In this document: piece after piece, positions 1 through 64,000 of the stretch
Numbering within the stretch: the first letter of the stretch is position 1
Layout: every line of letters begins with the position of its first letter
DNA from: Daejeonella sp.
GTDB lineage: Bacteria; Bacteroidota; Bacteroidia; Sphingobacteriales; Sphingobacteriaceae
Assembly (NCBI RefSeq): GCF_017495225.1
Contig: NZ_JAFEIG010000004.1
Coordinates: 62,001 to 126,000 of the forward strand
Direction of reading: 5' to 3'
Length of the DNA: 64,000 bases
Position numbers and translations under genes: made by a program
Notes under the pieces: model-generated
Told to the model about the DNA's origin: nothing
What the model saw: the letters and a program-made list of their open reading frames with translations, nothing else
Databases searched by the model: none

Positions 1-1
1 T

Positions 2-751
2 GCCACTCAATATGCTAGAAACGCCATTTTTTCTGGATTAACACCCTTAGAAATGGAACGCCGCTTTCCAGAAATGTGGCAAAATGATGAAGACGAGGGT
101 GGAAAAAACCTATTTGAAGAAAAGTTTCTTGCCGATCAAATTCAAAGGGTAATGCGCAAAGACTGTAAGTATTCTTATAATAAGATTTTAACCTTTGAAC
201 AGGGTAAAAGCATTAGTGAAAACATCAACAATCTAATGGCAAATGATCTTAATGTGATCGTTTACAATTTTGTGGATATGTTATCTCATGCACGTACAGA
301 TATGGCGATGATTAGGGAGTTAGCCAATGATGAAGCAGCATATCGCTCATTAACGCTCTCTTGGTTTGAGCATTCACCACTTCTCGAACTATTAAAAAAA
401 CTATCTCAAAAAAACATAAAACTTATCATCACTACCGACCATGGTACCATTCGGGTTAAACATCCAAGTAAAGTGGTTGGAGATAGAAATACCAATTCAA
501 ATTTGCGTTATAAACAGGGTAAAAATCTGAGTTATAATCCGAAAGAGGTTTTCCATATTAAAAACCCACATGAGGCGATGCTTCCCAAATTGCACATGAG
601 CTCAAGCTTTATTTTTGCAAAAGAAGATGGCTATTTTGTTTATCCGAACAATTACAATCATTTTGTAAATTACTTTAATGAGACTTTCCAGCATGGTGGC
701 ATCTCGATGGAGGAGATGATTGTTCCTTTTGTAACTTATAGTCCTAAATAA
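2..751 (+). CDS. porX: PorX, PglZ-domain response regulator (3' part, cut by window edge)
   Basis: This is the C-terminal part (about 249 residues) of a protein whose reading frame is open to the window's first bases, so the true start lies outside. It matches the PglZ (alkaline-phosphatase-superfamily) half of PorX, which in Bacteroidota carries an N-terminal receiver domain and regulates type IX secretion. Visible marks are the ITTDHG motif, whose Asp and His are expected metal ligands, and the C-terminal HGGIS..E..VP signature. The receiver domain is not in view, so the response-regulator label rests on family knowledge. It is followed 21 nt later by tsaE on the same strand. A stand-alone PglZ protein is less likely. 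Confidence 0.85.
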   Translation, partial: ATQYARNAIFSGLTPLEMERRFPEMWQNDEDEGGKNLFEEKFLADQIQRVMRKDCKYSYNKILTFEQGKSISENINNLMANDLNVIVYNFVDMLSHARTDMAMIRELANDEAAYRSLTLSWFEHSPLLELLKKLSQKNIKLIITTDHGTIRVKHPSKVVGDRNTNSNLRYKQGKNLSYNPKEVFHIKNPHEAMLPKLHMSSSFIFAKEDGYFVYPNNYNHFVNYFNETFQHGGISMEEMIVPFVTYSPK

Positions 752-772
752 TTCTTCCTGTATTTTTGAGCT

Positions 773-1198
773 ATGGAAATTCTAGTTGAAAACGAAAATA
801 AACTTAAGGATGCGGCAGAGTCGCTACTCAAATTCGCTGAAAATGAAAAAATATTCTTGTTTCAAGGGGAAATGGGTGCCGGAAAAACAACATTGATTAA
901 ATCTTTATGCTTACAATTGGGAATGCTTGAAAACGTAAGCAGTCCAACCTACTCACTAGTTAATGAATATGTTTTCCACGAGGGGAGAATTTTTCATTTC
1001 GACTTCTTTCGTATTAAAAATGAATCAGAAGCTTTTGATCTCGGATTTGAAGAATACCTTACATCGGGCGATTATTGTTTTATTGAATGGCCGGAAATGA
1101 TTCCCAATTTATGGCCAGATAGCTTTTTAGAAATAAAAATAATTGAAACCGAAAGTGGAATTCGAAAAATATTTGCTCAAAAATATTCAGAATCTTGA
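773..1198 (+). CDS. tsaE: tRNA threonylcarbamoyladenosine biosynthesis ATPase TsaE
   Basis: TsaE is the small P-loop ATPase that works with TsaB and TsaD in the cytoplasm to make the t6A modification at position 37 of ANN-decoding tRNAs. The 141-residue product has the family length, a Walker A motif GEMGAGKTT at residues 32-40, and the typical SSPTYSLVNEY segment after it, followed by the HFDFFR stretch and the IEWPE motif. It lies 21 nt downstream of porX on the same strand, an adjacency I associate with Bacteroidota. TsaB and TsaD are not in this window. Confidence 0.93.
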   Translation: MEILVENENKLKDAAESLLKFAENEKIFLFQGEMGAGKTTLIKSLCLQLGMLENVSSPTYSLVNEYVFHEGRIFHFDFFRIKNESEAFDLGFEEYLTSGDYCFIEWPEMIPNLWPDSFLEIKIIETESGIRKIFAQKYSES

Positions 1199-1211
1199 TT
1201 TTGAACCTAGG

Positions 1212-1238
1212 CGAATTTTCAAAAAATTCGTATCTTCC
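1212..1238 (+). promoter_or_regulatory. inverted repeat and weak promoter-like element before alanine dehydrogenase
   Basis: An 8-bp perfect inverted repeat (CGAATTTT at 1212-1219 and AAAATTCG at 1223-1230, 3-nt loop) directly precedes TATCTTCC (1231-1238), a 6/8 match to the Bacteroidota -7 element TAnnTTTG. The start codon follows 24 nt later. It could be an operator next to a promoter, or a weak hairpin after tsaE; there is no T-tract, so an intrinsic terminator is unlikely. Confidence 0.3.
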
Positions 1239-1262
1239 TAAACCTTATTAAAAAACAGAACA

Positions 1263-2474
1263 ATGAGTGAATTGTCAGACATTGCAAGACAAGCTATGAT
1301 GCGTCCGCAAGAGGCGATGTTGGAAGTGAAAAACAAAAAAAACAGCCTCCATATTGGTATTCCAAAGGAAACATCATTTCAAGAAAATAGAATTGCACTT
1401 ACTCCATTGTCTGTAGGGTTGCTGGTTCAAAATGGACATGAAGTTGTGATTGAATCGGGTGCTGGTTTAGCGGCAAATTTTCCTGATAATCACTTTAGCG
1501 AACAAGGCGCGAAAATTACCTACGATAAAAAAGAGGTGTTTAAATCTGACATCATCATTAAAATAGCTCCTCCAACTGATGACGAGATTGCTATGATGAA
1601 AATGGGTCAGGTCTTGTTCTCAGCCATTCAAATGTCGACCACCAAGGTGGATTATCTGCAGTCATTAATGAAGAAAAATATTACGGCTCTATCATTTGAA
1701 TACCTCAGAGATGAGGGCAATGTATTAAGCGTAGTAAGAGCAATGAGCGAAATTGTTGGGGCAACTTCCGTATTAATTGCTGCCGAATACCTAAGCAATG
1801 TTTTTGAAGGGAAGGGCCTAATGTTGGGTGGCATCACGGGTGTTCCTCCAACAGAAATAGTTGTTTTAGGTGCTGGCACAGTTGGCGAATATGCCACAAG
1901 AACAGCACTTGCACTAGGTGCCGAAGTAAAAGTTTTTGATAGTTCTCTTTATAAGCTACGTAGATTACAAAACAATATTGGCAGCCGCGTTTTTACTTCA
2001 GTTATTCAGCCTGCCGTTCTTGAAAAAGCGCTTTGGTGCGGTGATGTAGCCATCGGTGCAATTCGTGCAGAGCATGGTAGAAGCCCTTGTATCGTGTCAG
2101 AAGAAACGGTAAGTAAAATGAAACCCAACTCGGTAATTATTGATGTTAGCATCGATCAGGGTGGATGTTTTGAAACCTCCAGAATCACCAATCATAAAGT
2201 TCCAACATTTAGGAAACATGATGTAATTCACTATTGTGTTCCCAATATTGCTTCGCGCGTTTCAAGAACAGCTAGTTACGCCTTAACTAATATTTTTACA
2301 CCCATCATTCTTGATATTGGTGAAATGGGAGGCATGATGAATCTGATTTGGGATAGACCCGGAATCAGAAATGCCATTTATCTTTATCAAGGAAAATTAA
2401 CGAATAAAGATCTTTCCGAACGTTTTAATATTCCCATGAAAGACCTTGATCTTTTAATTGTATCTCAAAGATAA
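1263..2474 (+). CDS. ald: alanine dehydrogenase (AlaDH/PNT family)
   Basis: The 403-residue product belongs to the alanine dehydrogenase / pyridine nucleotide transhydrogenase family, which interconverts L-alanine and pyruvate plus ammonia with NAD. The N-terminal catalytic domain starts with IGIPKETSFQENRIALTP, with the conserved Arg after EN, and contains the IIIKIAPP stretch carrying the substrate-binding Lys. A Rossmann fold follows, with VVLGAGTVGEYATR. It has an N-terminal extension of about 30 residues relative to compact AlaDH proteins. The stop overlaps the start of the D-Ala-D-Ala dipeptidase gene by one base (TAATG), so the two are probably co-translated. Saccharopine or lysine-forming relatives are possible but fit less well. 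Confidence 0.88.
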   Translation: MSELSDIARQAMMRPQEAMLEVKNKKNSLHIGIPKETSFQENRIALTPLSVGLLVQNGHEVVIESGAGLAANFPDNHFSEQGAKITYDKKEVFKSDIIIKIAPPTDDEIAMMKMGQVLFSAIQMSTTKVDYLQSLMKKNITALSFEYLRDEGNVLSVVRAMSEIVGATSVLIAAEYLSNVFEGKGLMLGGITGVPPTEIVVLGAGTVGEYATRTALALGAEVKVFDSSLYKLRRLQNNIGSRVFTSVIQPAVLEKALWCGDVAIGAIRAEHGRSPCIVSEETVSKMKPNSVIIDVSIDQGGCFETSRITNHKVPTFRKHDVIHYCVPNIASRVSRTASYALTNIFTPIILDIGEMGGMMNLIWDRPGIRNAIYLYQGKLTNKDLSERFNIPMKDLDLLIVSQR

Positions 2475-3151
2475 TGCGCAAGTTCATTTTATTTTCCCTT
2501 CTAATTTTAACAATTGGAGCGAGAGCACAACAAAATAAAGCGTCCCAGCTGCTAATTATAAATGATATGCATGCATATCAATCATCAGTAAAATCTGATA
2601 AAAACAAAGAGCTTGTAGAAATAAAGAAATGGATACCCAATATCAAATTGGATATCCGCTATGCTACAAAAAACAATTTCGCAAAAATTGCGGTTTATAA
2701 ACAAGCTAAGGCATTTGCGCGACTTCCAGTAGTTGAAGCGCTTAGAAATGTGCAAAATGAGCTAAATAAATCGGGAATTGGCTTAAAAATATTCGATGGG
2801 TACCGCCCATATAGTGTAACCGTTAAGTTTTATGAACTAGCAAGCGATAAAAGTTTTGTTGCCAACCCCAAAGATGGTTCAAGACATAACCGAGGTTGTG
2901 CCATTGATCTCACTTTAATAAATTTAAAAACAGGAAAAGAGCTTGAAATGCCTACTCCTTATGATAGCTTCGCCCCAGAAGCTGCTGCAAACTTTGACAA
3001 ACTATCTGAACAGGTATTAAAAAACAGAGCATTGCTCATAAACACCATGGAAAAAAATGGATTTAAGGTTTTAAACAATGAATGGTGGCATTTTGATTTT
3101 AATGGTTGGAAAAATTTCGAACTAATGGATATTCCTTTTGAGGATCTCTAA
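2474..3151 (+). CDS. D-alanyl-D-alanine dipeptidase, VanX/DdpX-like (M15D)
   Basis: A secreted or periplasmic zinc dipeptidase predicted to cleave D-Ala-D-Ala. A signal peptide covers roughly residues 1-19 (ending ARAQ). The zinc and catalytic residues are all present: SRHNRGCAID with H138 and D145, and EWWH with E203 and H206. The spacing of these four residues (7, 58, 3) is the same as I recall for VanX (H116, D123, E181, H184). The GYRP motif lies upstream. No vanH or vanA ligase gene is nearby, so a role in peptidoglycan turnover is more likely than glycopeptide resistance. It overlaps alanine dehydrogenase by one base, which suggests a shared job in alanine recovery; that link is inference. 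Confidence 0.88.
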   Translation: MRKFILFSLLILTIGARAQQNKASQLLIINDMHAYQSSVKSDKNKELVEIKKWIPNIKLDIRYATKNNFAKIAVYKQAKAFARLPVVEALRNVQNELNKSGIGLKIFDGYRPYSVTVKFYELASDKSFVANPKDGSRHNRGCAIDLTLINLKTGKELEMPTPYDSFAPEAAANFDKLSEQVLKNRALLINTMEKNGFKVLNNEWWHFDFNGWKNFELMDIPFEDL

Positions 3152-3155
3152 ATAA

Positions 3156-4178
3156 TTAAGATACTCTTCCATTTAGCTCATTAACCAAATTGACTAATGT
3201 TTCAATTTCTTCTTTTTTATGAGCGCTATTTAGCACTATTCTATTGAGCTTTTTTCCCTGAGGGTCTGGATAAGGAAAAGAAGAGAATTTAATCCCCCTA
3301 TTTAATAAACCTTCAGCCAATGCCTCATCATTTATAAGAATAACAGGGAAATCTTTAATAAAAAATAAGCCCTTTTCAGAATGTAGTAATTCTATAAAAT
3401 AATTGATGTTTGTTCTTAGCTTACTAAGTTCTTGGTGATGGTTTTCTTCTGAATGAACAAATGCATAAAGAATTCCTGGTGAGGGTGGCGAGCTTCCAGC
3501 ATAAATTGCTGAGCCTCGAAGCGATTTAATGATAGACGAATTAGCAAGAATTAAACCCGCATCCAGTCCAAATGCCTTTGCCATCGAAGAGATAACTATC
3601 TTCTGAATATTGGGAAGATCCGGTATTTTAGAATAAGTGCCTTCACCCTGCTCACCAATTATCCCAAGTGCGTGTGAATCGTCGACTAAAATCACAACTG
3701 AACAAGATTCTTCAATTCGCGAAATCCATGAAAAATCGTAAATTTGCGGTTCTAGGTTATTTAAAGCGTTAGTTATGATTAGTGTGGGACTTTTCGACTG
3801 GTTTATCTTTTTGACGGTTTGTTCTACCCAATCAGCATAATTTATCTTAGGAATTGAAGGAATTCCAATATGTAAAGCCGGATGTGAGTCGGGTGCATAA
3901 ATAAATTGGTGACTAGCATAGTAATGTTGGATCACCAATTGAGCAGCTAAATATCCACTTGAAACAATTATAGAATCGTCTGATAAAAACCTTTTGGCAG
4001 CCACCGCCTCTGCTTTAGAAAATATATCAAGGGTGATGTTATTATTCCGCGAAGCTCCATGGTTTATACCATAAATCTCCATACCCTTAAAAACCAGTTT
4101 TCTGAAACTTTCATTAAATGGCATCCCAAGGTAAGCGGTACCACCAAAAAACAAATCAATCTGATTAGCAGGAGCCAT
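3156..4178 (-). CDS. PLP-dependent aminotransferase, BioF/KBL-like (alpha-oxoamine synthase family)
   Basis: The 340-residue protein resembles 8-amino-7-oxononanoate synthase and related alpha-oxoamine synthases. It shows YGINHGASRNNN near the N-terminus, the PLP-contacting VDDSHALGIIGEQGEG segment (D166, H169), and a probable Schiff-base lysine K201 in SSMAKAFGLDAG. It is about 40-50 residues shorter than typical BioF, mostly at the N-terminus, and no other biotin gene is adjacent, so its substrate is uncertain. Unusually for this genome, a strong AGGAGG ribosome-binding site lies 9 nt before the start (complement of 4188-4193). It follows the histidine phosphatase gene by 14 nt in the same leftward unit. 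Confidence 0.75.
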   Translation of the reverse strand: MAPANQIDLFFGGTAYLGMPFNESFRKLVFKGMEIYGINHGASRNNNITLDIFSKAEAVAAKRFLSDDSIIVSSGYLAAQLVIQHYYASHQFIYAPDSHPALHIGIPSIPKINYADWVEQTVKKINQSKSPTLIITNALNNLEPQIYDFSWISRIEESCSVVILVDDSHALGIIGEQGEGTYSKIPDLPNIQKIVISSMAKAFGLDAGLILANSSIIKSLRGSAIYAGSSPPSPGILYAFVHSEENHHQELSKLRTNINYFIELLHSEKGLFFIKDFPVILINDEALAEGLLNRGIKFSSFPYPDPQGKKLNRIVLNSAHKKEEIETLVNLVNELNGRVS

Positions 4179-4192
4179 TTTTATTTGCCTCC

Positions 4193-4729
4193 TTATTTAA
4201 TTTGTGAACTACGATGAGGTGATCCATATTGCTTGGTTCTCAATGCAACCTTTGCCATATGGTCAATTTTTACTTCGAAGAAAAAATCATAATCGTCATC
4301 CGTTAAAGCGGCTAAAGGACGAGTAGCACCAAATGATTCAATAAGTTCAAGCACCGTATTTGAATGGCCTATGATCAAAACCTTTTTGTTTTTATACTTT
4401 GTTTTTACAAGTTCAGATATGGCCTTATAATTATGAGCATCATACTCTATAATACTAAGTCCATTGCGTTCTGCAACAGCAGCACCTGTTTGCTTAGTAC
4501 GTTTAAATTTTGATGAAAATACAGCATCAATTTGTTGATTCTTTAATTTTTCATTTAAATCTTTAGCCCTTTCTCTACCCATATCATTTAATTCGGGATC
4601 TTGGTTTTTAGGGTCACTTATATCCTTCTCGGCATGTCTCACAATGTAAATAGTTGTGGTACTTGGTAGCGCATTACTACAAGCATAACTTATAATTGTA
4701 AGGATTAAAATAAGAATGGTCTTTTTCAT
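4193..4729 (-). CDS. histidine phosphatase superfamily lipoprotein (SixA/PGAM-like)
   Basis: A 178-residue branch-1 histidine phosphatase. The catalytic RHG-type motif is VRHAEKD (R31, H32), with a second Arg (R77) in SSKFKRTKQT and the second His (H122) in GHSNT. The N-terminus is hydrophobic and ends at C17, so the protein is probably exported and may be a lipoprotein, although the lipobox (ISYAC) is weak. The substrate cannot be told from sequence; related proteins act on phosphohistidine or small phosphoesters. It lies 14 nt upstream of the BioF-like gene on the minus strand. Confidence 0.8.
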   Translation of the reverse strand: MKKTILILILTIISYACSNALPSTTTIYIVRHAEKDISDPKNQDPELNDMGRERAKDLNEKLKNQQIDAVFSSKFKRTKQTGAAVAERNGLSIIEYDAHNYKAISELVKTKYKNKKVLIIGHSNTVLELIESFGATRPLAALTDDDYDFFFEVKIDHMAKVALRTKQYGSPHRSSQIK

Positions 4730-4841
4730 TTTGTACTAAAATAAATGAGCTATACTCAATACTGTGGCAAGCCCAGAATCAAATATAGCTCAATGGTTTA
4801 AATAGACCAATTATCTAAACTATTTAAAATCCATATAATTT

Positions 4842-5243
4842 TTAAAGTTGTATGGTATCGGGACCAGAAATTTTATTGATATGACAAGCGCATAAACCTC
4901 CGCTTAATACAAAATCTGCTTGTATTTTAACATTTGTTTTCGAATTGGTAGCTGTAACCTGCACATTATCTCCTTTCTCTGAGAGTTTTGTTTTATCAGA
5001 ATCGCTGGCTACTATATAAAGACCCTGGTTAGCCATATCATTTAAAGGGGTCATTGTTTCGCCTGTTCGCTTATTTATAACGGTAAAATCTTTTACTATT
5101 TGCGGATTACCATTAGCATCAACAAACCTAAGACTTACAGTACGAAATTCTTTTGTGCACACAATATCTTCACACTCAACAGAGTCTGAACAAGAAAGCA
5201 TTAAGAAGCCTAGAACCAAAAACAAACCGATGGTTTTTTTCAT
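4842..5243 (-). CDS. hypothetical small lipoprotein
   Basis: I do not recognise a functional family. The 133-residue product begins with a lipoprotein signal (FLMLSC, lipidated Cys C18), followed by an acidic CEDIVC segment and a domain with DANGNP and KRTGE turns that look like a small beta-sandwich or carboxypeptidase-regulatory-type fold. It ends with a CACHIN segment, so several cysteines could form disulfides outside the cytoplasm. It begins 3 nt after the PBP4 gene on the same strand and is probably co-transcribed with it, which hints at an envelope role. Confidence 0.6.
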   Translation of the reverse strand: MKKTIGLFLVLGFLMLSCSDSVECEDIVCTKEFRTVSLRFVDANGNPQIVKDFTVINKRTGETMTPLNDMANQGLYIVASDSDKTKLSEKGDNVQVTATNSKTNVKIQADFVLSGGLCACHINKISGPDTIQL

Positions 5244-5246
5244 TTT

Positions 5247-6563
5247 TTAATAATTTTGATTGATTGTATTAATTATTTTTTCCATTTCTGCTCTAATAAC
5301 GGCTGTCGGCTCAGTAAAATTGTTATTCATAAACGAAAAAATATATTTTTTTCCTTTGCGACTAATAAGGTAACCACTCTGGTTATGGTTATTTGACAGA
5401 CTTCCTGTTTTGGCAAAAACATAAGGCTTATCCGATTTATAGATATTTTTAAGGGTACCCGTTTTGCCACCTTGGGGCAATAAATCAAATAATCTTTCTT
5501 CATCCGAAACCTCATCATATATCTTTTCACAAAGCTTAACCATTGTGCGTGGGGTAAAGAGATTTTGACGAGACAGTCCAGATCCATCTACCCAAAGTGC
5601 TTTATCTGGCAAATCTGAAAGATAGTTTTTTGTAACATGGTCTATAACAAGAGATGTATTCATTTCCATCCCCTTTGTAGCTGCAATGTTTAACAAAATA
5701 TGTTCGGCAATAAAATTATCACTAGGCAAAAGCATCGCACGGAAAAGAGTATCTGATGGTACACTATACCATGTTTTAGCATCCAATGGTTTTTTTTGTG
5801 AAGTGATTCCCGAAAAATTAGGAAAGCTTTGTTTCAATAATTCACTCACCACTTGGTCCGATACTTTAAATGGTACAGTTTGATTAAAATTAGATGGAAT
5901 AGCGGAATTGGGTATATGAAACTCGTTGTTGAATAAATTACGACGAATTCTGAAACGAGTAGAGGAACTTGTCTTTTCTGTTTGAAGAGTAATTTGTCCG
6001 CCATTAACAATCTCCGGATAAGTACTTAATGCATTATTCTTTTTACTGAAGAAGACAACGTTTCCATAAATAGGAAGTTCAGATATTTCGGGCTGATAAT
6101 AATCGTTATAATCATCATAAGACCAACCCATTCCATAAAAATCACCATTATATAAACCATTTGACCAATAAAGTTTTTTCTTTGAAGAACTTAGGTTTTT
6201 CAAAACCCTTTGCTCCCTTAGTTCCCTGTTTAGAAAAGAAGGATCTGCTGTACCCCAAAAAATTAATGAGTCGCCACGTTCTACATAATGCAATCCCGCT
6301 ATAGAATCTTTAAGAAGTTTTAATCCAGCATAAAATGTAAAAAGTTTAGTGTTTGATGCTGGAGTAAAATATTTATCACTGTTAAGTTCAACTAGCATCT
6401 TACGCTTTTCTAGATCATAAAGGGCAAAGCCAGTAAACTGTTGCTTAAGCACTTCTGAATTCTTAAACATTTTAAGAATTTTACGTGGGGGAATGTTTTT
6501 AGCGGCTAAATACTCAATACTTAAAAGAGTAATTAGCGCCCAGATTAACATTTTAATTTTCAT
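5247..6563 (-). CDS. dacB: D-alanyl-D-alanine carboxypeptidase/endopeptidase, PBP4 family (S13)
   Basis: A penicillin-binding protein of the DacB/PBP4 class that trims peptidoglycan side chains or cross-links in the periplasm. A signal peptide covers about residues 1-21. All three serine-acyltransferase motifs are visible: S70-x-x-K73 (PASNTK), S281-D-N283 (LLPSDNF) and K385-T-G387 (FAKTGS). The long insert between the first two motifs is typical of S13 enzymes, and the 438-residue length is normal. It probably leads a leftward operon with the following small lipoprotein (3-nt gap). Confidence 0.87.
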   Translation of the reverse strand: MKIKMLIWALITLLSIEYLAAKNIPPRKILKMFKNSEVLKQQFTGFALYDLEKRKMLVELNSDKYFTPASNTKLFTFYAGLKLLKDSIAGLHYVERGDSLIFWGTADPSFLNRELREQRVLKNLSSSKKKLYWSNGLYNGDFYGMGWSYDDYNDYYQPEISELPIYGNVVFFSKKNNALSTYPEIVNGGQITLQTEKTSSSTRFRIRRNLFNNEFHIPNSAIPSNFNQTVPFKVSDQVVSELLKQSFPNFSGITSQKKPLDAKTWYSVPSDTLFRAMLLPSDNFIAEHILLNIAATKGMEMNTSLVIDHVTKNYLSDLPDKALWVDGSGLSRQNLFTPRTMVKLCEKIYDEVSDEERLFDLLPQGGKTGTLKNIYKSDKPYVFAKTGSLSNNHNQSGYLISRKGKKYIFSFMNNNFTEPTAVIRAEMEKIINTINQNY

Positions 6564-6786
6564 TAGCTTATTTTTAAATATTTAACAATGAATGTTCACT
6601 TTTATAAAAATAGTAAAGAATTATAAGCTTATGAGCGAAATTCTTATAAATCACAGAATTACCAATTACGATGCTTATTGGTCTAATAACAAAGTTTTTC
6701 TACTTAATTAGCAAAACAAAAGCTTCATATATTGTAATTTTATTATGATAGATAAATAAAAAATGCTCAAAAGTCAGTTCTAATTT

Positions 6787-6794
6787 TAAATTTG
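6787..6794 (+). promoter_or_regulatory. Bacteroidota -7 promoter element before the metalloprotease gene
   Basis: TAAATTTG matches the Bacteroidota -7 consensus TAnnTTTG exactly and lies 37 nt before the start codon at 6832. I do not see a clear TTG -33 element at the right distance, so the call rests on the -7 box and its position. Confidence 0.45.
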
Positions 6795-6831
6795 TAGAAT
6801 ACTAAAACCTAAACCATTATATAAATTAACT

Positions 6832-9342
6832 ATGACAAAAAACTACCGCAACCTACGAGTTGCTGCAGTAGCAGCGCTGGTAATTGCAATTGGCTTAAAT
6901 GATGCAAACGGCCAAGATCGCAGAAATGGTGGAGCTCCGGCTCAGGACCCCGCCAAAACAACTACTCCGGCGCCTCCGGCAAAACCGAGTACGAGTGGTA
7001 TAAAACCATACAAAGAGGTAATAACCGACAAGGCTAAGACCGACAATGGACTATTTAAAGTTCACCGCTTGGATGGAAAATATTTCTATGAAATACCTGA
7101 TTCATTGTTTAACCGTGAAATGTTGGTGGTTACTCGCTATGCAAAAACCCCAACCGTAGATGGAACTTATGGTGGTGAGGAATTAAATGAGCAGATTTGG
7201 AAATGGCAAAAACGTGATAAACAAGTTTTTATCAGAATCCCATCTTACAGAAACATTGCTGATGAAAAATCAGATATGTTTGAATCGGTAAAAAACTCTA
7301 ATCTTGAAGCAGTTTTATCAGCATTTGATATCAAGGCAATCAATAAAGATTCGAGTTCAGTTGTAATCGATGTTACAGAACTTTTCTCAAAAGATGTACA
7401 GTCATTAGGTCTTCCTCAAGGTGTTCGTACTCAGTACAAAATCAGCACAATGGATGAGGCACGTAGCTATATTGACACCATCAAATCTTTCCCAATTAAT
7501 ATCGAAGTACGTTCTTTAAAAACTTATCGTGCTTCTGATGCTCCTGGTGATAAATCAATTGGTTCTATGACGGTTGAGATTCATAATTCTATGCTTCTTT
7601 TACCTAAAGTGCCATATAAAGCTCGTTTCTCGGATGATAGAGTTGGATTCTTTGGTCAAAGTCAGACCGATTACGGACTTGATGCTCAAAAAGCACAGGT
7701 TACTAGATATGTACACCGTTGGAGATTAGAGCCAAAAGATCCTGAAGCATACAAGCGCGGCGAATTGGTTGAGCCTAAAAAACAAATCGTTTACTATATC
7801 GATCCAGCAACTCCAGTAAAATGGAGACCATACCTAATTGCCGGAGTAAAAGATTGGAATGCAGCATTTGAAGCGGCTGGTTTCAAAAATGCAATTACAG
7901 CTCTTGAACCACCAACAGACGATCCTGATTGGTCGCCTGAAGATGCTCGTTACTCGGTAATTCGTTATTTTGCATCTAATATTGCAAATGCTTATGGTCC
8001 ACATATTTCTGATCCACGCTCTGGCGAAATTATGGAATCAGACATTGGTTGGTACCACAACGTAATGAACCTTGTTCGTAATTGGTTCTTTGTTCAAACT
8101 GCAGCTATCAACCCTGATGCTCGTACTCCTAAGTTTAAGGATGAAGTAATGGGTCAATTAATCCGTTTCGTTTCTTCTCATGAGGTTGGACATACATTGG
8201 GTTTACCTCACAATTTCGGTTCAAGTGTTGCTTACCCTGTTGATTCTTTACGTTCTGCAGCATTCACTAAGAGAATGGGCGGTACTGCACCATCAATCAT
8301 GGATTATGCTCGTTTTAACTATATCGCTCAACCGGGTGATGAGGGTGTTGTTCTATATCCTGGAGTGGGTGAGTACGATAAATGGGCTATCAAATGGGGA
8401 TATACTTGGTTTGATAATCAAACTCCAGAAGAGGAAGCTAAAACACTAAATAAGTGGACTATCGAAAGAGCTGGAAATCCTAATTATTTCTACGGTCAAC
8501 AAACTGGAAATCCTATTGATCCACGTTCTCAATCGGAAGATCTTGGAGATGATGCCGTAAAAGCTTCTCAATATGGTATTGCTAATTTAAAGCGTATCCT
8601 GCCTAATATTGAAAAGTGGACTTATGAAGAGGGCAAACCATATGATAACCTTAGAGAGCTTTATGGTGAAGTTTTAGGTCAGTGGAACCGCTATATGGGA
8701 CATGTACGCTCTAATATTGGTGGTATCTATGAGAATGATAAAACTTATGAGCAAAAAGGGCCTGTGTACACGCACGTTGAAAAATTGAAGCAAAAAACCG
8801 CTGTTAAGTTTATTAATGATCAAGCCTTCGCAACACCTAATTGGATGCTTGACCAGAATGTTTTAAATAAATTTGATAATGCTGGGATAGTTGATCGTTT
8901 AAGAAGAACTCAAGTTGGTGTTCTTAACGGAATACTTGATTTTTCTCGCCTTAGCAGAGTTATAGATAACTCTGTGAAAAATGGTACCAATGCTTATTCA
9001 ATGCCAGAATTGTTCTCTGATCTTAGAAACGGTATCTGGACTGAGCTAAATACGGGTGCAAATGTGGATACTTATCGTCGTAATTTACAAAGAGCGTACA
9101 TTGAAAGAATGTCTTATCTCTTAAATGAAAACGAGGCTCAAATACCAGCACAATTTGCCGCTATGGCTGGTCCACAAATTGATGTTTCTCAATCAGATAT
9201 TCGCCCAATGGCACGTCAAGAATTGAAAACTTTGGCAGCTCAAGTTAGATCTTCTCTAGCTAAATATTCTAACCCAGTAATTAAATCACACTTAGATGAT
9301 GTGCTTGTTCGTATCGACGAAGCATTGAATCCAAAGAAATAA
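6832..9342 (+). CDS. secreted zinc-dependent metalloprotease, metzincin type (DUF4953/DUF5117 family)
   Basis: An 836-residue exported protein. After a signal peptide (ending near ANGQ, residue 28) comes a Pro/Ala/Thr-rich linker and then a large domain seen in Bacteroidota zinc proteases. The catalytic HExxHxxGxxH motif is complete (H450, E451, H454, H460 in HEVGHTLGLPH), and a Met-turn SIMDY (M490) follows 30 residues later, which places it among the metzincins. Codon use looks more selected than in neighbouring genes (many CGT, GGT, GCT codons), suggesting good expression. Its substrate is unknown. A strong terminator follows, so it is likely monocistronic. Confidence 0.85.
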   Translation: MTKNYRNLRVAAVAALVIAIGLNDANGQDRRNGGAPAQDPAKTTTPAPPAKPSTSGIKPYKEVITDKAKTDNGLFKVHRLDGKYFYEIPDSLFNREMLVVTRYAKTPTVDGTYGGEELNEQIWKWQKRDKQVFIRIPSYRNIADEKSDMFESVKNSNLEAVLSAFDIKAINKDSSSVVIDVTELFSKDVQSLGLPQGVRTQYKISTMDEARSYIDTIKSFPINIEVRSLKTYRASDAPGDKSIGSMTVEIHNSMLLLPKVPYKARFSDDRVGFFGQSQTDYGLDAQKAQVTRYVHRWRLEPKDPEAYKRGELVEPKKQIVYYIDPATPVKWRPYLIAGVKDWNAAFEAAGFKNAITALEPPTDDPDWSPEDARYSVIRYFASNIANAYGPHISDPRSGEIMESDIGWYHNVMNLVRNWFFVQTAAINPDARTPKFKDEVMGQLIRFVSSHEVGHTLGLPHNFGSSVAYPVDSLRSAAFTKRMGGTAPSIMDYARFNYIAQPGDEGVVLYPGVGEYDKWAIKWGYTWFDNQTPEEEAKTLNKWTIERAGNPNYFYGQQTGNPIDPRSQSEDLGDDAVKASQYGIANLKRILPNIEKWTYEEGKPYDNLRELYGEVLGQWNRYMGHVRSNIGGIYENDKTYEQKGPVYTHVEKLKQKTAVKFINDQAFATPNWMLDQNVLNKFDNAGIVDRLRRTQVGVLNGILDFSRLSRVIDNSVKNGTNAYSMPELFSDLRNGIWTELNTGANVDTYRRNLQRAYIERMSYLLNENEAQIPAQFAAMAGPQIDVSQSDIRPMARQELKTLAAQVRSSLAKYSNPVIKSHLDDVLVRIDEALNPKK

Positions 9343-9356
9343 TTAAAATCAATTTT

Positions 9357-9396
9357 AAAAGCCCCGTTTCTGAAAAGATTCGGGGCTTTTTTGTTT
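9357..9396 (+). terminator. intrinsic terminator after the metalloprotease gene
   Basis: A perfect stem (AAAAGCCCCG at 9357-9366 against CGGGGCTTTT at 9381-9390) with a 14-nt loop is followed by a T-rich run. It lies 15 nt after the metalloprotease stop codon. Confidence 0.9.
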
Positions 9397-9463
9397 TTAC
9401 TGTTTTAAAAAAGCTAGAATAAATCCCGTTCATTATCAATATATTAGTATCATATTTTAATCT

Positions 9464-10324
9464 ATGAAAGCATTTTTCTTAAGCTCAGTGTTTTCGATTT
9501 TTATTTCAATTAGTTTATTTGCGCAAAGTGATTCGCTTGCTGTTATAAATGCTCAATGGACTAAAGAAAAAATCACTAAGGGCATTATATTAAAAACCTT
9601 CTGGTTTCAAAACACCTTATTCAATTCCAATCAAAACGTAAGTGTTTTGGAAGTAAACAGAAAGGGGAAATATGTGTTTGACCTTGGTTTTGATGCTAAA
9701 AAGCTAATTACAACAGGGGATTTTGGAAAACAAGCAAATGCTATAGCTGCCCTAAATGGTACTTTTTTTGATATTGCCAATGGGGGTTCGGTTGATTATA
9801 TTAAATCAAATGGTGAGATAATTAACGAAAACCGACTTTCAAAAAATGGGAAAAGAGCCAATCACCAAAAATCAGCTCTATTGTTTCAAGAAGGTAAATT
9901 AAGTATAGCAAAGTGGGACGGGAAAGCTGATTGGGAAAAAACACTCGTGGCTGATGATATCATGGTTAGCGGACCCCTATTAATTTTGAACCAAAGCGAA
10001 GAAAAATTAGACACCGCAAATGTCTTCAACAAAACCAGACATCCAAGAACCGCTGTAGCCATCACAAAAAACAATAAAGTTTTATTAATTACAGTGGATG
10101 GACGCAATGCCAATTCGGGTGGTATGAGTTTATTTGAATTAAGTAAGTTGATGCGCTGGCTTCATGCCGATGATGCTATAAACCTTGATGGTGGTGGTTC
10201 TACCGCTCTTTGGATAAATAATTGGGGTGAAAATGGGATCGTAAACTATCCCACAGACAATAGAAAATGGGATCATGAGGGACAAAGAAAAGTCGCAAAT
10301 GTGCTCCTCCTAAAGAAAAAATGA
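9464..10324 (+). CDS. phosphodiester glycosidase (NAGPA domain) family protein, secreted
   Basis: A 286-residue protein with a signal peptide (about residues 1-20, ending LFAQ) and the NAGPA/DUF2233 fold. Visible family motifs are AALNGTFFD in the first half, VSGPLLI, RHPRTAVAI and the characteristic NLDGGGSTALW near the C-terminus. Relatives are proposed to hydrolyse sugar phosphodiesters or act on cell-surface polysaccharides; its precise substrate is unknown. It stands between the terminator at 9.4 kb and the DUF4175 gene and may be a single-gene unit. Confidence 0.82.
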   Translation: MKAFFLSSVFSIFISISLFAQSDSLAVINAQWTKEKITKGIILKTFWFQNTLFNSNQNVSVLEVNRKGKYVFDLGFDAKKLITTGDFGKQANAIAALNGTFFDIANGGSVDYIKSNGEIINENRLSKNGKRANHQKSALLFQEGKLSIAKWDGKADWEKTLVADDIMVSGPLLILNQSEEKLDTANVFNKTRHPRTAVAITKNNKVLLITVDGRNANSGGMSLFELSKLMRWLHADDAINLDGGGSTALWINNWGENGIVNYPTDNRKWDHEGQRKVANVLLLKKK

Positions 10325-10327
10325 GTC

Positions 10328-10335
10328 TAAATTTG
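10328..10335 (+). promoter_or_regulatory. candidate -7 promoter element before the DUF4175 operon
   Basis: TAAATTTG is an exact TAnnTTTG match 81 nt before the start of the DUF4175 gene and 3 nt after the stop of the previous gene. No convincing TTG -33 element is visible. Confidence 0.35.
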
Positions 10336-10416
10336 TAAGAAAACTTAAATAAGCCATTCTTATATTTAAGGATTGTAGAAAAATAAACCTCTAATTCTTT
10401 TAAGACTAGATTATCA

Positions 10417-13400
10417 ATGAATGCTTCCGAAGAAAATTATATCTATCTATTAGCTAAAATTGATGGTTTTATTCGGAAATATTACCTCAATAAGATCTTA
10501 AAAGGACTTTTATTTCTTTTTGCTTCGGCTTTAATCGCTTTTATCTTTATAATAACCGCAGAGCATTTCGCACGCTTTGACTCAATTATAAGAGCTTTTT
10601 TATACTACTCATTTATTCTAATCAATCTTTGGGTATTGGCAGGATATATTTTGATCCCAATATTGTCTTATTTCAGACTGGGTAATACTATATCGCATGA
10701 ACAAGCATCAAACATTATCGGACAACATTTTGCACCCATAAAAGATAAGCTTCTCAATACCCTCCAACTAAAAAAACTTTACGATTCAAACCCCGAGCAG
10801 CGCCAATTAATTGATGCCAGCGTTAATCAAAAAATTGCAGAACTAAAGCCAATTCCCTTCACATCTGCAATTACCTTAAATGATAATATCAAATACTTTA
10901 AGTTTGTGCTCGGCCCTTTAGCTGTTCTGATATTCCTGTTTTTTGCAGCACCAAGCATTTTAAGCGATAGCACCACCCGTTTAATCAACTATGACCAGCA
11001 ATTTATTGAAAAGGCGCCCTTTGAATTTAAAATTTTAAACGAAAGCCTTTCCGCAGAACAAGGAAGTGATTTTACTGTGCTAGTTAAAATGGTGGGCAAT
11101 CAAATACCAGCCGAATTATACCTTGAAAGCGGCCAGAATAGCTTTAAGCTAAAGCGAGAAAACACTATTCGTTTCAATTATACCTTTAAGAATGTTCAAA
11201 AAAACCAAAAATTCAGACTAAGTGCAGGTAATTTTAAATCGGATGAGTATTCTCTTGAAGTAAAAACGAAACCAAGTATTTTAAACTTTGACGTTTTTAT
11301 CGAATACCCTAAGTACCTCCAAAAGAAAAGTGAGAATTTAAAAAACTCAGGCGATTTATTGGTTCCTGAGGGTTCAAAAATAAATTGGAAGTTTAATGCT
11401 GAAAATAGTGATCTAATTGATATTCAAATAAATACAAAAAAATATCGGATTAGCCAGACTAATTCTAATCTATTTAAATTCAGTTACCAAGCATTAAAGA
11501 GCTCTACTTATCGTGTAAGTCCAGGCAAAAGCGGAATTAATTCAAGCCAATCGGTAAACTATCAAATTCAAGTAATTCCGGATCTTTTACCTCAAATTGA
11601 GCTTAGTGAAAGTCAAGATTCTATCAATAAACAGGTTTTATACTTTACCGGCCAGATTAGCGATGATCACGGTATTTCGAAGCTTACATTCAATTACCGA
11701 GTTCTAGATCCAAATAAAAAAGCTAAAGAGATCACAAAAACTATCGAATTTGATAAGAACTCCAATCAGAGCAGTTTTATCCATGCATGGGATATATCAG
11801 CAATTTTAGGTGATGAAATTGAATATTATTTCGAAGTGTTTGATAATGATGGGGTTAATGGACCTAAATCAAGTAAAACTATTAGTAAAAAATTAAAAGT
11901 TCCTTCTCAAAAAGACATCGATCGGATTCTTGAAGCAAAATCAGAAAAAATCAAAGACAAAATGGAGGAGGCCATTAAAAAGGCTAAAGAACTCGAAAAA
12001 GAAAGCAAAAAGCTAAACCAAGAACTTCTCAACAAAAGCAAGCTGGGCTATGAAGAGAAAAAACAATTTGAAAAGCTGTTGGAAAAGCAAAATGACTTAG
12101 AAAATCTGGTAAAAGAAATACAAAACGAAAACAAAGAGAATAGTTTAAGCCAAAAATCAATAGAAAATGAAGAAATTCTTGAGAAAAAAAGGCAAATAGA
12201 AGAATTGTTCAATAATGTACTAGACGAGAAGACAAAAGAAATTTTAAAAAACATCGAAAAACTGCTTCAAAAAAACATGAAGGAGCAAAGTCGTGAGGAT
12301 TTATCCAAAATTCAAATGGATAATAAATCGCTACAAAAAGAGCTTGATAGAATTTTAGAACTATACAAGCAGCTTGAATTTGATCAATTACTAAGTGGAG
12401 CCATTGAAAAACTAGGTCTATTGGCGCAGGAACAAGATAAACTAGCCGAAAAGAGCACACAAAAAAATGCCGACCTCAATAATCTCAAAAATGAGCAAAA
12501 TGACTTAAATGAAAAATTCAATGAATTAAAAAAAGATTTTAATGAATTAAGTCAGAAAAATGAAGATTTAGAAGAAAAAAACAATTTCGATGAGCCACAA
12601 AAAGATTTAGATCAAATAAATCAAGAGCTTAAAGAAAGTCTGGATAAACTAAACAAAAAAGAGCAAAAAGCTGCAGCAGAAGAGCAGAAACAAGCGGGAG
12701 CTAAAATGCAAGAGCTTTCCAATAAGCTTAAAAAAATGCAAGAAGAGGAAGAGGAACAGGAGGATAAGATAAACAGCAGTGAGTTAAGGCAATTATTAGA
12801 AAACTTATTAAGCGTCTCTTTTGAACAAGAAAAAATAATGAAAGAGTTGCGTGGTATAAGCACTATTAACCCAGATTATGTATTAAAAATCCAAAAACAA
12901 AAAAACATACAAGTCAATTTTAAACTAATTGAAGACAGCCTTTATTCTCTTAGTAAGCGAGTTCCTCAAATTCAATCAACAGCCAATAAAGAGGTCCAAA
13001 TAATAAATCTAAACGTAAAAAATGCACTTGAAAACCTAGCTGATCGTAAAACAGCCGAAGCAAATCGCGACCAGCAATATGCCATGACCTCCATTAATAA
13101 TTTAGCCTTAATGCTTACTGAAGTATTAGATCAATTAGAAAAAGCTCAACAAAATGGGAAATCGGGAGGAAAGGGTAAAAAGAAACAAAGTTTGTCGCAA
13201 CTCAGCAAAATGCAGGAGCAATTAAATAAAAACATGCAAAAGGCTCGTGATGAAATGCAAAAGCAAGGTCAGCAAAAACAAGGCAATCAGAAAGGAAATA
13301 TGAGTGAAAATTTTGCTAAAATGGCCCGAGAACAGCAAATGATTAGGCAATCTATGCAAGAAATAAACAGATTAGAAAATAAAGATGGACAGGGCGGTCT

Positions 13401-13734
13401 CGGGAATTTGGAAAAAATAATAAAAGAGATGGAACAAACTGAGACGGATCTCGTAAACAAGAGAATTAAAGAGGAAACACTAGAAAGACAAAAAGAAATT
13501 CTGAGCAAACTATTGGATGCCGAAAAAGCTGAAAATGAACGCGATGAAGAAGAAAAAAGAGAAAGTACTGAGGGAAAAAATCAGGCACCTATAAATTCGA
13601 AATTGATGCTTGATTACCTTAAAAACAAAGAAAAAGAGACTGATTTACTTAAAACAATCTCACCATCATTTAATTCATTTTATAAAATAAAGGTGTTAGA
13701 TTATTTTAAATTTTTAAATTCGGGCAATAAATGA
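10417..13734 (+). CDS. DUF4175 family membrane-anchored coiled-coil protein
   Basis: A very large (1105-residue) protein of the DUF4175 type found in Bacteroidota. Three hydrophobic segments near residues 25-45, 55-75 and 160-180 anchor it; a beta-rich region (about 190-490) containing Ig-like stretches follows; then about 500 residues of Lys/Glu/Gln-rich heptads form long coiled coils, with a Gln/Gly/Lys-rich segment near residues 910-975. Its function is unknown to me. The gene overlaps the RsbW-like ATPase gene by four bases (ATGA), so translation is coupled. The coiled-coil codons make long antisense frames that are not genes. Confidence 0.8.
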   Translation: MNASEENYIYLLAKIDGFIRKYYLNKILKGLLFLFASALIAFIFIITAEHFARFDSIIRAFLYYSFILINLWVLAGYILIPILSYFRLGNTISHEQASNIIGQHFAPIKDKLLNTLQLKKLYDSNPEQRQLIDASVNQKIAELKPIPFTSAITLNDNIKYFKFVLGPLAVLIFLFFAAPSILSDSTTRLINYDQQFIEKAPFEFKILNESLSAEQGSDFTVLVKMVGNQIPAELYLESGQNSFKLKRENTIRFNYTFKNVQKNQKFRLSAGNFKSDEYSLEVKTKPSILNFDVFIEYPKYLQKKSENLKNSGDLLVPEGSKINWKFNAENSDLIDIQINTKKYRISQTNSNLFKFSYQALKSSTYRVSPGKSGINSSQSVNYQIQVIPDLLPQIELSESQDSINKQVLYFTGQISDDHGISKLTFNYRVLDPNKKAKEITKTIEFDKNSNQSSFIHAWDISAILGDEIEYYFEVFDNDGVNGPKSSKTISKKLKVPSQKDIDRILEAKSEKIKDKMEEAIKKAKELEKESKKLNQELLNKSKLGYEEKKQFEKLLEKQNDLENLVKEIQNENKENSLSQKSIENEEILEKKRQIEELFNNVLDEKTKEILKNIEKLLQKNMKEQSREDLSKIQMDNKSLQKELDRILELYKQLEFDQLLSGAIEKLGLLAQEQDKLAEKSTQKNADLNNLKNEQNDLNEKFNELKKDFNELSQKNEDLEEKNNFDEPQKDLDQINQELKESLDKLNKKEQKAAAEEQKQAGAKMQELSNKLKKMQEEEEEQEDKINSSELRQLLENLLSVSFEQEKIMKELRGISTINPDYVLKIQKQKNIQVNFKLIEDSLYSLSKRVPQIQSTANKEVQIINLNVKNALENLADRKTAEANRDQQYAMTSINNLALMLTEVLDQLEKAQQNGKSGGKGKKKQSLSQLSKMQEQLNKNMQKARDEMQKQGQQKQGNQKGNMSENFAKMAREQQMIRQSMQEINRLENKDGQGGLGNLEKIIKEMEQTETDLVNKRIKEETLERQKEILSKLLDAEKAENERDEEEKRESTEGKNQAPINSKLMLDYLKNKEKETDLLKTISPSFNSFYKIKVLDYFKFLNSGNK

Positions 13735-14162
13735 TCAACCAAAAAGAATATTCTGATAATACTTCATTGTACACACTGCAATTGGCTTCAAAGATTGACA
13801 GTATTACGCTATTGGAAAATTTTATCGATGAGCTGAATGTAAAATATAATTTCAGCGATGAAGTGTATGCCAATGTTCTTACTTGCTTAAGTGAAGCGCT
13901 TATCAATGCTATTTTACACGGAAACGCCCAAAACCCAGAAAAAAAGGTTTACATAAACCTTGAGGTAATAGAAAATAAACGCTTGGTTTTCACCGTTACC
14001 GATGAGGGAAACGGCTTTGACTTTAACAATATACCAGATCCTACAGCTCCAGAAAACCTTGAAAATCTCAGTGGAAGAGGTATTTTCATCATAAAAAAAC
14101 TGGCTGATCAATGCATTTTTAATTCCAAAGGAAACGAACTGGAACTTCATTTTAAAATTTAA
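13731..14162 (+). CDS. RsbW-like ATP-binding protein (anti-sigma-factor-type GHKL ATPase)
   Basis: A 143-residue stand-alone GHKL ATPase domain like the anti-sigma kinases RsbW and SpoIIAB. The N-box is visible as EALINAILHGN, and the G-boxes as DEGNGFDF and GRGIFIIKKLAD. There is no sensor or transmembrane part. No STAS antagonist or ECF sigma gene is adjacent, so the partner is unknown. It is translationally coupled on both sides: ATGA overlap with the DUF4175 gene and TAATG overlap with ybeY. A role in regulating its membrane neighbour is inference only. Confidence 0.82.
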   Translation: MINQKEYSDNTSLYTLQLASKIDSITLLENFIDELNVKYNFSDEVYANVLTCLSEALINAILHGNAQNPEKKVYINLEVIENKRLVFTVTDEGNGFDFNNIPDPTAPENLENLSGRGIFIIKKLADQCIFNSKGNELELHFKI

Positions 14163-14593
14163 TGTCTAACCTAGCTATTCGCTTTTTTACTGAAGATATT
14201 TCGTTTTCCCTTAAAAATAAAGCTCTTGTCAGAAAGTGGATTAAGCAAACAATTATCGATGAATCTCATAAATTACGTGAGCTAAACTTTATCTTTTGCA
14301 GTGATCAATACCTGCTTTCCATCAATCAGCAATTCCTAAATCACGATACCTATACCGACATCATAACTTTTGATAATAGCGATAAAGAGGGACTCATTAT
14401 AGGTGATATTTTCATTAGTGTAGATCGCGTTCAAGAGAATGCTGCAAGCTTTAAAACAAAGCTGGAAGATGAACTACAGCGCGTTATGATTCATGGAACC
14501 TTACACCTGCTTGGATACCCAGATAAAGGGAAAGAAGCAAAAGCAATCATGACCCAAAAAGAAGATTTTTACCTTTCAAAAAGAGGCTTTTAG
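14162..14593 (+). CDS. ybeY: endoribonuclease YbeY (rRNA maturation factor)
   Basis: YbeY is a metal-dependent RNase used in 16S rRNA 3'-end processing and ribosome quality control. The 143-residue product carries most of the UPF0054 signature as HGTLHLLGYPDKG, with H111 and H115. The usual third ligand (the His of GYDH) is replaced by D121, a change I recall as common in Bacteroidota homologues, so I do not treat the enzyme as dead. The start overlaps the stop of the RsbW-like gene by one base. Confidence 0.9.
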   Translation: MSNLAIRFFTEDISFSLKNKALVRKWIKQTIIDESHKLRELNFIFCSDQYLLSINQQFLNHDTYTDIITFDNSDKEGLIIGDIFISVDRVQENAASFKTKLEDELQRVMIHGTLHLLGYPDKGKEAKAIMTQKEDFYLSKRGF

Positions 14594-14703
14594 TCCGCCA
14601 AAATCACTCATCACTCCACTCACCCTACACCCTCCTATTTTCATTAAATTGTTATTTATTTAGATGTTTAAACATGTAATATTAATTCCAATGCTAATAT
14701 GCG

Positions 14704-14711
14704 TACCTTTG
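14704..14711 (+). promoter_or_regulatory. Bacteroidota -7 promoter element before the NAD-binding protein gene
   Basis: TACCTTTG is an exact TAnnTTTG match ending 19 nt before the ATG at 14731. A clear TTG -33 box is not visible. It would start the transcript of the NAD-binding protein, uup and the small membrane protein. Confidence 0.5.
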
Positions 14712-14730
14712 CAGCTTAATTATTCATTGA

Positions 14731-15387
14731 ATGGCGTATAAAGTAATAATTGTTGGGGCGAGCGGACTTATAGGCAGCAGTTTATTGTCGGCTTTAATTC
14801 GCTCAGAACAGATTGCAGAAATTACATTATTGCTGCGAAATTCGCTTTCTATTTCAAACTCTAAAGTCAAAGAAATAGTAATTAATTTCGATGAGTTAGA
14901 TAATTACGCATCAAAAATTAATGGAGATATAATTTATTGCTGCCTTGGAACGACCAAAAGTAAGTCTCCAGACCCTAATAATTACAGAAAAGTTGATTTA
15001 GAGTATCCATTAAATCTAGCCAAAATTGGGCTTCAAAATGGAATGAGCCAATTTCATGTGGTTAGCTCGCTTGGTGCAAGTTCCCAATCTAAAAATGCCT
15101 ATCTAAAACTCAAAGGAGAATTAGAAAATGAATTAAAAAAACTAAATATTCCATCATTGCATATCTATCAACCATCATTTTTAGAGGGTAAACGACAAGA
15201 AAATCGTCCCTTAGAAAAGATAATGATGCCTGTCATGAAATTATTAAACCCGATCCTTTTAGGTTCACTTGAAAATTACAGAAGCATTAAGGCGTCTGAT
15301 GTGGCAAAAGCAATGATGAATCAGTCTATAAAAGAACTAACCGGGACTTTTACTTATCCTTCTAAACAAATAAAAGAATTAGCGTGA
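14731..15387 (+). CDS. NAD(P)-binding oxidoreductase, atypical short-chain/NmrA-like (HTATIP2-type)
   Basis: A 218-residue Rossmann protein with the dinucleotide-binding motif VGASGLIGSSLL (G9, G12, G15), an IIYCCLGTTKSK segment and the VSSLGAS motif, as in small NAD(P)-dependent epimerase-like proteins of the HTATIP2/YbjT type. The lysine of LKLKGELE probably corresponds to the SDR active-site Lys. The substrate is unknown. The stop overlaps the GTG start of uup by four bases (GTGA). Confidence 0.78.
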   Translation: MAYKVIIVGASGLIGSSLLSALIRSEQIAEITLLLRNSLSISNSKVKEIVINFDELDNYASKINGDIIYCCLGTTKSKSPDPNNYRKVDLEYPLNLAKIGLQNGMSQFHVVSSLGASSQSKNAYLKLKGELENELKKLNIPSLHIYQPSFLEGKRQENRPLEKIMMPVMKLLNPILLGSLENYRSIKASDVAKAMMNQSIKELTGTFTYPSKQIKELA

Positions 15388-17237
15388 GCATACTATCAAC
15401 AGAGCAATTAGGACATTCATTTAATGATAACTGGTTATTTAAAGACCTTTATTTTGGTCTCAATAAAGGCGACCGGGTAGCATTGGTAGGAATAAATGGT
15501 ACAGGTAAATCAACTTTGCTGAGAATTTTATCAGGTTTGCTTGCTCCTAGTTTAGGGAAAGTAGTAACAGAACGTGATCTCAGAATTGGTTATTTAGAGC
15601 AAGATCCACAATTTCAAAATCAGGAAACCATCAGCGACTTTATTTACTCCATTGGTAATGAAAAACAACAATTAATCAGACAATACGAGGAGGCCGTAGG
15701 TAAAGAGATTCAAGACGAAAAGCTCCTCAATAAACTAATGGATGAATTAAGCAATGCTAATGCTTGGGAGTATGAATATGAAATAAAAACCATTTTGGGA
15801 AGAATGGGCATTCAGAATCTTGAACAAAAGATTGTGACATTATCTGGGGGACAAAGAAAACGTTTGGCTCTTGCAAAACTACTTATTGACGATCCAGACG
15901 TATATATTTTAGATGAGCCTACCAACCACTTAGATATTGAAACTATTGAATGGTTGGAAAGTTATATGACTAGCGGACAAAAAACAATATTATTGGTTAC
16001 GCATGATCGCTATTTCCTAGACAATGTATCTTCTCGAATTATCGAACTTGATCGCGGAAAACTTCAATCATTCAATGGCAATTACAGCTATTACTTAGAG
16101 AAAAAGGCAGAACAAAACGCTGCGGAAGATGCCTCATTTAGCAAAAACTCCAACCTCCTTAAGAAAGAATTGGAATGGATGCGCAGACAACCTAAGGCTC
16201 GTACTACCAAATCGAAATCAAGAATTGATTCTTTTTATGAATTAGAAGAAAAAACAAAAGGTCGCCAGATTAAATCTTCTCTAGAATTAAGTGTAAACGT
16301 AGCGCGCCAAGGGAATAAAATATTGGAACTTGACAATATTGAAAAGGCTTTTAATGGAAAAGCGGTTATAAATAACTTCAGCTATGTCTTTAAAAAAGGC
16401 GACAGGATTGGTGTTGCGGGCAAAAACGGTACAGGAAAATCTACCCTACTCAATATAGTAACGGGCGCCATTCAGCCTGACAAAGGCAGCGTACAGGTGG
16501 GTGAAACTACAGTGTTTGGTTATTACCGTCAAGGTGGACTAGAGTTTAAAGAAGACGAGCGTGTAATTGATGTAGTCAAAAATATTGCCGAATACATTAC
16601 TATGGCTGATGGAAAAACCCTAACAGCAAGTCAGGTACTTACCCATTTCCTCTTCCCGCCTGCCAAACAATATGGCATGGTGAATAAGCTAAGCGGTGGC
16701 GAGAAAAAGCGACTACAGTTGATGCGTGTACTCATGAAAAACCCCAATTATCTGATATTGGATGAGCCCACAAACGATCTAGATATTGATACCTTAAATG
16801 TTTTGGAAGATTTTTTACTGAACTTCCCTGGTATATTAATGCTTGTTTCTCACGATAGATATTTGATTGATCGTTTAACAGATCAGTTATTTATTTTTGA
16901 AGGTGATGGAAATGTTCGTATTTATTCTGGAAATTATACCGACTATCGTTTAGAACAAGATGAGCCAAAAGCAGCCGTAAAAGCTAAACCAATAATTGAA
17001 AAGTCTGAGCCAGAAACACCAAAAAGAAAGCTTAGTTTTAAAGAACAAAAGGAATTAGATGATCTGGAGTCTGAAACAAAGGTGCTTGAAAAAAACATTG
17101 AAACCTTAACGACGGAATTAAATTCAGGTATTACGGATCACACAAAGCTTTCAGAAATTGCATTAGAAATCCAGTCTTTAAAAGACGAGATAGATATTAA
17201 AACCTTGAGATGGCTTGAACTCTCAGAAATAAAATAA
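15384..17237 (+). CDS. uup: ABC-F family ATPase Uup
   Basis: A soluble 617-residue protein with two ABC ATPase domains and no membrane segments, the layout of ABC-F proteins that act on the ribosome. Walker A motifs are GINGTGKST and GKNGTGKST; signature motifs are LSGGQRKRLAL and LSGGEKKRLQL; both Walker B motifs end in DEPTNHLD or DEPTNDLD. The C-terminal region (about 545-617) starts KLSFKEQKELDDLE and is a coiled-coil domain typical of Uup. The start is GTG, overlapping the previous stop by four bases, so coupled translation is likely. Confidence 0.9.
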   Translation: MSILSTEQLGHSFNDNWLFKDLYFGLNKGDRVALVGINGTGKSTLLRILSGLLAPSLGKVVTERDLRIGYLEQDPQFQNQETISDFIYSIGNEKQQLIRQYEEAVGKEIQDEKLLNKLMDELSNANAWEYEYEIKTILGRMGIQNLEQKIVTLSGGQRKRLALAKLLIDDPDVYILDEPTNHLDIETIEWLESYMTSGQKTILLVTHDRYFLDNVSSRIIELDRGKLQSFNGNYSYYLEKKAEQNAAEDASFSKNSNLLKKELEWMRRQPKARTTKSKSRIDSFYELEEKTKGRQIKSSLELSVNVARQGNKILELDNIEKAFNGKAVINNFSYVFKKGDRIGVAGKNGTGKSTLLNIVTGAIQPDKGSVQVGETTVFGYYRQGGLEFKEDERVIDVVKNIAEYITMADGKTLTASQVLTHFLFPPAKQYGMVNKLSGGEKKRLQLMRVLMKNPNYLILDEPTNDLDIDTLNVLEDFLLNFPGILMLVSHDRYLIDRLTDQLFIFEGDGNVRIYSGNYTDYRLEQDEPKAAVKAKPIIEKSEPETPKRKLSFKEQKELDDLESETKVLEKNIETLTTELNSGITDHTKLSEIALEIQSLKDEIDIKTLRWLELSEIK

Positions 17238-17241
17238 GTAT

Positions 17242-17502
17242 ATGAGTCAGTCGGATATAATCGCATCAGCAGGTGTTACACTCCTACTCATTGCCTTTTT
17301 CTTAAACCTGAAAAAGATAATGAGTACAGATAATAAATGGTATAGCGGACTCAATATTGTTGGGGCTGGACTTTGTGGCTATTCGTCCTACCTGATATCA
17401 TTTTACCCTTTTGTAATATTGGAGGGTGTTTGGGTATTAGCTGCATTAAGCTCTTTTATTAAACATGTTCCACGTGAAACAATTGTAAAAAAAGGAGATT
17501 AA
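17242..17502 (+). CDS. small membrane protein, CBU_0592 family
   Basis: An 86-residue protein with three hydrophobic segments (about residues 5-23, 36-54 and 55-73), matching the small CBU_0592-type membrane family of unknown function. It starts 4 nt after the uup stop. Its last 12 codons contain the first parS-like palindrome (17466-17481), so the site is embedded in coding sequence. Confidence 0.72.
   Translation: MSQSDIIASAGVTLLLIAFFLNLKKIMSTDNKWYSGLNIVGAGLCGYSSYLISFYPFVILEGVWVLAALSSFIKHVPRETIVKKGD
17466..17481. promoter_or_regulatory. parS-like site 1 (ParB-binding palindrome)
   Basis: TGTTCCACGTGAAACA fits the widely conserved bacterial parS consensus TGTTNCACGTGAAACA exactly and is a near-perfect palindrome around CACGTG. 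It lies inside the 3' end of the small membrane protein gene. ParB bound at parS loads SMC and organises the origin region. No parA or parB gene is in this window. Confidence 0.85.
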
Positions 17503-17520
17503 AACAATAAAAAAATAAAT

Positions 17521-17536
17521 TGTTCCACGTGGAACA
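17521..17536. promoter_or_regulatory. parS-like site 2 (ParB-binding palindrome)
   Basis: TGTTCCACGTGGAACA is a perfect 16-nt palindrome of the parS type, starting exactly 55 bp after site 1, in the non-coding gap before mnmG. Confidence 0.88.
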
Positions 17537-17575
17537 TTAAAGAAAAACAGAAACGTTTAACGATTAAATTTAAAT

Positions 17576-17591
17576 TGTTCCACGTGGAACA
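17576..17591. promoter_or_regulatory. parS-like site 3 (ParB-binding palindrome)
   Basis: A second perfect copy of TGTTCCACGTGGAACA begins exactly 55 bp after site 2 and ends 9 nt before the mnmG start codon, so ParB binding could also affect mnmG transcription or translation start. Confidence 0.88.
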
Positions 17592-17600
17592 TCAAAGATT

Positions 17601-19463
17601 ATGTTTAAAAAATATGATGTAATTGTGGTAGGTGCCGGACATGCCGGATGCGAGGCAGCGGCGGCAGCGGCTAACCTTGGTTCTAGTGTTTTGCTCATTA
17701 CCATGAATATGGAAACCATCGCACAAATGAGTTGTAACCCGGCAATGGGTGGTGTAGCGAAAGGACAAATTGTGCGTGAGATTGACGCCATGGGTGGATA
17801 CTCTGGAATAATCACAGACAAAACAACACTACAGTTTCGAATGCTAAATAGTTCTAAAGGACCAGCGATGTGGAGCCCAAGAGCACAAAGCGATAGAAAA
17901 AGATTTGCTGAAGAATGGAGATTGGCATTAGAACAAACACCCAATGTCGACTTCTGGCAAGATACTGCTACCTCTCTAATTATCGAGGATAATAAGGTTT
18001 GTGGAGTAAGAACATCTTTGGGAATCAAGATCGAATCAAAGGCAGTTGTTTTAACCAATGGGACATTCTTAAACGGAATAATACATGTGGGAGAAAAAAA
18101 ATTTGGTGGTGGTAGAACTGGAGAAAAATCTGCAACTGGTATAACAGAACAATTAGTCGAGTTAGGCTTCGAAGCAGGAAGAATGAAAACAGGAACTCCC
18201 CCACGTGTTGATGGTCGTTCATTGGATTATTCCAAAATGGAAGAACAATGGGGAGATGAAAAACGTGGAAGATTTTCATACACAGATGTGGAACTTCCTA
18301 CCGAACAAAGATGCTGCTGGATAACCTATACGAATGCTGAAGTACATGAAACATTGAAGGAAGGATTCGAAAAATCTCCAATGTTTACAGGAAGAATAAA
18401 AGGTTTAGGTCCGAGATACTGTCCATCAATTGAAGATAAAATAAACAGATTCGCTGAGCGCGATAGACACCAAATATTTGTAGAACCAGAAGGTTGGAAT
18501 ACAGTAGAAATTTATGTGAACGGTTTCTCAACTTCTTTACCTGAAGATGTACAATATAGAGCACTCACAAAAATACCTGGCTTTGAAAATGCAAAAATGT
18601 TCAGACCTGGATATGCTATTGAATACGACTTCTTCCCACCTACTCAATTGAACTTAACATTAGAGACTAAAAAAATTGAGCACCTATATTTCGCGGGACA
18701 AATAAATGGTACAACGGGATATGAAGAAGCGGCATGTCAAGGATTTATGGCGGGCATTAACGCTCATCAAAAAATCAATCAAAAAGAAGAGTTAATCTTA
18801 AAAAGAGCAGAGTCTTATATAGGAGTATTAATTGACGACCTTGTTACCAAAGGAACAGAAGAACCATATAGAATGTTTACCTCAAGAGCAGAACATCGTC
18901 TGTTACTGAGACAAGATAATGCAGACATCAGACTTAGCGGAATTGGACATGAATTGGGATTGATTAGTGATGAACGTTTAGAAAAGGTAAATCAAAAAAT
19001 CGCAAATGCTGATAAGATTGTAAGCTATTTAAAAAACACATCAATCGGACCGATAGCGGTAAATCATATATTGGAAAGTCAAGGTACACCCGGCATCTCA
19101 CAAAATATGAAAATGTTCCAATTAATTACACGACCACAAATAGGTTTTGAAGATTTAAGAAAAGCAGATCTGATATTCGATGGACTCTTAAAGAATTACG
19201 ATCTTGAAACTGTTGAACAAGCTGAAATAAAAGTAAAGTACGAAAGCTACTTTGAAAAGGAATTAGAGATCGTAGATAAAATGAAAAGAATGGAAGATCA
19301 AATAATAAATCCAGAATTCAATTATCGGGAACTCGTATCTTTATCAAAAGAGGCAAGAGAAAAGTTGATGAAAATAAAACCAAGAACTTTAGGTCAAGCT
19401 TCAAGAATTTCTGGAGTTTCACCATCAGATATTTCAGTTTTAATGGTACATATGAGTCGTTAA
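17601..19463 (+). CDS. mnmG: tRNA uridine-5-carboxymethylaminomethyl synthesis enzyme MnmG (GidA)
   Basis: MnmG, with MnmE, makes the cmnm5 modification at wobble U34 of several tRNAs, using FAD and methylene-THF. The 620-residue product starts with the FAD-binding [16 protein letters not shown] motif and contains [24 protein letters not shown] and [12 protein letters not shown], all typical of the family, plus a helical C-terminal domain (about 550-620) for MnmE/tRNA contact. In many bacteria mnmG lies near the replication origin and the par locus; here it directly follows three parS-like sites. No Shine-Dalgarno is seen. Confidence 0.95.
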
Positions 19464-19595
19464 TACATAAATTACTGATTTACAACAACTTAAGTAATTT
19501 TTATTGGGCTTTAAATAAGCCGCTCTAAGACACTTTCTTGAAGCGGATATAGTGATTAGTCCAAAAATGAATAAAATTTAATACGGGGCTTAAAA

Positions 19596-21230
19596 ATGGT
19601 CAATTTTAAAAGAACACTAAGTTTAACCATTGTGATATTAGGAATAATATCAAATTTCTTAATTTCATCCTGTGCAAGTGTGCAAGCACCTACTGGCGGA
19701 CCTAAAGACACGATCCAGCCGGTAATCATTAAAGAGCTTCCAAAAAATTTGACAAAAAATTTTAATGTCAAAAAAATAGAAATTGAATTCGATGAGTTTA
19801 TAAAATTGAGTAATGAGTTTACGGAAATTAGTATATCGCCAAGTATGGATATCCCACCAACATACAAGGCAAAAAAAGAAAAACTTGAAATAAATTTTGA
19901 AGAAGCACTAATACCAAATACAACTTATACCATAAATTTTGGAAAAGCAATTTTAGATGTGAACGAAGGAAACATTCTGAAAAACTATACCTACGTATTT
20001 TCAACAGGAAATGAAATCGACTCACTTTCAATATCCGGTAAAGTAATTAACTCATTAACAAAACAAAAAGTAAAAGAGGTCACCGTATTTATTTTACCAA
20101 TAAGTCAGGATTCTTTATTTGGTAAAAAAAGGCCAAACTTTTTTGCAACAACTGATACAGCGGGAAATTTTAAACTATCGAACCTAAGAGAGGATACTTA
20201 TCGAATTTATGCATTAAACGAACAAGGCGGAGGAGATCGGATTTACAATGGGAGATCAGAAGAAATAGCTTTTCTAAAAAATCCAATTAAACTAAATAAA
20301 GACACAACAGATATTTTATTAAGCCTTTTTAAAGAGGTACCAAAACAGTTTTCAATCCTAGATAGAAAAATAGAAGCAGATGGAAAAATTTTACTCACCT
20401 TCAATAAAGCAATAAAAGATCCATCTGTTGAAATAATAGAACCACTAAATCTAAATAATCTAAAAACAGTAGAATTTTCAAATACACGTGATTCAGTAAG
20501 AATCTGGCTACCAGAATTAACATTTGATTCAATAAAAGTGGCAGTCAATTCATCCAACATAGCATTAGATACAGTCAATTTAAGAAGAAACAAGAAGGAT
20601 AACTACACAGAAACAATAGGTATTACCGATAATACAAGTAATGGAAAATTAAGACCTGGATCAGAATTAAAGATTAAGTTCTCGGCACCAATAAAATCAG
20701 TAAATGAAAAACTAATTAGCATAATGGAAGATTCAATTCCCTTAAAAAATTATACATTATTGGAAGATATAAATCTACAAAGAGGCTATACGATAAAATA
20801 TCCATGGCGACTTAATAGACAATACCAACTAAAAATAGACAATAATGCAATAGAAGATATAAGAGGAAATAAATCAAAAGTTTATAACAGAAAATTTGAA
20901 TTAGATGTTGAAGACAATTATGGAAGCATATCTATAAATATAACAGTTCCAGATACAAGTAAAAATTACATAATACAATGGTTATCAGAAGATTATAAGG
21001 TACTAAAAGAAGATAATATAAGTAAAAATCAAGTATTAAATTATACACGATATCCTACAGGAAAATATAAAATAAGAGTAATATACGACTACAATAAAAA
21101 TAAGGAATGGGATACGGGTAATGTCATATTAGGAATACAACCAGAAAACACTTGGAATTTTGAAAAAACAATTACCCTTCGACCAAATTGGGATTTAGAA
21201 GAAAAAATTACTATTCCGAATCCGGAATAA
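19596..21230 (+). CDS. lipoprotein with bacterial Ig-like (SbsA-type) domain
   Basis: A 544-residue protein with a lipoprotein signal peptide (LISSC, lipidated C26) followed by APTGGPKDT, a start I associate with Bacteroidota Ig-like-domain lipoproteins. An Ig-like domain covers about residues 40-130 (EIEFDEFIKL to TYVFSTG), then a carboxypeptidase-regulatory-like repeat (about 140-220) and more beta domains. It is probably an outer-membrane lipoprotein of unknown role. Its sense strand is markedly A-rich. The last 20 nt overlap the 3' end of the convergent carbonic anhydrase gene. Confidence 0.78.
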   Translation: MVNFKRTLSLTIVILGIISNFLISSCASVQAPTGGPKDTIQPVIIKELPKNLTKNFNVKKIEIEFDEFIKLSNEFTEISISPSMDIPPTYKAKKEKLEINFEEALIPNTTYTINFGKAILDVNEGNILKNYTYVFSTGNEIDSLSISGKVINSLTKQKVKEVTVFILPISQDSLFGKKRPNFFATTDTAGNFKLSNLREDTYRIYALNEQGGGDRIYNGRSEEIAFLKNPIKLNKDTTDILLSLFKEVPKQFSILDRKIEADGKILLTFNKAIKDPSVEIIEPLNLNNLKTVEFSNTRDSVRIWLPELTFDSIKVAVNSSNIALDTVNLRRNKKDNYTETIGITDNTSNGKLRPGSELKIKFSAPIKSVNEKLISIMEDSIPLKNYTLLEDINLQRGYTIKYPWRLNRQYQLKIDNNAIEDIRGNKSKVYNRKFELDVEDNYGSISINITVPDTSKNYIIQWLSEDYKVLKEDNISKNQVLNYTRYPTGKYKIRVIYDYNKNKEWDTGNVILGIQPENTWNFEKTITLRPNWDLEEKITIPNPE

Positions 21231-21732
21231 ACCAATTAGAATACATTTTATAGTTTTCGGGAAGCTTTTTCAACAAAGCAATTTGCTCATCAGTTAATGA
21301 TTTAATTTTACGAGCTGGAATACCAGCGTATAAAAAACCAGACTCGCAGCGCATATTTTCTAGAACTATAGCACCTGCAGCAATAATACAAAACTCTTCA
21401 ACTACTGCAGCATCCATTACAATAGCTCCCATACCAATAAGTACATGGTCTTGAAGTACACAGCCATGCACTAAAGCATTATGACCAATAGAAACGTTAT
21501 TGCCAATAATGGTTGGGGCTTTTAAATAGGTACAATGTATAACCGCCCCATCCTGAATATTAGTATTATCACCAATAGTAATAAAATTTACATCTCCCCT
21601 AATAACCGCACTAAACCATACAGAACAATGTTTTCCTATAGTTACATCACCTACAATAGTAGAGTTTTCGGCCAAAAAACAATCCTTTCCGATAGTAGGA
21701 TAAACTCCTTTAACTGGTAATATTAGTGGCAT
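21211..21732 (-). CDS. gamma carbonic anhydrase family protein (left-handed beta-helix)
   Basis: A 173-residue left-handed beta-helix protein with hexapeptide repeats and the three expected zinc-binding histidines H66 (AVIHC), H84 (SIGHN) and H89 (LVHGC). It resembles YrdA/PaaY-type gamma carbonic anhydrases; true carbonic anhydrase activity in this subgroup is not certain. It lies 9 nt downstream of nadB on the same strand and is probably co-transcribed with it. Its 3' end overlaps the convergent lipoprotein gene by 20 nt. Confidence 0.88.
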   Translation of the reverse strand: MPLILPVKGVYPTIGKDCFLAENSTIVGDVTIGKHCSVWFSAVIRGDVNFITIGDNTNIQDGAVIHCTYLKAPTIIGNNVSIGHNALVHGCVLQDHVLIGMGAIVMDAAVVEEFCIIAAGAIVLENMRCESGFLYAGIPARKIKSLTDEQIALLKKLPENYKMYSNWFIPDSE

Positions 21733-21741
21733 AATTTAAAT

Positions 21742-23331
21742 TTAAAATACAGTATCATGTGGTTTTTGGGCATGAGATTTATAGTCGGTATTAAAATGTA
21801 AACCACGACTCTCTTTACGCAATTTAGCTGATTTAACTACGATATAGGCATTCTGAATCACATTTCTTAATTCACATAACTTAACAGAAAGTGTAGTCTT
21901 TTTATAAAAGGATTCAGTTTCTTCAAATAATAAACCTAAACGACGCATGGCACGATCTAATCTAAAATCGGAGCGAACTATCCCCACATAATCACTCATA
22001 ACCTTTTGAGTCTCACGTAAATTATGAGTAACCAAAATATCCTCATTAGATAATTTAGTATCAGTTTCATCCCATTCAGGAATATGTTCAGGAATTGTAT
22101 AACTATTAAAAACCTTTATTGCATCTTCAAAAATACGATGTGCAAAAACAGGAGCTTCTAATAAAGAGTTAGAAGCCAAACGATTAGCTCCATGTAAACC
22201 AGTACTAGCACATTCCCCACAAGCATAAAGTCGATGAATAGATGATTTACCATCTTTATCTACCATAATACCACCACACATATAATGCGCTGCAGGAGTA
22301 ACTGGAATTAAATCATGAGTCATATCAATTCCAATACTTAAACATTTGGCATAAATATTTGGAAAATGCGATAAAATATCAGCTTTAGAGCGATGACGGA
22401 TATCCAAATACACAAAATCATCTCCAGATTTTTTCATTTCAGCATCAATAGCACGAGCTACAATATCACGTGGAGCTAAAGAACCACGCTCATCATACAA
22501 ATGCATAAATTCTTGCTCATTCCTTGTTTTAAGAACACCACCAAAGCCACGAACAGCTTCAGAAATTAAAAAAGAAGGATATTCACCAGGATTATAAAGT
22601 GCAGTAGGATGAAATTGAATAAACTCCATATTACGAACTTTTGCTTTAGCGCGATAGGCCATAGCAATACCATCACCCGTAGCAATAACTGGATTGGTAG
22701 TATTCGAATAAATATGTCCAGCACCTCCCGATGCCATTAAAGTTACTTTAGATAAAAATTTCTCAACTTTATTCGTCGCAGTATTCAAGGCATAAATACC
22801 ATAGCATTCAATATCTTCAGAATTTTTATCAACAAAAACACCAATATGATGCTGTGTTATTAATTCAACAGCAAAGTAATGTGTAAGAATTTCAATATTA
22901 GGATTATTGTGAATTTGTTGCAATAAAGAACGTTCAATCTCTAAACCAGTAATATCCTTATAATGTAGAACCCTACTTTCAGAGTGACCACCTTCTTTAG
23001 CTAAATCAAAAACACCTTTTTTAGTCTTATCGAAAGATGTACCATATTTAATAATTTCATCAATTCGTTCTGGACCTTCTTTAACTACTAATTCAACAAT
23101 AGCTTGATCACATAAACCATCACCAGCAATTAGAGTATCTTCAATATGTTTATCAAAAGAATCTTCTTCCTTATCCACAACAACTGCTACACCACCTTGG
23201 GCATATTTAGTATTAGATTCATCTTCACTTGCCTTTGTAACTATCAGAACCTTACCATATTGCGCAGCTTTTAAAGCAAAACTTAAACCAGCAATACCAG
23301 AACCAACAACTAGAAAATCGACATTTCTCAT
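21742..23331 (-). CDS. nadB: L-aspartate oxidase NadB
   Basis: NadB oxidises L-aspartate to iminoaspartate, the first step of de novo NAD synthesis; NadA then makes quinolinate. The 529-residue flavoprotein has the FAD motif VVGSGIAGLSFALKAA at the N-terminus, the SNTKYAQGG motif, the HPTAL active-site stretch and HRLYACGECASTGLHGANRLASNSLLEA-type C-terminal FAD contacts (this stretch begins near residue 369). Length is normal. It diverges from nadA across the AT-rich 23.3-23.7 kb region. Confidence 0.95.
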   Translation of the reverse strand: MRNVDFLVVGSGIAGLSFALKAAQYGKVLIVTKASEDESNTKYAQGGVAVVVDKEEDSFDKHIEDTLIAGDGLCDQAIVELVVKEGPERIDEIIKYGTSFDKTKKGVFDLAKEGGHSESRVLHYKDITGLEIERSLLQQIHNNPNIEILTHYFAVELITQHHIGVFVDKNSEDIECYGIYALNTATNKVEKFLSKVTLMASGGAGHIYSNTTNPVIATGDGIAMAYRAKAKVRNMEFIQFHPTALYNPGEYPSFLISEAVRGFGGVLKTRNEQEFMHLYDERGSLAPRDIVARAIDAEMKKSGDDFVYLDIRHRSKADILSHFPNIYAKCLSIGIDMTHDLIPVTPAAHYMCGGIMVDKDGKSSIHRLYACGECASTGLHGANRLASNSLLEAPVFAHRIFEDAIKVFNSYTIPEHIPEWDETDTKLSNEDILVTHNLRETQKVMSDYVGIVRSDFRLDRAMRRLGLLFEETESFYKKTTLSVKLCELRNVIQNAYIVVKSAKLRKESRGLHFNTDYKSHAQKPHDTVF

Positions 23332-23339
23332 AAGAAAAT

Positions 23340-23738
23340 ATAATAGAATAGAGCCATTAACAAAGATGTTAATAAGCTATTCAAAGATGTTAATTTAGTA
23401 GCAAAACACGTTGAATAAAAAACAAAGAAGAGTAAAAATAGTTCGAGTAAGGTTAAATTAACTTATTTTTGAATAAGTTTTAATCAATTATGACAAAGTA
23501 ATCCACTTTTTAACGATTGAAAAAAATCCACATATAAATAAATGAAAAAAAATTAGGTAAAATAAAATACCTGATAATCAAATACATAGTATCAAGAGTC
23601 TGTGTAGAAGTTGTTGATAAATAATTAAAAACAAGAAAAAGGATAAAAAAATATCCAATTTTTAAACATTACCAACACACTAATAAACAATAAGATTCTT
23701 ATTTAAATAATAAATAGTATTTATTGAATAGTTGATAA
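23340..23738. other. candidate chromosomal replication origin (oriC), AT-rich non-coding region
   Basis: This 400-bp gap between divergent nadB and nadA has no credible gene and is extremely AT-rich. It holds DnaA-box-like 9-mers (consensus TTATNCACA): TGTTAATAA (23367-23375, complement one mismatch), TAATCCACT (23499-23507, two), AAATCCACA (23524-23532, two), TGTGTAGAA (23601-23609, complement one) and TGTTGATAA (23612-23620, complement one). CAAAGATGTTAAT occurs twice, 21 bp apart (23361 and 23382). Base-composition asymmetry of the plus strand appears to change across it, and three parS-like sites lie about 6 kb away. There is no perfect DnaA box and no dnaA nearby, so this is a candidate. 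Confidence 0.5.
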
Positions 23739-24731
23739 ATGAATACCTTCGAAGAATTAAATAGCAAAGGTTTTATAGATGAATTGATTGATCCATCACT
23801 TGATTTATTTGCCGAAATTAAACGATTAAAAAAAGAGAAAAATGCAGTTATATTGGCGCACTTTTATCAGGAACCAGATATCCAAGACATCGCAGATTAT
23901 ATTGGCGATAGTTTGGGATTATCTCAGGAAGCCGCTAAAACAGATGCAGATATAATTGTTTTTGCTGGAGTTCATTTTATGGCTGAAACGGCTAAAATTT
24001 TATCTCCAAATAAAAAAGTTTTATTACCAGATTTAAAAGCAGGATGTTCATTATCAGATAGTTGTCCGCCACGATTATTTGCAAAATTTAAAGAAAAATA
24101 TCCTGATCACATGGTAATAACTTATGTGAATTGCACGGCAGAATTAAAAGCAATGAGTGATATTGTTTGTACTTCATCAAATGCAGTTCAAATAGTGGAA
24201 AGCTTACCAAAAGATCAAAAAATTATATTCGGTCCAGATAGAAATCTTGGGGCCTATGTGGCAAAGAAAACAGGCCGAGATTTGGTCCTTTGGAATGGTG
24301 CATGTATGGTGCATGAGATATTTTCGCAACAAAGAATTGTGAAATTAAAAAGCAGACATCCAGAAGCCAAATTTATAGCGCATCCAGAATGTGAAGATGT
24401 GATTTTACAAATGGCGGATTATATTGGTTCAACAACAGGTTTATTGAAATATACGATCAATAATCCCGCAAATGAATTTATTGTAGCAACAGAAAGTGGA
24501 ATTATCCACCAAATGGAAAAGGCGAGTCCGAATAAAACCTTTATACCTGCTCCACCGAATAATTCTTGTGCTTGCAATGATTGTCCGCATATGAAAAGAA
24601 ATACTTTAGAAAAGTTATATTTATGCATGAAAAATGAACTCCCAGAGGTTAATGTTCCTATGGATATTATTTTACAAGCGCAAAAACCCATTGAAAAAAT
24701 GCTGGAGATTTCCGCAAAACTTGGTTTATAA
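23739..24731 (+). CDS. nadA: quinolinate synthase NadA
   Basis: NadA condenses iminoaspartate with dihydroxyacetone phosphate to give quinolinate, using a 4Fe-4S cluster. The 330-residue product has [15 protein letters not shown] near the N-terminus, which contributes to the substrate site, and conserved cysteines at C103 (KAGCSLSD), C189 (NGACMVHE) and C282 in the CACNDC cluster, matching the three cluster ligands of the family. It diverges from nadB across the AT-rich region and is followed 3 nt later by a symporter gene. Confidence 0.95.
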
Positions 24732-24734
24732 TTT

Positions 24735-25970
24735 ATGACTGAACAATCAGCTGGATTTTTAAAGAATTATGGCAGTATTATCAAATTACTGATCGGAATT
24801 AGTATTGGAACCCTATTAGGTTTAATATTGGGTAAAAAAGTAGAGGTACTTAAACCTCTTGGTGATATCTTTTTGAACCTTCTTTTTACCGCTGTAATTC
24901 CCCTCATTTTTTTCGCAATTTCTTCATCTGTTGCCAATATTGACAGAAGTAAAAAAATGGGTAAACTGATGATTATTACCCTTTTCGTTTTTATTGGAAC
25001 AGTTTTAATATCAGCTGCTTTAACTGTTTTAGCTGTTTGGTTATTTCCATTGCCTCAAACCCTTGAATCTAGTGCTCCAATTGTTGAGGAGATTAAAAGT
25101 CAAAATTGGGGACAACAAGCAACGAGTTTACTAACTGTAAATGAATTTTACGAATTACTCTCTCGCAAAAGCATGTTGGCTTTTATTATTTTTTCTTTGC
25201 TTGTGGGATTTGCTACTTCTCGTGCGGGTGAGTCTGGTGAAGCTTTCAAAAAATTTCTCCTTGCCGGAGATGAGGTAATGAAGCAATTATTGATTTTAAT
25301 CATGAAAATTGCTCCAATTGGTCTCGGAGCCTATTTTGCCTATCAAATAGGTGTTTTCGGTCCACAGCTTTTCGGTACTTACGGTCATTCAATGGCTATT
25401 TACTACGGATTAAGTCTATTTTATTTTGCTGTTTTTTATTCTCTATTTGCATATATCGCTGGGGGTATTCCGGCTATAAAAATCTATTGGAAGAACAATA
25501 TAATCCCATCTTTTACATCTTTGAGCACCTGCAGCAGTATTGCTACTATTCCCTCAAATTTGACCGCTGCGCGGGCTATGAAAATCCCGGATCATATTGC
25601 CAATTTAGCTATTCCTTTGGGTGCTCCGCTTCATAAAGATGGATCCAGCATCTCGGCAATTATTAAAATTGCGGCCGTTTTTGCCATTATGGGTAAAGAT
25701 TTTATGAATCCTGAAACTATTTTGATAGCATTGGGTTTAACTATTATTCTAAGTGTGGTTGAAGGCGGAATTCCCAATGGCGGATACATTGCAGAAATCA
25801 TGATCATGACCGTTTATGGTTTCCCGGTAGAGATGCTTCCCGTGGTGATGATTATCGGAACTTTAGTTGATCCCATGGCTACCCTTTTAAACGCGACCGG
25901 TGATACCGTTTCGGCTATGCTAATTACCAGATTTTCGGAAGGTAAAAATTGGTTAAAAAACGCATTTTAA
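24735..25970 (+). CDS. dicarboxylate/amino acid:cation symporter (DAACS family)
   Basis: A 411-residue inner-membrane carrier of the glutamate/aspartate/dicarboxylate:cation symporter family with about eight hydrophobic segments plus two re-entrant loops. The serine-rich HP1 motif is visible as LSTCSSIATIP, followed by AIPLGAPLHKDGSS, and the TM8 motif NATGDTVSAML gives the substrate- and cation-binding Asn and Asp. Substrate is probably aspartate, glutamate or a C4-dicarboxylate. It lies 3 nt downstream of nadA, so import of aspartate for NAD synthesis is an attractive but unproven link. Confidence 0.88.
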   Translation: MTEQSAGFLKNYGSIIKLLIGISIGTLLGLILGKKVEVLKPLGDIFLNLLFTAVIPLIFFAISSSVANIDRSKKMGKLMIITLFVFIGTVLISAALTVLAVWLFPLPQTLESSAPIVEEIKSQNWGQQATSLLTVNEFYELLSRKSMLAFIIFSLLVGFATSRAGESGEAFKKFLLAGDEVMKQLLILIMKIAPIGLGAYFAYQIGVFGPQLFGTYGHSMAIYYGLSLFYFAVFYSLFAYIAGGIPAIKIYWKNNIIPSFTSLSTCSSIATIPSNLTAARAMKIPDHIANLAIPLGAPLHKDGSSISAIIKIAAVFAIMGKDFMNPETILIALGLTIILSVVEGGIPNGGYIAEIMIMTVYGFPVEMLPVVMIIGTLVDPMATLLNATGDTVSAMLITRFSEGKNWLKNAF

Positions 25971-25976
25971 TAAAAT

Positions 25977-26696
25977 ATGAATCCATTTTCTTTCATTTCT
26001 GTATTACTAGCCCTGTTTTTATTTAATCAGCCGGAAGATTTAAATCTAAAATTTGAAACTTCCCAACTTATTGTTGTAACAAGTGATAGCTGGAATAAAA
26101 TTGAAGGTAAAATGGCTGTTTATGAATATGAAAATGGGCGGTGGAATTTAGTGATGAACGATATTCCAATTGTTACCGGAAGAACAGGAATGGCCTGGGC
26201 AAATGGTTTACACAAGGATGAGTTAAATTCCGGAATATTGAAGAAAGAAGGTGATGGTAAATCGCCGGCTGGAATTTTTCGGCTTAGTGGACTATTCGGA
26301 TATCAAGACATTAAATCGAAGATGAATTCTTTGAAAATTAATGAGCGGACTTTCTGTGTAGATGATTCAAAATCGGTTTATTACAATCAAATAGTAAGTA
26401 CTGATACTTTAAAAAAAGATTGGGATTCGGCAGAAACCATGCTCATGAAAAGTGATGCCTATAAATTCGGAATATTTGTGGATTATAATGTGAATCCTGC
26501 AAAGGCACAGGCAGGATCCTGCATTTTTATGCACATTTGGAGCGGAAGCAATAGTCCCACAGCCGGTTGCACCGCTATGAAAGAGGGTGATATTTTAAAA
26601 TTGATAAATTTCCTTGATAAGAATAAAAATCCAATTTTAGTTCAAGCGCCACTTGCCGAATATGAAAAAATGAAGCGTTTTTATAAATTACCATAA
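25977..26696 (+). CDS. L,D-transpeptidase (YkuD) family protein
   Basis: A 239-residue protein with a hydrophobic N-terminal segment (about residues 5-17) that should direct export, and a YkuD-type catalytic motif with H186 (FMHIW) and C198 (TAGC). GDGKSPAG near residues 93-99 is the usual substrate-loop motif. It is predicted to cross-link peptidoglycan 3-3 or attach proteins to it, or to act as an L,D-carboxypeptidase. It starts 6 nt after the symporter gene on the same strand. Confidence 0.8.
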   Translation: MNPFSFISVLLALFLFNQPEDLNLKFETSQLIVVTSDSWNKIEGKMAVYEYENGRWNLVMNDIPIVTGRTGMAWANGLHKDELNSGILKKEGDGKSPAGIFRLSGLFGYQDIKSKMNSLKINERTFCVDDSKSVYYNQIVSTDTLKKDWDSAETMLMKSDAYKFGIFVDYNVNPAKAQAGSCIFMHIWSGSNSPTAGCTAMKEGDILKLINFLDKNKNPILVQAPLAEYEKMKRFYKLP

Positions 26697-26750
26697 TTCC
26701 TTCATCGGTCTTGCCTTAAAAATTAGCACCTTTGTAACTAAATAATTAGC

Positions 26751-27800
26751 ATGTTTGAAAATAAGGGACGTACGGAAATTGAACAATTAGGCGAATTTGG
26801 CTTAATTGATCATCTTACAAAAAATTTCGCCATCAGTAATAAAAGCACCATCAAGGGAATTGGTGACGATGCTGCAGTTTTAAATTTTGAGGACAAAAAA
26901 ACTTTAATTTCAACCGATCTTTTATTGGAAGGCATTCATTTCGACTTAGCCTATACCCCTTTAAAACATTTAGGCTACAAGGCCGTACAAGTCAATCTAA
27001 GCGATATTTATGCCATGAATGGTATGGCACACCAAATCACTGTTTCTATTGGCTTATCGAGCAAATTTCCGCTAGAGGCTATTGAAGAATTATATCAGGG
27101 AATTAGTATTGCTTGTGAAAAATATGGTATTGATTTGGTGGGTGGCGATACCAGCTCTTCAAAACAGGGTTTAGTTATTAGTGTAACGAGTATCGGTACA
27201 GCAGATGAAAAAGATATTTGCTATAGAAATACTGCTAATGAAGGAGATTTAATTTGTGTTTCTGGCGATTTGGGTGGTGCTTATATCGGCTTACAATTGC
27301 TGGAAAGAGAAAAAAATATCTTTTTAGAAAACCCAAATATTCAACCAGATTTAGAGGGTAAAGATTATATCGTTGAACGTCAGTTAAAGCCGGAAGCGAG
27401 GAAAGATATCATTGAATCCTTAAAATTGATGAAAATCAAGCCTAGCTCCATGATTGATGTTTCGGATGGTTTAGCTTCCGAAATTCTGCATATCTGCAAG
27501 CAATCAAATAAGGGATGTAATTTATACGAAGAAAAAATTCCCATCGACCCAATGACTTATGATACCGCACGTGATTTTGGTATCGATCCAACGGTTTGTG
27601 CCTTAAATGGTGGTGAGGATTATGAATTGCTCTTCACTATCAAACAGTCTGATTTTGAAAAAATTAAAAACAATCCCGACATTTCTATTATTGGGCATGT
27701 TACAGAAGCTTCTGCGGGATGTAATTTAATTTCAAAATCGCAAAAAGTACATCCAATTCAAGCACAGGGCTGGAACTCTTTAAAAGGAAATCAAGAATAG
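26751..27800 (+). CDS. thiL: thiamine-monophosphate kinase ThiL
   Basis: ThiL phosphorylates thiamine monophosphate to the active cofactor thiamine diphosphate. The 349-residue product has the PurM-like fold motifs GIGDDAAVL, STDLLLEGIHFD, VGGDTSSS, VSGDLGGAYIGLQLL, DVSDGLASEI and NGGEDYELLF in the expected order. No thiamine riboswitch or other thi genes are visible here. A weak -7-like CACCTTTG lies at 26727-26734. Confidence 0.95.
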   Translation: MFENKGRTEIEQLGEFGLIDHLTKNFAISNKSTIKGIGDDAAVLNFEDKKTLISTDLLLEGIHFDLAYTPLKHLGYKAVQVNLSDIYAMNGMAHQITVSIGLSSKFPLEAIEELYQGISIACEKYGIDLVGGDTSSSKQGLVISVTSIGTADEKDICYRNTANEGDLICVSGDLGGAYIGLQLLEREKNIFLENPNIQPDLEGKDYIVERQLKPEARKDIIESLKLMKIKPSSMIDVSDGLASEILHICKQSNKGCNLYEEKIPIDPMTYDTARDFGIDPTVCALNGGEDYELLFTIKQSDFEKIKNNPDISIIGHVTEASAGCNLISKSQKVHPIQAQGWNSLKGNQE

Positions 27801-27857
27801 AATATTTTTTCTTTTGGGCTATAAAAAACTATATTTATTTTAAATATGTTTTATCCC

Positions 27858-29315
27858 ATGAATAAAAAATCACTCTTTTTAATTTTAGCCTTATTTGCAA
27901 CATCAATAAGTGCGAATTCTCAAACAAACAATAGCAAGGCACCGGCGCCAGTCTACCCCATTCCAGATAAAATGCAAATGGAATGGCATGAAATGGAAAC
28001 CAATGCTTTTGTACACTTCACTACCAATACTTTTACTGGTTTGGAATGGGGCTTTGGCGATGAAAAATTAAGCACCTTTAATCCCACAGCTCTTGATACC
28101 GAACAATGGGCAAAAACATTAAAAGAAACTGGTTTTAAAACACTGATTTTAACCACTAAACATCACGATGGCTTTTGTTTATGGCCAAGTAAATACACCG
28201 AACATTCCGTAAAAAATAGTCCTTACAAGGATGGAAAGGGCGATGTAGTTAAAGAAACAGCTGATGCTGTAAAAAAATACGGTTTAAAATTTGGCGTTTA
28301 TCTTTCTCCATGGGATAGAAACCATGCCGAATATGGCAAACCTGCTTATATAGAGTATTATAGAAATCAAATAAAGGAGCTTTTCACTAATTACGGACCG
28401 ATTTTCGAATTATGGTTTGATGGTGCAAATGGCGGTGATGGGTACTATGGTGGATTTCGCGAAACGCGAAAAATCGATTCAAAAAGCTATTATAACTGGC
28501 CTAAGACCCTCGAAATCGTTAATTCTATCCAAAAAGACGTTCTAGTGTTTAGCGACTCTGGTCCCGGAGTAAGATGGGTTGGAAATGAGCGCGGAATTGC
28601 GGGCTTAACCAATTGGAATACCATTTCTACTGATACTTTATACGCTGGAAAAGCAGGAATTACCGATTTGTTAAATACAGGATCTATTGACGGAAAAAGA
28701 TGGATCCCTGCCGAGGTAGATGTGTCAATCAGACCGGGATGGTTTTACCATGCCAATGAAGATGCTAAAGTAAAAACCGCAGAACAGCTTTTTGATATTT
28801 ACCTGACTTCGGTAGGAAGAGGATCGACTTTATTATTGAATATTCCACCAGATCAACGCGGACTTTTCCATGAGAAGGATGTAGAATCTTTGCGTGGATA
28901 TAAAAAACTATTAGATACCGAATTTTCTAAAAATATAGCGCTTAAAGCAAAAGTTAAAGCCGATTCATTTAGAGGAAATTCAGCTCAATTTGCAGCTAAA
29001 AACCTTACCGATGGCAATAAGGAAACTTATTGGGCAACAAACGACGGACAGTTAACAGGAAGTTTTGAGGTGGACCTAGGAAAAGTTTCAACAGTTAAAT
29101 ATGTAACACTTCAAGAATACATTAAACTGGGACAACGTGTAAAAAAGTTCTCTGTTGAGGTGTGGAAAGATGGAAAATGGACAAATGTAGCTAATGGAAC
29201 CACTATAGGTTATAAGCGTATTTTTAAAATTGATCCAGTTCAAACCTCAAAAATTAGAGTAAGTATTGAAGATTCAAAAGCATCTCCAGTAATTTCAAAT
29301 TTGGAGGTTTATTAA
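27858..29315 (+). CDS. alpha-L-fucosidase (GH29) with C-terminal discoidin-like domain
   Basis: A secreted glycoside hydrolase of about 485 residues. I chose the ATG at 27858 because it gives a clean signal peptide (MNKKSLFLILALFATSISA); an ATG 12 nt upstream is also in frame. The GH29 catalytic domain shows VHFTTNTFTGLEWG, LTTKHHDGFCLWPS and LWFDGANGG, whose Asp (near residue 190) is the expected nucleophile. From about residue 365 a coagulation-factor-5/8 (discoidin) type domain follows, likely for sugar binding. It probably releases L-fucose from glycans outside the cytoplasm. No other fucose genes are adjacent. Confidence 0.9.
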   Translation: MNKKSLFLILALFATSISANSQTNNSKAPAPVYPIPDKMQMEWHEMETNAFVHFTTNTFTGLEWGFGDEKLSTFNPTALDTEQWAKTLKETGFKTLILTTKHHDGFCLWPSKYTEHSVKNSPYKDGKGDVVKETADAVKKYGLKFGVYLSPWDRNHAEYGKPAYIEYYRNQIKELFTNYGPIFELWFDGANGGDGYYGGFRETRKIDSKSYYNWPKTLEIVNSIQKDVLVFSDSGPGVRWVGNERGIAGLTNWNTISTDTLYAGKAGITDLLNTGSIDGKRWIPAEVDVSIRPGWFYHANEDAKVKTAEQLFDIYLTSVGRGSTLLLNIPPDQRGLFHEKDVESLRGYKKLLDTEFSKNIALKAKVKADSFRGNSAQFAAKNLTDGNKETYWATNDGQLTGSFEVDLGKVSTVKYVTLQEYIKLGQRVKKFSVEVWKDGKWTNVANGTTIGYKRIFKIDPVQTSKIRVSIEDSKASPVISNLEVY

Positions 29316-29437
29316 TTTTTAAAAAATTGAATTTAATCCCCGCTTCAAAAGAGTGGGGATTTTTTAGTACCTGTCATTGCGCGCTCAGCAAAGCAATCTC
29401 ATTTTCCCTGCCTGTCCTCTGCCGGACCATAGAGTTT

Positions 29438-29492
29438 CTATTGATTACAAAAATTGGTTTTCTGTCACAACAGAAAGGCTGTTGTATAGTTT
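29438..29492 (+). repeat. 54-55-bp imperfect direct repeat, copy 1
   Basis: Copy 1 and copy 2 (29660-29713) share the pattern ATYGATTA..AAAATTGRTTTTCT followed by AACAGAAAGGCTGTTGTAYAGTTT; the last 24 bases (29469-29492) match copy 2 at 23 of 24 positions. Confidence 0.75.
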
Positions 29493-29538
29493 CCTTAATA
29501 AACCTTAATTCCTTAATGTTTATAATTTATACACGTAG

Positions 29539-29558
29539 GGACAGGTCGCGACCTGTCC
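29539..29558. repeat. perfect 20-nt palindrome (REP-like)
   Basis: GGACAGGTCGCGACCTGTCC is a perfect inverted repeat, GC-rich in an AT-rich gap, and looks like a repetitive extragenic palindrome. It has no T-tract, so it is not a typical terminator. Confidence 0.75.
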
Positions 29559-29659
29559 TTTTCAAATTCAATGAAACCATTAAGAAATTAAGAAAAATTA
29601 TTTTTCAAGCTTCCTCTGGTCGGTGTTGTCCGTACCAGCCCCACACAGTCCGTACTTTT

Positions 29660-29713
29660 CCATCGATTATCAAAATTGATTTTCTATTTAACAGAAAGGC
29701 TGTTGTACAGTTT
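29660..29713 (+). repeat. 54-55-bp imperfect direct repeat, copy 2
   Basis: Second copy of the repeat described at 29438-29492; the terminal 24 bases (29690-29713) differ by one base from copy 1. The copies lie 222 bp apart. Confidence 0.75.
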
Positions 29714-29862
29714 AAGCCCCAGCGTCTCTAAGGATTAAGAAATAGTTAGGTTCTCCAGACTCTTCTATAAAACATACCTCATTATACATCAACCATCCGA
29801 TATCCTTTAATAATCTATCCCCAAAAAGATTTGTTCAATATAAAACATATACTTACTTTTAA

Positions 29863-29873
29863 CGTTAGTAACG
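29863..29873. promoter_or_regulatory. candidate higBA operator
   Basis: CGTTAGTAACG is an 11-nt perfect inverted repeat 13 nt before the higB start, next to TACTTTTA (29855-29862), a 7/8 match to the -7 element. Toxin-antitoxin operons are usually autoregulated through such a site; this one is a guess from position. Confidence 0.35.
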
Positions 29874-29886
29874 CAATACGGTATTA

Positions 29887-30168
29887 ATGATAAAAACTTT
29901 TGGCGATAAGGAAAGTGAAAAAATTTGGACTGGAATTCGTTCTAAAAAATTGCCATATGAGATACAAGATATTGCACGGAGAAAATTAAGAATGCTTAAT
30001 AATGCTCAGGATGTCAATGATTTAATAATTCCACCAGCAAATAGATTGGAAAAATTAAAAGCAAAGCTTCAAGAATATTATAGTATTAGAATTAATAATC
30101 AATGGAGAATTATTTTTCGTTGGCTTAATAATGATTCTTACGATGTTGAGATTGTTGACTACCATTAA
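29887..30168 (+). CDS. higB: HigB-type toxin (RelE superfamily mRNA interferase)
   Basis: A 93-residue RelE-fold toxin of the HigB group, expected to cleave mRNA on the ribosome. Family features are the LPYEIQDIARRKL helix, PPANRLEKLKAKL, YYSIRINNQWRIIFRW with the conserved Arg residues, and the terminal VEIVDYH. The toxin gene comes before the antitoxin, as is usual for higBA, with a 9-nt gap. The pair sits between two repeat-rich non-coding stretches, which suggests it was acquired. Confidence 0.9.
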   Translation: MIKTFGDKESEKIWTGIRSKKLPYEIQDIARRKLRMLNNAQDVNDLIIPPANRLEKLKAKLQEYYSIRINNQWRIIFRWLNNDSYDVEIVDYH

Positions 30169-30177
30169 TAAAAAGAT

Positions 30178-30477
30178 ATGACTACCATTAAAAACATCCA
30201 CCCTGGTGAAATTCTATTGGAAGAATTTCTAATCCCAATGGAAATTTCTGCTTATCGTTTAGCGAAGGAAACATTTATCCCACAAACACGAATTTCGGAA
30301 ATTGTAAAAGGTAAAAGAAGAATTACTGCTGATACTGCATTACGTTTTTCCAAATACTTTGGAACTAGCGCAAAATTTTGGTTGGGACTTCAGGATGATT
30401 ATGATCTTGAGGAAGAAAAAATTCAAAAAGCGAATGAGTTAGAAGAGATTAAACCCATAGAGGGAAAAGCGTTATGA
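30178..30477 (+). CDS. higA: HigA-type antitoxin (HTH XRE)
   Basis: A 99-residue antitoxin starting with the HigA signature IHPGEILLEEFL, followed by a helix-turn-helix (about residues 22-70) and the FWLGLQDDYDLE motif. It neutralises HigB and represses the operon. The bases around its stop codon are duplicated 427 bp downstream (see the repeats at 30469 and 30896). Confidence 0.92.
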   Translation: MTTIKNIHPGEILLEEFLIPMEISAYRLAKETFIPQTRISEIVKGKRRITADTALRFSKYFGTSAKFWLGLQDDYDLEEEKIQKANELEEIKPIEGKAL

Positions 30478-30490
30478 TTTTTCCCTCAGC
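30469..30490 (+). repeat. 22-bp direct repeat, left copy (spans the higA stop)
   Basis: GCGTTATGATTTTTCCCTCAGC includes the last codons and stop of higA. It recurs at 30896-30917 with one mismatch (21/22). The two copies bound a structured, locally GC-rich non-coding segment. Confidence 0.8.
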
Positions 30491-30936
30491 AGGTGAGGGA
30501 CCTTAGTAGTTCTTAGAAAAATTCTGATTTTATTTACTTAGTTCCCTCACTTCGTTTGGGATGACACGTGCAGCTGTTAAACTGTCATCCCGTAACCTGC
30601 CCTTGAGCAGGTGAGGGACATTCGTAGTTTTTTTATAGCATGTTTGCGGTAAGATTACGTTTCCGCTCATAGCCGCGGGGGCCTATTTCTTTTCCTGTAG
30701 CTGAAAAGAAACAAAAAGCCACCGCTGCGTCTGATGCTATGAAAGGCAGTGCTTGGGCAGGGTAAATCATTGCCGCACCAGCCAAGGCGGAAGAAAGGTG
30801 GTGCAAGGACAGTGCAAGCTAATCCTGCTAAATGATTTAATATAGCTTTTATAGTGTCGATTTTAAGACCTAAGTAAAATGAACTAGGATTTTAGGCGTT
30901 ATGCTTTTTCCCTCAGCTTGATTAGTATTAAGCCAT
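30478..30936. other. structured, locally GC-rich non-coding element after higBA
   Basis: A gap of 459 bp between higA and rmuC without a credible gene. It holds nested inverted repeats: TCCCTCAC (30543-30550) with GTGAGGGA (30612-30619) enclosing GGGATGACA (30558-30566) with TGTCATCCC (30583-30591); TTTCTTTTC (30686-30694) with GAAAAGAAA (30703-30711); TAAATCATT (30763-30771) with AATGATTTA (30831-30839) enclosing GCACCA (30775-30780) with TGGTGC (30799-30804). The row 30721-30780 is 55% GC. AGCAGGTGAGGGAC-type repeats occur at 30488 and 30607. It may be a small mobile repeat or a structured RNA. Confidence 0.6.
30896..30917 (+). repeat. 22-bp direct repeat, right copy
   Basis: GCGTTATGCTTTTTCCCTCAGC differs at one base from the copy at 30469-30490, which overlaps the end of higA. 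Position and orientation suggest a target-site or attachment-site duplication, or recombination between dispersed repeats. Confidence 0.8.
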
Positions 30937-32253
30937 CTATTCTTCATCTTCTCCAATAAACTTCTGATCCAGTTGTTTCCCAGTTTTAGCTCCCAGTTTC
31001 TTAATTTTTTCGGCGGTTATGCTAAGATTACCTCTACCGCTGGATAATTTGTTCAAAGCTTTTTCATAAGCATCCTGACTTAGTCGGATGTTTTTACCGA
31101 TACCCTCCATATCGGTCATAAAGCCAATAAATTTATCATACATTTCGCCACTTAGACGCGCAATTTCCATCACATTCCGGTTTTGGCGTTCCTGCTTCCA
31201 CATACTGGCAATGGTACGTAGTGTGGCTAAAAGTGTAGATGGACTCACAATAACTACGCGTTTATCCCAAGCAAAATTGAATAGGTCCGCATCTTTTTGC
31301 ACCGCAATACCAAAAGAGGATTCGATGGGAATAAATAGCATAACAAAGTCGGGTGAGTTTATTTTATAGAGCTCACTATAATTCTTAGAAGATAATCCTT
31401 GAATATGCCCTCTGATTGATGCAATATGTTGTTTGGTATATATTTCACGTTCCTCTTCGCTCTCACAATTTACCAATCGCTCATAGGCAATTAATGATAC
31501 TTTTGCATCGATGATGAGATGCTTCTCGTCGGGAAGGTCAATAATGACATCTGGCTGAAAGTTTTGTCCCTCGGAAGATTGATGTGTAGCCTGTGTCCTA
31601 TATTCGCGGTCCTTCACCAAGCCCGATCTTTCCAAAACCCTTTCTAAAATCATCTCACCCCAATTCCCTTGTTTCTTATTATCGCCTTTTAGGGCATTGG
31701 TGAGGTTTTTAGTCTCCAAGTTCATAAGATTCGATTGCTCAATCAATTGATTGATATGGCCTTTTAACACATTTCTTTCATCCGATTCTGCCTTGTAAAC
31801 CTTCTCCACTTTTTCTTCAAAAGCTTTAATATTCTCCTTGAAAGGGTTCAAAATGATATCTAGATTTTGGCGATTTTCTTCGGTGAACTTTTTCGTTTTT
31901 TCATCCAAAATTCGGTTAGCAATTAACTCAAAATCTTTATTGAATTTCTCTTGATTATTTCTAATCTCCTCCTTCTGTTCATCAATTTTCTCTTGTTGCG
32001 CTTTTAAGTAAGAGCGTGAACTTTCTAAATCCTTAACCGTTTCATTAAGTCGCTCACGTGTGATATCTAATTCATTTTTAAGCGATGATAACTCTATTTT
32101 GAGGTTTTCGGCACGTTCTTCTGCTTTAGCTTTATTGATTTTTAACTCATCTAATACGTCCTGACTAATACCGCCCGAGTTCGATTTAGTTCTGAAATAT
32201 AAAAAGAGTAAAATGGCAATAAAAAAGCCAGATAAGATTATGTAGAGTTCCAT
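30937..32253 (-). CDS. rmuC: DNA recombination protein RmuC
   Basis: RmuC is a membrane-anchored coiled-coil protein with a PD-(D/E)XK-like nuclease domain that limits inverted-repeat recombination. The ATG at 32253 gives MELYIILSG and a transmembrane helix at residues 2-19; a TTG 18 nt upstream is also in frame but less likely. A long coiled coil (about 30-180) is followed by the RmuC core with KQGNWGEMILERVLERSGL and IIDLPDEKHLIIDAKVSL, whose Asp and Lys are the predicted catalytic residues. Coincidentally it borders the inverted-repeat-rich element downstream. Confidence 0.92.
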   Translation of the reverse strand: MELYIILSGFFIAILLFLYFRTKSNSGGISQDVLDELKINKAKAEERAENLKIELSSLKNELDITRERLNETVKDLESSRSYLKAQQEKIDEQKEEIRNNQEKFNKDFELIANRILDEKTKKFTEENRQNLDIILNPFKENIKAFEEKVEKVYKAESDERNVLKGHINQLIEQSNLMNLETKNLTNALKGDNKKQGNWGEMILERVLERSGLVKDREYRTQATHQSSEGQNFQPDVIIDLPDEKHLIIDAKVSLIAYERLVNCESEEEREIYTKQHIASIRGHIQGLSSKNYSELYKINSPDFVMLFIPIESSFGIAVQKDADLFNFAWDKRVVIVSPSTLLATLRTIASMWKQERQNRNVMEIARLSGEMYDKFIGFMTDMEGIGKNIRLSQDAYEKALNKLSSGRGNLSITAEKIKKLGAKTGKQLDQKFIGEDEE

Positions 32254-32268
32254 TTTGATGAATTTTAT

Positions 32269-32276
32269 CAAAAATA
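32269..32276 (-). promoter_or_regulatory. -7 promoter element for rmuC
   Basis: On the minus strand TATTTTTG is an exact TAnnTTTG match ending 15 nt before the ATG at 32253. It supports the ATG start over the upstream TTG, which lies inside the element. No clear -33 box was found. Confidence 0.5.
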
Positions 32277-32646
32277 GATATTTTTTGATCTGTGCTTTTA
32301 ATAATTATCAAATCATTTTAAATGAGTTTTTTTAATAGAAAATGCTTGCTGAATGGAGTATTTACACAAGAAAGATTGTTGATAGCATGTAAATTATTTC
32401 AAAATCGTAAATCTGTAATTTTAACATTTCAACCTGCATAAATGTCAGTTTGGTTAATTAAAACCCATAAAAAATGCCTTTTTAAGGCAATTAGCTTATA
32501 AATTGTATTTTGCTTTTTTCCTGTTATGGTGGTTATTGCCTTCCAAAACTCATAAAACATCTTAAAAATCTTCTTGAAGCTTAATTTTTTGTGATTATTT
32601 TTATTCGGAATAATTTTTGACAGATATTTATTAAAAAACAAAAACG
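32277..32646. other. non-coding AT-rich region between rmuC and the zinc peptidase gene
   Basis: About 370 bp with no gene I can support. A small hairpin GCCTT/AAGGC followed on the minus strand by ATTTTTT lies near 32470-32490 but has no gene for it to terminate. A 70-codon minus-strand frame (32429-32641) overlaps that hairpin, has no recognisable domain and is not called. Confidence 0.5.
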
Positions 32647-33336
32647 ATGGGAATAATTTTAATGATAGTCATTGCTGTGGTAAGTTTTGCAGTTCAATGG
32701 CGTTTCAAAAGTAAATTTAAGCAATACACCGAAATGCCTTTATTATCGGGTATGAGTGGTAAAGATATCGCAGATAAAATGTTAAAGGATAATGGCGTAT
32801 TTGATGTGCAGATTATTTCCGTGGAAGGTCAATTAACCGATCACTATAACCCTGCAGATCGCACAGTAAATTTGAGTCCGGAGGTTTACCATGGCAGAAG
32901 CGTTGCTGCAGCAGCTGTTGCCGCTCACGAATGTGGACATGCGGTTCAGCATGCGAAGGCTTATAGCTGGTTAAAGTTTAGATCTGCTGTTGTGCCTGCA
33001 GTAAATGTGGCTTCAAAAATTACGCAGTGGGCATTAATGATTGGCGTGATGCTTTTAATGTTCTCAGGTAATATTACCGTCCTTGCCATTGGTGTTGTGG
33101 CTTTAGCAGTAGTTACCCTGTTTGCTTTTATCACATTGCCGGTGGAGTTTGATGCAAGTAATCGCGCATTAGCTTGGCTGCAAACTAATCGCGGAATTAT
33201 GCAAACTGAGATGGAAAATGATCAAGCTAAAGATGCATTATGGTGGGCAGCAATGACCTATGTAGTTGCGGCTTTAAGTTCATTAGCTACTTTAGTTTAT
33301 TATGCGAGCATGTTAATGGGAAGAAGAGAGGAGTAA
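32647..33336 (+). CDS. membrane zinc metallopeptidase (YugP/DUF2268-like Zn_peptidase_2)
   Basis: A 229-residue membrane protein with an N-terminal helix (about 3-18), the zinc motif HECGH at residues 94-98 and two or more further membrane segments (about 120-160 and 200-222). This is the layout of the YugP-type zinc metallopeptidases, whose substrates are unknown. The NPADRTVNLSPEVYHGRSVAA stretch (from about residue 68) just before the motif is typical. A strong bidirectional terminator separates it from apaG. Confidence 0.82.
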   Translation: MGIILMIVIAVVSFAVQWRFKSKFKQYTEMPLLSGMSGKDIADKMLKDNGVFDVQIISVEGQLTDHYNPADRTVNLSPEVYHGRSVAAAAVAAHECGHAVQHAKAYSWLKFRSAVVPAVNVASKITQWALMIGVMLLMFSGNITVLAIGVVALAVVTLFAFITLPVEFDASNRALAWLQTNRGIMQTEMENDQAKDALWWAAMTYVVAALSSLATLVYYASMLMGRREE

Positions 33337-33350
33337 TTTGCTCTAAAATA

Positions 33351-33391
33351 AAAAGCCTCGAATGGATAAAAATCTGTTCGGGGCTTTTTTT
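33351..33391. terminator. intrinsic terminator, probably bidirectional
   Basis: Stem AAAAGCCTCGAA (33351-33362) against TTCGGGGCTTTT (33377-33388) with one G-T pair, flanked by A-rich sequence on the left and a T-run on the right. It separates the rightward zinc peptidase gene from the leftward apaG. Confidence 0.88.
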
Positions 33392-33403
33392 ATGGGGAAA
33401 ATT

Positions 33404-33793
33404 CTAATTCAGTTTATAAAGTGCTATTAATTGAAATTCGGGGATTTTAACTTGAAATTTTTGTCCGTCAACCACTCTAATCATTTCATAAGAACCCTTC
33501 ATGGTTCCAATGTCAGTTTTTAAATTACATCCTGAAACATATTCGTGGTTTTCTCCAGGTTCGATAATGGGCTGTTGTCCAACAACACCCTCTCCTTCTA
33601 CTTGGCGTTTTGTACCATTAGAATCAAAAATGCTCCATTTACGACTCATTAATTGCACCGTGTAGTCGCCCATGTTTTCAATTTTCACACGATAGGCAAA
33701 CATGAAATGTTCATTCACCGGATTTGAATATTCCGGCTGGTAAATAGTTTCTACCGATACTTTAACACCTTCAGTAATCTTGGTTACCATCAT
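33404..33793 (-). CDS. apaG: ApaG family protein (DUF525)
   Basis: A 129-residue single-domain beta-sandwich protein of the ApaG family. Typical stretches are FAYRVKIENMGDYTVQLMSR, GEGVVGQQPIIEPGENHEY and SGCNLKTDIGTMKGSY. The role is unclear; members have been linked to divalent-cation resistance. Two ATG codons are adjacent at the start (MMVTK). It lies 23 nt downstream of dusB and is probably co-transcribed with it. Confidence 0.93.
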   Translation of the reverse strand: MMVTKITEGVKVSVETIYQPEYSNPVNEHFMFAYRVKIENMGDYTVQLMSRKWSIFDSNGTKRQVEGEGVVGQQPIIEPGENHEYVSGCNLKTDIGTMKGSYEMIRVVDGQKFQVKIPEFQLIALYKLN

Positions 33794-33816
33794 CTTATTT
33801 TTTATAAACGATAAAA

Positions 33817-34809
33817 TTAAACCGCCTCTGTCTGAAAACGCTCATTAATCTCTTCCAGAACAGAATAAATATCATTAATATTCTCGAGAGAAACCAATTT
33901 CATTCGATATTCTTTAAAATCAGGAATTCCCTTAAAATAATTAGCATAATGCCTTCTCATCTCAAAAATACCGGTTTTATTACCCTTCCAGGCAATTGAT
34001 TTCTCTAGGTGCGTTTTGCAAACATCTACCCTTTCGGCAATGGTTGGTTCCGCTAAATATTCGCCTGTTTTAAAAAAGTGCTTTATTTCTCTAAAAATCC
34101 ATGGATAACCAATGGCTGCTCTGCCAATCATGATGCCATCAATTTCATATTCCATGCGCCAATCGGCAGCTTTTTGAATTGAATTTACATCACCATTGCC
34201 AAAAATTGGAATTTTTATTCTTGGGTTTCTTTTAATTTCACGTATTAATGTCCAGTCGGCCTCTCCTTTATACATCTGAGCGCGTGTACGACCATGTATT
34301 GTTAGTGCCTGAATACCAACATCTTGCAATCGTTCAGCAACTTCACGAATATTTTTGGTATTGTCGTCCCAACCGAGTCTTGTTTTAACTGTAACCGGTA
34401 GATGTGTTGCATCCACAACAGCTTTGGTCATTAAAACCATTCGGTCGATATCTTGGAGTAAGCTTGCTCCAGCACCACGGCAGGCCACATTTTTCACGGG
34501 GCAGCCATAATTTATATCAATTAAATCGGGCTGGGCTAAGGTAGCAATACGTGTTGCTTCGCTCATGCTTTCAATTTCACTCCCAAAAATCTGTATTCCG
34601 ATTGGGCGTTCATACTCGAAAATATCGAGTTTTGCGCGACTTTTTGCTGCATCGCGAATTAATCCCTCGGAAGAGATAAACTCGGTGTACATCATATCAG
34701 CACCATTTTGTTTACAAACAAAACGGAATGGGGGGTCGCTTACATCCTCCATCGGAGCGAGTAAAAGTGGGAATTCCCCTAAATCTATATTTCCTATCTT
34801 TACAGACAT
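33817..34809 (-). CDS. dusB: tRNA-dihydrouridine synthase DusB-like
   Basis: A flavin-dependent enzyme that reduces uridine to dihydrouridine in tRNA. The 330-residue product shows LAPMEDVSDPPFR at the N-terminus, INYGCPVKNVACRGAGASLL with the catalytic cysteine C110, VKTRLGWD, IHGRTRAQMY and NGDV, which bind FMN and RNA. The helical C-terminal domain is present. It is assigned to the DusB group by overall similarity; the exact target uridine cannot be read from sequence. Confidence 0.9.
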   Translation of the reverse strand: MSVKIGNIDLGEFPLLLAPMEDVSDPPFRFVCKQNGADMMYTEFISSEGLIRDAAKSRAKLDIFEYERPIGIQIFGSEIESMSEATRIATLAQPDLIDINYGCPVKNVACRGAGASLLQDIDRMVLMTKAVVDATHLPVTVKTRLGWDDNTKNIREVAERLQDVGIQALTIHGRTRAQMYKGEADWTLIREIKRNPRIKIPIFGNGDVNSIQKAADWRMEYEIDGIMIGRAAIGYPWIFREIKHFFKTGEYLAEPTIAERVDVCKTHLEKSIAWKGNKTGIFEMRRHYANYFKGIPDFKEYRMKLVSLENINDIYSVLEEINERFQTEAV

Positions 34810-34862
34810 TAGCTATCTTTCAAACTTGTATTTTTACATGATTTTATTAGCTCATGTAAATG

Positions 34863-34870
34863 CAAAATTA
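34863..34870 (-). promoter_or_regulatory. candidate -7 promoter element for dusB-apaG
   Basis: On the minus strand TAATTTTG matches TAnnTTTG exactly, 53 nt before the dusB start, within the divergent gap to the CPBP protease gene. No clear -33 element is visible. Confidence 0.35.
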
Positions 34871-34886
34871 CAAATAAATTATTAGC

Positions 34887-35828
34887 ATGTTTAAATCAGG
34901 GTCAGAAGAGCGTCATCCTTTAGGGTCATTGCTTATATTGTTTTTATTGTTTCTAGGCTGTGCAATTGTTTTTAGCATATTAGCCCTTGTTATTTCCATT
35001 GCAGTTTACGGAGTAGATTCTATTACTCAAGGATCTATTAATGGGGCCTTTTCGCTTGAAATCCTCAGAATTATTCAAATTTTCTCTTCTTTTGGGATGT
35101 TTGTGGTGGCTTCAATCATTTTTGCAAAGACTGAAAGTAATAATTGGCTTGGATTTTTGAGTTTTAAAAAGGTTAATCCCCTTTTGCTTGTTTTAACTAT
35201 AGCAATTATGTTTAGTATGAGTCCCTTGATGGAATTCATCAACGAAACAAATAAAAACATGGTTTTACCGGAGGCGTTGAAGGAAATTGAGGCTTGGATG
35301 CGGCTGAAAGAGGCTGAAATGACTCAAATGACTAAACAATTTCTGGTGATGGACTCATTTAATCTTTTGCTTGTCAATATGTTAATGCTGGCTATTATTC
35401 CTGCCATAGGCGAAGAATTGATATTTAGAGCATGTTTGCAAAAGGTTTTGGGGCGCTGGACAGGTAATTATCATTTAGCAATTTGGTTAAGTGCAATAAT
35501 ATTTAGCAGCATTCATTTTCAATTTTATGGCTTCTTTCCACGCATGTTTTTAGGAGCTTTATTTGGCTATTTATTGGTTTGGAGTGGTAGTATTTGGCTT
35601 CCCATTTTGGCTCATTTTTTAAATAATGCAATGGCTACAGTGAGTGCTTATGTTTTACAGCTAGAAGGTAAATCAATTGATCAGGCATTTGAACCAGATC
35701 CGGTGAATGTGCCAGTTTTAATTGCAAGTACCGTGGCCTTTGTGGGCCTTATTTGGTATTTTCATAATTACACAGTTAAAATAAATGAAAATAAAATAGA
35801 ATTATCGGATGGAAGCAGATTGGGTTAA
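34887..35828 (+). CDS. CPBP family intramembrane glutamic endopeptidase
   Basis: A 313-residue polytopic membrane protein of the CPBP (CAAX protease and bacteriocin-processing) family. The diagnostic motifs are EELIFR (E176, E177, R181), SSIHFQF with H210, and the later LAHFLNN motif. About seven to eight hydrophobic segments are visible. Substrate unknown; family members process prenylated proteins or peptides or act in signalling. The gene overlaps the next small gene by 20 nt, so translation is coupled. Confidence 0.88.
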   Translation: MFKSGSEERHPLGSLLILFLLFLGCAIVFSILALVISIAVYGVDSITQGSINGAFSLEILRIIQIFSSFGMFVVASIIFAKTESNNWLGFLSFKKVNPLLLVLTIAIMFSMSPLMEFINETNKNMVLPEALKEIEAWMRLKEAEMTQMTKQFLVMDSFNLLLVNMLMLAIIPAIGEELIFRACLQKVLGRWTGNYHLAIWLSAIIFSSIHFQFYGFFPRMFLGALFGYLLVWSGSIWLPILAHFLNNAMATVSAYVLQLEGKSIDQAFEPDPVNVPVLIASTVAFVGLIWYFHNYTVKINENKIELSDGSRLG

Positions 35829-36012
35829 GGTTTACACCTCAGCAGATTTTTTTAAATCAGAATTGGTTCGGCAGGTATTAATTGATCATGAAATTGATGC
35901 CATAATTATCAATAAACAAGGTTTTCCATATCGTATTGGCGAGGTGGAGGTTTATATTCATGAGAGCAATTTGGCAAATGCTAAGAGCATCATAAAAGAA
36001 AACGAATTGTAA
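35809..36012 (+). CDS. DUF2007 domain protein
   Basis: A 67-residue protein with the small DUF2007 ferredoxin-like fold, described in databases as a putative signal-transducing domain. Visible features are the WVKVYTSADFFKSELVRQVL start, EVEVYIHESNLANAKSII and a short acidic end. It overlaps the protease gene by 20 nt and its stop codon directly abuts the cdsA start, so it is in a tight operon with both. Function unknown. Confidence 0.82.
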   Translation: MEADWVKVYTSADFFKSELVRQVLIDHEIDAIIINKQGFPYRIGEVEVYIHESNLANAKSIIKENEL

Positions 36013-36816
36013 ATGAAAACAAGGGCAATTACGGGTTTTATTTTTGCGGCAGTGGTTTTAGGATTGGTTTTGGTGGATGCCAATACCTTTACGCTATTTT
36101 TTATTCTGATTTCAATTTTGTGTACACTTGAATTTTATAAACTGGTTAAAACGGAGGAGGTAAGGCCTAATTTAAGCACAGGATTATTGTTTTTACTCAG
36201 CATAATCATTCCCTTAATAGCACATTTTTTAGCTAATCAAGACTTTAAATATCTAGTTTTTTGTATCCCTTTTGGCATTTTACTGATTGTTTCAGAACTA
36301 TATAAACATCATAAAAACCCGTTCCATAATATTGCTTACACGCTTTTCGGACTTGTTTATGCGGCCATTCCTTTCTGTTTTTTTTATGCCATGGCTTTTC
36401 GTGATGGACAGTATTCATTTCATTATCCATTGGCATTTTTATTGATGCTATGGTCAAGTGATACTGGAGCCTATATTTTTGGCGTTCAATTTGGGAAACA
36501 TCGCCTTTTTGAAAGGCATTCGCCCAAAAAGAGTTGGGAGGGTTTTGTAGGTGGATTAATCTGTAGCGCATTAGCAGCTTATGTTTTGAGTCTTTATTTT
36601 ACTGAGCTTTCGCTCGTTAATTGGTTAGTTATCGCCTCAATTATTGCTGTTACCGGTACCTTGGGCGATTTATCCGAATCTATGCTGAAGCGTAGTCTGT
36701 CAACTAAAGATTCTGGAACCTTTTTGCCGGGCCATGGAGGATTTTTAGACCGTTTTGACGGTTTATTGATTGCCGCCCCCTTGGTTTATTTTTATTTACA
36801 ATTAATTAGTCTGTAA
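36013..36816 (+). CDS. cdsA: phosphatidate cytidylyltransferase CdsA
   Basis: CdsA makes CDP-diacylglycerol, the precursor of phosphatidylethanolamine and other phospholipids, in the inner membrane. The 267-residue product has about seven to eight membrane helices, the conserved SPKKSWEGFVGG motif and the C-terminal family signature LSESMLKRSLSTKDSG..LPGHGGFLDRFD with its catalytic acidic residues. The start codon follows the DUF2007 stop without a gap. Phosphatidylserine decarboxylase of the same pathway lies near 63 kb; the serine transferase is not in view. Confidence 0.94.
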   Translation: MKTRAITGFIFAAVVLGLVLVDANTFTLFFILISILCTLEFYKLVKTEEVRPNLSTGLLFLLSIIIPLIAHFLANQDFKYLVFCIPFGILLIVSELYKHHKNPFHNIAYTLFGLVYAAIPFCFFYAMAFRDGQYSFHYPLAFLLMLWSSDTGAYIFGVQFGKHRLFERHSPKKSWEGFVGGLICSALAAYVLSLYFTELSLVNWLVIASIIAVTGTLGDLSESMLKRSLSTKDSGTFLPGHGGFLDRFDGLLIAAPLVYFYLQLISL

Positions 36817-36864
36817 GATTTCAAAATTGGAACGGTTTTTAATCTAAAACCCCGAAATAAATTT

Positions 36865-37920
36865 ATGGAGAACACACCACATTATTCTGGATCTGAAATA
36901 GAACCTAAACCAGATCGTTCATTATGGTACATGGCTATTGGTTTGGGACTCATCATTTTGATCATGGGCTACCTGACCTTTTATGTGGACGATGCATCGA
37001 GTATTTTTTCATCCAAAGAAGAGGCTCCAATAAGCAAAATTGAAGATAATTCGGATGTATTGATTGATAATTTGGCCATGAGTGATGAAGAGGTTAAAAG
37101 CTCACTCATCAAGTTTATTGAGGTTTTTTATAATGATCAGAAAAAGGGATATTTCGACCCTCCGAGTTATTTCCCGCCAATTACTCAAACCTATTATAAT
37201 TTTCATAATCTCACCTATCAACGAATTAAGGAAATTCACTGGAAGCGCTTAGCCGATATGAAAGACCTTGATTTAAGCTGGGATGTTTCTTCGCTAGAAT
37301 TTGAGCGTAATGGCAATGAAATAGTTGTAAATTATTTGACTCGCCTTAATTATTTCCAACCATCAAAAAACCAGGATGTAAGTGCAGATGTTCGTTATGA
37401 AATGATTATTAATGAGGAGGGTAAAATTAGCTCATTGAGGGAAACCGAAATATTGAATTTGGTGGAGTCGCCACGTTCTTATCAAGCTGATACAAGCTCT
37501 TTGGTGGATGGCAATAATATTTATGAGAACAAAACAAGTGCTAAGGATGTTCAATCTGGCACAGAATCACAAAAAGTAGAAGTTGTTGATGATGCTAAGC
37601 TTTACGATTCAGGAAATGTGGAGTCTGTTCCAGAGTATCGTGGCGGACCAAAAGCATTGGCCATGTTTATAGGTTCTAGGTTGAGGTACCCTGCAAAAGC
37701 AAGAGAAAACAGAATACAGGGCAAAGTTTATATTAGCTTTGTGATTGAAAAAAACGGCAGCCTAAGCGAATTTAAAGTTATTAAAGGAATTGGTTCTGGC
37801 TGCGATGAAGAGGCTATACGCGTATTGAAATTAAGCCCTAATTGGAAACCTGGAGCTGTCAAGGGGTCTCCTGTTAGAACCTCTTATATTTTGCCAGTAA
37901 GTTTCCAATTGGCTAATTAA
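36865..37920 (+). CDS. inner-membrane protein with TonB C-terminal domain
   Basis: A 351-residue protein with a cytoplasmic N-terminus, one membrane helix (about residues 21-40), a middle domain (about 65-210) with an all-alpha and beta pattern that I do not recognise, a linker, and a TonB-type C-terminal domain (about 255-351: YPAKARENRIQGKVYISFVI and GCDEEAIRVLK). It lacks the long Pro-rich periplasmic linker of energy-transducing TonB, and no exbBD genes are near, so it may be a TonB-domain protein with another function. It follows cdsA after 48 nt and its stop overlaps the end of convergent mfd. Confidence 0.78.
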   Translation: MENTPHYSGSEIEPKPDRSLWYMAIGLGLIILIMGYLTFYVDDASSIFSSKEEAPISKIEDNSDVLIDNLAMSDEEVKSSLIKFIEVFYNDQKKGYFDPPSYFPPITQTYYNFHNLTYQRIKEIHWKRLADMKDLDLSWDVSSLEFERNGNEIVVNYLTRLNYFQPSKNQDVSADVRYEMIINEEGKISSLRETEILNLVESPRSYQADTSSLVDGNNIYENKTSAKDVQSGTESQKVEVVDDAKLYDSGNVESVPEYRGGPKALAMFIGSRLRYPAKARENRIQGKVYISFVIEKNGSLSEFKVIKGIGSGCDEEAIRVLKLSPNWKPGAVKGSPVRTSYILPVSFQLAN

Positions 37921-40900
37921 ACCTTTTCAGGAAGGATAGCTATTTCTTGAAGCATTTCAATGGCCACATCTAAGCTATCTACATGTTCAATTGCTAGACG
38001 TAGCGTGTTTTTTACCTCTTTCAAATTACAGATGCGTGGATGTGCTTGTAAGAAGGCTAAAACACGGCCAAATTGTTCAGTTTCGTAATACGCGGATTGC
38101 TTATTACTTATAAAATATCCCCTTAAAACACCTTTTTTCAAGGATATTTTCTCAAAACCAATCATTTTACCCAAATATTGGAGTCGCCAGGTATTAATTA
38201 ATTCAATTACTTGATATGGCACTGGACCAAAGCGATCTGCCAATTTTTGTCGGAAGGCATCCAAAGCTAGTTCATCTTGAATGTTTGATAGCTCCGTGTA
38301 CAGATTATAGCGTTCGGCAATATTAGTGACATACTCATCGGGAATCATCACTTCTAAATCGGTGTCTACATGGGTAAAGGAGATAAAAGGACGAGGTTTT
38401 TCATCACTAAATAGATTTTTAAACTCATCTTCTTTCAATTCCTGAATGGCTTCATCGAGGATCTTATGATACATTTCAAAGCCGATTTCGGCAATAAATC
38501 CACTTTGTTCGGCTCCAAGAAGGTTTCCACTTCCGCGGATGTCTAAATCGCGCATCGCAACATTAAATCCGCTACCCAAATCTGAAAACTCTTCAATGGC
38601 ACTTAGCCTTTTGCGCGCTTCATTGGTTAGGGTAGAAAGTGGCGGACTCAATAAATAGCAGAAAGCTTTCTTGTTTGAACGACCTACACGACCGCGCATT
38701 TGATGCAAATCACTCAAGCCAAACATGTGTGCATGATTGATTAAAATGGTGTTCGCATTGGCGATGTCTAATCCCGCTTCAATAATTGTTGTAGCAACTA
38801 AAACATCGTATTCGCCAGCCACAAATTTGAGCATAACATCCTCCAAAGCATCACCTTCTAGTTGACCATGTGCAATTCCAATTCTGGCTTTTGGGACTAG
38901 GGTATTTATTAATCCGCCCAATTGCATTAAATCTTGTACCCGGTTATGAATGAAAAATATTTGTCCCCCACGTTCAATCTCAAACTCAACAGCTTCTTTT
39001 ATCAGTTTCTCATTAAAAACATGAAGTTCGGTTACAACTGGCTGCCTATTGGGCGGTGGTGTACTGATAATACTTAAATCGCGTGCCCCCATCAGTGAAA
39101 AATGAAGGGTTCTTGGGATAGGTGTTGCAGTTAACGTTAAGGTATCTACATTGGCCCTAAATTGCTTTAATTTTTCTTTTACACCAACCCCAAACTTTTG
39201 TTCTTCATCGATAATGAGGAGACCCAAATCTTTAAACTTAACGTCCTTACTCACAATGCGGTGAGTACCAATGATAATATCAATTTTGCCCTCGGCAAGT
39301 TTCTCAAGTGTTTCCTTAATTTGCTTTGCCGATTTAAATCGGTTGATATAATCGATGTTACAAGGAAAATCTTTTAAGCGTGCACTGAAAGTTTTAAAGT
39401 GTTGTAAAGCTAAAATGGTAGTCGGGACAAGAATAGCCACCTGTTTACTATCGGTAACAGCTTTAAAGGCTGCACGAATTGCGATTTCTGTTTTTCCGAA
39501 GCCTACATCACCACATACCAATCTATCCATAGGATGCGGCGATTCCATATCTTTTTTTACATCAGCTGTTGCTTTTACCTGATCGGGAGTATCTTCATAA
39601 ATAAAAGATGCCTCCAATTCTGTTTGTAGGTAAGTGTCTGGTAAAAAGGAGGTTCCGGTCTGAGATTTGCGCAAAGCATAAAGCTTGATTAAATCGCGAG
39701 CAATATCCTTAACTTTTTTTTTAGTGGTCTTTTTTAACTTCTCCCAGGTATCCGTTCCAAGTTTATTCATTTTTGGAACCGTTCCCTCTTTCCCCGAATA
39801 TTTTGAAATTCGGTTGAGTGAGTTAATATTTACATAGAGGAGGTCATTGTCCGCATAAACCAAACGTATCATTTCCTGCGAGCGGCCATTCACATCTACC
39901 TTTTCCAAGCCTGCATATTTTCCAACCCCATGATCAATATGTGTGATAAAATCACCTGGTTTTAGGTCGCGAAGCTCTTTTAGGGTAATAGCCTGACTAC
40001 GGATATAACCTTTTTTTAACTTGTATTTATAATAGCGATCAAAGATTTGATGATCGGTATAACAAGCCAGTTTTTGTCCGTGATCAATAAAGCCCTCCCT
40101 CAATGAAAGGTGGATAGGCTTAAATTGAATTCCAGCTTTTAGGTCTTCAAAAATGCTGTATAAACGTTCAATCTGCTTGGTAGAGTCCGTAAAGATTAGG
40201 TTTTCGGTGCCTATTTTTTCGTTTTCTTTGAAGTTGTGAATCAGCAGGTTAAAATCCTTATTGAAAGAAGGTTGAGGCTTGGTATCGAAAACAATTGTTT
40301 CGTCGGCACTATAAAAAAACTGCTTTCCAAACTCAATCACATCAAAATCATTGAGTTGATCGGCAAGCATTTTTTGATCGGTAAAATTGAATTTAGGATC
40401 AATCCATTGCGGATTTTGCTTTTTATCCTCTGCTGGCAATGCCTTCCAAAACTCTACCGCTTTTTTGAAGCCTGTTTTGATCACATCTAAGGTAAATTCT
40501 ACATCCTTAAACCAGATCATGCTATCTTGATCGATATACTCTAGCAGCGAAATATTGTGGTCGGTTAAAAATTTGGATTGAACATTTGGGACAACGGTAA
40601 TGCTTTTTACCTGCTCTACGGATAATTGATTTTCAATTTCGAAAGTTCTAATGCTTTCAATAAAATCGGCAAAAAATTCAATTCGATAAGGAAGATCATG
40701 CGAAAAGGAGAAAATATCTACAATGCCACCTCGTACAGAAAACTGACCAGGTTCATACACAAAATCAACGCGTTCAAAATCATATTCAATTAAAAACTCG
40801 TTGATAAATTCGATGCTCAGCTTATTTCCAACAGCTATTTCTAGCGTATTTTTTTCTAATGCTTGTCGGTCGATTACCTTTTCGGCCAAAGCCTCAGGAT

Positions 40901-41273
40901 AGGTAACGATAATTTTTCCGTATTCGCTAGCGTGATTTAACTCGTTTAAAACCTCGGCGCGTTGCAGCACATTGCTGCTATCAACTTGAGTAAATTCGAA
41001 AGATTTTCTGAATGAGGAAGGAAAAAATAAGACTTCTTTTTCGAGCAGGTTTTCAAGGTCACTTAAAAAATAGGCAGCTTCTTCACGTTCTGGAAGAACA
41101 AAAACCATGTGCCTATGCAATAAAAAGTACGTAGCTATGGCAATGATCGAATCACTTGATCCGACTAAACCCTTTAAATGAACCCGTTTTTTCCTACCTT
41201 TATTAAGGGCTTCTGCCAGAATGGCAATACGAGGGTCCGATTTATACTGAATTAAAATATCCCGAATGTTCAC
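37917..41273 (-). CDS. mfd: transcription-repair coupling factor Mfd
   Basis: Mfd removes RNA polymerase stalled at DNA lesions and recruits UvrA. The 1118-residue protein has the UvrB-homology modules at the N-terminus, the RNA polymerase-interacting domain (LKPGDFITHIDHGVGKYAGL), RecG-like translocase motifs including Walker A GDVGFGKTEIA, the DEEQ box (LIIDEEQKFGVG), LTATPIPRTL and GRVGRS, and a C-terminal TRCF domain. Length is normal. The gene ends convergently with a 4-nt overlap with the TonB-domain gene. Confidence 0.96.
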   Translation of the reverse strand: MNIRDILIQYKSDPRIAILAEALNKGRKKRVHLKGLVGSSDSIIAIATYFLLHRHMVFVLPEREEAAYFLSDLENLLEKEVLFFPSSFRKSFEFTQVDSSNVLQRAEVLNELNHASEYGKIIVTYPEALAEKVIDRQALEKNTLEIAVGNKLSIEFINEFLIEYDFERVDFVYEPGQFSVRGGIVDIFSFSHDLPYRIEFFADFIESIRTFEIENQLSVEQVKSITVVPNVQSKFLTDHNISLLEYIDQDSMIWFKDVEFTLDVIKTGFKKAVEFWKALPAEDKKQNPQWIDPKFNFTDQKMLADQLNDFDVIEFGKQFFYSADETIVFDTKPQPSFNKDFNLLIHNFKENEKIGTENLIFTDSTKQIERLYSIFEDLKAGIQFKPIHLSLREGFIDHGQKLACYTDHQIFDRYYKYKLKKGYIRSQAITLKELRDLKPGDFITHIDHGVGKYAGLEKVDVNGRSQEMIRLVYADNDLLYVNINSLNRISKYSGKEGTVPKMNKLGTDTWEKLKKTTKKKVKDIARDLIKLYALRKSQTGTSFLPDTYLQTELEASFIYEDTPDQVKATADVKKDMESPHPMDRLVCGDVGFGKTEIAIRAAFKAVTDSKQVAILVPTTILALQHFKTFSARLKDFPCNIDYINRFKSAKQIKETLEKLAEGKIDIIIGTHRIVSKDVKFKDLGLLIIDEEQKFGVGVKEKLKQFRANVDTLTLTATPIPRTLHFSLMGARDLSIISTPPPNRQPVVTELHVFNEKLIKEAVEFEIERGGQIFFIHNRVQDLMQLGGLINTLVPKARIGIAHGQLEGDALEDVMLKFVAGEYDVLVATTIIEAGLDIANANTILINHAHMFGLSDLHQMRGRVGRSNKKAFCYLLSPPLSTLTNEARKRLSAIEEFSDLGSGFNVAMRDLDIRGSGNLLGAEQSGFIAEIGFEMYHKILDEAIQELKEDEFKNLFSDEKPRPFISFTHVDTDLEVMIPDEYVTNIAERYNLYTELSNIQDELALDAFRQKLADRFGPVPYQVIELINTWRLQYLGKMIGFEKISLKKGVLRGYFISNKQSAYYETEQFGRVLAFLQAHPRICNLKEVKNTLRLAIEHVDSLDVAIEMLQEIAILPEKV

Positions 41274-41289
41274 GCCCTGATTTTCAAGA

Positions 41290-41297
41290 CAAATATA
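41290..41297 (-). promoter_or_regulatory. -7 promoter element for mfd
   Basis: On the minus strand TATATTTG is an exact TAnnTTTG match 16 nt upstream of the mfd start, implying a very short leader. No -33 TTG at the usual distance is obvious. Confidence 0.45.
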
Positions 41298-41380
41298 GGA
41301 ATAAGACGCGATATTTAAGGCTCGAACAAATGCTGATTTTTAGAGATAAAATCATTTTTAAACCAGCCAAAATGTTTAAT

Positions 41381-41611
41381 ATGATGAATAGTGGTACTGG
41401 AAAAATTTTAATAGTAATTGGCCTCCTAACTGTAATTTTAGGGCTATTGATTTATTTTTTTCATGATAAACTACATTGGATAGGGAATCTTCCCGGCGAT
41501 CTCAGGATTGAAAAGCCAGGTTTTAGACTTTATATTCCATTCACAACCATGATTTTATTTAGTCTTTTGATTAGTTTGCTTTTACGAATTTGGAGCTGGT
41601 TAAACTTATAG
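41381..41611 (+). CDS. DUF2905 family small membrane protein
   Basis: A small two-helix membrane protein. An in-frame ATG at 41330 gives 93 residues, but DUF2905 proteins usually begin just before the first helix, so I prefer the ATG pair at 41381/41384 (MMNSGTGKILIVIG). The family core is LGNLPGDLRIE-like (here IGNLPGDLRIEKPGFRLYIP) between two membrane helices. Function unknown. It precedes the Nif3-like gene by 13 nt. Confidence 0.75.
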   Translation: MMNSGTGKILIVIGLLTVILGLLIYFFHDKLHWIGNLPGDLRIEKPGFRLYIPFTTMILFSLLISLLLRIWSWLNL

Positions 41612-41624
41612 ATTATCTTTGACT

Positions 41625-42722
41625 ATGAAATTAAGAGAAATATCCTCCTTTCTAGAAGAAATTGCACCCTTGGCTTATCAAGAAGATTATGATAATTCAG
41701 GTTTAATTGTTGGGCAAGCTGATATGGAAATATCGGGTGCCCTTATTTCTTTAGATTGTACAGAGGCTGTTGTAGATGAGGCCATTAATCTTGGATTTAA
41801 CTTGATTATTTCCCATCACCCCATTGTTTTTAAGGGTTTGAAAAAATTTAATGGCAGTAGTTATGTGGAACGTGTGGTGATGAAAGCCATTAAGCATGAT
41901 ATTGCCATTTATGCTATCCATACCAATTTAGACCATGTGATGAATGGTGTAAACAAGAAAATTTGTGATAAATTAGGTATCCAGAAGCCTGTAATTTTAA
42001 GTCCCAAAGTTGGCGTATTAAAGCAATTAGTCACTTTTTGTCCCACAGAACATGCCGAGAATATTCGCAAAGCTTTGTTTGATGCGGGTGCAGGTTCCAT
42101 AGGTAATTATTCGGAATGTAGTTTCAACTCGGAGGGCATGGGAACCTTTAAAGCAGGACCAGGTGCAAATCCATTTACTGGAGAAATAGGAAAGCAGCAT
42201 CAGGAGTTTGAGGTGAGAATAGAGGTTATTTACCCAACTAATATTGAAGCGAAAATTATACGTTCTTTACATGAAGCACACCCCTATGAGGTGGTAGCAT
42301 ATTCCACTTATCCTTTAAGTAATGCTTATCAAGAGGTTGGTGCGGGTATGATTGGTGAATTGGATCGGGATTGGGATGAGCTTGAATTTTTAAAATTTGT
42401 AAAAGAAAAATTAGGTGCAAAGTTGATTCGTCACACCAATCTTAGATCAAAAAAAATCCGTAAAGTTGCCGTTTGTGGTGGTTCTGGAGGCTTTTTATTG
42501 AAGAATGCGATTAGAGCTGGTGCCGATATATTTATTACTGCAGATTATAAATATCATGAGTTTTTTGATGCGGATGAAAAACTAATTATTGCCGATGTGG
42601 GACATTTTGAAAGTGAGCAGTTTACGCAGGAATTATTGTTGGAATTAATTACAGAAAAATTTAGTAACTTTGCCCTCCGTTTAACGTTACAGAACACAAA
42701 CCCCATAAATTATTTGATTTAA
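41625..42722 (+). CDS. Nif3-like dinuclear metal center hexameric protein (YbgI/YqfO type)
   Basis: A 365-residue NIF3 family protein. I use the ATG at 41625 rather than a TTG two codons upstream. Metal-binding motifs are SHHPIVFKGLKK, IYAIHTNLD and, near the C-terminus, ADVGHFESEQF. The central insert (about 130-235, with EVRIEVIYPTN) is the PII-like domain of the YqfO subgroup. Members have been proposed as GTP cyclohydrolase-like or hydrolase enzymes, but the role is unsettled. The stop overlaps the zinc-ribbon gene start by one base (TAATG), an adjacency I recognise from many bacteria. Confidence 0.9.
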   Translation: MKLREISSFLEEIAPLAYQEDYDNSGLIVGQADMEISGALISLDCTEAVVDEAINLGFNLIISHHPIVFKGLKKFNGSSYVERVVMKAIKHDIAIYAIHTNLDHVMNGVNKKICDKLGIQKPVILSPKVGVLKQLVTFCPTEHAENIRKALFDAGAGSIGNYSECSFNSEGMGTFKAGPGANPFTGEIGKQHQEFEVRIEVIYPTNIEAKIIRSLHEAHPYEVVAYSTYPLSNAYQEVGAGMIGELDRDWDELEFLKFVKEKLGAKLIRHTNLRSKKIRKVAVCGGSGGFLLKNAIRAGADIFITADYKYHEFFDADEKLIIADVGHFESEQFTQELLLELITEKFSNFALRLTLQNTNPINYLI

Positions 42723-43468
42723 TGGAACAATCAGTAGAAGATAAATTAAAAGCATTATTCGAACTTCAGACGCTTCACACGCAGATCGATAAGATCCGTC
42801 AGACTAGAGGTGAGCTTCCAATGGAAGTTTCAGACCTTGAAGATGAGGTTGCAGGTCTAGAAACCCGAATTCAGAAAATAAAGTCTGAGCTTGATGAGCT
42901 TGAAGATTCAATCGTAACCCGTAAGAACATGATTAAAGATGCTCTTGCTGCTACGAAGAAGTATGAAACTCAACTTGCCGATGTAAAAAACAACCGTGAA
43001 TATGATGCAATTTCTAAGGAAATTGAAATTCAAGGTTTGGAGATCCAAGTTTCTGAGAAAAAAATTAAAGAGTTTTCTTTCGACATTCAGAACAAAACTG
43101 GAGTGTATGAAAAAGCATTAGAAGTTATTACAGAACGTAAAAAGGATCTTGAGCTTAAGAAAGCTGAGTTAGAAACTATTACTGCTGAAACTGAAAAGGA
43201 AGAAGCTAGTATTCTTGCTAAAGCCGAAGAAGCTGAAAAACATATTGAAGAGCGCCTATTAATTGCTTATCACCGTTTACGTAAAAATGCTAAAAACGGA
43301 TTGGCAGTTGTAACCATCAAGCGTGATTCTTGTGCAGGATGTTTCAACCAAATTCCACCACAAAGACAATTAGATATCCGTCAACGTAAGCGTATTATTG
43401 TTTGCGAGCATTGCGGCAGAATTGTTGTTGATGAGGGTTTTGCTGGAGAAGAAGCAGGAACAATTTAA
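42722..43468 (+). CDS. coiled-coil protein with C4-type zinc ribbon
   Basis: A 248-residue protein: a long antiparallel coiled coil (about 1-185) followed by a C-terminal zinc ribbon with CAGC and CEHC pairs (two Cys pairs about 25 residues apart). This is the zf-RING_7/DUF164 family; homologues have been proposed to bind nucleic acid or secretion components, and the function here is not known. Coupled to the Nif3-like gene by a TAATG overlap and closed by a strong terminator. Codon use looks like that of a well-expressed gene. Confidence 0.9.
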   Translation: MEQSVEDKLKALFELQTLHTQIDKIRQTRGELPMEVSDLEDEVAGLETRIQKIKSELDELEDSIVTRKNMIKDALAATKKYETQLADVKNNREYDAISKEIEIQGLEIQVSEKKIKEFSFDIQNKTGVYEKALEVITERKKDLELKKAELETITAETEKEEASILAKAEEAEKHIEERLLIAYHRLRKNAKNGLAVVTIKRDSCAGCFNQIPPQRQLDIRQRKRIIVCEHCGRIVVDEGFAGEEAGTI

Positions 43469-43483
43469 GGACTATAATCTTTG

Positions 43484-43516
43484 AAAGCGATCAGGTCTCC
43501 TGGTCGCTTTTTTTTT
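43484..43516 (+). terminator. intrinsic terminator after the zinc-ribbon gene
   Basis: Stem AAAGCGATCAGG (43484-43495) and CCTGGTCGCTTT (43499-43510) with a 3-nt loop and one G-T pair, followed by a T-run. It closes the DUF2905/Nif3/zinc-ribbon unit. Confidence 0.92.
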
Positions 43517-43540
43517 GCCTGTATAATTTAATCTCTCATC

Positions 43541-45019
43541 ATGTTATTTAGAAGGCTTTTTCTCACATTCTTGCTTTTAGCTCTCCTTCCAAAGGCACAT
43601 GCGAATTTTGATTTTAATGCTAATTGCATTAAAGCCTATCAAAATATCATGGCATTAAAGCTAAATACTGCTCGAACCCTCATTAGTGCAGAGAAAAAGA
43701 GGAATCCCAACAACTCAATCCCTTATTTACTAGATAATTACGTTGATTATTTTAATCTGATTACGAGTGAAAATCAATCCGACTACGCACGTTTTAAAGA
43801 AAGCAAAAACCTCCGCATCAGCCGAATTGAAAAGGACGATAAGAGCTCACCTTATTACTTGTACGCTCTAGCAGAAATTAATCTTCAGTTAGCTCTAAGT
43901 CGCAGTAAAGAGAAAGAATATTTTTTAGCTTCCATAGAATTCAATAAAGCATTTAGTCAATTAAAAGAAAACTCTAAAAAGTTCCCTAATTTTTTACCTA
44001 ATCAAAAAAGTTTGGGCATGATTCAGGCTGTTTTTGGTTCCTTCCCCGAAGGATTATCAAAGGCTTTATCTGCATTCGGAATTCGTGGAGATACCCGTAC
44101 AGGTGTAAAACTTTTAGAAAACCTAATTGAAAAATTACCTGAATCAAGTTATTCCCATTTCTATGATGAAACAGTGTTTTATTATGCTATAATTCAAACA
44201 GATATTATTTCTGAATCTACGAATTATGCTAAAATCATAAAAATTACAGAGCAAATAGACCGTGAAAGTCTGCTAAGGACCTATATCAGGGCCTATGCCG
44301 GCACTAAATTAGGCAACTCTAGAAATGCGCTGCTTGAATTAAGTAAAAGGCCTACAGAACCGTTTTATGTTAGCTATCCTTATCTTGATTATTTAACGGG
44401 ACTTGCCAAATTGCAAAACCTAGATCAAAGCGCGGCTAGTAATTTTCAGGCTTATCTTAAGTTAAATCGCGGGACTAACCTAATCAAGGATACTTATTTA
44501 CAATTGGCTTGGCTAGAGTTAATTAAGGGGAATGGTCAAGGCTATCAACAGTTTGTTTCACTAGTAAAAACGAAGGGTAATAATAGCCATAATCGTGATA
44601 TTCAGGCATTGAAGGAAGTTAATTACGGTATTCCTGATGTAAATTTATTGAAAGCAAAGCTCTTATCTGATGGAGGTAATTATGACAAAGCACTTGCCCA
44701 ATTATTGGGTAAAAGCACATCAGACTTTAAGGTTTTGATGCATCAAATTGAATTTAATTATCGAATGGGTAGAATTTACGATCTCAGTTCTAAATTTGAC
44801 CAAGCATTGAAGTATTATCAAGCTGCTATTGATTTGGGTAAGAATCAGCCCTATTCATTTGCTGCTAATTCGGCATTGCGAAGTGGAATTATTTATGAAA
44901 AGAATAAAAATTTCGTTCGCGCAAAACAGTTTTACACTCTTTCCATAAGCATGAAAGATCATGACTATGAAAATAGCATTGAAAATCGTGCAAAAGAAGG
45001 ATTAAAGCGTATAAACTAG
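43541..45019 (+). CDS. secreted tetratricopeptide-repeat protein
   Basis: A 492-residue exported protein with a signal peptide (about 1-21, ending KAHA). Most of the length is helical, with recognisable TPR-type repeats near the C-terminus (FDQALKYYQAAIDLG and FVRAKQFYTLSISM) and weaker ones before (YLLDNYVDYF, YYLYALAEINLQLAL). No enzymatic motif is seen. It probably acts as a periplasmic scaffold. Its 3' end overlaps the convergent KASIII-like gene by four bases. Confidence 0.75.
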   Translation: MLFRRLFLTFLLLALLPKAHANFDFNANCIKAYQNIMALKLNTARTLISAEKKRNPNNSIPYLLDNYVDYFNLITSENQSDYARFKESKNLRISRIEKDDKSSPYYLYALAEINLQLALSRSKEKEYFLASIEFNKAFSQLKENSKKFPNFLPNQKSLGMIQAVFGSFPEGLSKALSAFGIRGDTRTGVKLLENLIEKLPESSYSHFYDETVFYYAIIQTDIISESTNYAKIIKITEQIDRESLLRTYIRAYAGTKLGNSRNALLELSKRPTEPFYVSYPYLDYLTGLAKLQNLDQSAASNFQAYLKLNRGTNLIKDTYLQLAWLELIKGNGQGYQQFVSLVKTKGNNSHNRDIQALKEVNYGIPDVNLLKAKLLSDGGNYDKALAQLLGKSTSDFKVLMHQIEFNYRMGRIYDLSSKFDQALKYYQAAIDLGKNQPYSFAANSALRSGIIYEKNKNFVRAKQFYTLSISMKDHDYENSIENRAKEGLKRIN

Positions 45020-46092
45020 AATTTATACACCATGGAATTGATGTTCATACCTGCTCCCACCGAAGTAAAGACAACAATATCACCTTTGTTAATTTGATGA
45101 TCTCCCAGCTTGTTTTTTAATATTAAGTCAAGAAGAGTCGGAACGGTTGCTACTGAACTATTTCCTAAGCTTGCTATGGTCATTGGCATCACGTTTGTAG
45201 GCGCCTCTGTAATTCCATTAAGCTTGAATAATCGTTTTAAGATGGCTTCGTCCATTTTACCATTTGCCTGATGAACAAGCACTTTTTTTACATCGCGAAC
45301 GTCTATTTTTGCTTTGTCTAGCGATTGCTGGATTACTAGTGGAACATTTTTTAGAGCATATTCATATATTTTCCTGCCATCCATTTTAATATATTGCTCT
45401 TCTGTGATAAAGTCAGGATTGCTTGATCCCCCAGAAAACAAATAATTAACCTCTGAGACCGTATGTGTTTGCGTTTTATGAGATATTATTCCCTCTGAAT
45501 CAGTTATTTTAGCTTCTAAAATTGTTGCACCAGCACCATCTGAGAAGATCATGCTATCTCTATCATGTGGATCGGTTACCCTCGATAAGGTTTCTGTACC
45601 AATTACTAATATGCGTTTAGCATCACCAGAGCGGATGAAATAATCAGCTTGAATCATTCCCTGTAGCCAACCTGGGCATCCAAAAGGAAGGTCATATGCT
45701 ACACAATCGGGGTTTTGTATACCCAATTTGTTTTTGATTCTTGATCCTAGCGTAGGTAAGACATCTACACGAGTACTTCCTGCGGTGATATCCCCAAAGT
45801 TATGTGCTACAATGATATAATCAAGACTTTCTGGGTCAATTCCAGAACTATTGATGGCATCTAGGGCCGCAAAATATCCTAAATCTGAGGCTTTATGCTC
45901 TGTATTGGCATAACGACGCTCTTCAATTTCGGTGATATCTTGAAATTTCTGAATTATTTCTGAATTATCCCTAACTATGGGTTCTCCATTTTTTTCGTAA
46001 AAACGATTTTCTAAAAAGTCGCTATTGGGAATAATATTTTCGGGGATAAAACTACCTGTAGCTATAATTACAGATTTGATACTAGTGCTCAT
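45016..46092 (-). CDS. 3-oxoacyl-ACP synthase III-like (KASIII/FabH family)
   Basis: A thiolase-fold condensing enzyme with the Cys-His-Asn triad: by the longer frame numbering C140 (FGCPGWL), H275 (VHQANGK) and N312 (SLGNSS). I use the ATG at 46092; a TTG one codon upstream is in frame. An insertion of about 20 residues near 28-50 (RFYEKNGEP..RDNSEIIQ) distinguishes it from housekeeping FabH. No acyl carrier protein or other fatty-acid gene is adjacent, so it may serve a specialised lipid or act as a second FabH. Confidence 0.83.
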   Translation of the reverse strand: MSTSIKSVIIATGSFIPENIIPNSDFLENRFYEKNGEPIVRDNSEIIQKFQDITEIEERRYANTEHKASDLGYFAALDAINSSGIDPESLDYIIVAHNFGDITAGSTRVDVLPTLGSRIKNKLGIQNPDCVAYDLPFGCPGWLQGMIQADYFIRSGDAKRILVIGTETLSRVTDPHDRDSMIFSDGAGATILEAKITDSEGIISHKTQTHTVSEVNYLFSGGSSNPDFITEEQYIKMDGRKIYEYALKNVPLVIQQSLDKAKIDVRDVKKVLVHQANGKMDEAILKRLFKLNGITEAPTNVMPMTIASLGNSSVATVPTLLDLILKNKLGDHQINKGDIVVFTSVGAGMNINSMVYKF

Positions 46093-46095
46093 CAA

Positions 46096-46647
46096 AAGAA
46101 TTTATACTGAATACTATATTGGTTTATTGTATTAAAGATACGTAATCTTTTTAAAAAAGAGCGCTCCGATTTTGAAATTCATGAAATTTTCGTTATATTA
46201 TATGGTACATGTATAAGCTTTCTTTATGCTTTTAGGTCCTTATTTTTTTGATTCATATTAAAATCCCACATAAAAAACCTTTAAAATCAGATCTAAGTGA
46301 AACTCACATAAACGCTTTGCTTTTAACCTTATTTTTTAAAAATCAACCTGTTTTTAGTGAATATTAAAGGTTTTAAAATAAAAAATGTGTTACTAATGCG
46401 TTACTGTAACCTAAATAACACGATTTAATTTACTCAAACGCCCGTTATGAGTTAAATTTGATAGACATCTATTTACCAGCATAATTTTTAAAACATTTTT
46501 AAAATTACTAATAAGGTTTATTTGGGCATTTTTCCACCAAAATGTAAGAAGACTTCTGTTTAAATAATTATTTATTTTTTCAATGGATAGACTATTTAGT
46601 TGCTTTAAAATTGTGAAAAATGTCAATATAATTTATCAAGATTTTAA
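46096..46647. other. AT-rich non-coding region between KASIII-like gene and small regulatory-domain gene
   Basis: About 550 bp without a credible gene; a 71-codon minus-strand frame (46411-46626) lacks any recognisable feature. One palindrome, GTTACTGTAAC (46400-46410), is preceded by a second GTTACT 11 bp upstream (46389-46394) and may be a regulator-binding site. I see no exact TAnnTTTG element placed for either flanking gene. Confidence 0.45.
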
Positions 46648-46983
46648 ATGCTCACTATAGAAGAAGAGTTGGGAAATTCAGGCACTATTATTGGAAATGA
46701 TCATTCTTTGGATGTTCCAGAAAATCAAATAGTAAATAGTTTGAACTTAAGCGTAATTCATTCTGAAAATGAACGTCCTATTGGTAATGCGCTAATTAGT
46801 ATTGAGTGCATTGGTAAAACAGCTGTTTGTAATACTGACGGAGAGCTGTGCTTGACTGATCTCAAGCCCGGAAAATACGATATTGATGTTATTTGTCCCG
46901 GTTTTATTGCCCAAAGAATTTCCATATTAATTCCTGTAGAAGAGCCCAATCCAATAAGGGTGAAAATGATTAGCAATAGCTAA
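46648..46983 (+). CDS. small carboxypeptidase-regulatory-like domain protein
   Basis: A 111-residue protein that is almost entirely one carboxypeptidase-regulatory-like beta-sandwich: ENERPIGNALISIEC, CNTDGELCLTDLKPGKYDIDVICPGF and the closing ISILIPVEE. In Bacteroidota this fold is normally found in exported proteins, but no signal peptide is visible here, and the N-terminal 30 residues are acidic and probably flexible. No upstream start with a signal sequence was found. Function unknown; it stands alone after a long non-coding gap. Confidence 0.65.
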   Translation: MLTIEEELGNSGTIIGNDHSLDVPENQIVNSLNLSVIHSENERPIGNALISIECIGKTAVCNTDGELCLTDLKPGKYDIDVICPGFIAQRISILIPVEEPNPIRVKMISNS

Positions 46984-47058
46984 ATAATTGTTAGCTTTTC
47001 TATACACATTGTATCTAATCTAATTCAGTAGCAGGCATTTTAATTTATCATAAAATGC

Positions 47059-47694
47059 TTAATCTTCAAGAAGGAATACATAAAGTTCTTTAGGACCATG
47101 CGCTCCCAAAACCAGTGTTTTTTCGATATCTGCCGTGCGACTTGGTCCCGTGATATTTGAAACCATGCTCGGTATAGCCTCTGGGTATTTCTCTTTTAAT
47201 TTCTTGAAACCATCTTTTAAGTCGAGAACTAATTGAGAAGTATAGGCTACAACTATGTGAATATGAGGATAAATGCTCAACCTTCTACCAGCTTCAGACC
47301 CATTAGAAATTAAAACACTTCCATTTCTGGCAATTAAAGATTCACATAATGTAATTCCTACATCTGCATTTAAAAAGTCAGTATCTGTACTATAACTTGG
47401 AAACTCGTATTTATTAAGAAGCGTTTGAAGTTTAGGTTCCCAAGCATAAATTTTACGCCAGCTCTTTTTTTCAGCAAGTTCTAGTAGGTTTTCTATCAAT
47501 TGGATTTCATCTTCACAAAAAACAAAAGCTCCAGACACAGCACTAAGTTGTTCAGCAAATAGAACGTCTAAATGGTCTGTATAATCTTGGTATAGCGGAG
47601 TTTCTTCTAAATTGGGATAGGGGTTGTCGTGTTTTTCAAGAAGAGCTTTTCTGATCTTCTTCAACATCTTTTCTTTAGAAGTTGTTTCTTTCAT
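47059..47694 (-). CDS. LUD domain protein (LutC/YkgG family)
   Basis: A 211-residue LUD-domain protein of the LutC type, using the ATG at 47694 (a TTG two codons upstream is in frame). Family motifs are ADVGITLCESLIARNGSVLI, the GRRLS stretch and the C-terminal SNITGPSRTADIEKTLVLGAHGP. In other bacteria LutC works with LutA and LutB in lactate oxidation, but those genes are absent here. The adjacency with ftsH and rsfS is one I recall across Bacteroidota, so this copy may have a different role. Confidence 0.87.
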   Translation of the reverse strand: MKETTSKEKMLKKIRKALLEKHDNPYPNLEETPLYQDYTDHLDVLFAEQLSAVSGAFVFCEDEIQLIENLLELAEKKSWRKIYAWEPKLQTLLNKYEFPSYSTDTDFLNADVGITLCESLIARNGSVLISNGSEAGRRLSIYPHIHIVVAYTSQLVLDLKDGFKKLKEKYPEAIPSMVSNITGPSRTADIEKTLVLGAHGPKELYVFLLED

Positions 47695-47763
47695 GAACAA
47701 TGATATTTAATAAAGAAACCTAATTCTTAATTGAATTAGGCTTCTTGATTTTAATGCTTGATA

Positions 47764-49860
47764 TTAATCTTGTGTTGATCTGTTTTCTGGAAGATCAATA
47801 TTATGATCTACCATACCTTCATGTTCAATGGGTTCTTTCGGCTGAGTTTTTTCAGCTTCTGGTTCAGTGCCATTAACAAACTCATCATAAGTTGTGCGAT
47901 TATCAAATGGACGCTTACCCAAAATTTCCTCCAAATCGGATTGGAAAAGAATTTCTTTTTCAAGAAGCTTTTCTGCTAATTTTTCTAAGCCATCGCGTTT
48001 GTCGGTTAGTAATTGTTTTGTACGTTGGTAAGCCTTGTCGATTTGGCTACGAACCTCAATATCAATCATTTCTGAAGTTTTTTCAGAGTATGGCTTATTG
48101 AACTGGTATTCACCTTGCGTATCGTTGAAGGATACATTACCTACCTTATCATTCATACCGTAAATGGTTACCATGGCATAAGATAGTTTAGTAATTCTCT
48201 CCAAATCGTTTTGTGCACCAGTTGATATTTTGTTAAACACAATATCCTCAGCTACACGACCACCAAGCGTCATACACATACCATCAATTAACTGCTCTGT
48301 GGTATATAAAAACTGCTCTTTAGGAAGATATTGAGCATAACCCAATGCTGCTACCCCTCTAGGCACGATAGAAACTTTTACCAAAGGATCGGCGTGTTCA
48401 AGAAACCATCCTGCAATTGCGTGACCAGCTTCATGATAGGCTACAATTCTCTTCTCTTCAGGTGAAATAATCTTGTTTTTCTTTTCTAAGCCTCCAATAA
48501 CACGATCTACAGCATCTTGGAAATCTTGCATATCAACAGCCTCTTTATTTCGGCGTGCTGCAATTAAAGCTGCTTCATTACATACATTGGCAATTTCGGC
48601 ACCCGCAAAACCAGGGGTTTGTGCAGATAATTTCTTAGCATCAACACCTTCGGCAAGTTTTAATGGACCCAAATGCACTTTGAATATTTGCTCACGTCCC
48701 ACTAAGTCTGGCTTGTCTATAGAAATCTGACGGTCAAATCGTCCTGGACGAAGCAATGCTGCATCTAAAACATCTGGTCTGTTGGTTGCCGCTAAAATGA
48801 TAATTCCAGAGTCTGTACCAAATCCATCCATTTCAACCAATAATTGGTTTAATGTATTTTCTCTTTCATCATTTCCGCCAACAATATTATTTTTTCCGCG
48901 GGCACGACCAATGGCATCAATCTCATCAATAAAGATAATACAAGGTGCTTTTTCTTTGGCTTGTTTAAACAAATCACGTACACGTGAAGCACCCACCCCA
49001 ACAAACATTTCGACAAAATCGGAGCCAGATAGCGAGAAGAAAGGTACTTGAGCTTCACCAGCAACGGCTTTAGCCATCAAAGTTTTACCCGTACCTGGAG
49101 CACCGATAAGAAGCGCACCTTTCGGGATTTTACCTCCCAGATTAGTATACTTTTTAGGATTTTTTAGGAAATCTACAATCTCCATCACCTCTTGCTTCGC
49201 CTCTTCAAGACCTGCAACATCATTAAATGTAATTGAAACCTGCGATTCTTTATCAAAAAGAGTAGCCTTCGACTTACCGATATTGAATATCTGTCCGCCG
49301 CCGCCACCACCAGCGCCACCACCCATACGCTTCATGATAAATACCCAGAAACCAATTAAAAGGAGAACTGGTAAAATGAATGACATAAACCAACCTGCCC
49401 AAGGACTTTCTCTAGTCTCGGCAACAATTGGTGTACGTTGATTAGCGGGAAGATCTTTTTCAGCCTCTTTAATTTTTTCTTCGAAGCTTTCAAAAGTTGC
49501 CGCAGTAAAGGTGTATTGAGGTCCCGTAGGTGAAGCGTTAAAACTACTCTTAGGTTTTACATCTTCATATTTTTTTTGATCTAGGCGATCCTTTTTAATG
49601 TAAACATCGATACTATATAGATCACCATTTTTATAAGTAACCAACTTTTCTACATCACCTGTTTTTAACATTTCTGTCTCAAAATTTTGGTAGCTAACAG
49701 TCTTTGCATTATTCGAACTAAACAAATACTGAACAACAAATAAGCCCAAAATAATGACTGCATAAAGCCACATAATATTGAATTTGGGCGGTTTTGGTAC
49801 AATCTTTTTTCCCGGAACTTTTTTAATCGGTTTTTTGCTATCTGAATTATTTTCCTTCAT
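47764..49860 (-). CDS. ftsH: ATP-dependent zinc metalloprotease FtsH
   Basis: FtsH is the membrane-anchored AAA protease that degrades misfolded membrane proteins and short-lived regulators. The 698-residue product has a first membrane helix (about 30-47), a periplasmic domain, a second helix (about 155-177), a Gly-rich linker, the AAA domain with Walker A GAPGTGKT and Walker [12 protein letters not shown], the [20 protein letters not shown] second region of homology, and the protease motif HEAGH. An acidic C-terminal tail follows. It is transcribed with rsfS (50-nt gap) and probably the LUD gene. Confidence 0.97.
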
Positions 49861-49910
49861 TTTCTTTCAATAAGTATTTTTATAATAACGAACATAAAGC
49901 CTAAAAATGT

Positions 49911-50285
49911 TTATGCGCTTTTGTATGATTGCATTTCTGCATCTCCCCAAAGATCTTCAATTCCGTAATATTCGCGTTTATCAGTTTTGAAAATATGAAC
50001 AACTACATCCACATAATCAATGATAATCCAATCGGATTGTTGATATCCTTCTTTCCTATAAGGCTCAAGCTTTAGGGCTTTAAAAACCTCATCTTCAACA
50101 CTTTGTGCAATTGCTTTTAGTTGGGTGGATGATTCTGCATGACATACCACAAAATAATCGGCAACCGAGCTATGAATATTTCTTAAGTCGAGACGTACAA
50201 CTTCATTCCCCTTTTTTTCTTGTATGCCATGAACAACAATTTCAGAGATTGAAGTTGATTCTTTAGCATTTTTATTTTTTACCAT
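49911..50285 (-). CDS. rsfS: ribosomal silencing factor RsfS
   Basis: RsfS binds ribosomal protein uL14 and blocks subunit joining when nutrients are low. The 124-residue product shows the family features VRLDLRNIHSSVADYFVVCHAESSTQ (starting near residue 34), VEDEVFKAL, GYQQSDWIIIDYVDVVVHIF and the REYYGIEDLWGDAE end. It diverges from birA across a 42-nt gap and precedes ftsH. Confidence 0.94.
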   Translation of the reverse strand: MVKNKNAKESTSISEIVVHGIQEKKGNEVVRLDLRNIHSSVADYFVVCHAESSTQLKAIAQSVEDEVFKALKLEPYRKEGYQQSDWIIIDYVDVVVHIFKTDKREYYGIEDLWGDAEMQSYKSA

Positions 50286-50327
50286 TAAAAAATTTTAGTT
50301 TTGGTTTTTATATAAAGCAAATATTCA

Positions 50328-51098
50328 TTGCAAAATAATACTTTTTCAGGACTATTTGTTGGTCACAATCTAATTACCTTAAAAGAGGTTGACTCAACAA
50401 ATACCTTTCTTAAGGATGCTGTGTCAAAATCTGCGCCATTAATGGAAGGCACTGTTATTATGGCAGATAGGCAATTTGCTGGTAGAGGACAAGCGGCCAA
50501 TTCTTGGCAAAGTGAAGCGGGTAAAAACTTAACCTTTAGCATTCTTTTAAATCCCGTTTTTCTTAAGATAGAGCAGCAGTTTGAACTAAACAAAGCCATT
50601 AGTATTGCTTTAAACGATGTTTTAACTAAATATCTTGGTGATTGTGTTTATATAAAATGGCCCAACGATATCTATGTTAACAATAAAAAAATCGGGGGTA
50701 TTTTAATAGAAAATATAATTCAGGGGAAAAAATTTAAACATGCCATAATAGGAATAGGCTTGAATGTGAATCAGGTAAATTTTGCAGATAATCTTAAAAA
50801 TATAAGCTCTTTAAAACAAGAATTACATCAGGATTACCACTTAATGGGATTATTAGGCGAAATTTGTAGTGCTATTGAGGCTAAATATCTTCAACTAAAG
50901 GCCGGCTTATTTAAAAAAATCAATGAAGACTATTTAAATCGTATATATCTAATAGGAGAGATAGCTTCATTTAAATTTGATGGAAGTATCCAAAATGGGA
51001 AAATCATTGGAATTACCGAAACAGGTCAGCTTATTTTGGAAATTAACGAAGAAATCAAGTATTTTAACAACAAAGAAATAGAATTTATAAATCAATAA
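50328..51098 (+). CDS. birA: biotin--[acetyl-CoA-carboxylase] ligase BirA (no HTH domain)
   Basis: This enzyme activates biotin and attaches it to the carboxyl carrier protein. The 256-residue product lacks the DNA-binding domain of E. coli BirA and so is a ligase only. Motifs are EVDSTNTFL, GRGQAANSW (biotinyl-AMP loop) and KWPNDIYVNNKKIGGILIEN. There is no in-frame ATG before the conserved N-terminus; the start is most likely TTG at 50328, since Bacteroidota homologues begin with a similar MQNN-type sequence. Confidence 0.92.
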   Translation: MQNNTFSGLFVGHNLITLKEVDSTNTFLKDAVSKSAPLMEGTVIMADRQFAGRGQAANSWQSEAGKNLTFSILLNPVFLKIEQQFELNKAISIALNDVLTKYLGDCVYIKWPNDIYVNNKKIGGILIENIIQGKKFKHAIIGIGLNVNQVNFADNLKNISSLKQELHQDYHLMGLLGEICSAIEAKYLQLKAGLFKKINEDYLNRIYLIGEIASFKFDGSIQNGKIIGITETGQLILEINEEIKYFNNKEIEFINQ

Positions 51099-51101
51099 CA
51101 C

Positions 51102-53132
51102 ATGAAGAGACTTTTGGTATTAGCGTTAGCACTGTTTTTCTTTAACGCACAGGCACAGTTTTCAGATCCACAAGCTAAGATTTACGATCCTGTAAAATGG
51201 AGCTATTCGTCTGAAAAAATAAATGATAAAGAATTTAATCTAATCATTACAGCAAAAATTGAAAAGGGTTGGCATTTATATTCACAATTTATAGAGGAGG
51301 GTGGACCCGTTCCTACCTCATTTAAATTTAAACAATCTGCTGATTTTAAGCTAATTGGTAAGGTTTCTGAAAGTCCGAAAGCTGTTACCGCCTTCGATAA
51401 CAATTTCGATATGGAAATTGCTTGGCATAAAGACCAAGTAGTTTTTAAACAAGGCATTAGCTTGAAAAACCCTTTAGAATCAATTTCTGGAGTGCTTGAA
51501 TTTATGGTTTGTAATGATGAGCGATGCTTGCCACCAACAGAAATTGAATTTCAAATTCCACTAGGTACAACATCGGCTTCTACAACTATAACTGAATCAC
51601 AAACACAGGATAGTGTAAGCTCTGCTCCTATTGTAGATTCTGTAGAGGCGGCTATTAGTCTGATTCCTAGTTCATCTAACAACAGTTCTAAATCAGAAGG
51701 TTCGCTTTGGGCAATTTTTCTGGCTGGATTTATTGGCGGACTTGCGGCATTTTTTATGCCTTGTATCTATCCGATGATACCAATGACGGTTTCTTTTTTT
51801 ACAAAGCAATCTGGTTCAAGAGCTAAAGGAATTAGAAGTGCTATTATTTATGGTATCTCTATCATTATTATTTATGTGGCTTTGGGTTTATTAATTACCC
51901 TGATTTTTGGAGCATCTGCCCTTAATGAAGCAGCAAGTAGCGCTACATTTAATCTCCTATTTTTTGTCGCATTAATCATTTTTGGGATATCTTTTCTTGG
52001 AGCATTTGAGATTACTTTACCATCATCATTGGTAAATAAAATGGATGAAAAGTCGAATCAAAGTGGCTTTATGGGCTTGTTTTTCATGGCTTTCACCTTG
52101 GCATTAGTTTCATTTTCTTGTACTGGCCCAATTATTGGAACACTGTTGGTGGATGCGGTATCTAAAGGTTCTTACCTCGGTCCGGCAATAGGAATGTTAG
52201 GTTTTTCATCGGCATTGGCCATCCCTTTTACCCTATTTGCTATTTTCCCATCTTGGTTAAAAGAGATGCCGAAGTCTGGCGGTTGGTTAAATACAGTGAA
52301 GGTTTCTTTAGGCTTTTTAGAAATTGCGCTTGCCTTTAAGTTTTTATCAAATGTAGATTTGGCTTACCATTGGGGGATATTTAATAGGGATATTTTCTTA
52401 ATTATTTGGATTGTGGTTTTTGGCATGTGGGCACTTTATTTATTGGGGAAACTTCGTTTATCGCATGATGCTGAAATCAATTTCCTATCGCTACCTAGAT
52501 TGTTTTTTGCCATGTTTATTTTAGGATTTACAATTTATATGATACCAGGTTTATGGGGAGCACCACTCAAAGGAATTAGTGCATGGCTACCACCGCAAAC
52601 CACTCAGGATTTTGATTTGTACTCGAATGCAACATCACCCGCTGCTAAAACCGAAACCCAAGAGAAAAAATATGCAGGTTTATTTCATGCTCCACATGGT
52701 TTAGATGCATTTTATGATTATGAAGAAGGTCTTGCCTATGCTAAAACGGTAAATAAGCCTGTTTTAATAGATTTTACTGGTTGGAGTTGCACAAATTGTC
52801 GTAAAATGGAAGCTAGTGTTTGGCCTGATAAAGAGGTTTTACGCCGTCTTCAAGAAGATTATGTTTTGATATCTTTGTATGTTGATGATAAAACGGAACT
52901 TAGTGAAAATGAGAAATACCAATCTGCATTTAGCGGTAAAAAGGTAAATTCAATAGGACAAAAATGGAGTGATTTTCAAGCTTCTAAATTTGGGACTAAC
53001 TCTCAGCCTTATTATGTGATAGCTGACCATGAGGGAAATACATTGATTGCCCCTCAGGCTTTTAATCTAGATATTAATAATTATAGGAAATTTTTAGAAA
53101 GCGGCAAGATTGCTTTCGATAAAAAGAAATAA
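51102..53132 (+). CDS. dsbD: thiol:disulfide interchange protein DsbD
   Basis: DsbD passes electrons from cytoplasmic thioredoxin to periplasmic thiol proteins. The 676-residue product has a signal peptide (about 1-18), an N-terminal immunoglobulin-like domain with cysteines in VCNDERCLPP, a membrane domain of about eight helices with MPCIYPMIPM and SFSCTGPI (the paired cysteines), and a C-terminal thioredoxin-like domain with the redox pair C563-x-x-C566 (SCTNC). It starts 3 nt after birA and pfkA follows 1 nt after its stop. Confidence 0.94.
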   Translation: MKRLLVLALALFFFNAQAQFSDPQAKIYDPVKWSYSSEKINDKEFNLIITAKIEKGWHLYSQFIEEGGPVPTSFKFKQSADFKLIGKVSESPKAVTAFDNNFDMEIAWHKDQVVFKQGISLKNPLESISGVLEFMVCNDERCLPPTEIEFQIPLGTTSASTTITESQTQDSVSSAPIVDSVEAAISLIPSSSNNSSKSEGSLWAIFLAGFIGGLAAFFMPCIYPMIPMTVSFFTKQSGSRAKGIRSAIIYGISIIIIYVALGLLITLIFGASALNEAASSATFNLLFFVALIIFGISFLGAFEITLPSSLVNKMDEKSNQSGFMGLFFMAFTLALVSFSCTGPIIGTLLVDAVSKGSYLGPAIGMLGFSSALAIPFTLFAIFPSWLKEMPKSGGWLNTVKVSLGFLEIALAFKFLSNVDLAYHWGIFNRDIFLIIWIVVFGMWALYLLGKLRLSHDAEINFLSLPRLFFAMFILGFTIYMIPGLWGAPLKGISAWLPPQTTQDFDLYSNATSPAAKTETQEKKYAGLFHAPHGLDAFYDYEEGLAYAKTVNKPVLIDFTGWSCTNCRKMEASVWPDKEVLRRLQEDYVLISLYVDDKTELSENEKYQSAFSGKKVNSIGQKWSDFQASKFGTNSQPYYVIADHEGNTLIAPQAFNLDINNYRKFLESGKIAFDKKK

Positions 53133-53133
53133 G

Positions 53134-54117
53134 ATGACTAAAGTAAATATTAAAAATATTGGAGTTTTTACCTCCGGGGGTGATTCTCCGGGTATGAACG
53201 CCGCGATACGTGCGGTTGTTAGAACTGGATTATTCCATGATATCAAGGTAACCGGTATTTTGAGGGGTTATGATGGAATGATTAGTGGTGAGTTTCTACC
53301 TATGGAAAGGAAATCGGTTGCAAATATCATCCAACGCGGGGGAACGGTACTAAAAACAGCTCGCAGTGAAGAGTTTCGTAGCAAAGAAGGTAGAGTTAAA
53401 GCTTATGAGCAATTAAAGAAAAATGGTATTGATGCCCTCGTGGCCATCGGTGGTGATGGTACCTTTACAGGTGCCAATATTTTTCATGAAGAATTTAATA
53501 TTCCAATTCTTGGTCTGGCGGGTACTATCGATAATGATTTACAAGGTACCGATTATACTATTGGCTATGATACTGCTATCAATACAGTTATTGATGCGGT
53601 AGATAAGATTCGTGATACTGCTGAATCTCATGATCGTTTGTTTATTGTGGAGGTTATGGGTAGAGATTCGGGATTAATTGCATTAAGAAGCGGAATAGGT
53701 TCAGGTGCCGAAGCCATTCTAATTCCTGAAACAAAAACAGATATTAATGCTTTATTAAAGCGTTTAGAAATTAGTAGAAAAGACAAATCTTCAAAAATTA
53801 TTATTGTTGCTGAAGGTGACGATGCGGGTGGTGGATTTGAAATTGCTAAAATTGTAAAAGAGAAGTTCCCAAGTATTGATACCAGAGTTTCAATTTTGGG
53901 ACATATTCAACGAGGTGGTTCACCATCATGCATGGATCGAGTTTTGGCAAGCAGATTAGGAGTAGCAGCGGTTGAGTCACTTTTAGAAGGCAGAACGAGT
54001 GAAATGATTGGAATTGTGAATGGGAAAATACATTTTACACCATTTAGCAGTGCAATTAAGCATAATAAGGATGTAAATTCTGAATTATTGAAGATTGTAG
54101 ATATTTTATCGCTGTAA
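53134..54117 (+). CDS. pfkA: ATP-dependent 6-phosphofructokinase PfkA
   Basis: PfkA phosphorylates fructose 6-phosphate to fructose 1,6-bisphosphate, the committed step of glycolysis. I use the ATG at 53134, one base after the dsbD stop; a TTG at 53110 inside dsbD is in frame but unlikely. The 327-residue product has TSGGDSPGMNAAIR, IGGDGTFTGA (Gly rather than Asp after GGD, indicating ATP rather than pyrophosphate use), the catalytic TIDNDLQGTDYTIGYDTA and VEVMGRDSG. Confidence 0.95.
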   Translation: MTKVNIKNIGVFTSGGDSPGMNAAIRAVVRTGLFHDIKVTGILRGYDGMISGEFLPMERKSVANIIQRGGTVLKTARSEEFRSKEGRVKAYEQLKKNGIDALVAIGGDGTFTGANIFHEEFNIPILGLAGTIDNDLQGTDYTIGYDTAINTVIDAVDKIRDTAESHDRLFIVEVMGRDSGLIALRSGIGSGAEAILIPETKTDINALLKRLEISRKDKSSKIIIVAEGDDAGGGFEIAKIVKEKFPSIDTRVSILGHIQRGGSPSCMDRVLASRLGVAAVESLLEGRTSEMIGIVNGKIHFTPFSSAIKHNKDVNSELLKIVDILSL

Positions 54118-54185
54118 ATGGTAAAACTTGGTTCATGACAATTCAATTGTTATTGAATAAAATAGCCGCTCAAATTATAATGATT

Positions 54186-55397
54186 ATGAAGCCTATGAAT
54201 CGATTTAATATCCTAATTGTCTTAATCTTTTCATTATTAGTGAGCTGTGCTGATTCCAAGACCAATACGAGTAATGAGAAAAGCATTTCAGTAAAATTAT
54301 TGGAAATTGCTAGCGGACTACATTCACCTGTTTCGGCGGTATTTGCCCCAGATGGAAGCATGATACTTGCTGAGCAAACTGGGCAAATTAGGATCATTAA
54401 GGGCAATTCTTTGCTTGAAGAGCCCCTTTTAGATTTAGAAAATAAGCTTGTTAAGTTGAGTGGAGCCTACGATGAAAGGGGTTTATTGGGTATTGCCCTG
54501 CATCCCGACTTTGAGAAGAACAAGAAATTCTATGTTTACTATAGCGCACCTACTGATGTAAAAGGTAGTGATCATCAATCAATCATTTCAGAATTCAAAG
54601 TAAGCAACGATCCGCTTAGAGCTGATGTTTCATCCGAACGAATTTTATTGAAGGTTCAACAACCAGAAAGTAACCATAATGGTGGCGAATTAAAATTTGG
54701 TCCCGATGGTTATTTGTACATTGGTTTAGGTGATGGAGGTGGTGCTGGTGATAAACATGGGAAAATCGGCAATGGGCAGGATTTGAGCACTTTTCTGGGT
54801 AAAATTTTAAGAATTGATGTCAATGCAGGTTTACCTTATGCTATTCCACAGGACAATCCTTTTGTATCTGATAAATCGGTGAAAGCTGAAATTTGGGCTT
54901 ACGGACTCCGAAATCCGTGGAGGTTTTCATTCGACAAAAAGACTGGGCAACTTTTTGTAGCTGATGTTGGTCAGAACAAGTTTGAAGAAGTAAATATTGT
55001 GGAAAAGGGTGGCAATTATGGCTGGAAAATTATGGAAGCGAGCCATTGTTTTGATCCTGAAAATAATTGTAAAACCGAAGGGTTAAAGCTCCCAATTTAT
55101 GAATACGAACACGATAAGGGTATCAGTGTAACAGGAGGATATGTTTATAATGGGAAGTCGATTCCAGCACTTTCAGGAAAATATGTATTTGCCGACTGGA
55201 CCGGACCCATGTTTTTTTTAGAGCAAAACGGAAAGTCCTGGCAGAAAGGTACGATTGAGTTATTAGATAAACCTTCTGGTGATTTAAAAATATTGGGTTT
55301 TGCCGAAGATGATGCTTCGGAAATATATGTACTAAGCAATCAAGAGGTTGGTCCCAAAGGCACCAATGGAGCCGTTTACAAATTAGTAAAGCCATAA
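54186..55397 (+). CDS. PQQ-type soluble glucose dehydrogenase family lipoprotein
   Basis: A six-bladed beta-propeller of the soluble PQQ-glucose/sorbosone dehydrogenase family, about 400 residues. The ATG at 54186 (or 54195) gives a lipoprotein signal ending LLVSC; a longer frame opens at 54135. Motifs are [66 protein letters not shown] and [12 protein letters not shown]. Family members oxidise aldose sugars using PQQ, but no PQQ biosynthesis genes are here, so the cofactor would come from outside or the activity may differ. The stop overlaps the next gene by one base. Confidence 0.85.
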
Positions 55398-55963
55398 TGG
55401 AAAGAATTAAACAACATTTTACAGAAGCTAGAGAGGTTTTAGAAATATTTATTTCTAATCCTGTTAATTTCGAAAACATTGAAACGGCTGGAAAAATACT
55501 TGTTCATGCTATAAAATCGGGCAGAAAAATTATCTCTTGTGGTAATGGTGGCTCTATGAGCGATGCCATGCATTTTGCCGAAGAGCTTTCTGGAAGATAT
55601 AGAAATGATCGACCAGCACTCCCTGCAATTTCTATTTCTGATCCTACACATCTTAGCTGTGTGGGAAATGATTATGGCTATGCTTTCGTTTTTTCAAGAA
55701 TGGTGGAGGCCATTGGATCAGAAGGTGATGTGCTTTTCGCGATTAGCACCAGTGGCAATTCTGAAAATGTGTTGAATGCTATTGATACGGCTAGAGCTAA
55801 GGGCATGAAAATTATTGGACTTACGGGTAAAGACGGTGGTAAAATGTCGGGTCTTTGTGATGTGGAAATCCGTGCCCCTAAATCAAATTATGCTGATAGA
55901 GCGCAGGAAATCCATATAAAAATTATTCATTCGCTGATTGATTATATAGAGTCAAAACTTTAA
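55397..55963 (+). CDS. gmhA: D-sedoheptulose-7-phosphate isomerase GmhA-like (SIS domain)
   Basis: A SIS-domain isomerase of 188 residues that makes D-glycero-manno-heptose 7-phosphate, the first step to lipopolysaccharide core heptose. It has [23 protein letters not shown] (from about residue 39), [22 protein letters not shown] and the C-terminal [13 protein letters not shown], which supply phosphate- and zinc-binding residues. The other heptose genes are not in view, so some uncertainty about the substrate remains. It overlaps the PQQ-type gene by one base (TAATG). Confidence 0.88.
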
Positions 55964-55964
55964 G

Positions 55965-56498
55965 CTATAACAATTTCTGTTCCACCTCTTTCCAATTGTT
56001 TACCCGTTCATAATCAGTGATTAAAAGGTTATGTGGGGATGAGAAAAGTAATTTTCTACCGTTAAATTCGGCGAAATTTTTAATGCGATCGTCAATTAAA
56101 ATATCCACATTCACTATTTTATGTCCGCAAAAGATAATATTCTGCCATCCAATAAATGGAAAATGGTCTGCTAACCATTCATATTTATCTTGAAGAGAAT
56201 TAGGGAATTCCATGGCTGCAGAAACAATGAAGATATCATACTTTTCTTGAAGTTTTTGTAAAACCTCAATGCTGTTGGGCATGACAGCGAGATCTCTAAA
56301 AAAGCCCTTTTCATTGATATAATCCCATAATTTCATTTTAATATTTTCGGGAACATGGTGGTAGACTTCATTTCCCGGATGAATTTGAAGGTCGAGGGGA
56401 ATACCATAATCACGGTTATAAAGACTAATAAATTTGGATATTGGATCGGCAATAACTTCGTCCATATCCACTGCAATTCGGAGTTTTCTTTCAGACAT
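55965..56498 (-). CDS. 5'(3')-deoxyribonucleotidase-like HAD phosphatase (NT5C family)
   Basis: A 177-residue HAD-superfamily protein of the 5'(3')-deoxyribonucleotidase group. The nucleophile motif is VDMDEVIAD (D11, D13), followed by VSAAMEFPNSLQDKYEW (motif II region) and the motif III/IV acidic stretch VDILIDDR. The substrate is probably a deoxynucleoside monophosphate. An exact -7 promoter element ends only 4 nt before its start codon, suggesting a leaderless mRNA. Confidence 0.85.
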   Translation of the reverse strand: MSERKLRIAVDMDEVIADPISKFISLYNRDYGIPLDLQIHPGNEVYHHVPENIKMKLWDYINEKGFFRDLAVMPNSIEVLQKLQEKYDIFIVSAAMEFPNSLQDKYEWLADHFPFIGWQNIIFCGHKIVNVDILIDDRIKNFAEFNGRKLLFSSPHNLLITDYERVNNWKEVEQKLL

Positions 56499-56502
56499 GT
56501 CT

Positions 56503-56510
56503 CAAAAATA
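56503..56510 (-). promoter_or_regulatory. -7 promoter element for the nucleotidase gene
   Basis: On the minus strand TATTTTTG matches TAnnTTTG exactly and ends 4 nt before the start codon at 56498, implying that transcription starts at or next to the ATG. No clear -33 element was found. Confidence 0.42.
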
Positions 56511-56543
56511 GCGAAATCCATTTTTTAAATGTTATTTTTTTAA

Positions 56544-56551
56544 TATCTTTG
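56544..56551 (+). promoter_or_regulatory. -7 promoter element for rpsP
   Basis: TATCTTTG is an exact match to TAnnTTTG, followed by CA where the transcript should begin, 52 nt before the rpsP ATG. The leader contains CCCCG (56556-56560) and a complementary CGGG about 13 nt later, which could form a small stem. Confidence 0.6.
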
Positions 56552-56603
56552 CATCCCCGCAGAATAGACTCCGGGAATATGTTGAATACATAAAACTTGA
56601 AAA

Positions 56604-57242
56604 ATGGCAACTAAAATCAGATTGCAAAGATTCGGTAAGAAGGGAAAACCTTTTTATCACGTAGTGGTAGCAGACGCTCGTGCTCCAAGAGATGGTAAAT
56701 TCATCGAAAGATTAGGTTCTTACAATCCAAACACAAATCCGGCTACAATTGAAATTAATTTCGAAAAAGCATTGGATTGGGTAAACAAAGGAGCTCAGCC
56801 AACAGATACTTGTCGTGCGATACTTTCATACAAAGGTATTTTATACAAGAAGCATCTTGAAGGTGGTGTTAAAAAAGGTGCCCTTACTCCAGAACAAGCT
56901 GAAGCTAAATTTGCTCAGTGGTTAGAAGGAAAAACAGGCAAGATTGAAGGAAAGAAAGAAAACCTTAAAAATTCAAAAGAAGAAGCTAAGAAAGCAACTT
57001 TGCTAGCTGAAGCTAAGAAGAAGGAAGAAATTGCAGCAGCAATTGTTGCAAAAAACACTCCTGCTCCAGAAGTGGAAGAAACTGTAGCTGAAGAAGCTCC
57101 AGAGGCTGAAGTTTCTGCTGAAGTTGAAGCATCTGCAGAGGAAGTTGACGCACCAGTAGCTGAAGAAGCTGCTCCTGCTGAAGAAGCTGTTCCAGAAGCT
57201 GAAGCAACTGAAGAAGCTCCATCTGACGAAAAGGCAGAGTAA
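56604..57242 (+). CDS. rpsP: 30S ribosomal protein bS16 with long acidic C-terminal tail
   Basis: The first 80-85 residues are a standard bS16 ([51 protein letters not shown]). The protein then continues to 212 residues: a Lys-rich helix (about 100-145) and a tail from about 150 made of Glu, Ala, Pro and Val ([21 protein letters not shown]). Long bS16 proteins occur in Bacteroidota, but this tail is low-complexity and disordered by composition. First gene of the rpsP-rimM-trmD-rplS group. Confidence 0.95.
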
Positions 57243-57262
57243 TTCAAAAGAATTATATTAAT

Positions 57263-57331
57263 AACGTCATTGCCGATGTACCCTAAAGTTTTCTAATAGA
57301 AAGCAATTAAAGGCACATTAGCAATGACGTT
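57263..57331 (+). other. long stem-loop between rpsP and rimM
   Basis: AACGTCATTGC (57263-57273) pairs perfectly with GCAATGACGTT (57321-57331), enclosing 47 nt with a partial inner match (CGATGTACC against GGCACAT). No T-run follows, so it is not a classical terminator; it may lower rimM expression relative to rpsP, or be a REP-like repeat (GTCATTGC also occurs near 29370). Confidence 0.65.
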
Positions 57332-57345
57332 CTTGTTTTAAAAAA

Positions 57346-57873
57346 ATGAAGATTGAGGACTGTTTTTATATAGGCTACATCACCAAAACCAAGGGTTTAA
57401 AGGGTGAGGTTCAGGTTTATTTTGAATATGATGAACCCGCAGATCTTCCTCTTGATTCCGTTTTTGCAGAGATTAATGGCAAATTAGTCCCATTTTTTAT
57501 TTCATCCTATAAACTTCAGAATAACCAGACTGGAAATTTTTATTTTGATGATATTGATACGATTGAGAAGGCGGAAACACTCATTCGTAAAAAGCTTTAT
57601 CTTCCCAATAAATTGAAGCCTGTTAGAGATGAAGATGAATTCTTAATTACTGACCTTAAGGGTTTTATTGTTCACGATCAAACAGTTGGTGAGCTTGGTG
57701 AAATTATTGAAATTCATGAGTACCCACAGCAATTTGTGGCTGTTGTTCCCTATAAATTTAAGGAAATCATGTTTCCATTAAATGATGATCTCATTGTTGA
57801 AATTGATGAGGAAAATGGAACTCTTAAAGTTAACCTTCCAGAGGGCTTAATTGATCTTTATTTAGAGTCTTAA
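57346..57873 (+). CDS. rimM: ribosome maturation factor RimM
   Basis: RimM assists 30S head assembly together with bS19. The 175-residue product has the N-terminal RimM domain (YIGYITKTKGLKGEVQVYF) and a C-terminal PRC-barrel (ITDLKGFIVHD, VGELGEIIEIHEYPQQ, MFPLNDDLIVEID and DLYLES end). It follows rpsP in the expected order but is separated from trmD by 2.2 kb of other genes. Confidence 0.94.
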   Translation: MKIEDCFYIGYITKTKGLKGEVQVYFEYDEPADLPLDSVFAEINGKLVPFFISSYKLQNNQTGNFYFDDIDTIEKAETLIRKKLYLPNKLKPVRDEDEFLITDLKGFIVHDQTVGELGEIIEIHEYPQQFVAVVPYKFKEIMFPLNDDLIVEIDEENGTLKVNLPEGLIDLYLES

Positions 57874-57906
57874 TTTTTAATTAATTTTCTATTTTTATAG
57901 AGAATT

Positions 57907-59100
57907 ATGAATCCGAATATTACTTCCCTTCACGAAATCGCCAATAAACCGAACAGAAAAATTATTGGATTAATGTCTGGGACCTCCTTTGATGGCTTAG
58001 ATATTGCTCTTTGTGAATTCAGGGATAGCGGATTAGAGACTCAGGTTAAGGTTTTAAACTTTTCAAGTGAGACTTACCCATCCGACTTTAAAGAAGATCT
58101 TAAATCGATTTTCGCTAAGCAAAATGTTGATTTTGAGAAGCTTACCATTTTAAATGCTTTTATAGGAAAATATTATGCAGAGCTTATTCTCAAGAACTTA
58201 AGTGATTGGGGAATTGCTGTAAATGAAATTGATCTGATTGCTAGTCACGGTCAAACCGTTTTTCATGCGCCTAAACATCAGCGTGCAGCAGATTCCTATC
58301 CCAATGCAACGCTTCAAATAGGCGATGGTGATCATATTGCCGTGGCTACAGGGATAATTACTATTAGTGATTTTAGGCAAAAGCATGTGGCTGTAGGTTG
58401 TGAAGGTGCCCCACTTTCGGTTTATGGTGATTATTTACTTTTTTCGAGTGCCGAAGAAAATCGAATTATGCTTAATATAGGAGGAATTTCCAATTTCACC
58501 TTTCTTCCTGCTAAGCATTCAACTGATTTTTTCTCCTCGGATGTTGGTCCCGGGAATACCCTCATGGATCAGTTTGTACAGCAGCATTATCCCGGTAAAT
58601 ATTTTGATGAAGATGCTAGAATTGCCTCTTCCGGAACTGTAAATCCTGAACTGCTAGATTCTCTATTTTCTCATGATTTCTTCAAATCGGATTATCCCAA
58701 GACTACTGGTCCGGAGCTTTTTAGTCTAGCTTATTTAAGCAATGCAATTAGCAAAACCGGCTTGGAAAAGCTTTCAAATGAAGATATTCTGGCCACTTTA
58801 GCCGCTTTTACAGCTAAGAGTATAGTAGATGCGGTTAGATCAAGTGTAGGATCAAAAGGAGCTTATGAAATTTATATCAGTGGCGGTGGGATGCACAATC
58901 CTTTACTGTTACACCTGATTGAAGAGCAATTGGGTAAAAAACTTAAATTTAGTTCTGATTTGGGTATTGCTCCCGATGCTAAGGAGGCGGTTCTCTTTGC
59001 TTTATTAGGAAATGAAGCTGTTGCAGGTGGCCATACAAATTTTGGCGCCCATCCTGGCGTTCCCTCTATTTCGATGGGGAAGATTAGTTTTCCTCGCTAA
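57907..59100 (+). CDS. anmK: anhydro-N-acetylmuramic acid kinase AnmK
   Basis: AnmK converts anhydro-N-acetylmuramic acid from cell-wall turnover into MurNAc 6-phosphate. The 397-residue product shows GLMSGTSFDGLDIAL, ASHGQTVFHAP, LQIGDGDHIA, NIGGISNFTFLP, DVGPGNTLMDQF and ISGGGMHNPLL, the ATP- and sugar-binding motifs of the family. It lies 33 nt after rimM, inserted into the rpsP-trmD group. With the D-Ala-D-Ala dipeptidase and PBP4 it points to active peptidoglycan recycling. Confidence 0.95.
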   Translation: MNPNITSLHEIANKPNRKIIGLMSGTSFDGLDIALCEFRDSGLETQVKVLNFSSETYPSDFKEDLKSIFAKQNVDFEKLTILNAFIGKYYAELILKNLSDWGIAVNEIDLIASHGQTVFHAPKHQRAADSYPNATLQIGDGDHIAVATGIITISDFRQKHVAVGCEGAPLSVYGDYLLFSSAEENRIMLNIGGISNFTFLPAKHSTDFFSSDVGPGNTLMDQFVQQHYPGKYFDEDARIASSGTVNPELLDSLFSHDFFKSDYPKTTGPELFSLAYLSNAISKTGLEKLSNEDILATLAAFTAKSIVDAVRSSVGSKGAYEIYISGGGMHNPLLLHLIEEQLGKKLKFSSDLGIAPDAKEAVLFALLGNEAVAGGHTNFGAHPGVPSISMGKISFPR

Positions 59101-59180
59101 TAAGGCGGCTAAAGGAACATTAATAAATTGAAGCAACTGCTCTAATCAAGCAAAATCCTTTTTACGGCGGTCTTTATTGT

Positions 59181-59219
59181 GAAAGCAATGTGTATTAAAC
59201 ACATAAAGAACATTGTTTC
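59181..59219. other. nested inverted repeat between anmK and the membrane-protein/HTH pair
   Basis: Outer arms GAAAGCAATG (59181-59190) and CATTGTTTC (59211-59219, one unpaired base) enclose TGTGT...ACACA arms. No T-run follows, so it is not a clear terminator. Confidence 0.4.
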
Positions 59220-59269
59220 ATTTGCCCTTCCTAAATAATTTTCAACATTTTGAGAGTAAAAATTTAAAA

Positions 59270-59313
59270 AATGTAAAATTTATTTGGATTTTGTGTCAAA
59301 TAAACTTTACATT
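59270..59313. promoter_or_regulatory. candidate operator upstream of the membrane-protein/HTH pair
   Basis: AATGTAAA (59270-59277) and TTTACATT (59306-59313) form an 8-bp inverted repeat spanning the likely promoter of the following gene (start 59332). The repressor encoded by the second gene could bind here. Confidence 0.35.
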
Positions 59314-59331
59314 TAGTAAAATAAAATTGAT

Positions 59332-59778
59332 ATGAAAAATTCATTATTAATTCCGGGCAAATACAAGGTAATTGGCTGGATAATTTTTATTCTATCTGCA
59401 TGCTTAGGCATAGCGACTTTATATTGGGAATATAAGATTCCAGGATTTGCTTTGCCGTTTAAGGTTCCAGGATTATTTGCCGATTATAACCTTACCAATG
59501 AATTGGCTTTAGCTGGAGTGGTTATTGGTTTGATGATGATTTCATTTGCCAAAGAGAAAATGGAGGATGAATACCTTACTTTGATACGATTAAAATGCTG
59601 GCAATGGTCTGTTTTGATCAGTTTCGGGGTATTGTTTATTCTTAATTTTGTGTTTTATGGCACTACGTTTTATAGTTTTTTAGTCTATAATATGTTTACT
59701 GTACCATTAATTTTCATTGTAAAATTCAATTTTAGCTTGCATTTACTGAGGAGAGAGAGGACAGAAGATGAAAAATAA
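59332..59778 (+). CDS. small four-helix membrane protein paired with an HTH regulator
   Basis: A 148-residue membrane protein of unknown family with four hydrophobic segments (about 14-33, 58-75, 86-106 and 111-131) and short loops. It overlaps the following XRE-type regulator gene by 11 nt, so the two form a regulator/membrane pair of the kind widespread in bacteria, in which the HTH protein resembles YgzD-type regulators. Function is unknown. Confidence 0.72.
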   Translation: MKNSLLIPGKYKVIGWIIFILSACLGIATLYWEYKIPGFALPFKVPGLFADYNLTNELALAGVVIGLMMISFAKEKMEDEYLTLIRLKCWQWSVLISFGVLFILNFVFYGTTFYSFLVYNMFTVPLIFIVKFNFSLHLLRRERTEDEK

Positions 59779-59968
59779 TTTGCGCATTCAAAGAGCCATT
59801 CTGGATATCACACAGGCAGAGCTTGCTGAAAAAATACAAGTTTCGCGTCAAACTATAAATACAATTGAGTCTGGAAAATATGTTCCATCAACTGTTTTAG
59901 CATTAAAAATGGCTAAGGTGTTTGCCGTGTCAGTTGATGAGATTTTTTCTCTTGAAGAAGGGGACTAA
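59768..59968 (+). CDS. XRE-family HTH transcriptional regulator
   Basis: A 66-residue protein that is essentially one Cro/CI-type helix-turn-helix: LRIQRAILDITQAELAEKI, VSRQTINTIESGKYVPS, and the VFAVSVDEIFSLEE C-terminal end. It is probably a repressor of its own small operon. Overlaps the membrane protein gene by 11 nt. Confidence 0.88.
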   Translation: MKNNLRIQRAILDITQAELAEKIQVSRQTINTIESGKYVPSTVLALKMAKVFAVSVDEIFSLEEGD

Positions 59969-60038
59969 GAATAATCTAGATTAGCTTGATGCTATTCAAT
60001 GTATTTAATCTCCGTTCTCAATTTCCAATTCTCCTGCC

Positions 60039-60046
60039 TATCTTTG
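60039..60046 (+). promoter_or_regulatory. -7 promoter element for trmD (leaderless)
   Basis: TATCTTTG matches TAnnTTTG exactly and ends only 4 nt before the trmD ATG, so the transcript would begin at or next to the start codon. The -33 region lacks a clear TTG. Confidence 0.55.
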
Positions 60047-60050
60047 TAGA

Positions 60051-60725
60051 ATGCGTTTCGATATCATCACCGTCTTACCCGATTTATTGGAGAGTCCTTT
60101 TGCACACTCTATTTTGCAACGTGCTCAAAAAAAGGGACTTGCAGCGATTTTTGTCCATAATCTAAGAGATTATTCCACCAATAAGCAGAAATCGGTAGAT
60201 GATTATCAGTATGGCGGAGGAAGTGGAATGGTGATGGGAATTGAGCCCTTTGCCAATTGTATTGAAAAATTAATGGCTGAGCGCGATTATGATGAAGTTA
60301 TTTTTATGACTCCTGATGGAAAGACTTTGAATCAAAGTATGGCCAATGAGTTATCGAGTAAAGAAAATATCATGATATTGGCTGGGCATTATAAAGGTAT
60401 TGATCAGCGTATCCGAGATATTTTCGTTAGTAGGGAAATTTCAATTGGGGACTATGTTCTTTCGGGTGGTGAATTACCCGCAGCGGTTTTGGTTGATAGT
60501 ATTGTTCGATTATTACCTGGTGTTTTGAATGATGAAACTTCGGCATTATCAGATTCATTTCAAGGAGAATTACTTGATGCACCAGTATATACCCGTCCGG
60601 CGGACTGGCGAGGGCATAAGGTACCCGATATCTTGCTTAGTGGCCATGAGGCAGCTATCAATGAATGGAGGCATGAACAAGCCTTAGAAAGAACAAAGCA
60701 AAGACGCCCAGATCTTTTGGAATAA
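60051..60725 (+). CDS. trmD: tRNA (guanosine(37)-N1)-methyltransferase TrmD
   Basis: TrmD makes m1G37 in tRNAs, preventing frameshifting. The 224-residue product has the SPOUT trefoil-knot motifs [69 protein letters not shown] and the [21 protein letters not shown] segment (from about residue 182). An exact promoter element ends 4 nt before its ATG, suggesting a leaderless message independent of the upstream genes. Confidence 0.96.
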
Positions 60726-60777
60726 TTATAAAAAAACAGTTTTAAATAAATTAAAAAAGCGAAAATGTGGAAAAACC

Positions 60778-60808
60778 TTGTTTGTGTAAAAAATTTTTCC
60801 TAATATTG
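60778..60808 (+). promoter_or_regulatory. promoter of rplS
   Basis: TTG at 60778-60780 and TAATATTG at 60801-60808 (7/8 to TAnnTTTG) are separated by 20 nt, the spacing expected of a Bacteroidota housekeeping promoter. The transcript would carry a leader of about 40 nt with the stem-loop at 60814-60836. Confidence 0.6.
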
Positions 60809-60813
60809 CAGTC

Positions 60814-60836
60814 CGATTTTTACGGGCTAAAAATCG
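60814..60836 (+). promoter_or_regulatory. stem-loop in the rplS leader
   Basis: CGATTTTTA (60814-60822) and TAAAAATCG (60828-60836) form a perfect 9-bp stem with the 5-nt loop CGGGC, 18 nt before the rplS ATG and just after the predicted transcription start. It could be an autoregulatory bL19-binding site or a stability element. Confidence 0.6.
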
Positions 60837-60854
60837 ATTTAAGAGCTTAAAATC

Positions 60855-61202
60855 ATGGATTTAGTAAAATTTGTTGAAGAGCAGGCAGTAGTAAAAAAGC
60901 AAGTTCCTGCATTCAAAGCCGGTGATACGGTTAGTGTTCACTATAAAATTCGCGAAGGAAATAAAGAACGTATCCAAATTTATCAGGGTGTTGTTATTCA
61001 GCGTAATAGTGTAGGTGTAAATGAGACTTTTACAGTACGTAAAATGTCGAATGGAGTTGGTGTAGAGCGTATATTTCCAGTAAATTCACCGAATATCGAA
61101 AAGATCGAAGTAAATAGCTATGGTAAAGTTCGTAGAGCGAAACTATTCTATCTACGTGCATTAACTGGTAAGGCTGCTCGTATTAAATCAAAAAGAGTAT
61201 AA
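60855..61202 (+). CDS. rplS: 50S ribosomal protein bL19
   Basis: bL19 sits at the subunit interface of the 50S ribosome. The 115-residue product has the family motifs [25 protein letters not shown] (from about residue 18), [32 protein letters not shown] and [11 protein letters not shown]. Last gene of the rpsP group, with its own promoter-like region and a strong terminator after it. Confidence 0.97.
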
Positions 61203-61222
61203 TTAAACTATAAAATTTTCCG

Positions 61223-61251
61223 CCTCCTAGATTTTTCTAGGAGGTTTTTTT
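61223..61251 (+). terminator. intrinsic terminator after rplS
   Basis: CCTCCTAG (61223-61230) pairs with CTAGGAGG (61237-61244), followed by a run of seven T. Confidence 0.93.
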
Positions 61252-61344
61252 GTTTAAAAGCATTCGTAAGTTCTTTTTCATAGGATTAATCCTATATAAA
61301 TTGGTTATTTTAAGGTCTAATTTGAGTTAATATTCTTTTAAAAG

Positions 61345-62490
61345 ATGGTAAACGCTGAATTTTTTGCTCAACAATTTTTAGGAAATAGCATTCAAAACTA
61401 TTGCATTTTTGCGGCTATACTTCTGTTTGGTTTGTTATTTAAGCGTATTTTTTCGAGGCTTTTAAGCAGACTTATGTTTCGCTTGTTTATGCGAATCCAA
61501 ACAGGTGCAGATCCTAAAATCTTTATAGATCTTTTGATGCGGCCAGTTGAAGTGCTTATACTTTTTGTGGTAGTATATTTAGCTATCAATCAATTAGACT
61601 ATCCACTCCAAGAGGTCATATTTAGGAGAAGTACCTTGGTAAACTCCTTACCATCCGTATTTGAAATCACTCTGATTGAAATAATCGACAATGTATTTTT
61701 ATTTCTCTTTATCGTTTCTTCTTTTTGGATATTTTTAAGAATTATTGATTTCATCGCTTATGTATTTGAATACAAAGCAACTTTCTCTGAATCAAAAACC
61801 GATAGTCAGATGGTACCTTTTATTAAGGAACTATCCAAGATATTAACTATTGTTTTTGCTGTATTTGTGATCTTAGGTGCCGTTTTTAAGTTAAATGTGG
61901 CCACTATTATTGCTGGTTTAGGAATTGGGGGTATTGCAGTTGCATTGGCAGCTCAAGATACGCTACAAAACTTGCTTGGCTCGTTTACCATTTTTGCTGA
62001 TAAACCATTTGTTGTGGGCGATCTTGTTCGAATCGACAAATTTGAAGGCACAATTGAAAAAGTTGGTTTTAGAAGTACCCTCATTCGAACGCTCGACAAA
62101 ACATTGGTTGTTATTCCCAATAAGAAAATGGTTGATAGTCCGCTAGAAAATTTGAGCCTCAGAAACCTCAGAAGAATGAAGTTTAATATTGGATTGAAAT
62201 ATGAAACTCCAGTGGACACGATGAAAAAAATTTCGACTGAGATTCAAAATTTTGTAAACAATCATCCTGCTACTAGTCCGGATACCCTTGTTAGCTTCGA
62301 CTCCTTTGGCGAATCGTCACTAAACATACAAGTACTCTATTTTATTGAGATCGTTGATTACAACGAATATATGCACATCAGGGAGGATATTAATTATCGC
62401 ATAATGCAGATTGTGACAGAAAATGGAGCAGGATTTGCTTTCCCTTCTCAAACGGTTTATAATGAATATATTGGAACAAAGGCAGAGTAA
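61345..62490 (+). CDS. MscS-type mechanosensitive ion channel
   Basis: A 381-residue membrane protein with about four to five transmembrane segments, the pore-lining Gly/Ala-rich helix (GLGIGGIAVALAAQDTLQNLLGS), and the cytoplasmic MscS beta domain (FADKPFVVGDLVRI, GTIEKVGFRSTLIRT, VVIPNKKMVDSPLENLS) followed by an alpha/beta end. It should open under membrane tension to release osmolytes during hypo-osmotic shock. Alone on its strand, between two terminators. Confidence 0.9.
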   Translation: MVNAEFFAQQFLGNSIQNYCIFAAILLFGLLFKRIFSRLLSRLMFRLFMRIQTGADPKIFIDLLMRPVEVLILFVVVYLAINQLDYPLQEVIFRRSTLVNSLPSVFEITLIEIIDNVFLFLFIVSSFWIFLRIIDFIAYVFEYKATFSESKTDSQMVPFIKELSKILTIVFAVFVILGAVFKLNVATIIAGLGIGGIAVALAAQDTLQNLLGSFTIFADKPFVVGDLVRIDKFEGTIEKVGFRSTLIRTLDKTLVVIPNKKMVDSPLENLSLRNLRRMKFNIGLKYETPVDTMKKISTEIQNFVNNHPATSPDTLVSFDSFGESSLNIQVLYFIEIVDYNEYMHIREDINYRIMQIVTENGAGFAFPSQTVYNEYIGTKAE

Positions 62491-62525
62491 TATTTATTAA
62501 TTCTATAGTCCCATTTTCGAGGCAT

Positions 62526-62557
62526 AAAAAAAGCCGGTTTTTAAACCGGCTTTATAA
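62526..62557. terminator. bidirectional intrinsic terminator
   Basis: AAAGCCGGTTT (62530-62540) pairs with AAACCGGCTTT (62543-62553), with A-rich sequence to the left giving a strong T-run on the minus strand. It closes the small Cys-rich gene on the minus strand and probably the MscS gene on the plus strand. Confidence 0.92.
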
Positions 62558-62563
62558 TTTTAA

Positions 62564-62749
62564 TTAATCTTTCTTTTTTGAAGATTTTTTAGTTTTTCCT
62601 TTATCTGAACAGCAGTCCATTTTACAATCTTTTCCCATTTTACATTCCATTTTCTCACCTTTTTGTGACTTAGTTTTAGGCTCTTGAGCGCTAAGTGTTA
62701 AAGTTGCAGCAAAGAATGCAATTGCTAAAAATCCGCTTAATTTTTTCAT
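62564..62749 (-). CDS. small secreted Cys- and Lys-rich protein
   Basis: A 61-residue protein with a clear signal peptide (about 1-21, ending LSAQ), leaving a mature peptide of about 40 residues with the cysteine pattern C-x5-C-x3-CC (CKMGKDCKMDCC) in a very Lys-rich and Met-containing context. I do not recognise a family. The pattern suggests binding of a thiophilic metal such as copper outside the cytoplasm, by inference only. It lies 11 nt after psd on the same strand and ends at the strong terminator. Confidence 0.65.
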   Translation of the reverse strand: MKKLSGFLAIAFFAATLTLSAQEPKTKSQKGEKMECKMGKDCKMDCCSDKGKTKKSSKKKD

Positions 62750-62760
62750 CGTATTTATTT

Positions 62761-63426
62761 TTATGGTTTATTTAAATGTGCTAGTACAGTAATTCCACCT
62801 TTAACGGTATCACCCAGTCCAACTTTGATATCTGTACCTAAAGGTAAGAAAAGATCTACTCTCGACCCAAATTTAATGAATCCAAATTCTTCACCTTGAA
62901 TTGACTCTTGCCCTTCTTTTGAATAGCAAACAATCCTTCTAGCTAGGGCTCCTGCTATTTGACGAAATAATACCGAAACGCCTGATTTGTTTTCTATTAC
63001 AATCGTGGTTCTTTCGTTTTCGGTAGATGATTTCGGATTCCAAGCAAATAAAAACTTGCCTGGATGATATTTGTAATATTTTACGATGCCTGAGATTGGA
63101 TTTCTATTAATATGAACATTAATAGGCGACATAAAAACCGAAACTTGAATTCGCTTTTCTTTAAGAAACTCAGTTTCTTCAGTTTCTTCGATCACAACTA
63201 CTTTTCCGTCTGCCGGACAGATAACATGGTCGTCATTTCGGGTTACGTTAATTGCCGGACTTCTAAAAAATTGAAGAATGATTACGAATAGTGCAAATGA
63301 AAGGATATAAATGGTCCAAATAAACCATGTTGTATCTGGTAGAAGGTATTGTACAACTGCATTTAGTACAAAAACAAATAGAATGCAGAGCGCTATGGAT
63401 GTGTATCCTTCTTTATGAATGGTCAT
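62761..63426 (-). CDS. psd: phosphatidylserine decarboxylase
   Basis: Psd makes phosphatidylethanolamine from phosphatidylserine; it is the short bacterial (Psd-A type) form of 221 residues with two N-terminal membrane helices (about 9-30 and 34-53). PADGKV (D73) and NVHINR (H105) are conserved, and the self-cleavage site that forms the pyruvoyl group is FGSRVD (G187-S188). The small Cys-rich gene follows 11 nt later. Confidence 0.93.
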   Translation of the reverse strand: MTIHKEGYTSIALCILFVFVLNAVVQYLLPDTTWFIWTIYILSFALFVIILQFFRSPAINVTRNDDHVICPADGKVVVIEETEETEFLKEKRIQVSVFMSPINVHINRNPISGIVKYYKYHPGKFLFAWNPKSSTENERTTIVIENKSGVSVLFRQIAGALARRIVCYSKEGQESIQGEEFGFIKFGSRVDLFLPLGTDIKVGLGDTVKGGITVLAHLNKP

Positions 63427-63447
63427 TATTTATTAATTAAATTTCTG

Positions 63448-63455
63448 CAAAAGTA
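63448..63455 (-). promoter_or_regulatory. -7 promoter element for psd
   Basis: On the minus strand TACTTTTG matches TAnnTTTG exactly, 21 nt upstream of the psd ATG. A -33 TTG at the expected distance was not seen. Confidence 0.45.
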
Positions 63456-63492
63456 CAAAATTGAATTAAACTGTTTGTTGGCTTTTGAATAA

Positions 63493-64000
63493 TTACGATT
63501 TAACAGCTTTGTAAATATCTTTCAAGTTTCTTCCTAAACCTTTATAATCTAAGCCATAGCCAACAACAAATTCATCTGGGATTTCAAAACCAACATAAGT
63601 AATCTCATCAAGCTCAACCTTTAAAGAATTGGGTTTTAACAAGAGTGAGCATACGTTTACAGAGGCAGGCATTTGTTTTTCAACCATTTTCAGGAGATAT
63701 TCAAGTGTTTTTCCACTGTCTACAATATCTTCTACAATAATTACATCTCTATCTTTTAAAGACATTTGCAAACCAATTTCTTCTTTGATTTTTCCGCTAC
63801 TTTTATCGCCTTCATAAGACGAAACCTTCACAAAAGTAATCTCAGAAGATATGTCAATCTCTTTGATTAAATCTGCAAGGAAAATAAAACTACCATTTAA
63901 TACACCAAGAAATACGGGGATTTTATCCTCAAAATCAATATTTAGCTGTATTGCCAATAAACGAATTCGCTTCTTAATTTGCTCATATTCAAACAAAAGT
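63493..64000 (-). CDS. hpt: hypoxanthine phosphoribosyltransferase (5' end outside window)
   Basis: The 3' part (about 168 residues) of a purine salvage enzyme that joins PRPP to hypoxanthine or guanine. The PRPP-binding motif VIIVEDIVDSGKTL is intact, as are FLGVLNGSFIFLADL, FVKVSSYEGDKSSG and the purine-binding FEIPDEFVVGYGLDYKG near the end. The frame is open to the window edge, where only a TTG occurs, and family proteins carry about 10 more N-terminal residues, so the start is not in view. Confidence 0.93.
   Translation of the reverse strand, partial: LLFEYEQIKKRIRLLAIQLNIDFEDKIPVFLGVLNGSFIFLADLIKEIDISSEITFVKVSSYEGDKSSGKIKEEIGLQMSLKDRDVIIVEDIVDSGKTLEYLLKMVEKQMPASVNVCSLLLKPNSLKVELDEITYVGFEIPDEFVVGYGLDYKGLGRNLKDIYKAVKS

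Follow-up and report, generated by a model that had tools for sequence, protein, structure and literature searches.

Introduction

Replication origins are usually sought at dnaA, and in E. coli the gene gidA neighbours oriC. To our knowledge, the origins of Bacteroidota have been little studied. In the Ori-Finder paper, dnaA is the default indicator gene and TTATCCACA the default DnaA box, and the text is without nadA or nadB (PMC6323995, PMC10225481). For the basal unwinding system (BUS), in which tandem DnaA boxes lie beside the unwinding site, the published rule requires three or more NAN trios on the opposite strand to the boxes, no farther than 16 bp from a box with at most two mismatches (PMC8287927), the trio reading 5'-CTA-3' on the complementary strand (PMC8235120). 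The open literature that we searched yielded no description of nadA or nadB as a neighbour of oriC.

Here we analyse a stretch of 64,000 bases (the window), bases 62001–126000 of contig C16 (130,961 bases) in a draft genome of 3,103,100 bases and 36 contigs. Judged by NadA, its nearest named relatives are Pseudopedobacter and Pedobacter (Sphingobacteriaceae). An earlier note on this DNA had proposed a candidate replication origin between divergent nadB and nadA genes, and had named the two genes correctly. We find the proposal supported by GC skew in four closed relatives, by conserved DnaA boxes and by linkage to parS. Comparative evidence thus places the chromosomal oriC, with a high degree of confidence, in the nadB–nadA gap together with about 0.5 kb of nadB.

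Results

The gap and its DnaA boxes

The features of the locus are collected in Table 1. The gap had been described as AT-rich and free of genes, and this is borne out over 407 bp with a GC content of 20.9%, compared with 35.4% for the window; it is both the most AT-rich and the least stable 400 bp of the 64 kb. The presence of DnaA-box-like 9-mers with one or two mismatches is also confirmed, but their number is eight (up to two mismatches to TTATCCACA) rather than the five first reported. Mononucleotide shuffles of the gap hold 1.7 such boxes on average and none of 1000 reached eight; box counts are inflated in AT-rich sequence, and most of the gap boxes carry two or three mismatches. The gap is nevertheless the densest 400 bp of the window in boxes, and the enrichment is family-wide. 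A single gap box, TTATCAACA at 23612, has only one mismatch, and the gap of this genome contains no perfect TTATCCACA. The span originally put forward, 23340–23738, takes in the gap and leaves out the only perfect TTATCCACA of the window, which lies inside nadB; the origin unit probably reaches some 0.5 kb into nadB, the site of this strongest box. The 13-bp direct repeat of the earlier note, CAAAGATGTTAAT, is confirmed, with copies at 23361 and 23382, 21 bp apart. Its second copy, the AAAGATGTTAAT element, may be a weak box or an element of the nadB promoter.

Table 1 Features of the nadB–nadA locus and its parS cluster, in window coordinates
Feature	Position	Strand	Basis or remark
parS site 1 (TGTTCCACGTGAAACA)	17466–17481	.	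Motif scan
parS site 2 (TGTTCCACGTGGAACA)	17521–17536	.	Motif scan
parS site 3 (TGTTCCACGTGGAACA), just before mnmG	17576–17591	.	Motif scan
mnmG (gidA)	17601–19463	+	TIGR00136, E 1.8e-251
nadB, L-aspartate oxidase	21742–23331	−	Gene call confirmed
DnaA-type box TTATCAACA in nadB, 1 mismatch	22826–22834	+	Perfect TTATCCACA at homologous offset (−503 to −515) in 14/49
Perfect DnaA box TTATCCACA, nadB codons 51–53	23171–23179	+	Only perfect box of window; perfect at same offset in 29/49
Putative oriC core, conserved AT-rich nadB–nadA intergenic region	23332–23738	.	Composition, stability, conservation in 49 sequences, TTATCCAC enrichment
13-bp direct repeat, copy 1 (CAAAGATGTTAAT)	23361–23373	+	Poorly conserved in family
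DnaA-type box TTATTAACA, 2 mismatches	23367–23375	−	TTATCCACA, TTATTCACA, TTCTCCACA or TTATCAACA at same position in many relatives
13-bp direct repeat, copy 2, conserved AAAGATGTTAAT element	23382–23394	+	Well conserved in relatives, unlike copy 1
Weak DnaA-type box TTATTCAAA, 2 mismatches	23468–23476	−	Box scan
DnaA-type box TAATCCACT, 2 mismatches, columns conserved	23499–23507	+	Box scan, alignment
DnaA-type box AAATCCACA, 2 mismatches, columns conserved	23524–23532	+	Box scan, alignment
DnaA-type box TTCTACACA, 2 mismatches, first of pair 11 bp apart	23601–23609	−	Pair is TTATCCACA twice in Sphingobacterium L048
DnaA-type box TTATCAACA, 1 mismatch, second of pair	23612–23620	−	Box scan, alignment
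Box A of abutting tandem, TTTTAAACA, 3 mismatches	23660–23668	+	TTATCCCCA in L048, L051
Box B of abutting tandem, TTACCAACA, 2 mismatches	23669–23677	+	TTTTCCACA in L048, L051
Trio-like element CTAATAAACAATAAG, 2 nt past box B	23680–23694	+	Conserved module
Probable DNA unwinding element	23681–23730	.	Least stable 50 bp of window
Weak DnaA-type box TTATCAACT at nadA start	23730–23738	−	Box scan
nadA, quinolinate synthase	23739–24731	+	Gene call confirmed

Elsewhere in the window, two small adjoining ORFs at 29887–30477, about 6 kb from the putative origin, resemble by sequence a HigB-type toxin (93 aa) and a HigA-type antitoxin (99 aa).

Conservation in the Sphingobacteriaceae

The gap is kept in all 49 family sequences (the window included, and some of them perhaps near-duplicates), with lengths of 396–709 bp, mostly 400–480 bp, and 18–33% GC in loci of 31–47%. 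When the 8-mers of these gaps were ranked against dinucleotide shuffles, with no motif given, the most over-represented was TTATCCAC, the core of the DnaA box, seen 23 times where 0.8 were expected. It was followed by TATCCACA and, lower in the ranking, by TTAACATC, GTGTTAGT, TTATCAAC and TTATTAAC forms. Across 20 long loci the perfect box TTATCCACA occurs 18 times in the kilobase of nadB adjoining the gap and five times in the gap itself, with 0–2 occurrences in any other kilobase. The positions of the boxes are fixed across the family, at −161 and about −503 in nadB, at about +37, as a pair at about +269/+280 and as an abutting pair at about +328/+337, and columns that are degenerate in our genome read TTATCCACA, TTTTCCACA and TTATCCCCA in Sphingobacterium (L048, L051). 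Synonymous choice at the three nadB codons of the −161 box (GTT GTG GAT) is constrained, ranking 6 of 215 three-codon windows, which may be taken as a supporting, non-unique signal. Domain IV of DnaA retains GGRDHSTV.

The gap must also house the promoters of nadB and nadA, which may account for part of this conservation. One could go further and see in it nothing but a long stretch of divergent promoters, with operators and promoter elements of the two genes making up its repeats and conserved words. The NAD genes are indeed divergent, the conserved AAAGATGTTAAT by nadB and TTATTTATTGAA just before nadA could be promoter or leader elements, and the 13-bp repeat at its 21-bp spacing is operator-like; a literature search for NrtR linked to nadA or nadB in Bacteroidetes found nothing. 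We consider this explanation improbable, as it does not account for TTATCCAC being the top word or for the boxes inside nadB, nor for several of the observations below.

Strand-separated GC skew

The base counts that the earlier note had made in sampled rows hold in direction over the full flanks (20000–23331: A1322 C601 G463 T946; 23739–27200: A1112 C555 G674 T1121). The effect of gene strand, which it had raised itself, was removed by calculating the skew at 4-fold degenerate third positions separately for genes of the plus and of the minus strand. The closed relatives were covered by 20-kb samples; G058 alone was read unbroken, over 400 kb. As a separate observation on composition, the plus strand of the window has a strong A excess at 11001–14000 (AT skew 0.29–0.35), over an ORF of 1105 aa (10417–13734).

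In all four closed relatives the skew turns from negative to positive at nadB–nadA or no farther than tens of kilobases from it, and reverses about half a chromosome away, the sign change lying up to ~45 kb from the gap in G007. A skew minimum elsewhere, which the earlier note had named as a refutation of its proposal, was thus looked for in these relatives and did not appear. In G058 (5.20 Mb) it is mostly negative to 4.46 Mb and positive from 4.50 Mb, with nadB at 4.500 Mb and the opposite change near 2.1 Mb. The change falls at 1.43–1.50 Mb in G052 (6.12 Mb; nadB 1.472 Mb, opposite change near 4.5 Mb), at 0.26–0.35 Mb in G029 (4.40 Mb; nadB 0.316 Mb, opposite change 2.18–2.52 Mb) and at 0.96–1.00 Mb in G007 (4.32 Mb; nadB 0.956 Mb, opposite change 3.2–3.5 Mb). 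Gene direction is not the cause, because two of the relatives have nadB on the plus strand and two have it on the minus strand. A divergent promoter region leaves a skew change at this locus in closed relatives unexplained.

Within our own draft genome, where skew was read on one contig and is dominated by gene strand, the values are consistent with an origin at the gap: plus-strand genes go from −0.24 to −0.09 across it and minus-strand genes from +0.07 to +0.24, a shift of about +0.15 to +0.17 on both strands. Pooled over 20 loci, the skew of minus-strand genes is −0.06/−0.09 for nadB and the gene next to it and rises to at least +0.16; nadA itself has +0.18.

parS sites

The parS cluster that had been noted 6 kb away is present as three parS-like sites ~5.8 kb from the gap, and these are the only matches in the genome with fewer than two mismatches. 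Each of the 14 relatives searched has the parS pattern GTTYCACGTGRAAC, at between one and seven places, and in the 13 where nadB shares the contig the sites lie within ~8 kb of that gene. Sites of parS near the putative origin are seen in our own genome and in its relatives, and such linked sites are again left unexplained by a reading of the gap as promoters. The relative G058 departs from the usual two or three sites, with seven over 2.2 kb (C1:4492846–4495037). In G219 (Bacteroidia) seven parS-like palindromes recur every 99 bp over 0.6 kb (C24:13203–13809), with others on other contigs.

The closeness of parS and mnmG, together with the resolution of single-genome skew, which is only some 20 kb, would also suit an origin in another gap nearby, for example the parS-bearing 17238–17600 before mnmG. 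We hold this to be a shade less probable even than the promoter reading. In the 20 loci the bins between −3 and −10 kb contain no perfect box, and the maximum is at the gap and the adjoining end of nadB; the pooled third-position skew of plus-strand genes is negative from −10 to −3 kb, and that of nadA is positive; and the least stable DNA sits in the nadB–nadA gap.

Tandem boxes and the unwinding site

Towards nadA, two abutting DnaA boxes are followed after 2 nt by CTAATAAACAATAAG, and this module is present in 45 of the 49 family gaps. A looser pattern built on it, YMACANNCTAAYAANNNWWA, has one match in our genome, at the nadB–nadA gap. The boxes, with three and two mismatches, thus form a tandem beside an easily melted AT-rich stretch: by nearest-neighbour energy the least stable 50 bp of the 64-kb window begins at 23681, one base past the CTAA anchor. 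The best 50-bp window of the gap ranks 1–3 for instability in 18 of 20 loci, mostly starting at the same anchor.

The strict trio rule of the BUS does not hold at CTAATAAACAATAAG, where CTA and ATA fit and AAC breaks the register. A permissive search discriminates poorly, with at least one loose match in 46 of 49 real gaps and in 25–36 of 49 shuffled ones. In Chitinophaga and its relatives, ~75–155 bp before nadA, the order is box, box, spacer and then CTAATAGTAGTG or CTAATAGTAATA, a four-unit DnaA-trio that is found in many Chitinophagaceae. We infer that the CTAATAAACAATAAG element of the Sphingobacteriaceae descends from a trio of this type.

The dnaA locus and other box clusters

Adjacency to dnaA, which is usual for oriC and not required, is not seen here. 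In our genome dnaA is on another contig (C33), and in closed relatives it is 0.7–1.5 Mb from nadB–nadA, with the exception of G016 (11 kb). The 460-bp gap before our dnaA (L232) contains a perfect TTATCCACA (C33:14321) and a one-mismatch TTATCAACA (14042), possibly for autoregulation. The same boxes would suit a start of replication at dnaA, with nadB–nadA as a secondary DnaA-binding site, for example a titration site. We give this hardly any credence: none of the four closed relatives has a skew change at dnaA, which lies inside an arm of uniform skew in each (positive in G058, at 0.65 kb, and in G029, at 1.047 Mb; negative in G052, at 1 kb, and in G007, at 4.27 Mb), and parS is near nadB, not dnaA.

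A better cluster of DnaA boxes at another locus, which the earlier note had said would count against its proposal, does not appear among the genome-wide TTATNCACA matches listed, which run as far as contig C28, and where the tightest other cluster is a repeat array. Over the whole of our genome TTATNCACA is hardly enriched, with 125 matches and 105 in the reversed control, and box counts alone would therefore not find the origin.

The array in question, a TTATGCACA cluster on contig C8 at 359.6 kb, was considered as an origin and rejected, being direct repeats before an ATPase gene and not DnaA boxes. Its TTGTGCA-type words (G000 C8 ~359540–359670; L227 ~9540–9670) lie between genes for an AAA-type ATPase and a small zinc-ribbon protein and mimic boxes in the TTATNCACA search.

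Beyond the family

Among 38 nadA loci from Bacteroidota outside the family, the motif TTATYCACA occurs 35 times in the kilobase before nadA, compared with 0–10 times in other kilobases. In 50 genomes drawn from across the class, with the pairing of parS and nadA read by eye among the matches listed, a NadA identity of ~64% or more mostly goes with parS 3–27 kb from nadA and on one contig with it (examples are G205, G199, G225, G227, G231, G192, G224, G211, G220, G197, G215 and G207; G198 is an exception), and where NadA is at 54–62% parS is not near nadA. Skew gives no support yet outside the family, because 25 pooled non-family loci show no clear sign change at nadA. In one member of the Chitinophagaceae (L096) the upstream neighbour of nadA is not nadB, and the boxes clustered ahead of nadA in that family, with their trio, are a further feature that a nadB–nadA promoter region would not explain.

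On these comparisons the same locus appears to be the origin throughout the Sphingobacteriaceae and, with less certainty, is probably the origin in neighbouring families. We lean slightly towards a wider view, that the DNA before nadA is the ancestral and still-used origin of a large part of the Bacteroidia, uncoupled from dnaA, with tandem boxes and trio intact in the Chitinophagaceae and decayed in the Sphingobacteriaceae, where strong boxes would have come to lie in the coding sequence of nadB.

Discussion

The order of assembly at this putative oriC, its unwinding site and its dependence on DnaA are inferred from its anatomy. DnaA, encoded far away, would load on strong boxes within nadB and on the weaker ones of the gap and would spread from the abutting boxes at 23660–23677 across CTAATAAACAATAAG toward nadA. 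The AT-rich DNA at 23681–23730 beside nadA would then melt, helicases would load and two forks would depart in opposite directions, and the new origins would be segregated by ParB bound at parS, 6 kb away. Sharing the site with the nadA and nadB promoters could, hypothetically, allow transcription or the supply of NAD to affect initiation.

As a kind of element this is an ordinary oriC; what we did not find described in the open literature that was searched is its position. Several closed records are numbered from dnaA, which is apparently not where replication starts. As a stable marker, nadA offers a direct route to the origin in draft genomes, to oriC plasmids for Bacteroidota that are hard to manipulate genetically, and to growth-rate estimates based on read coverage. 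The full trio of the Chitinophagaceae and the broken one of the Sphingobacteriaceae, at the same spot, make the role of the trio testable.

Predictions of the DoriC and Ori-Finder kind (PMC6323995, PMC10225481) use the same class of evidence, that is skew, a box cluster and indicator genes, and DoriC may already list predicted origins for closed members of the family. The E. coli type of oriC at gidA/mnmG–mioC is similar in that mnmG is ~4 kb from the gap here and dnaA is not adjacent; it differs in that the core here is at nadB–nadA, with parS just before mnmG, and there is no evidence of shared sequence. The closest likeness in layout is to incC/BUS of B. subtilis (PMC6669920, PMC8287927), which also has tandem boxes, a short spacer, an element starting with CTA that runs into the most AT-rich stretch, and further boxes at a distance. 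The Sphingobacteriaceae differ in a trio register that breaks after CTA ATA, in boxes that are degenerate for the most part, and in a locus at nadA rather than dnaA, with strong boxes within the nadB gene.
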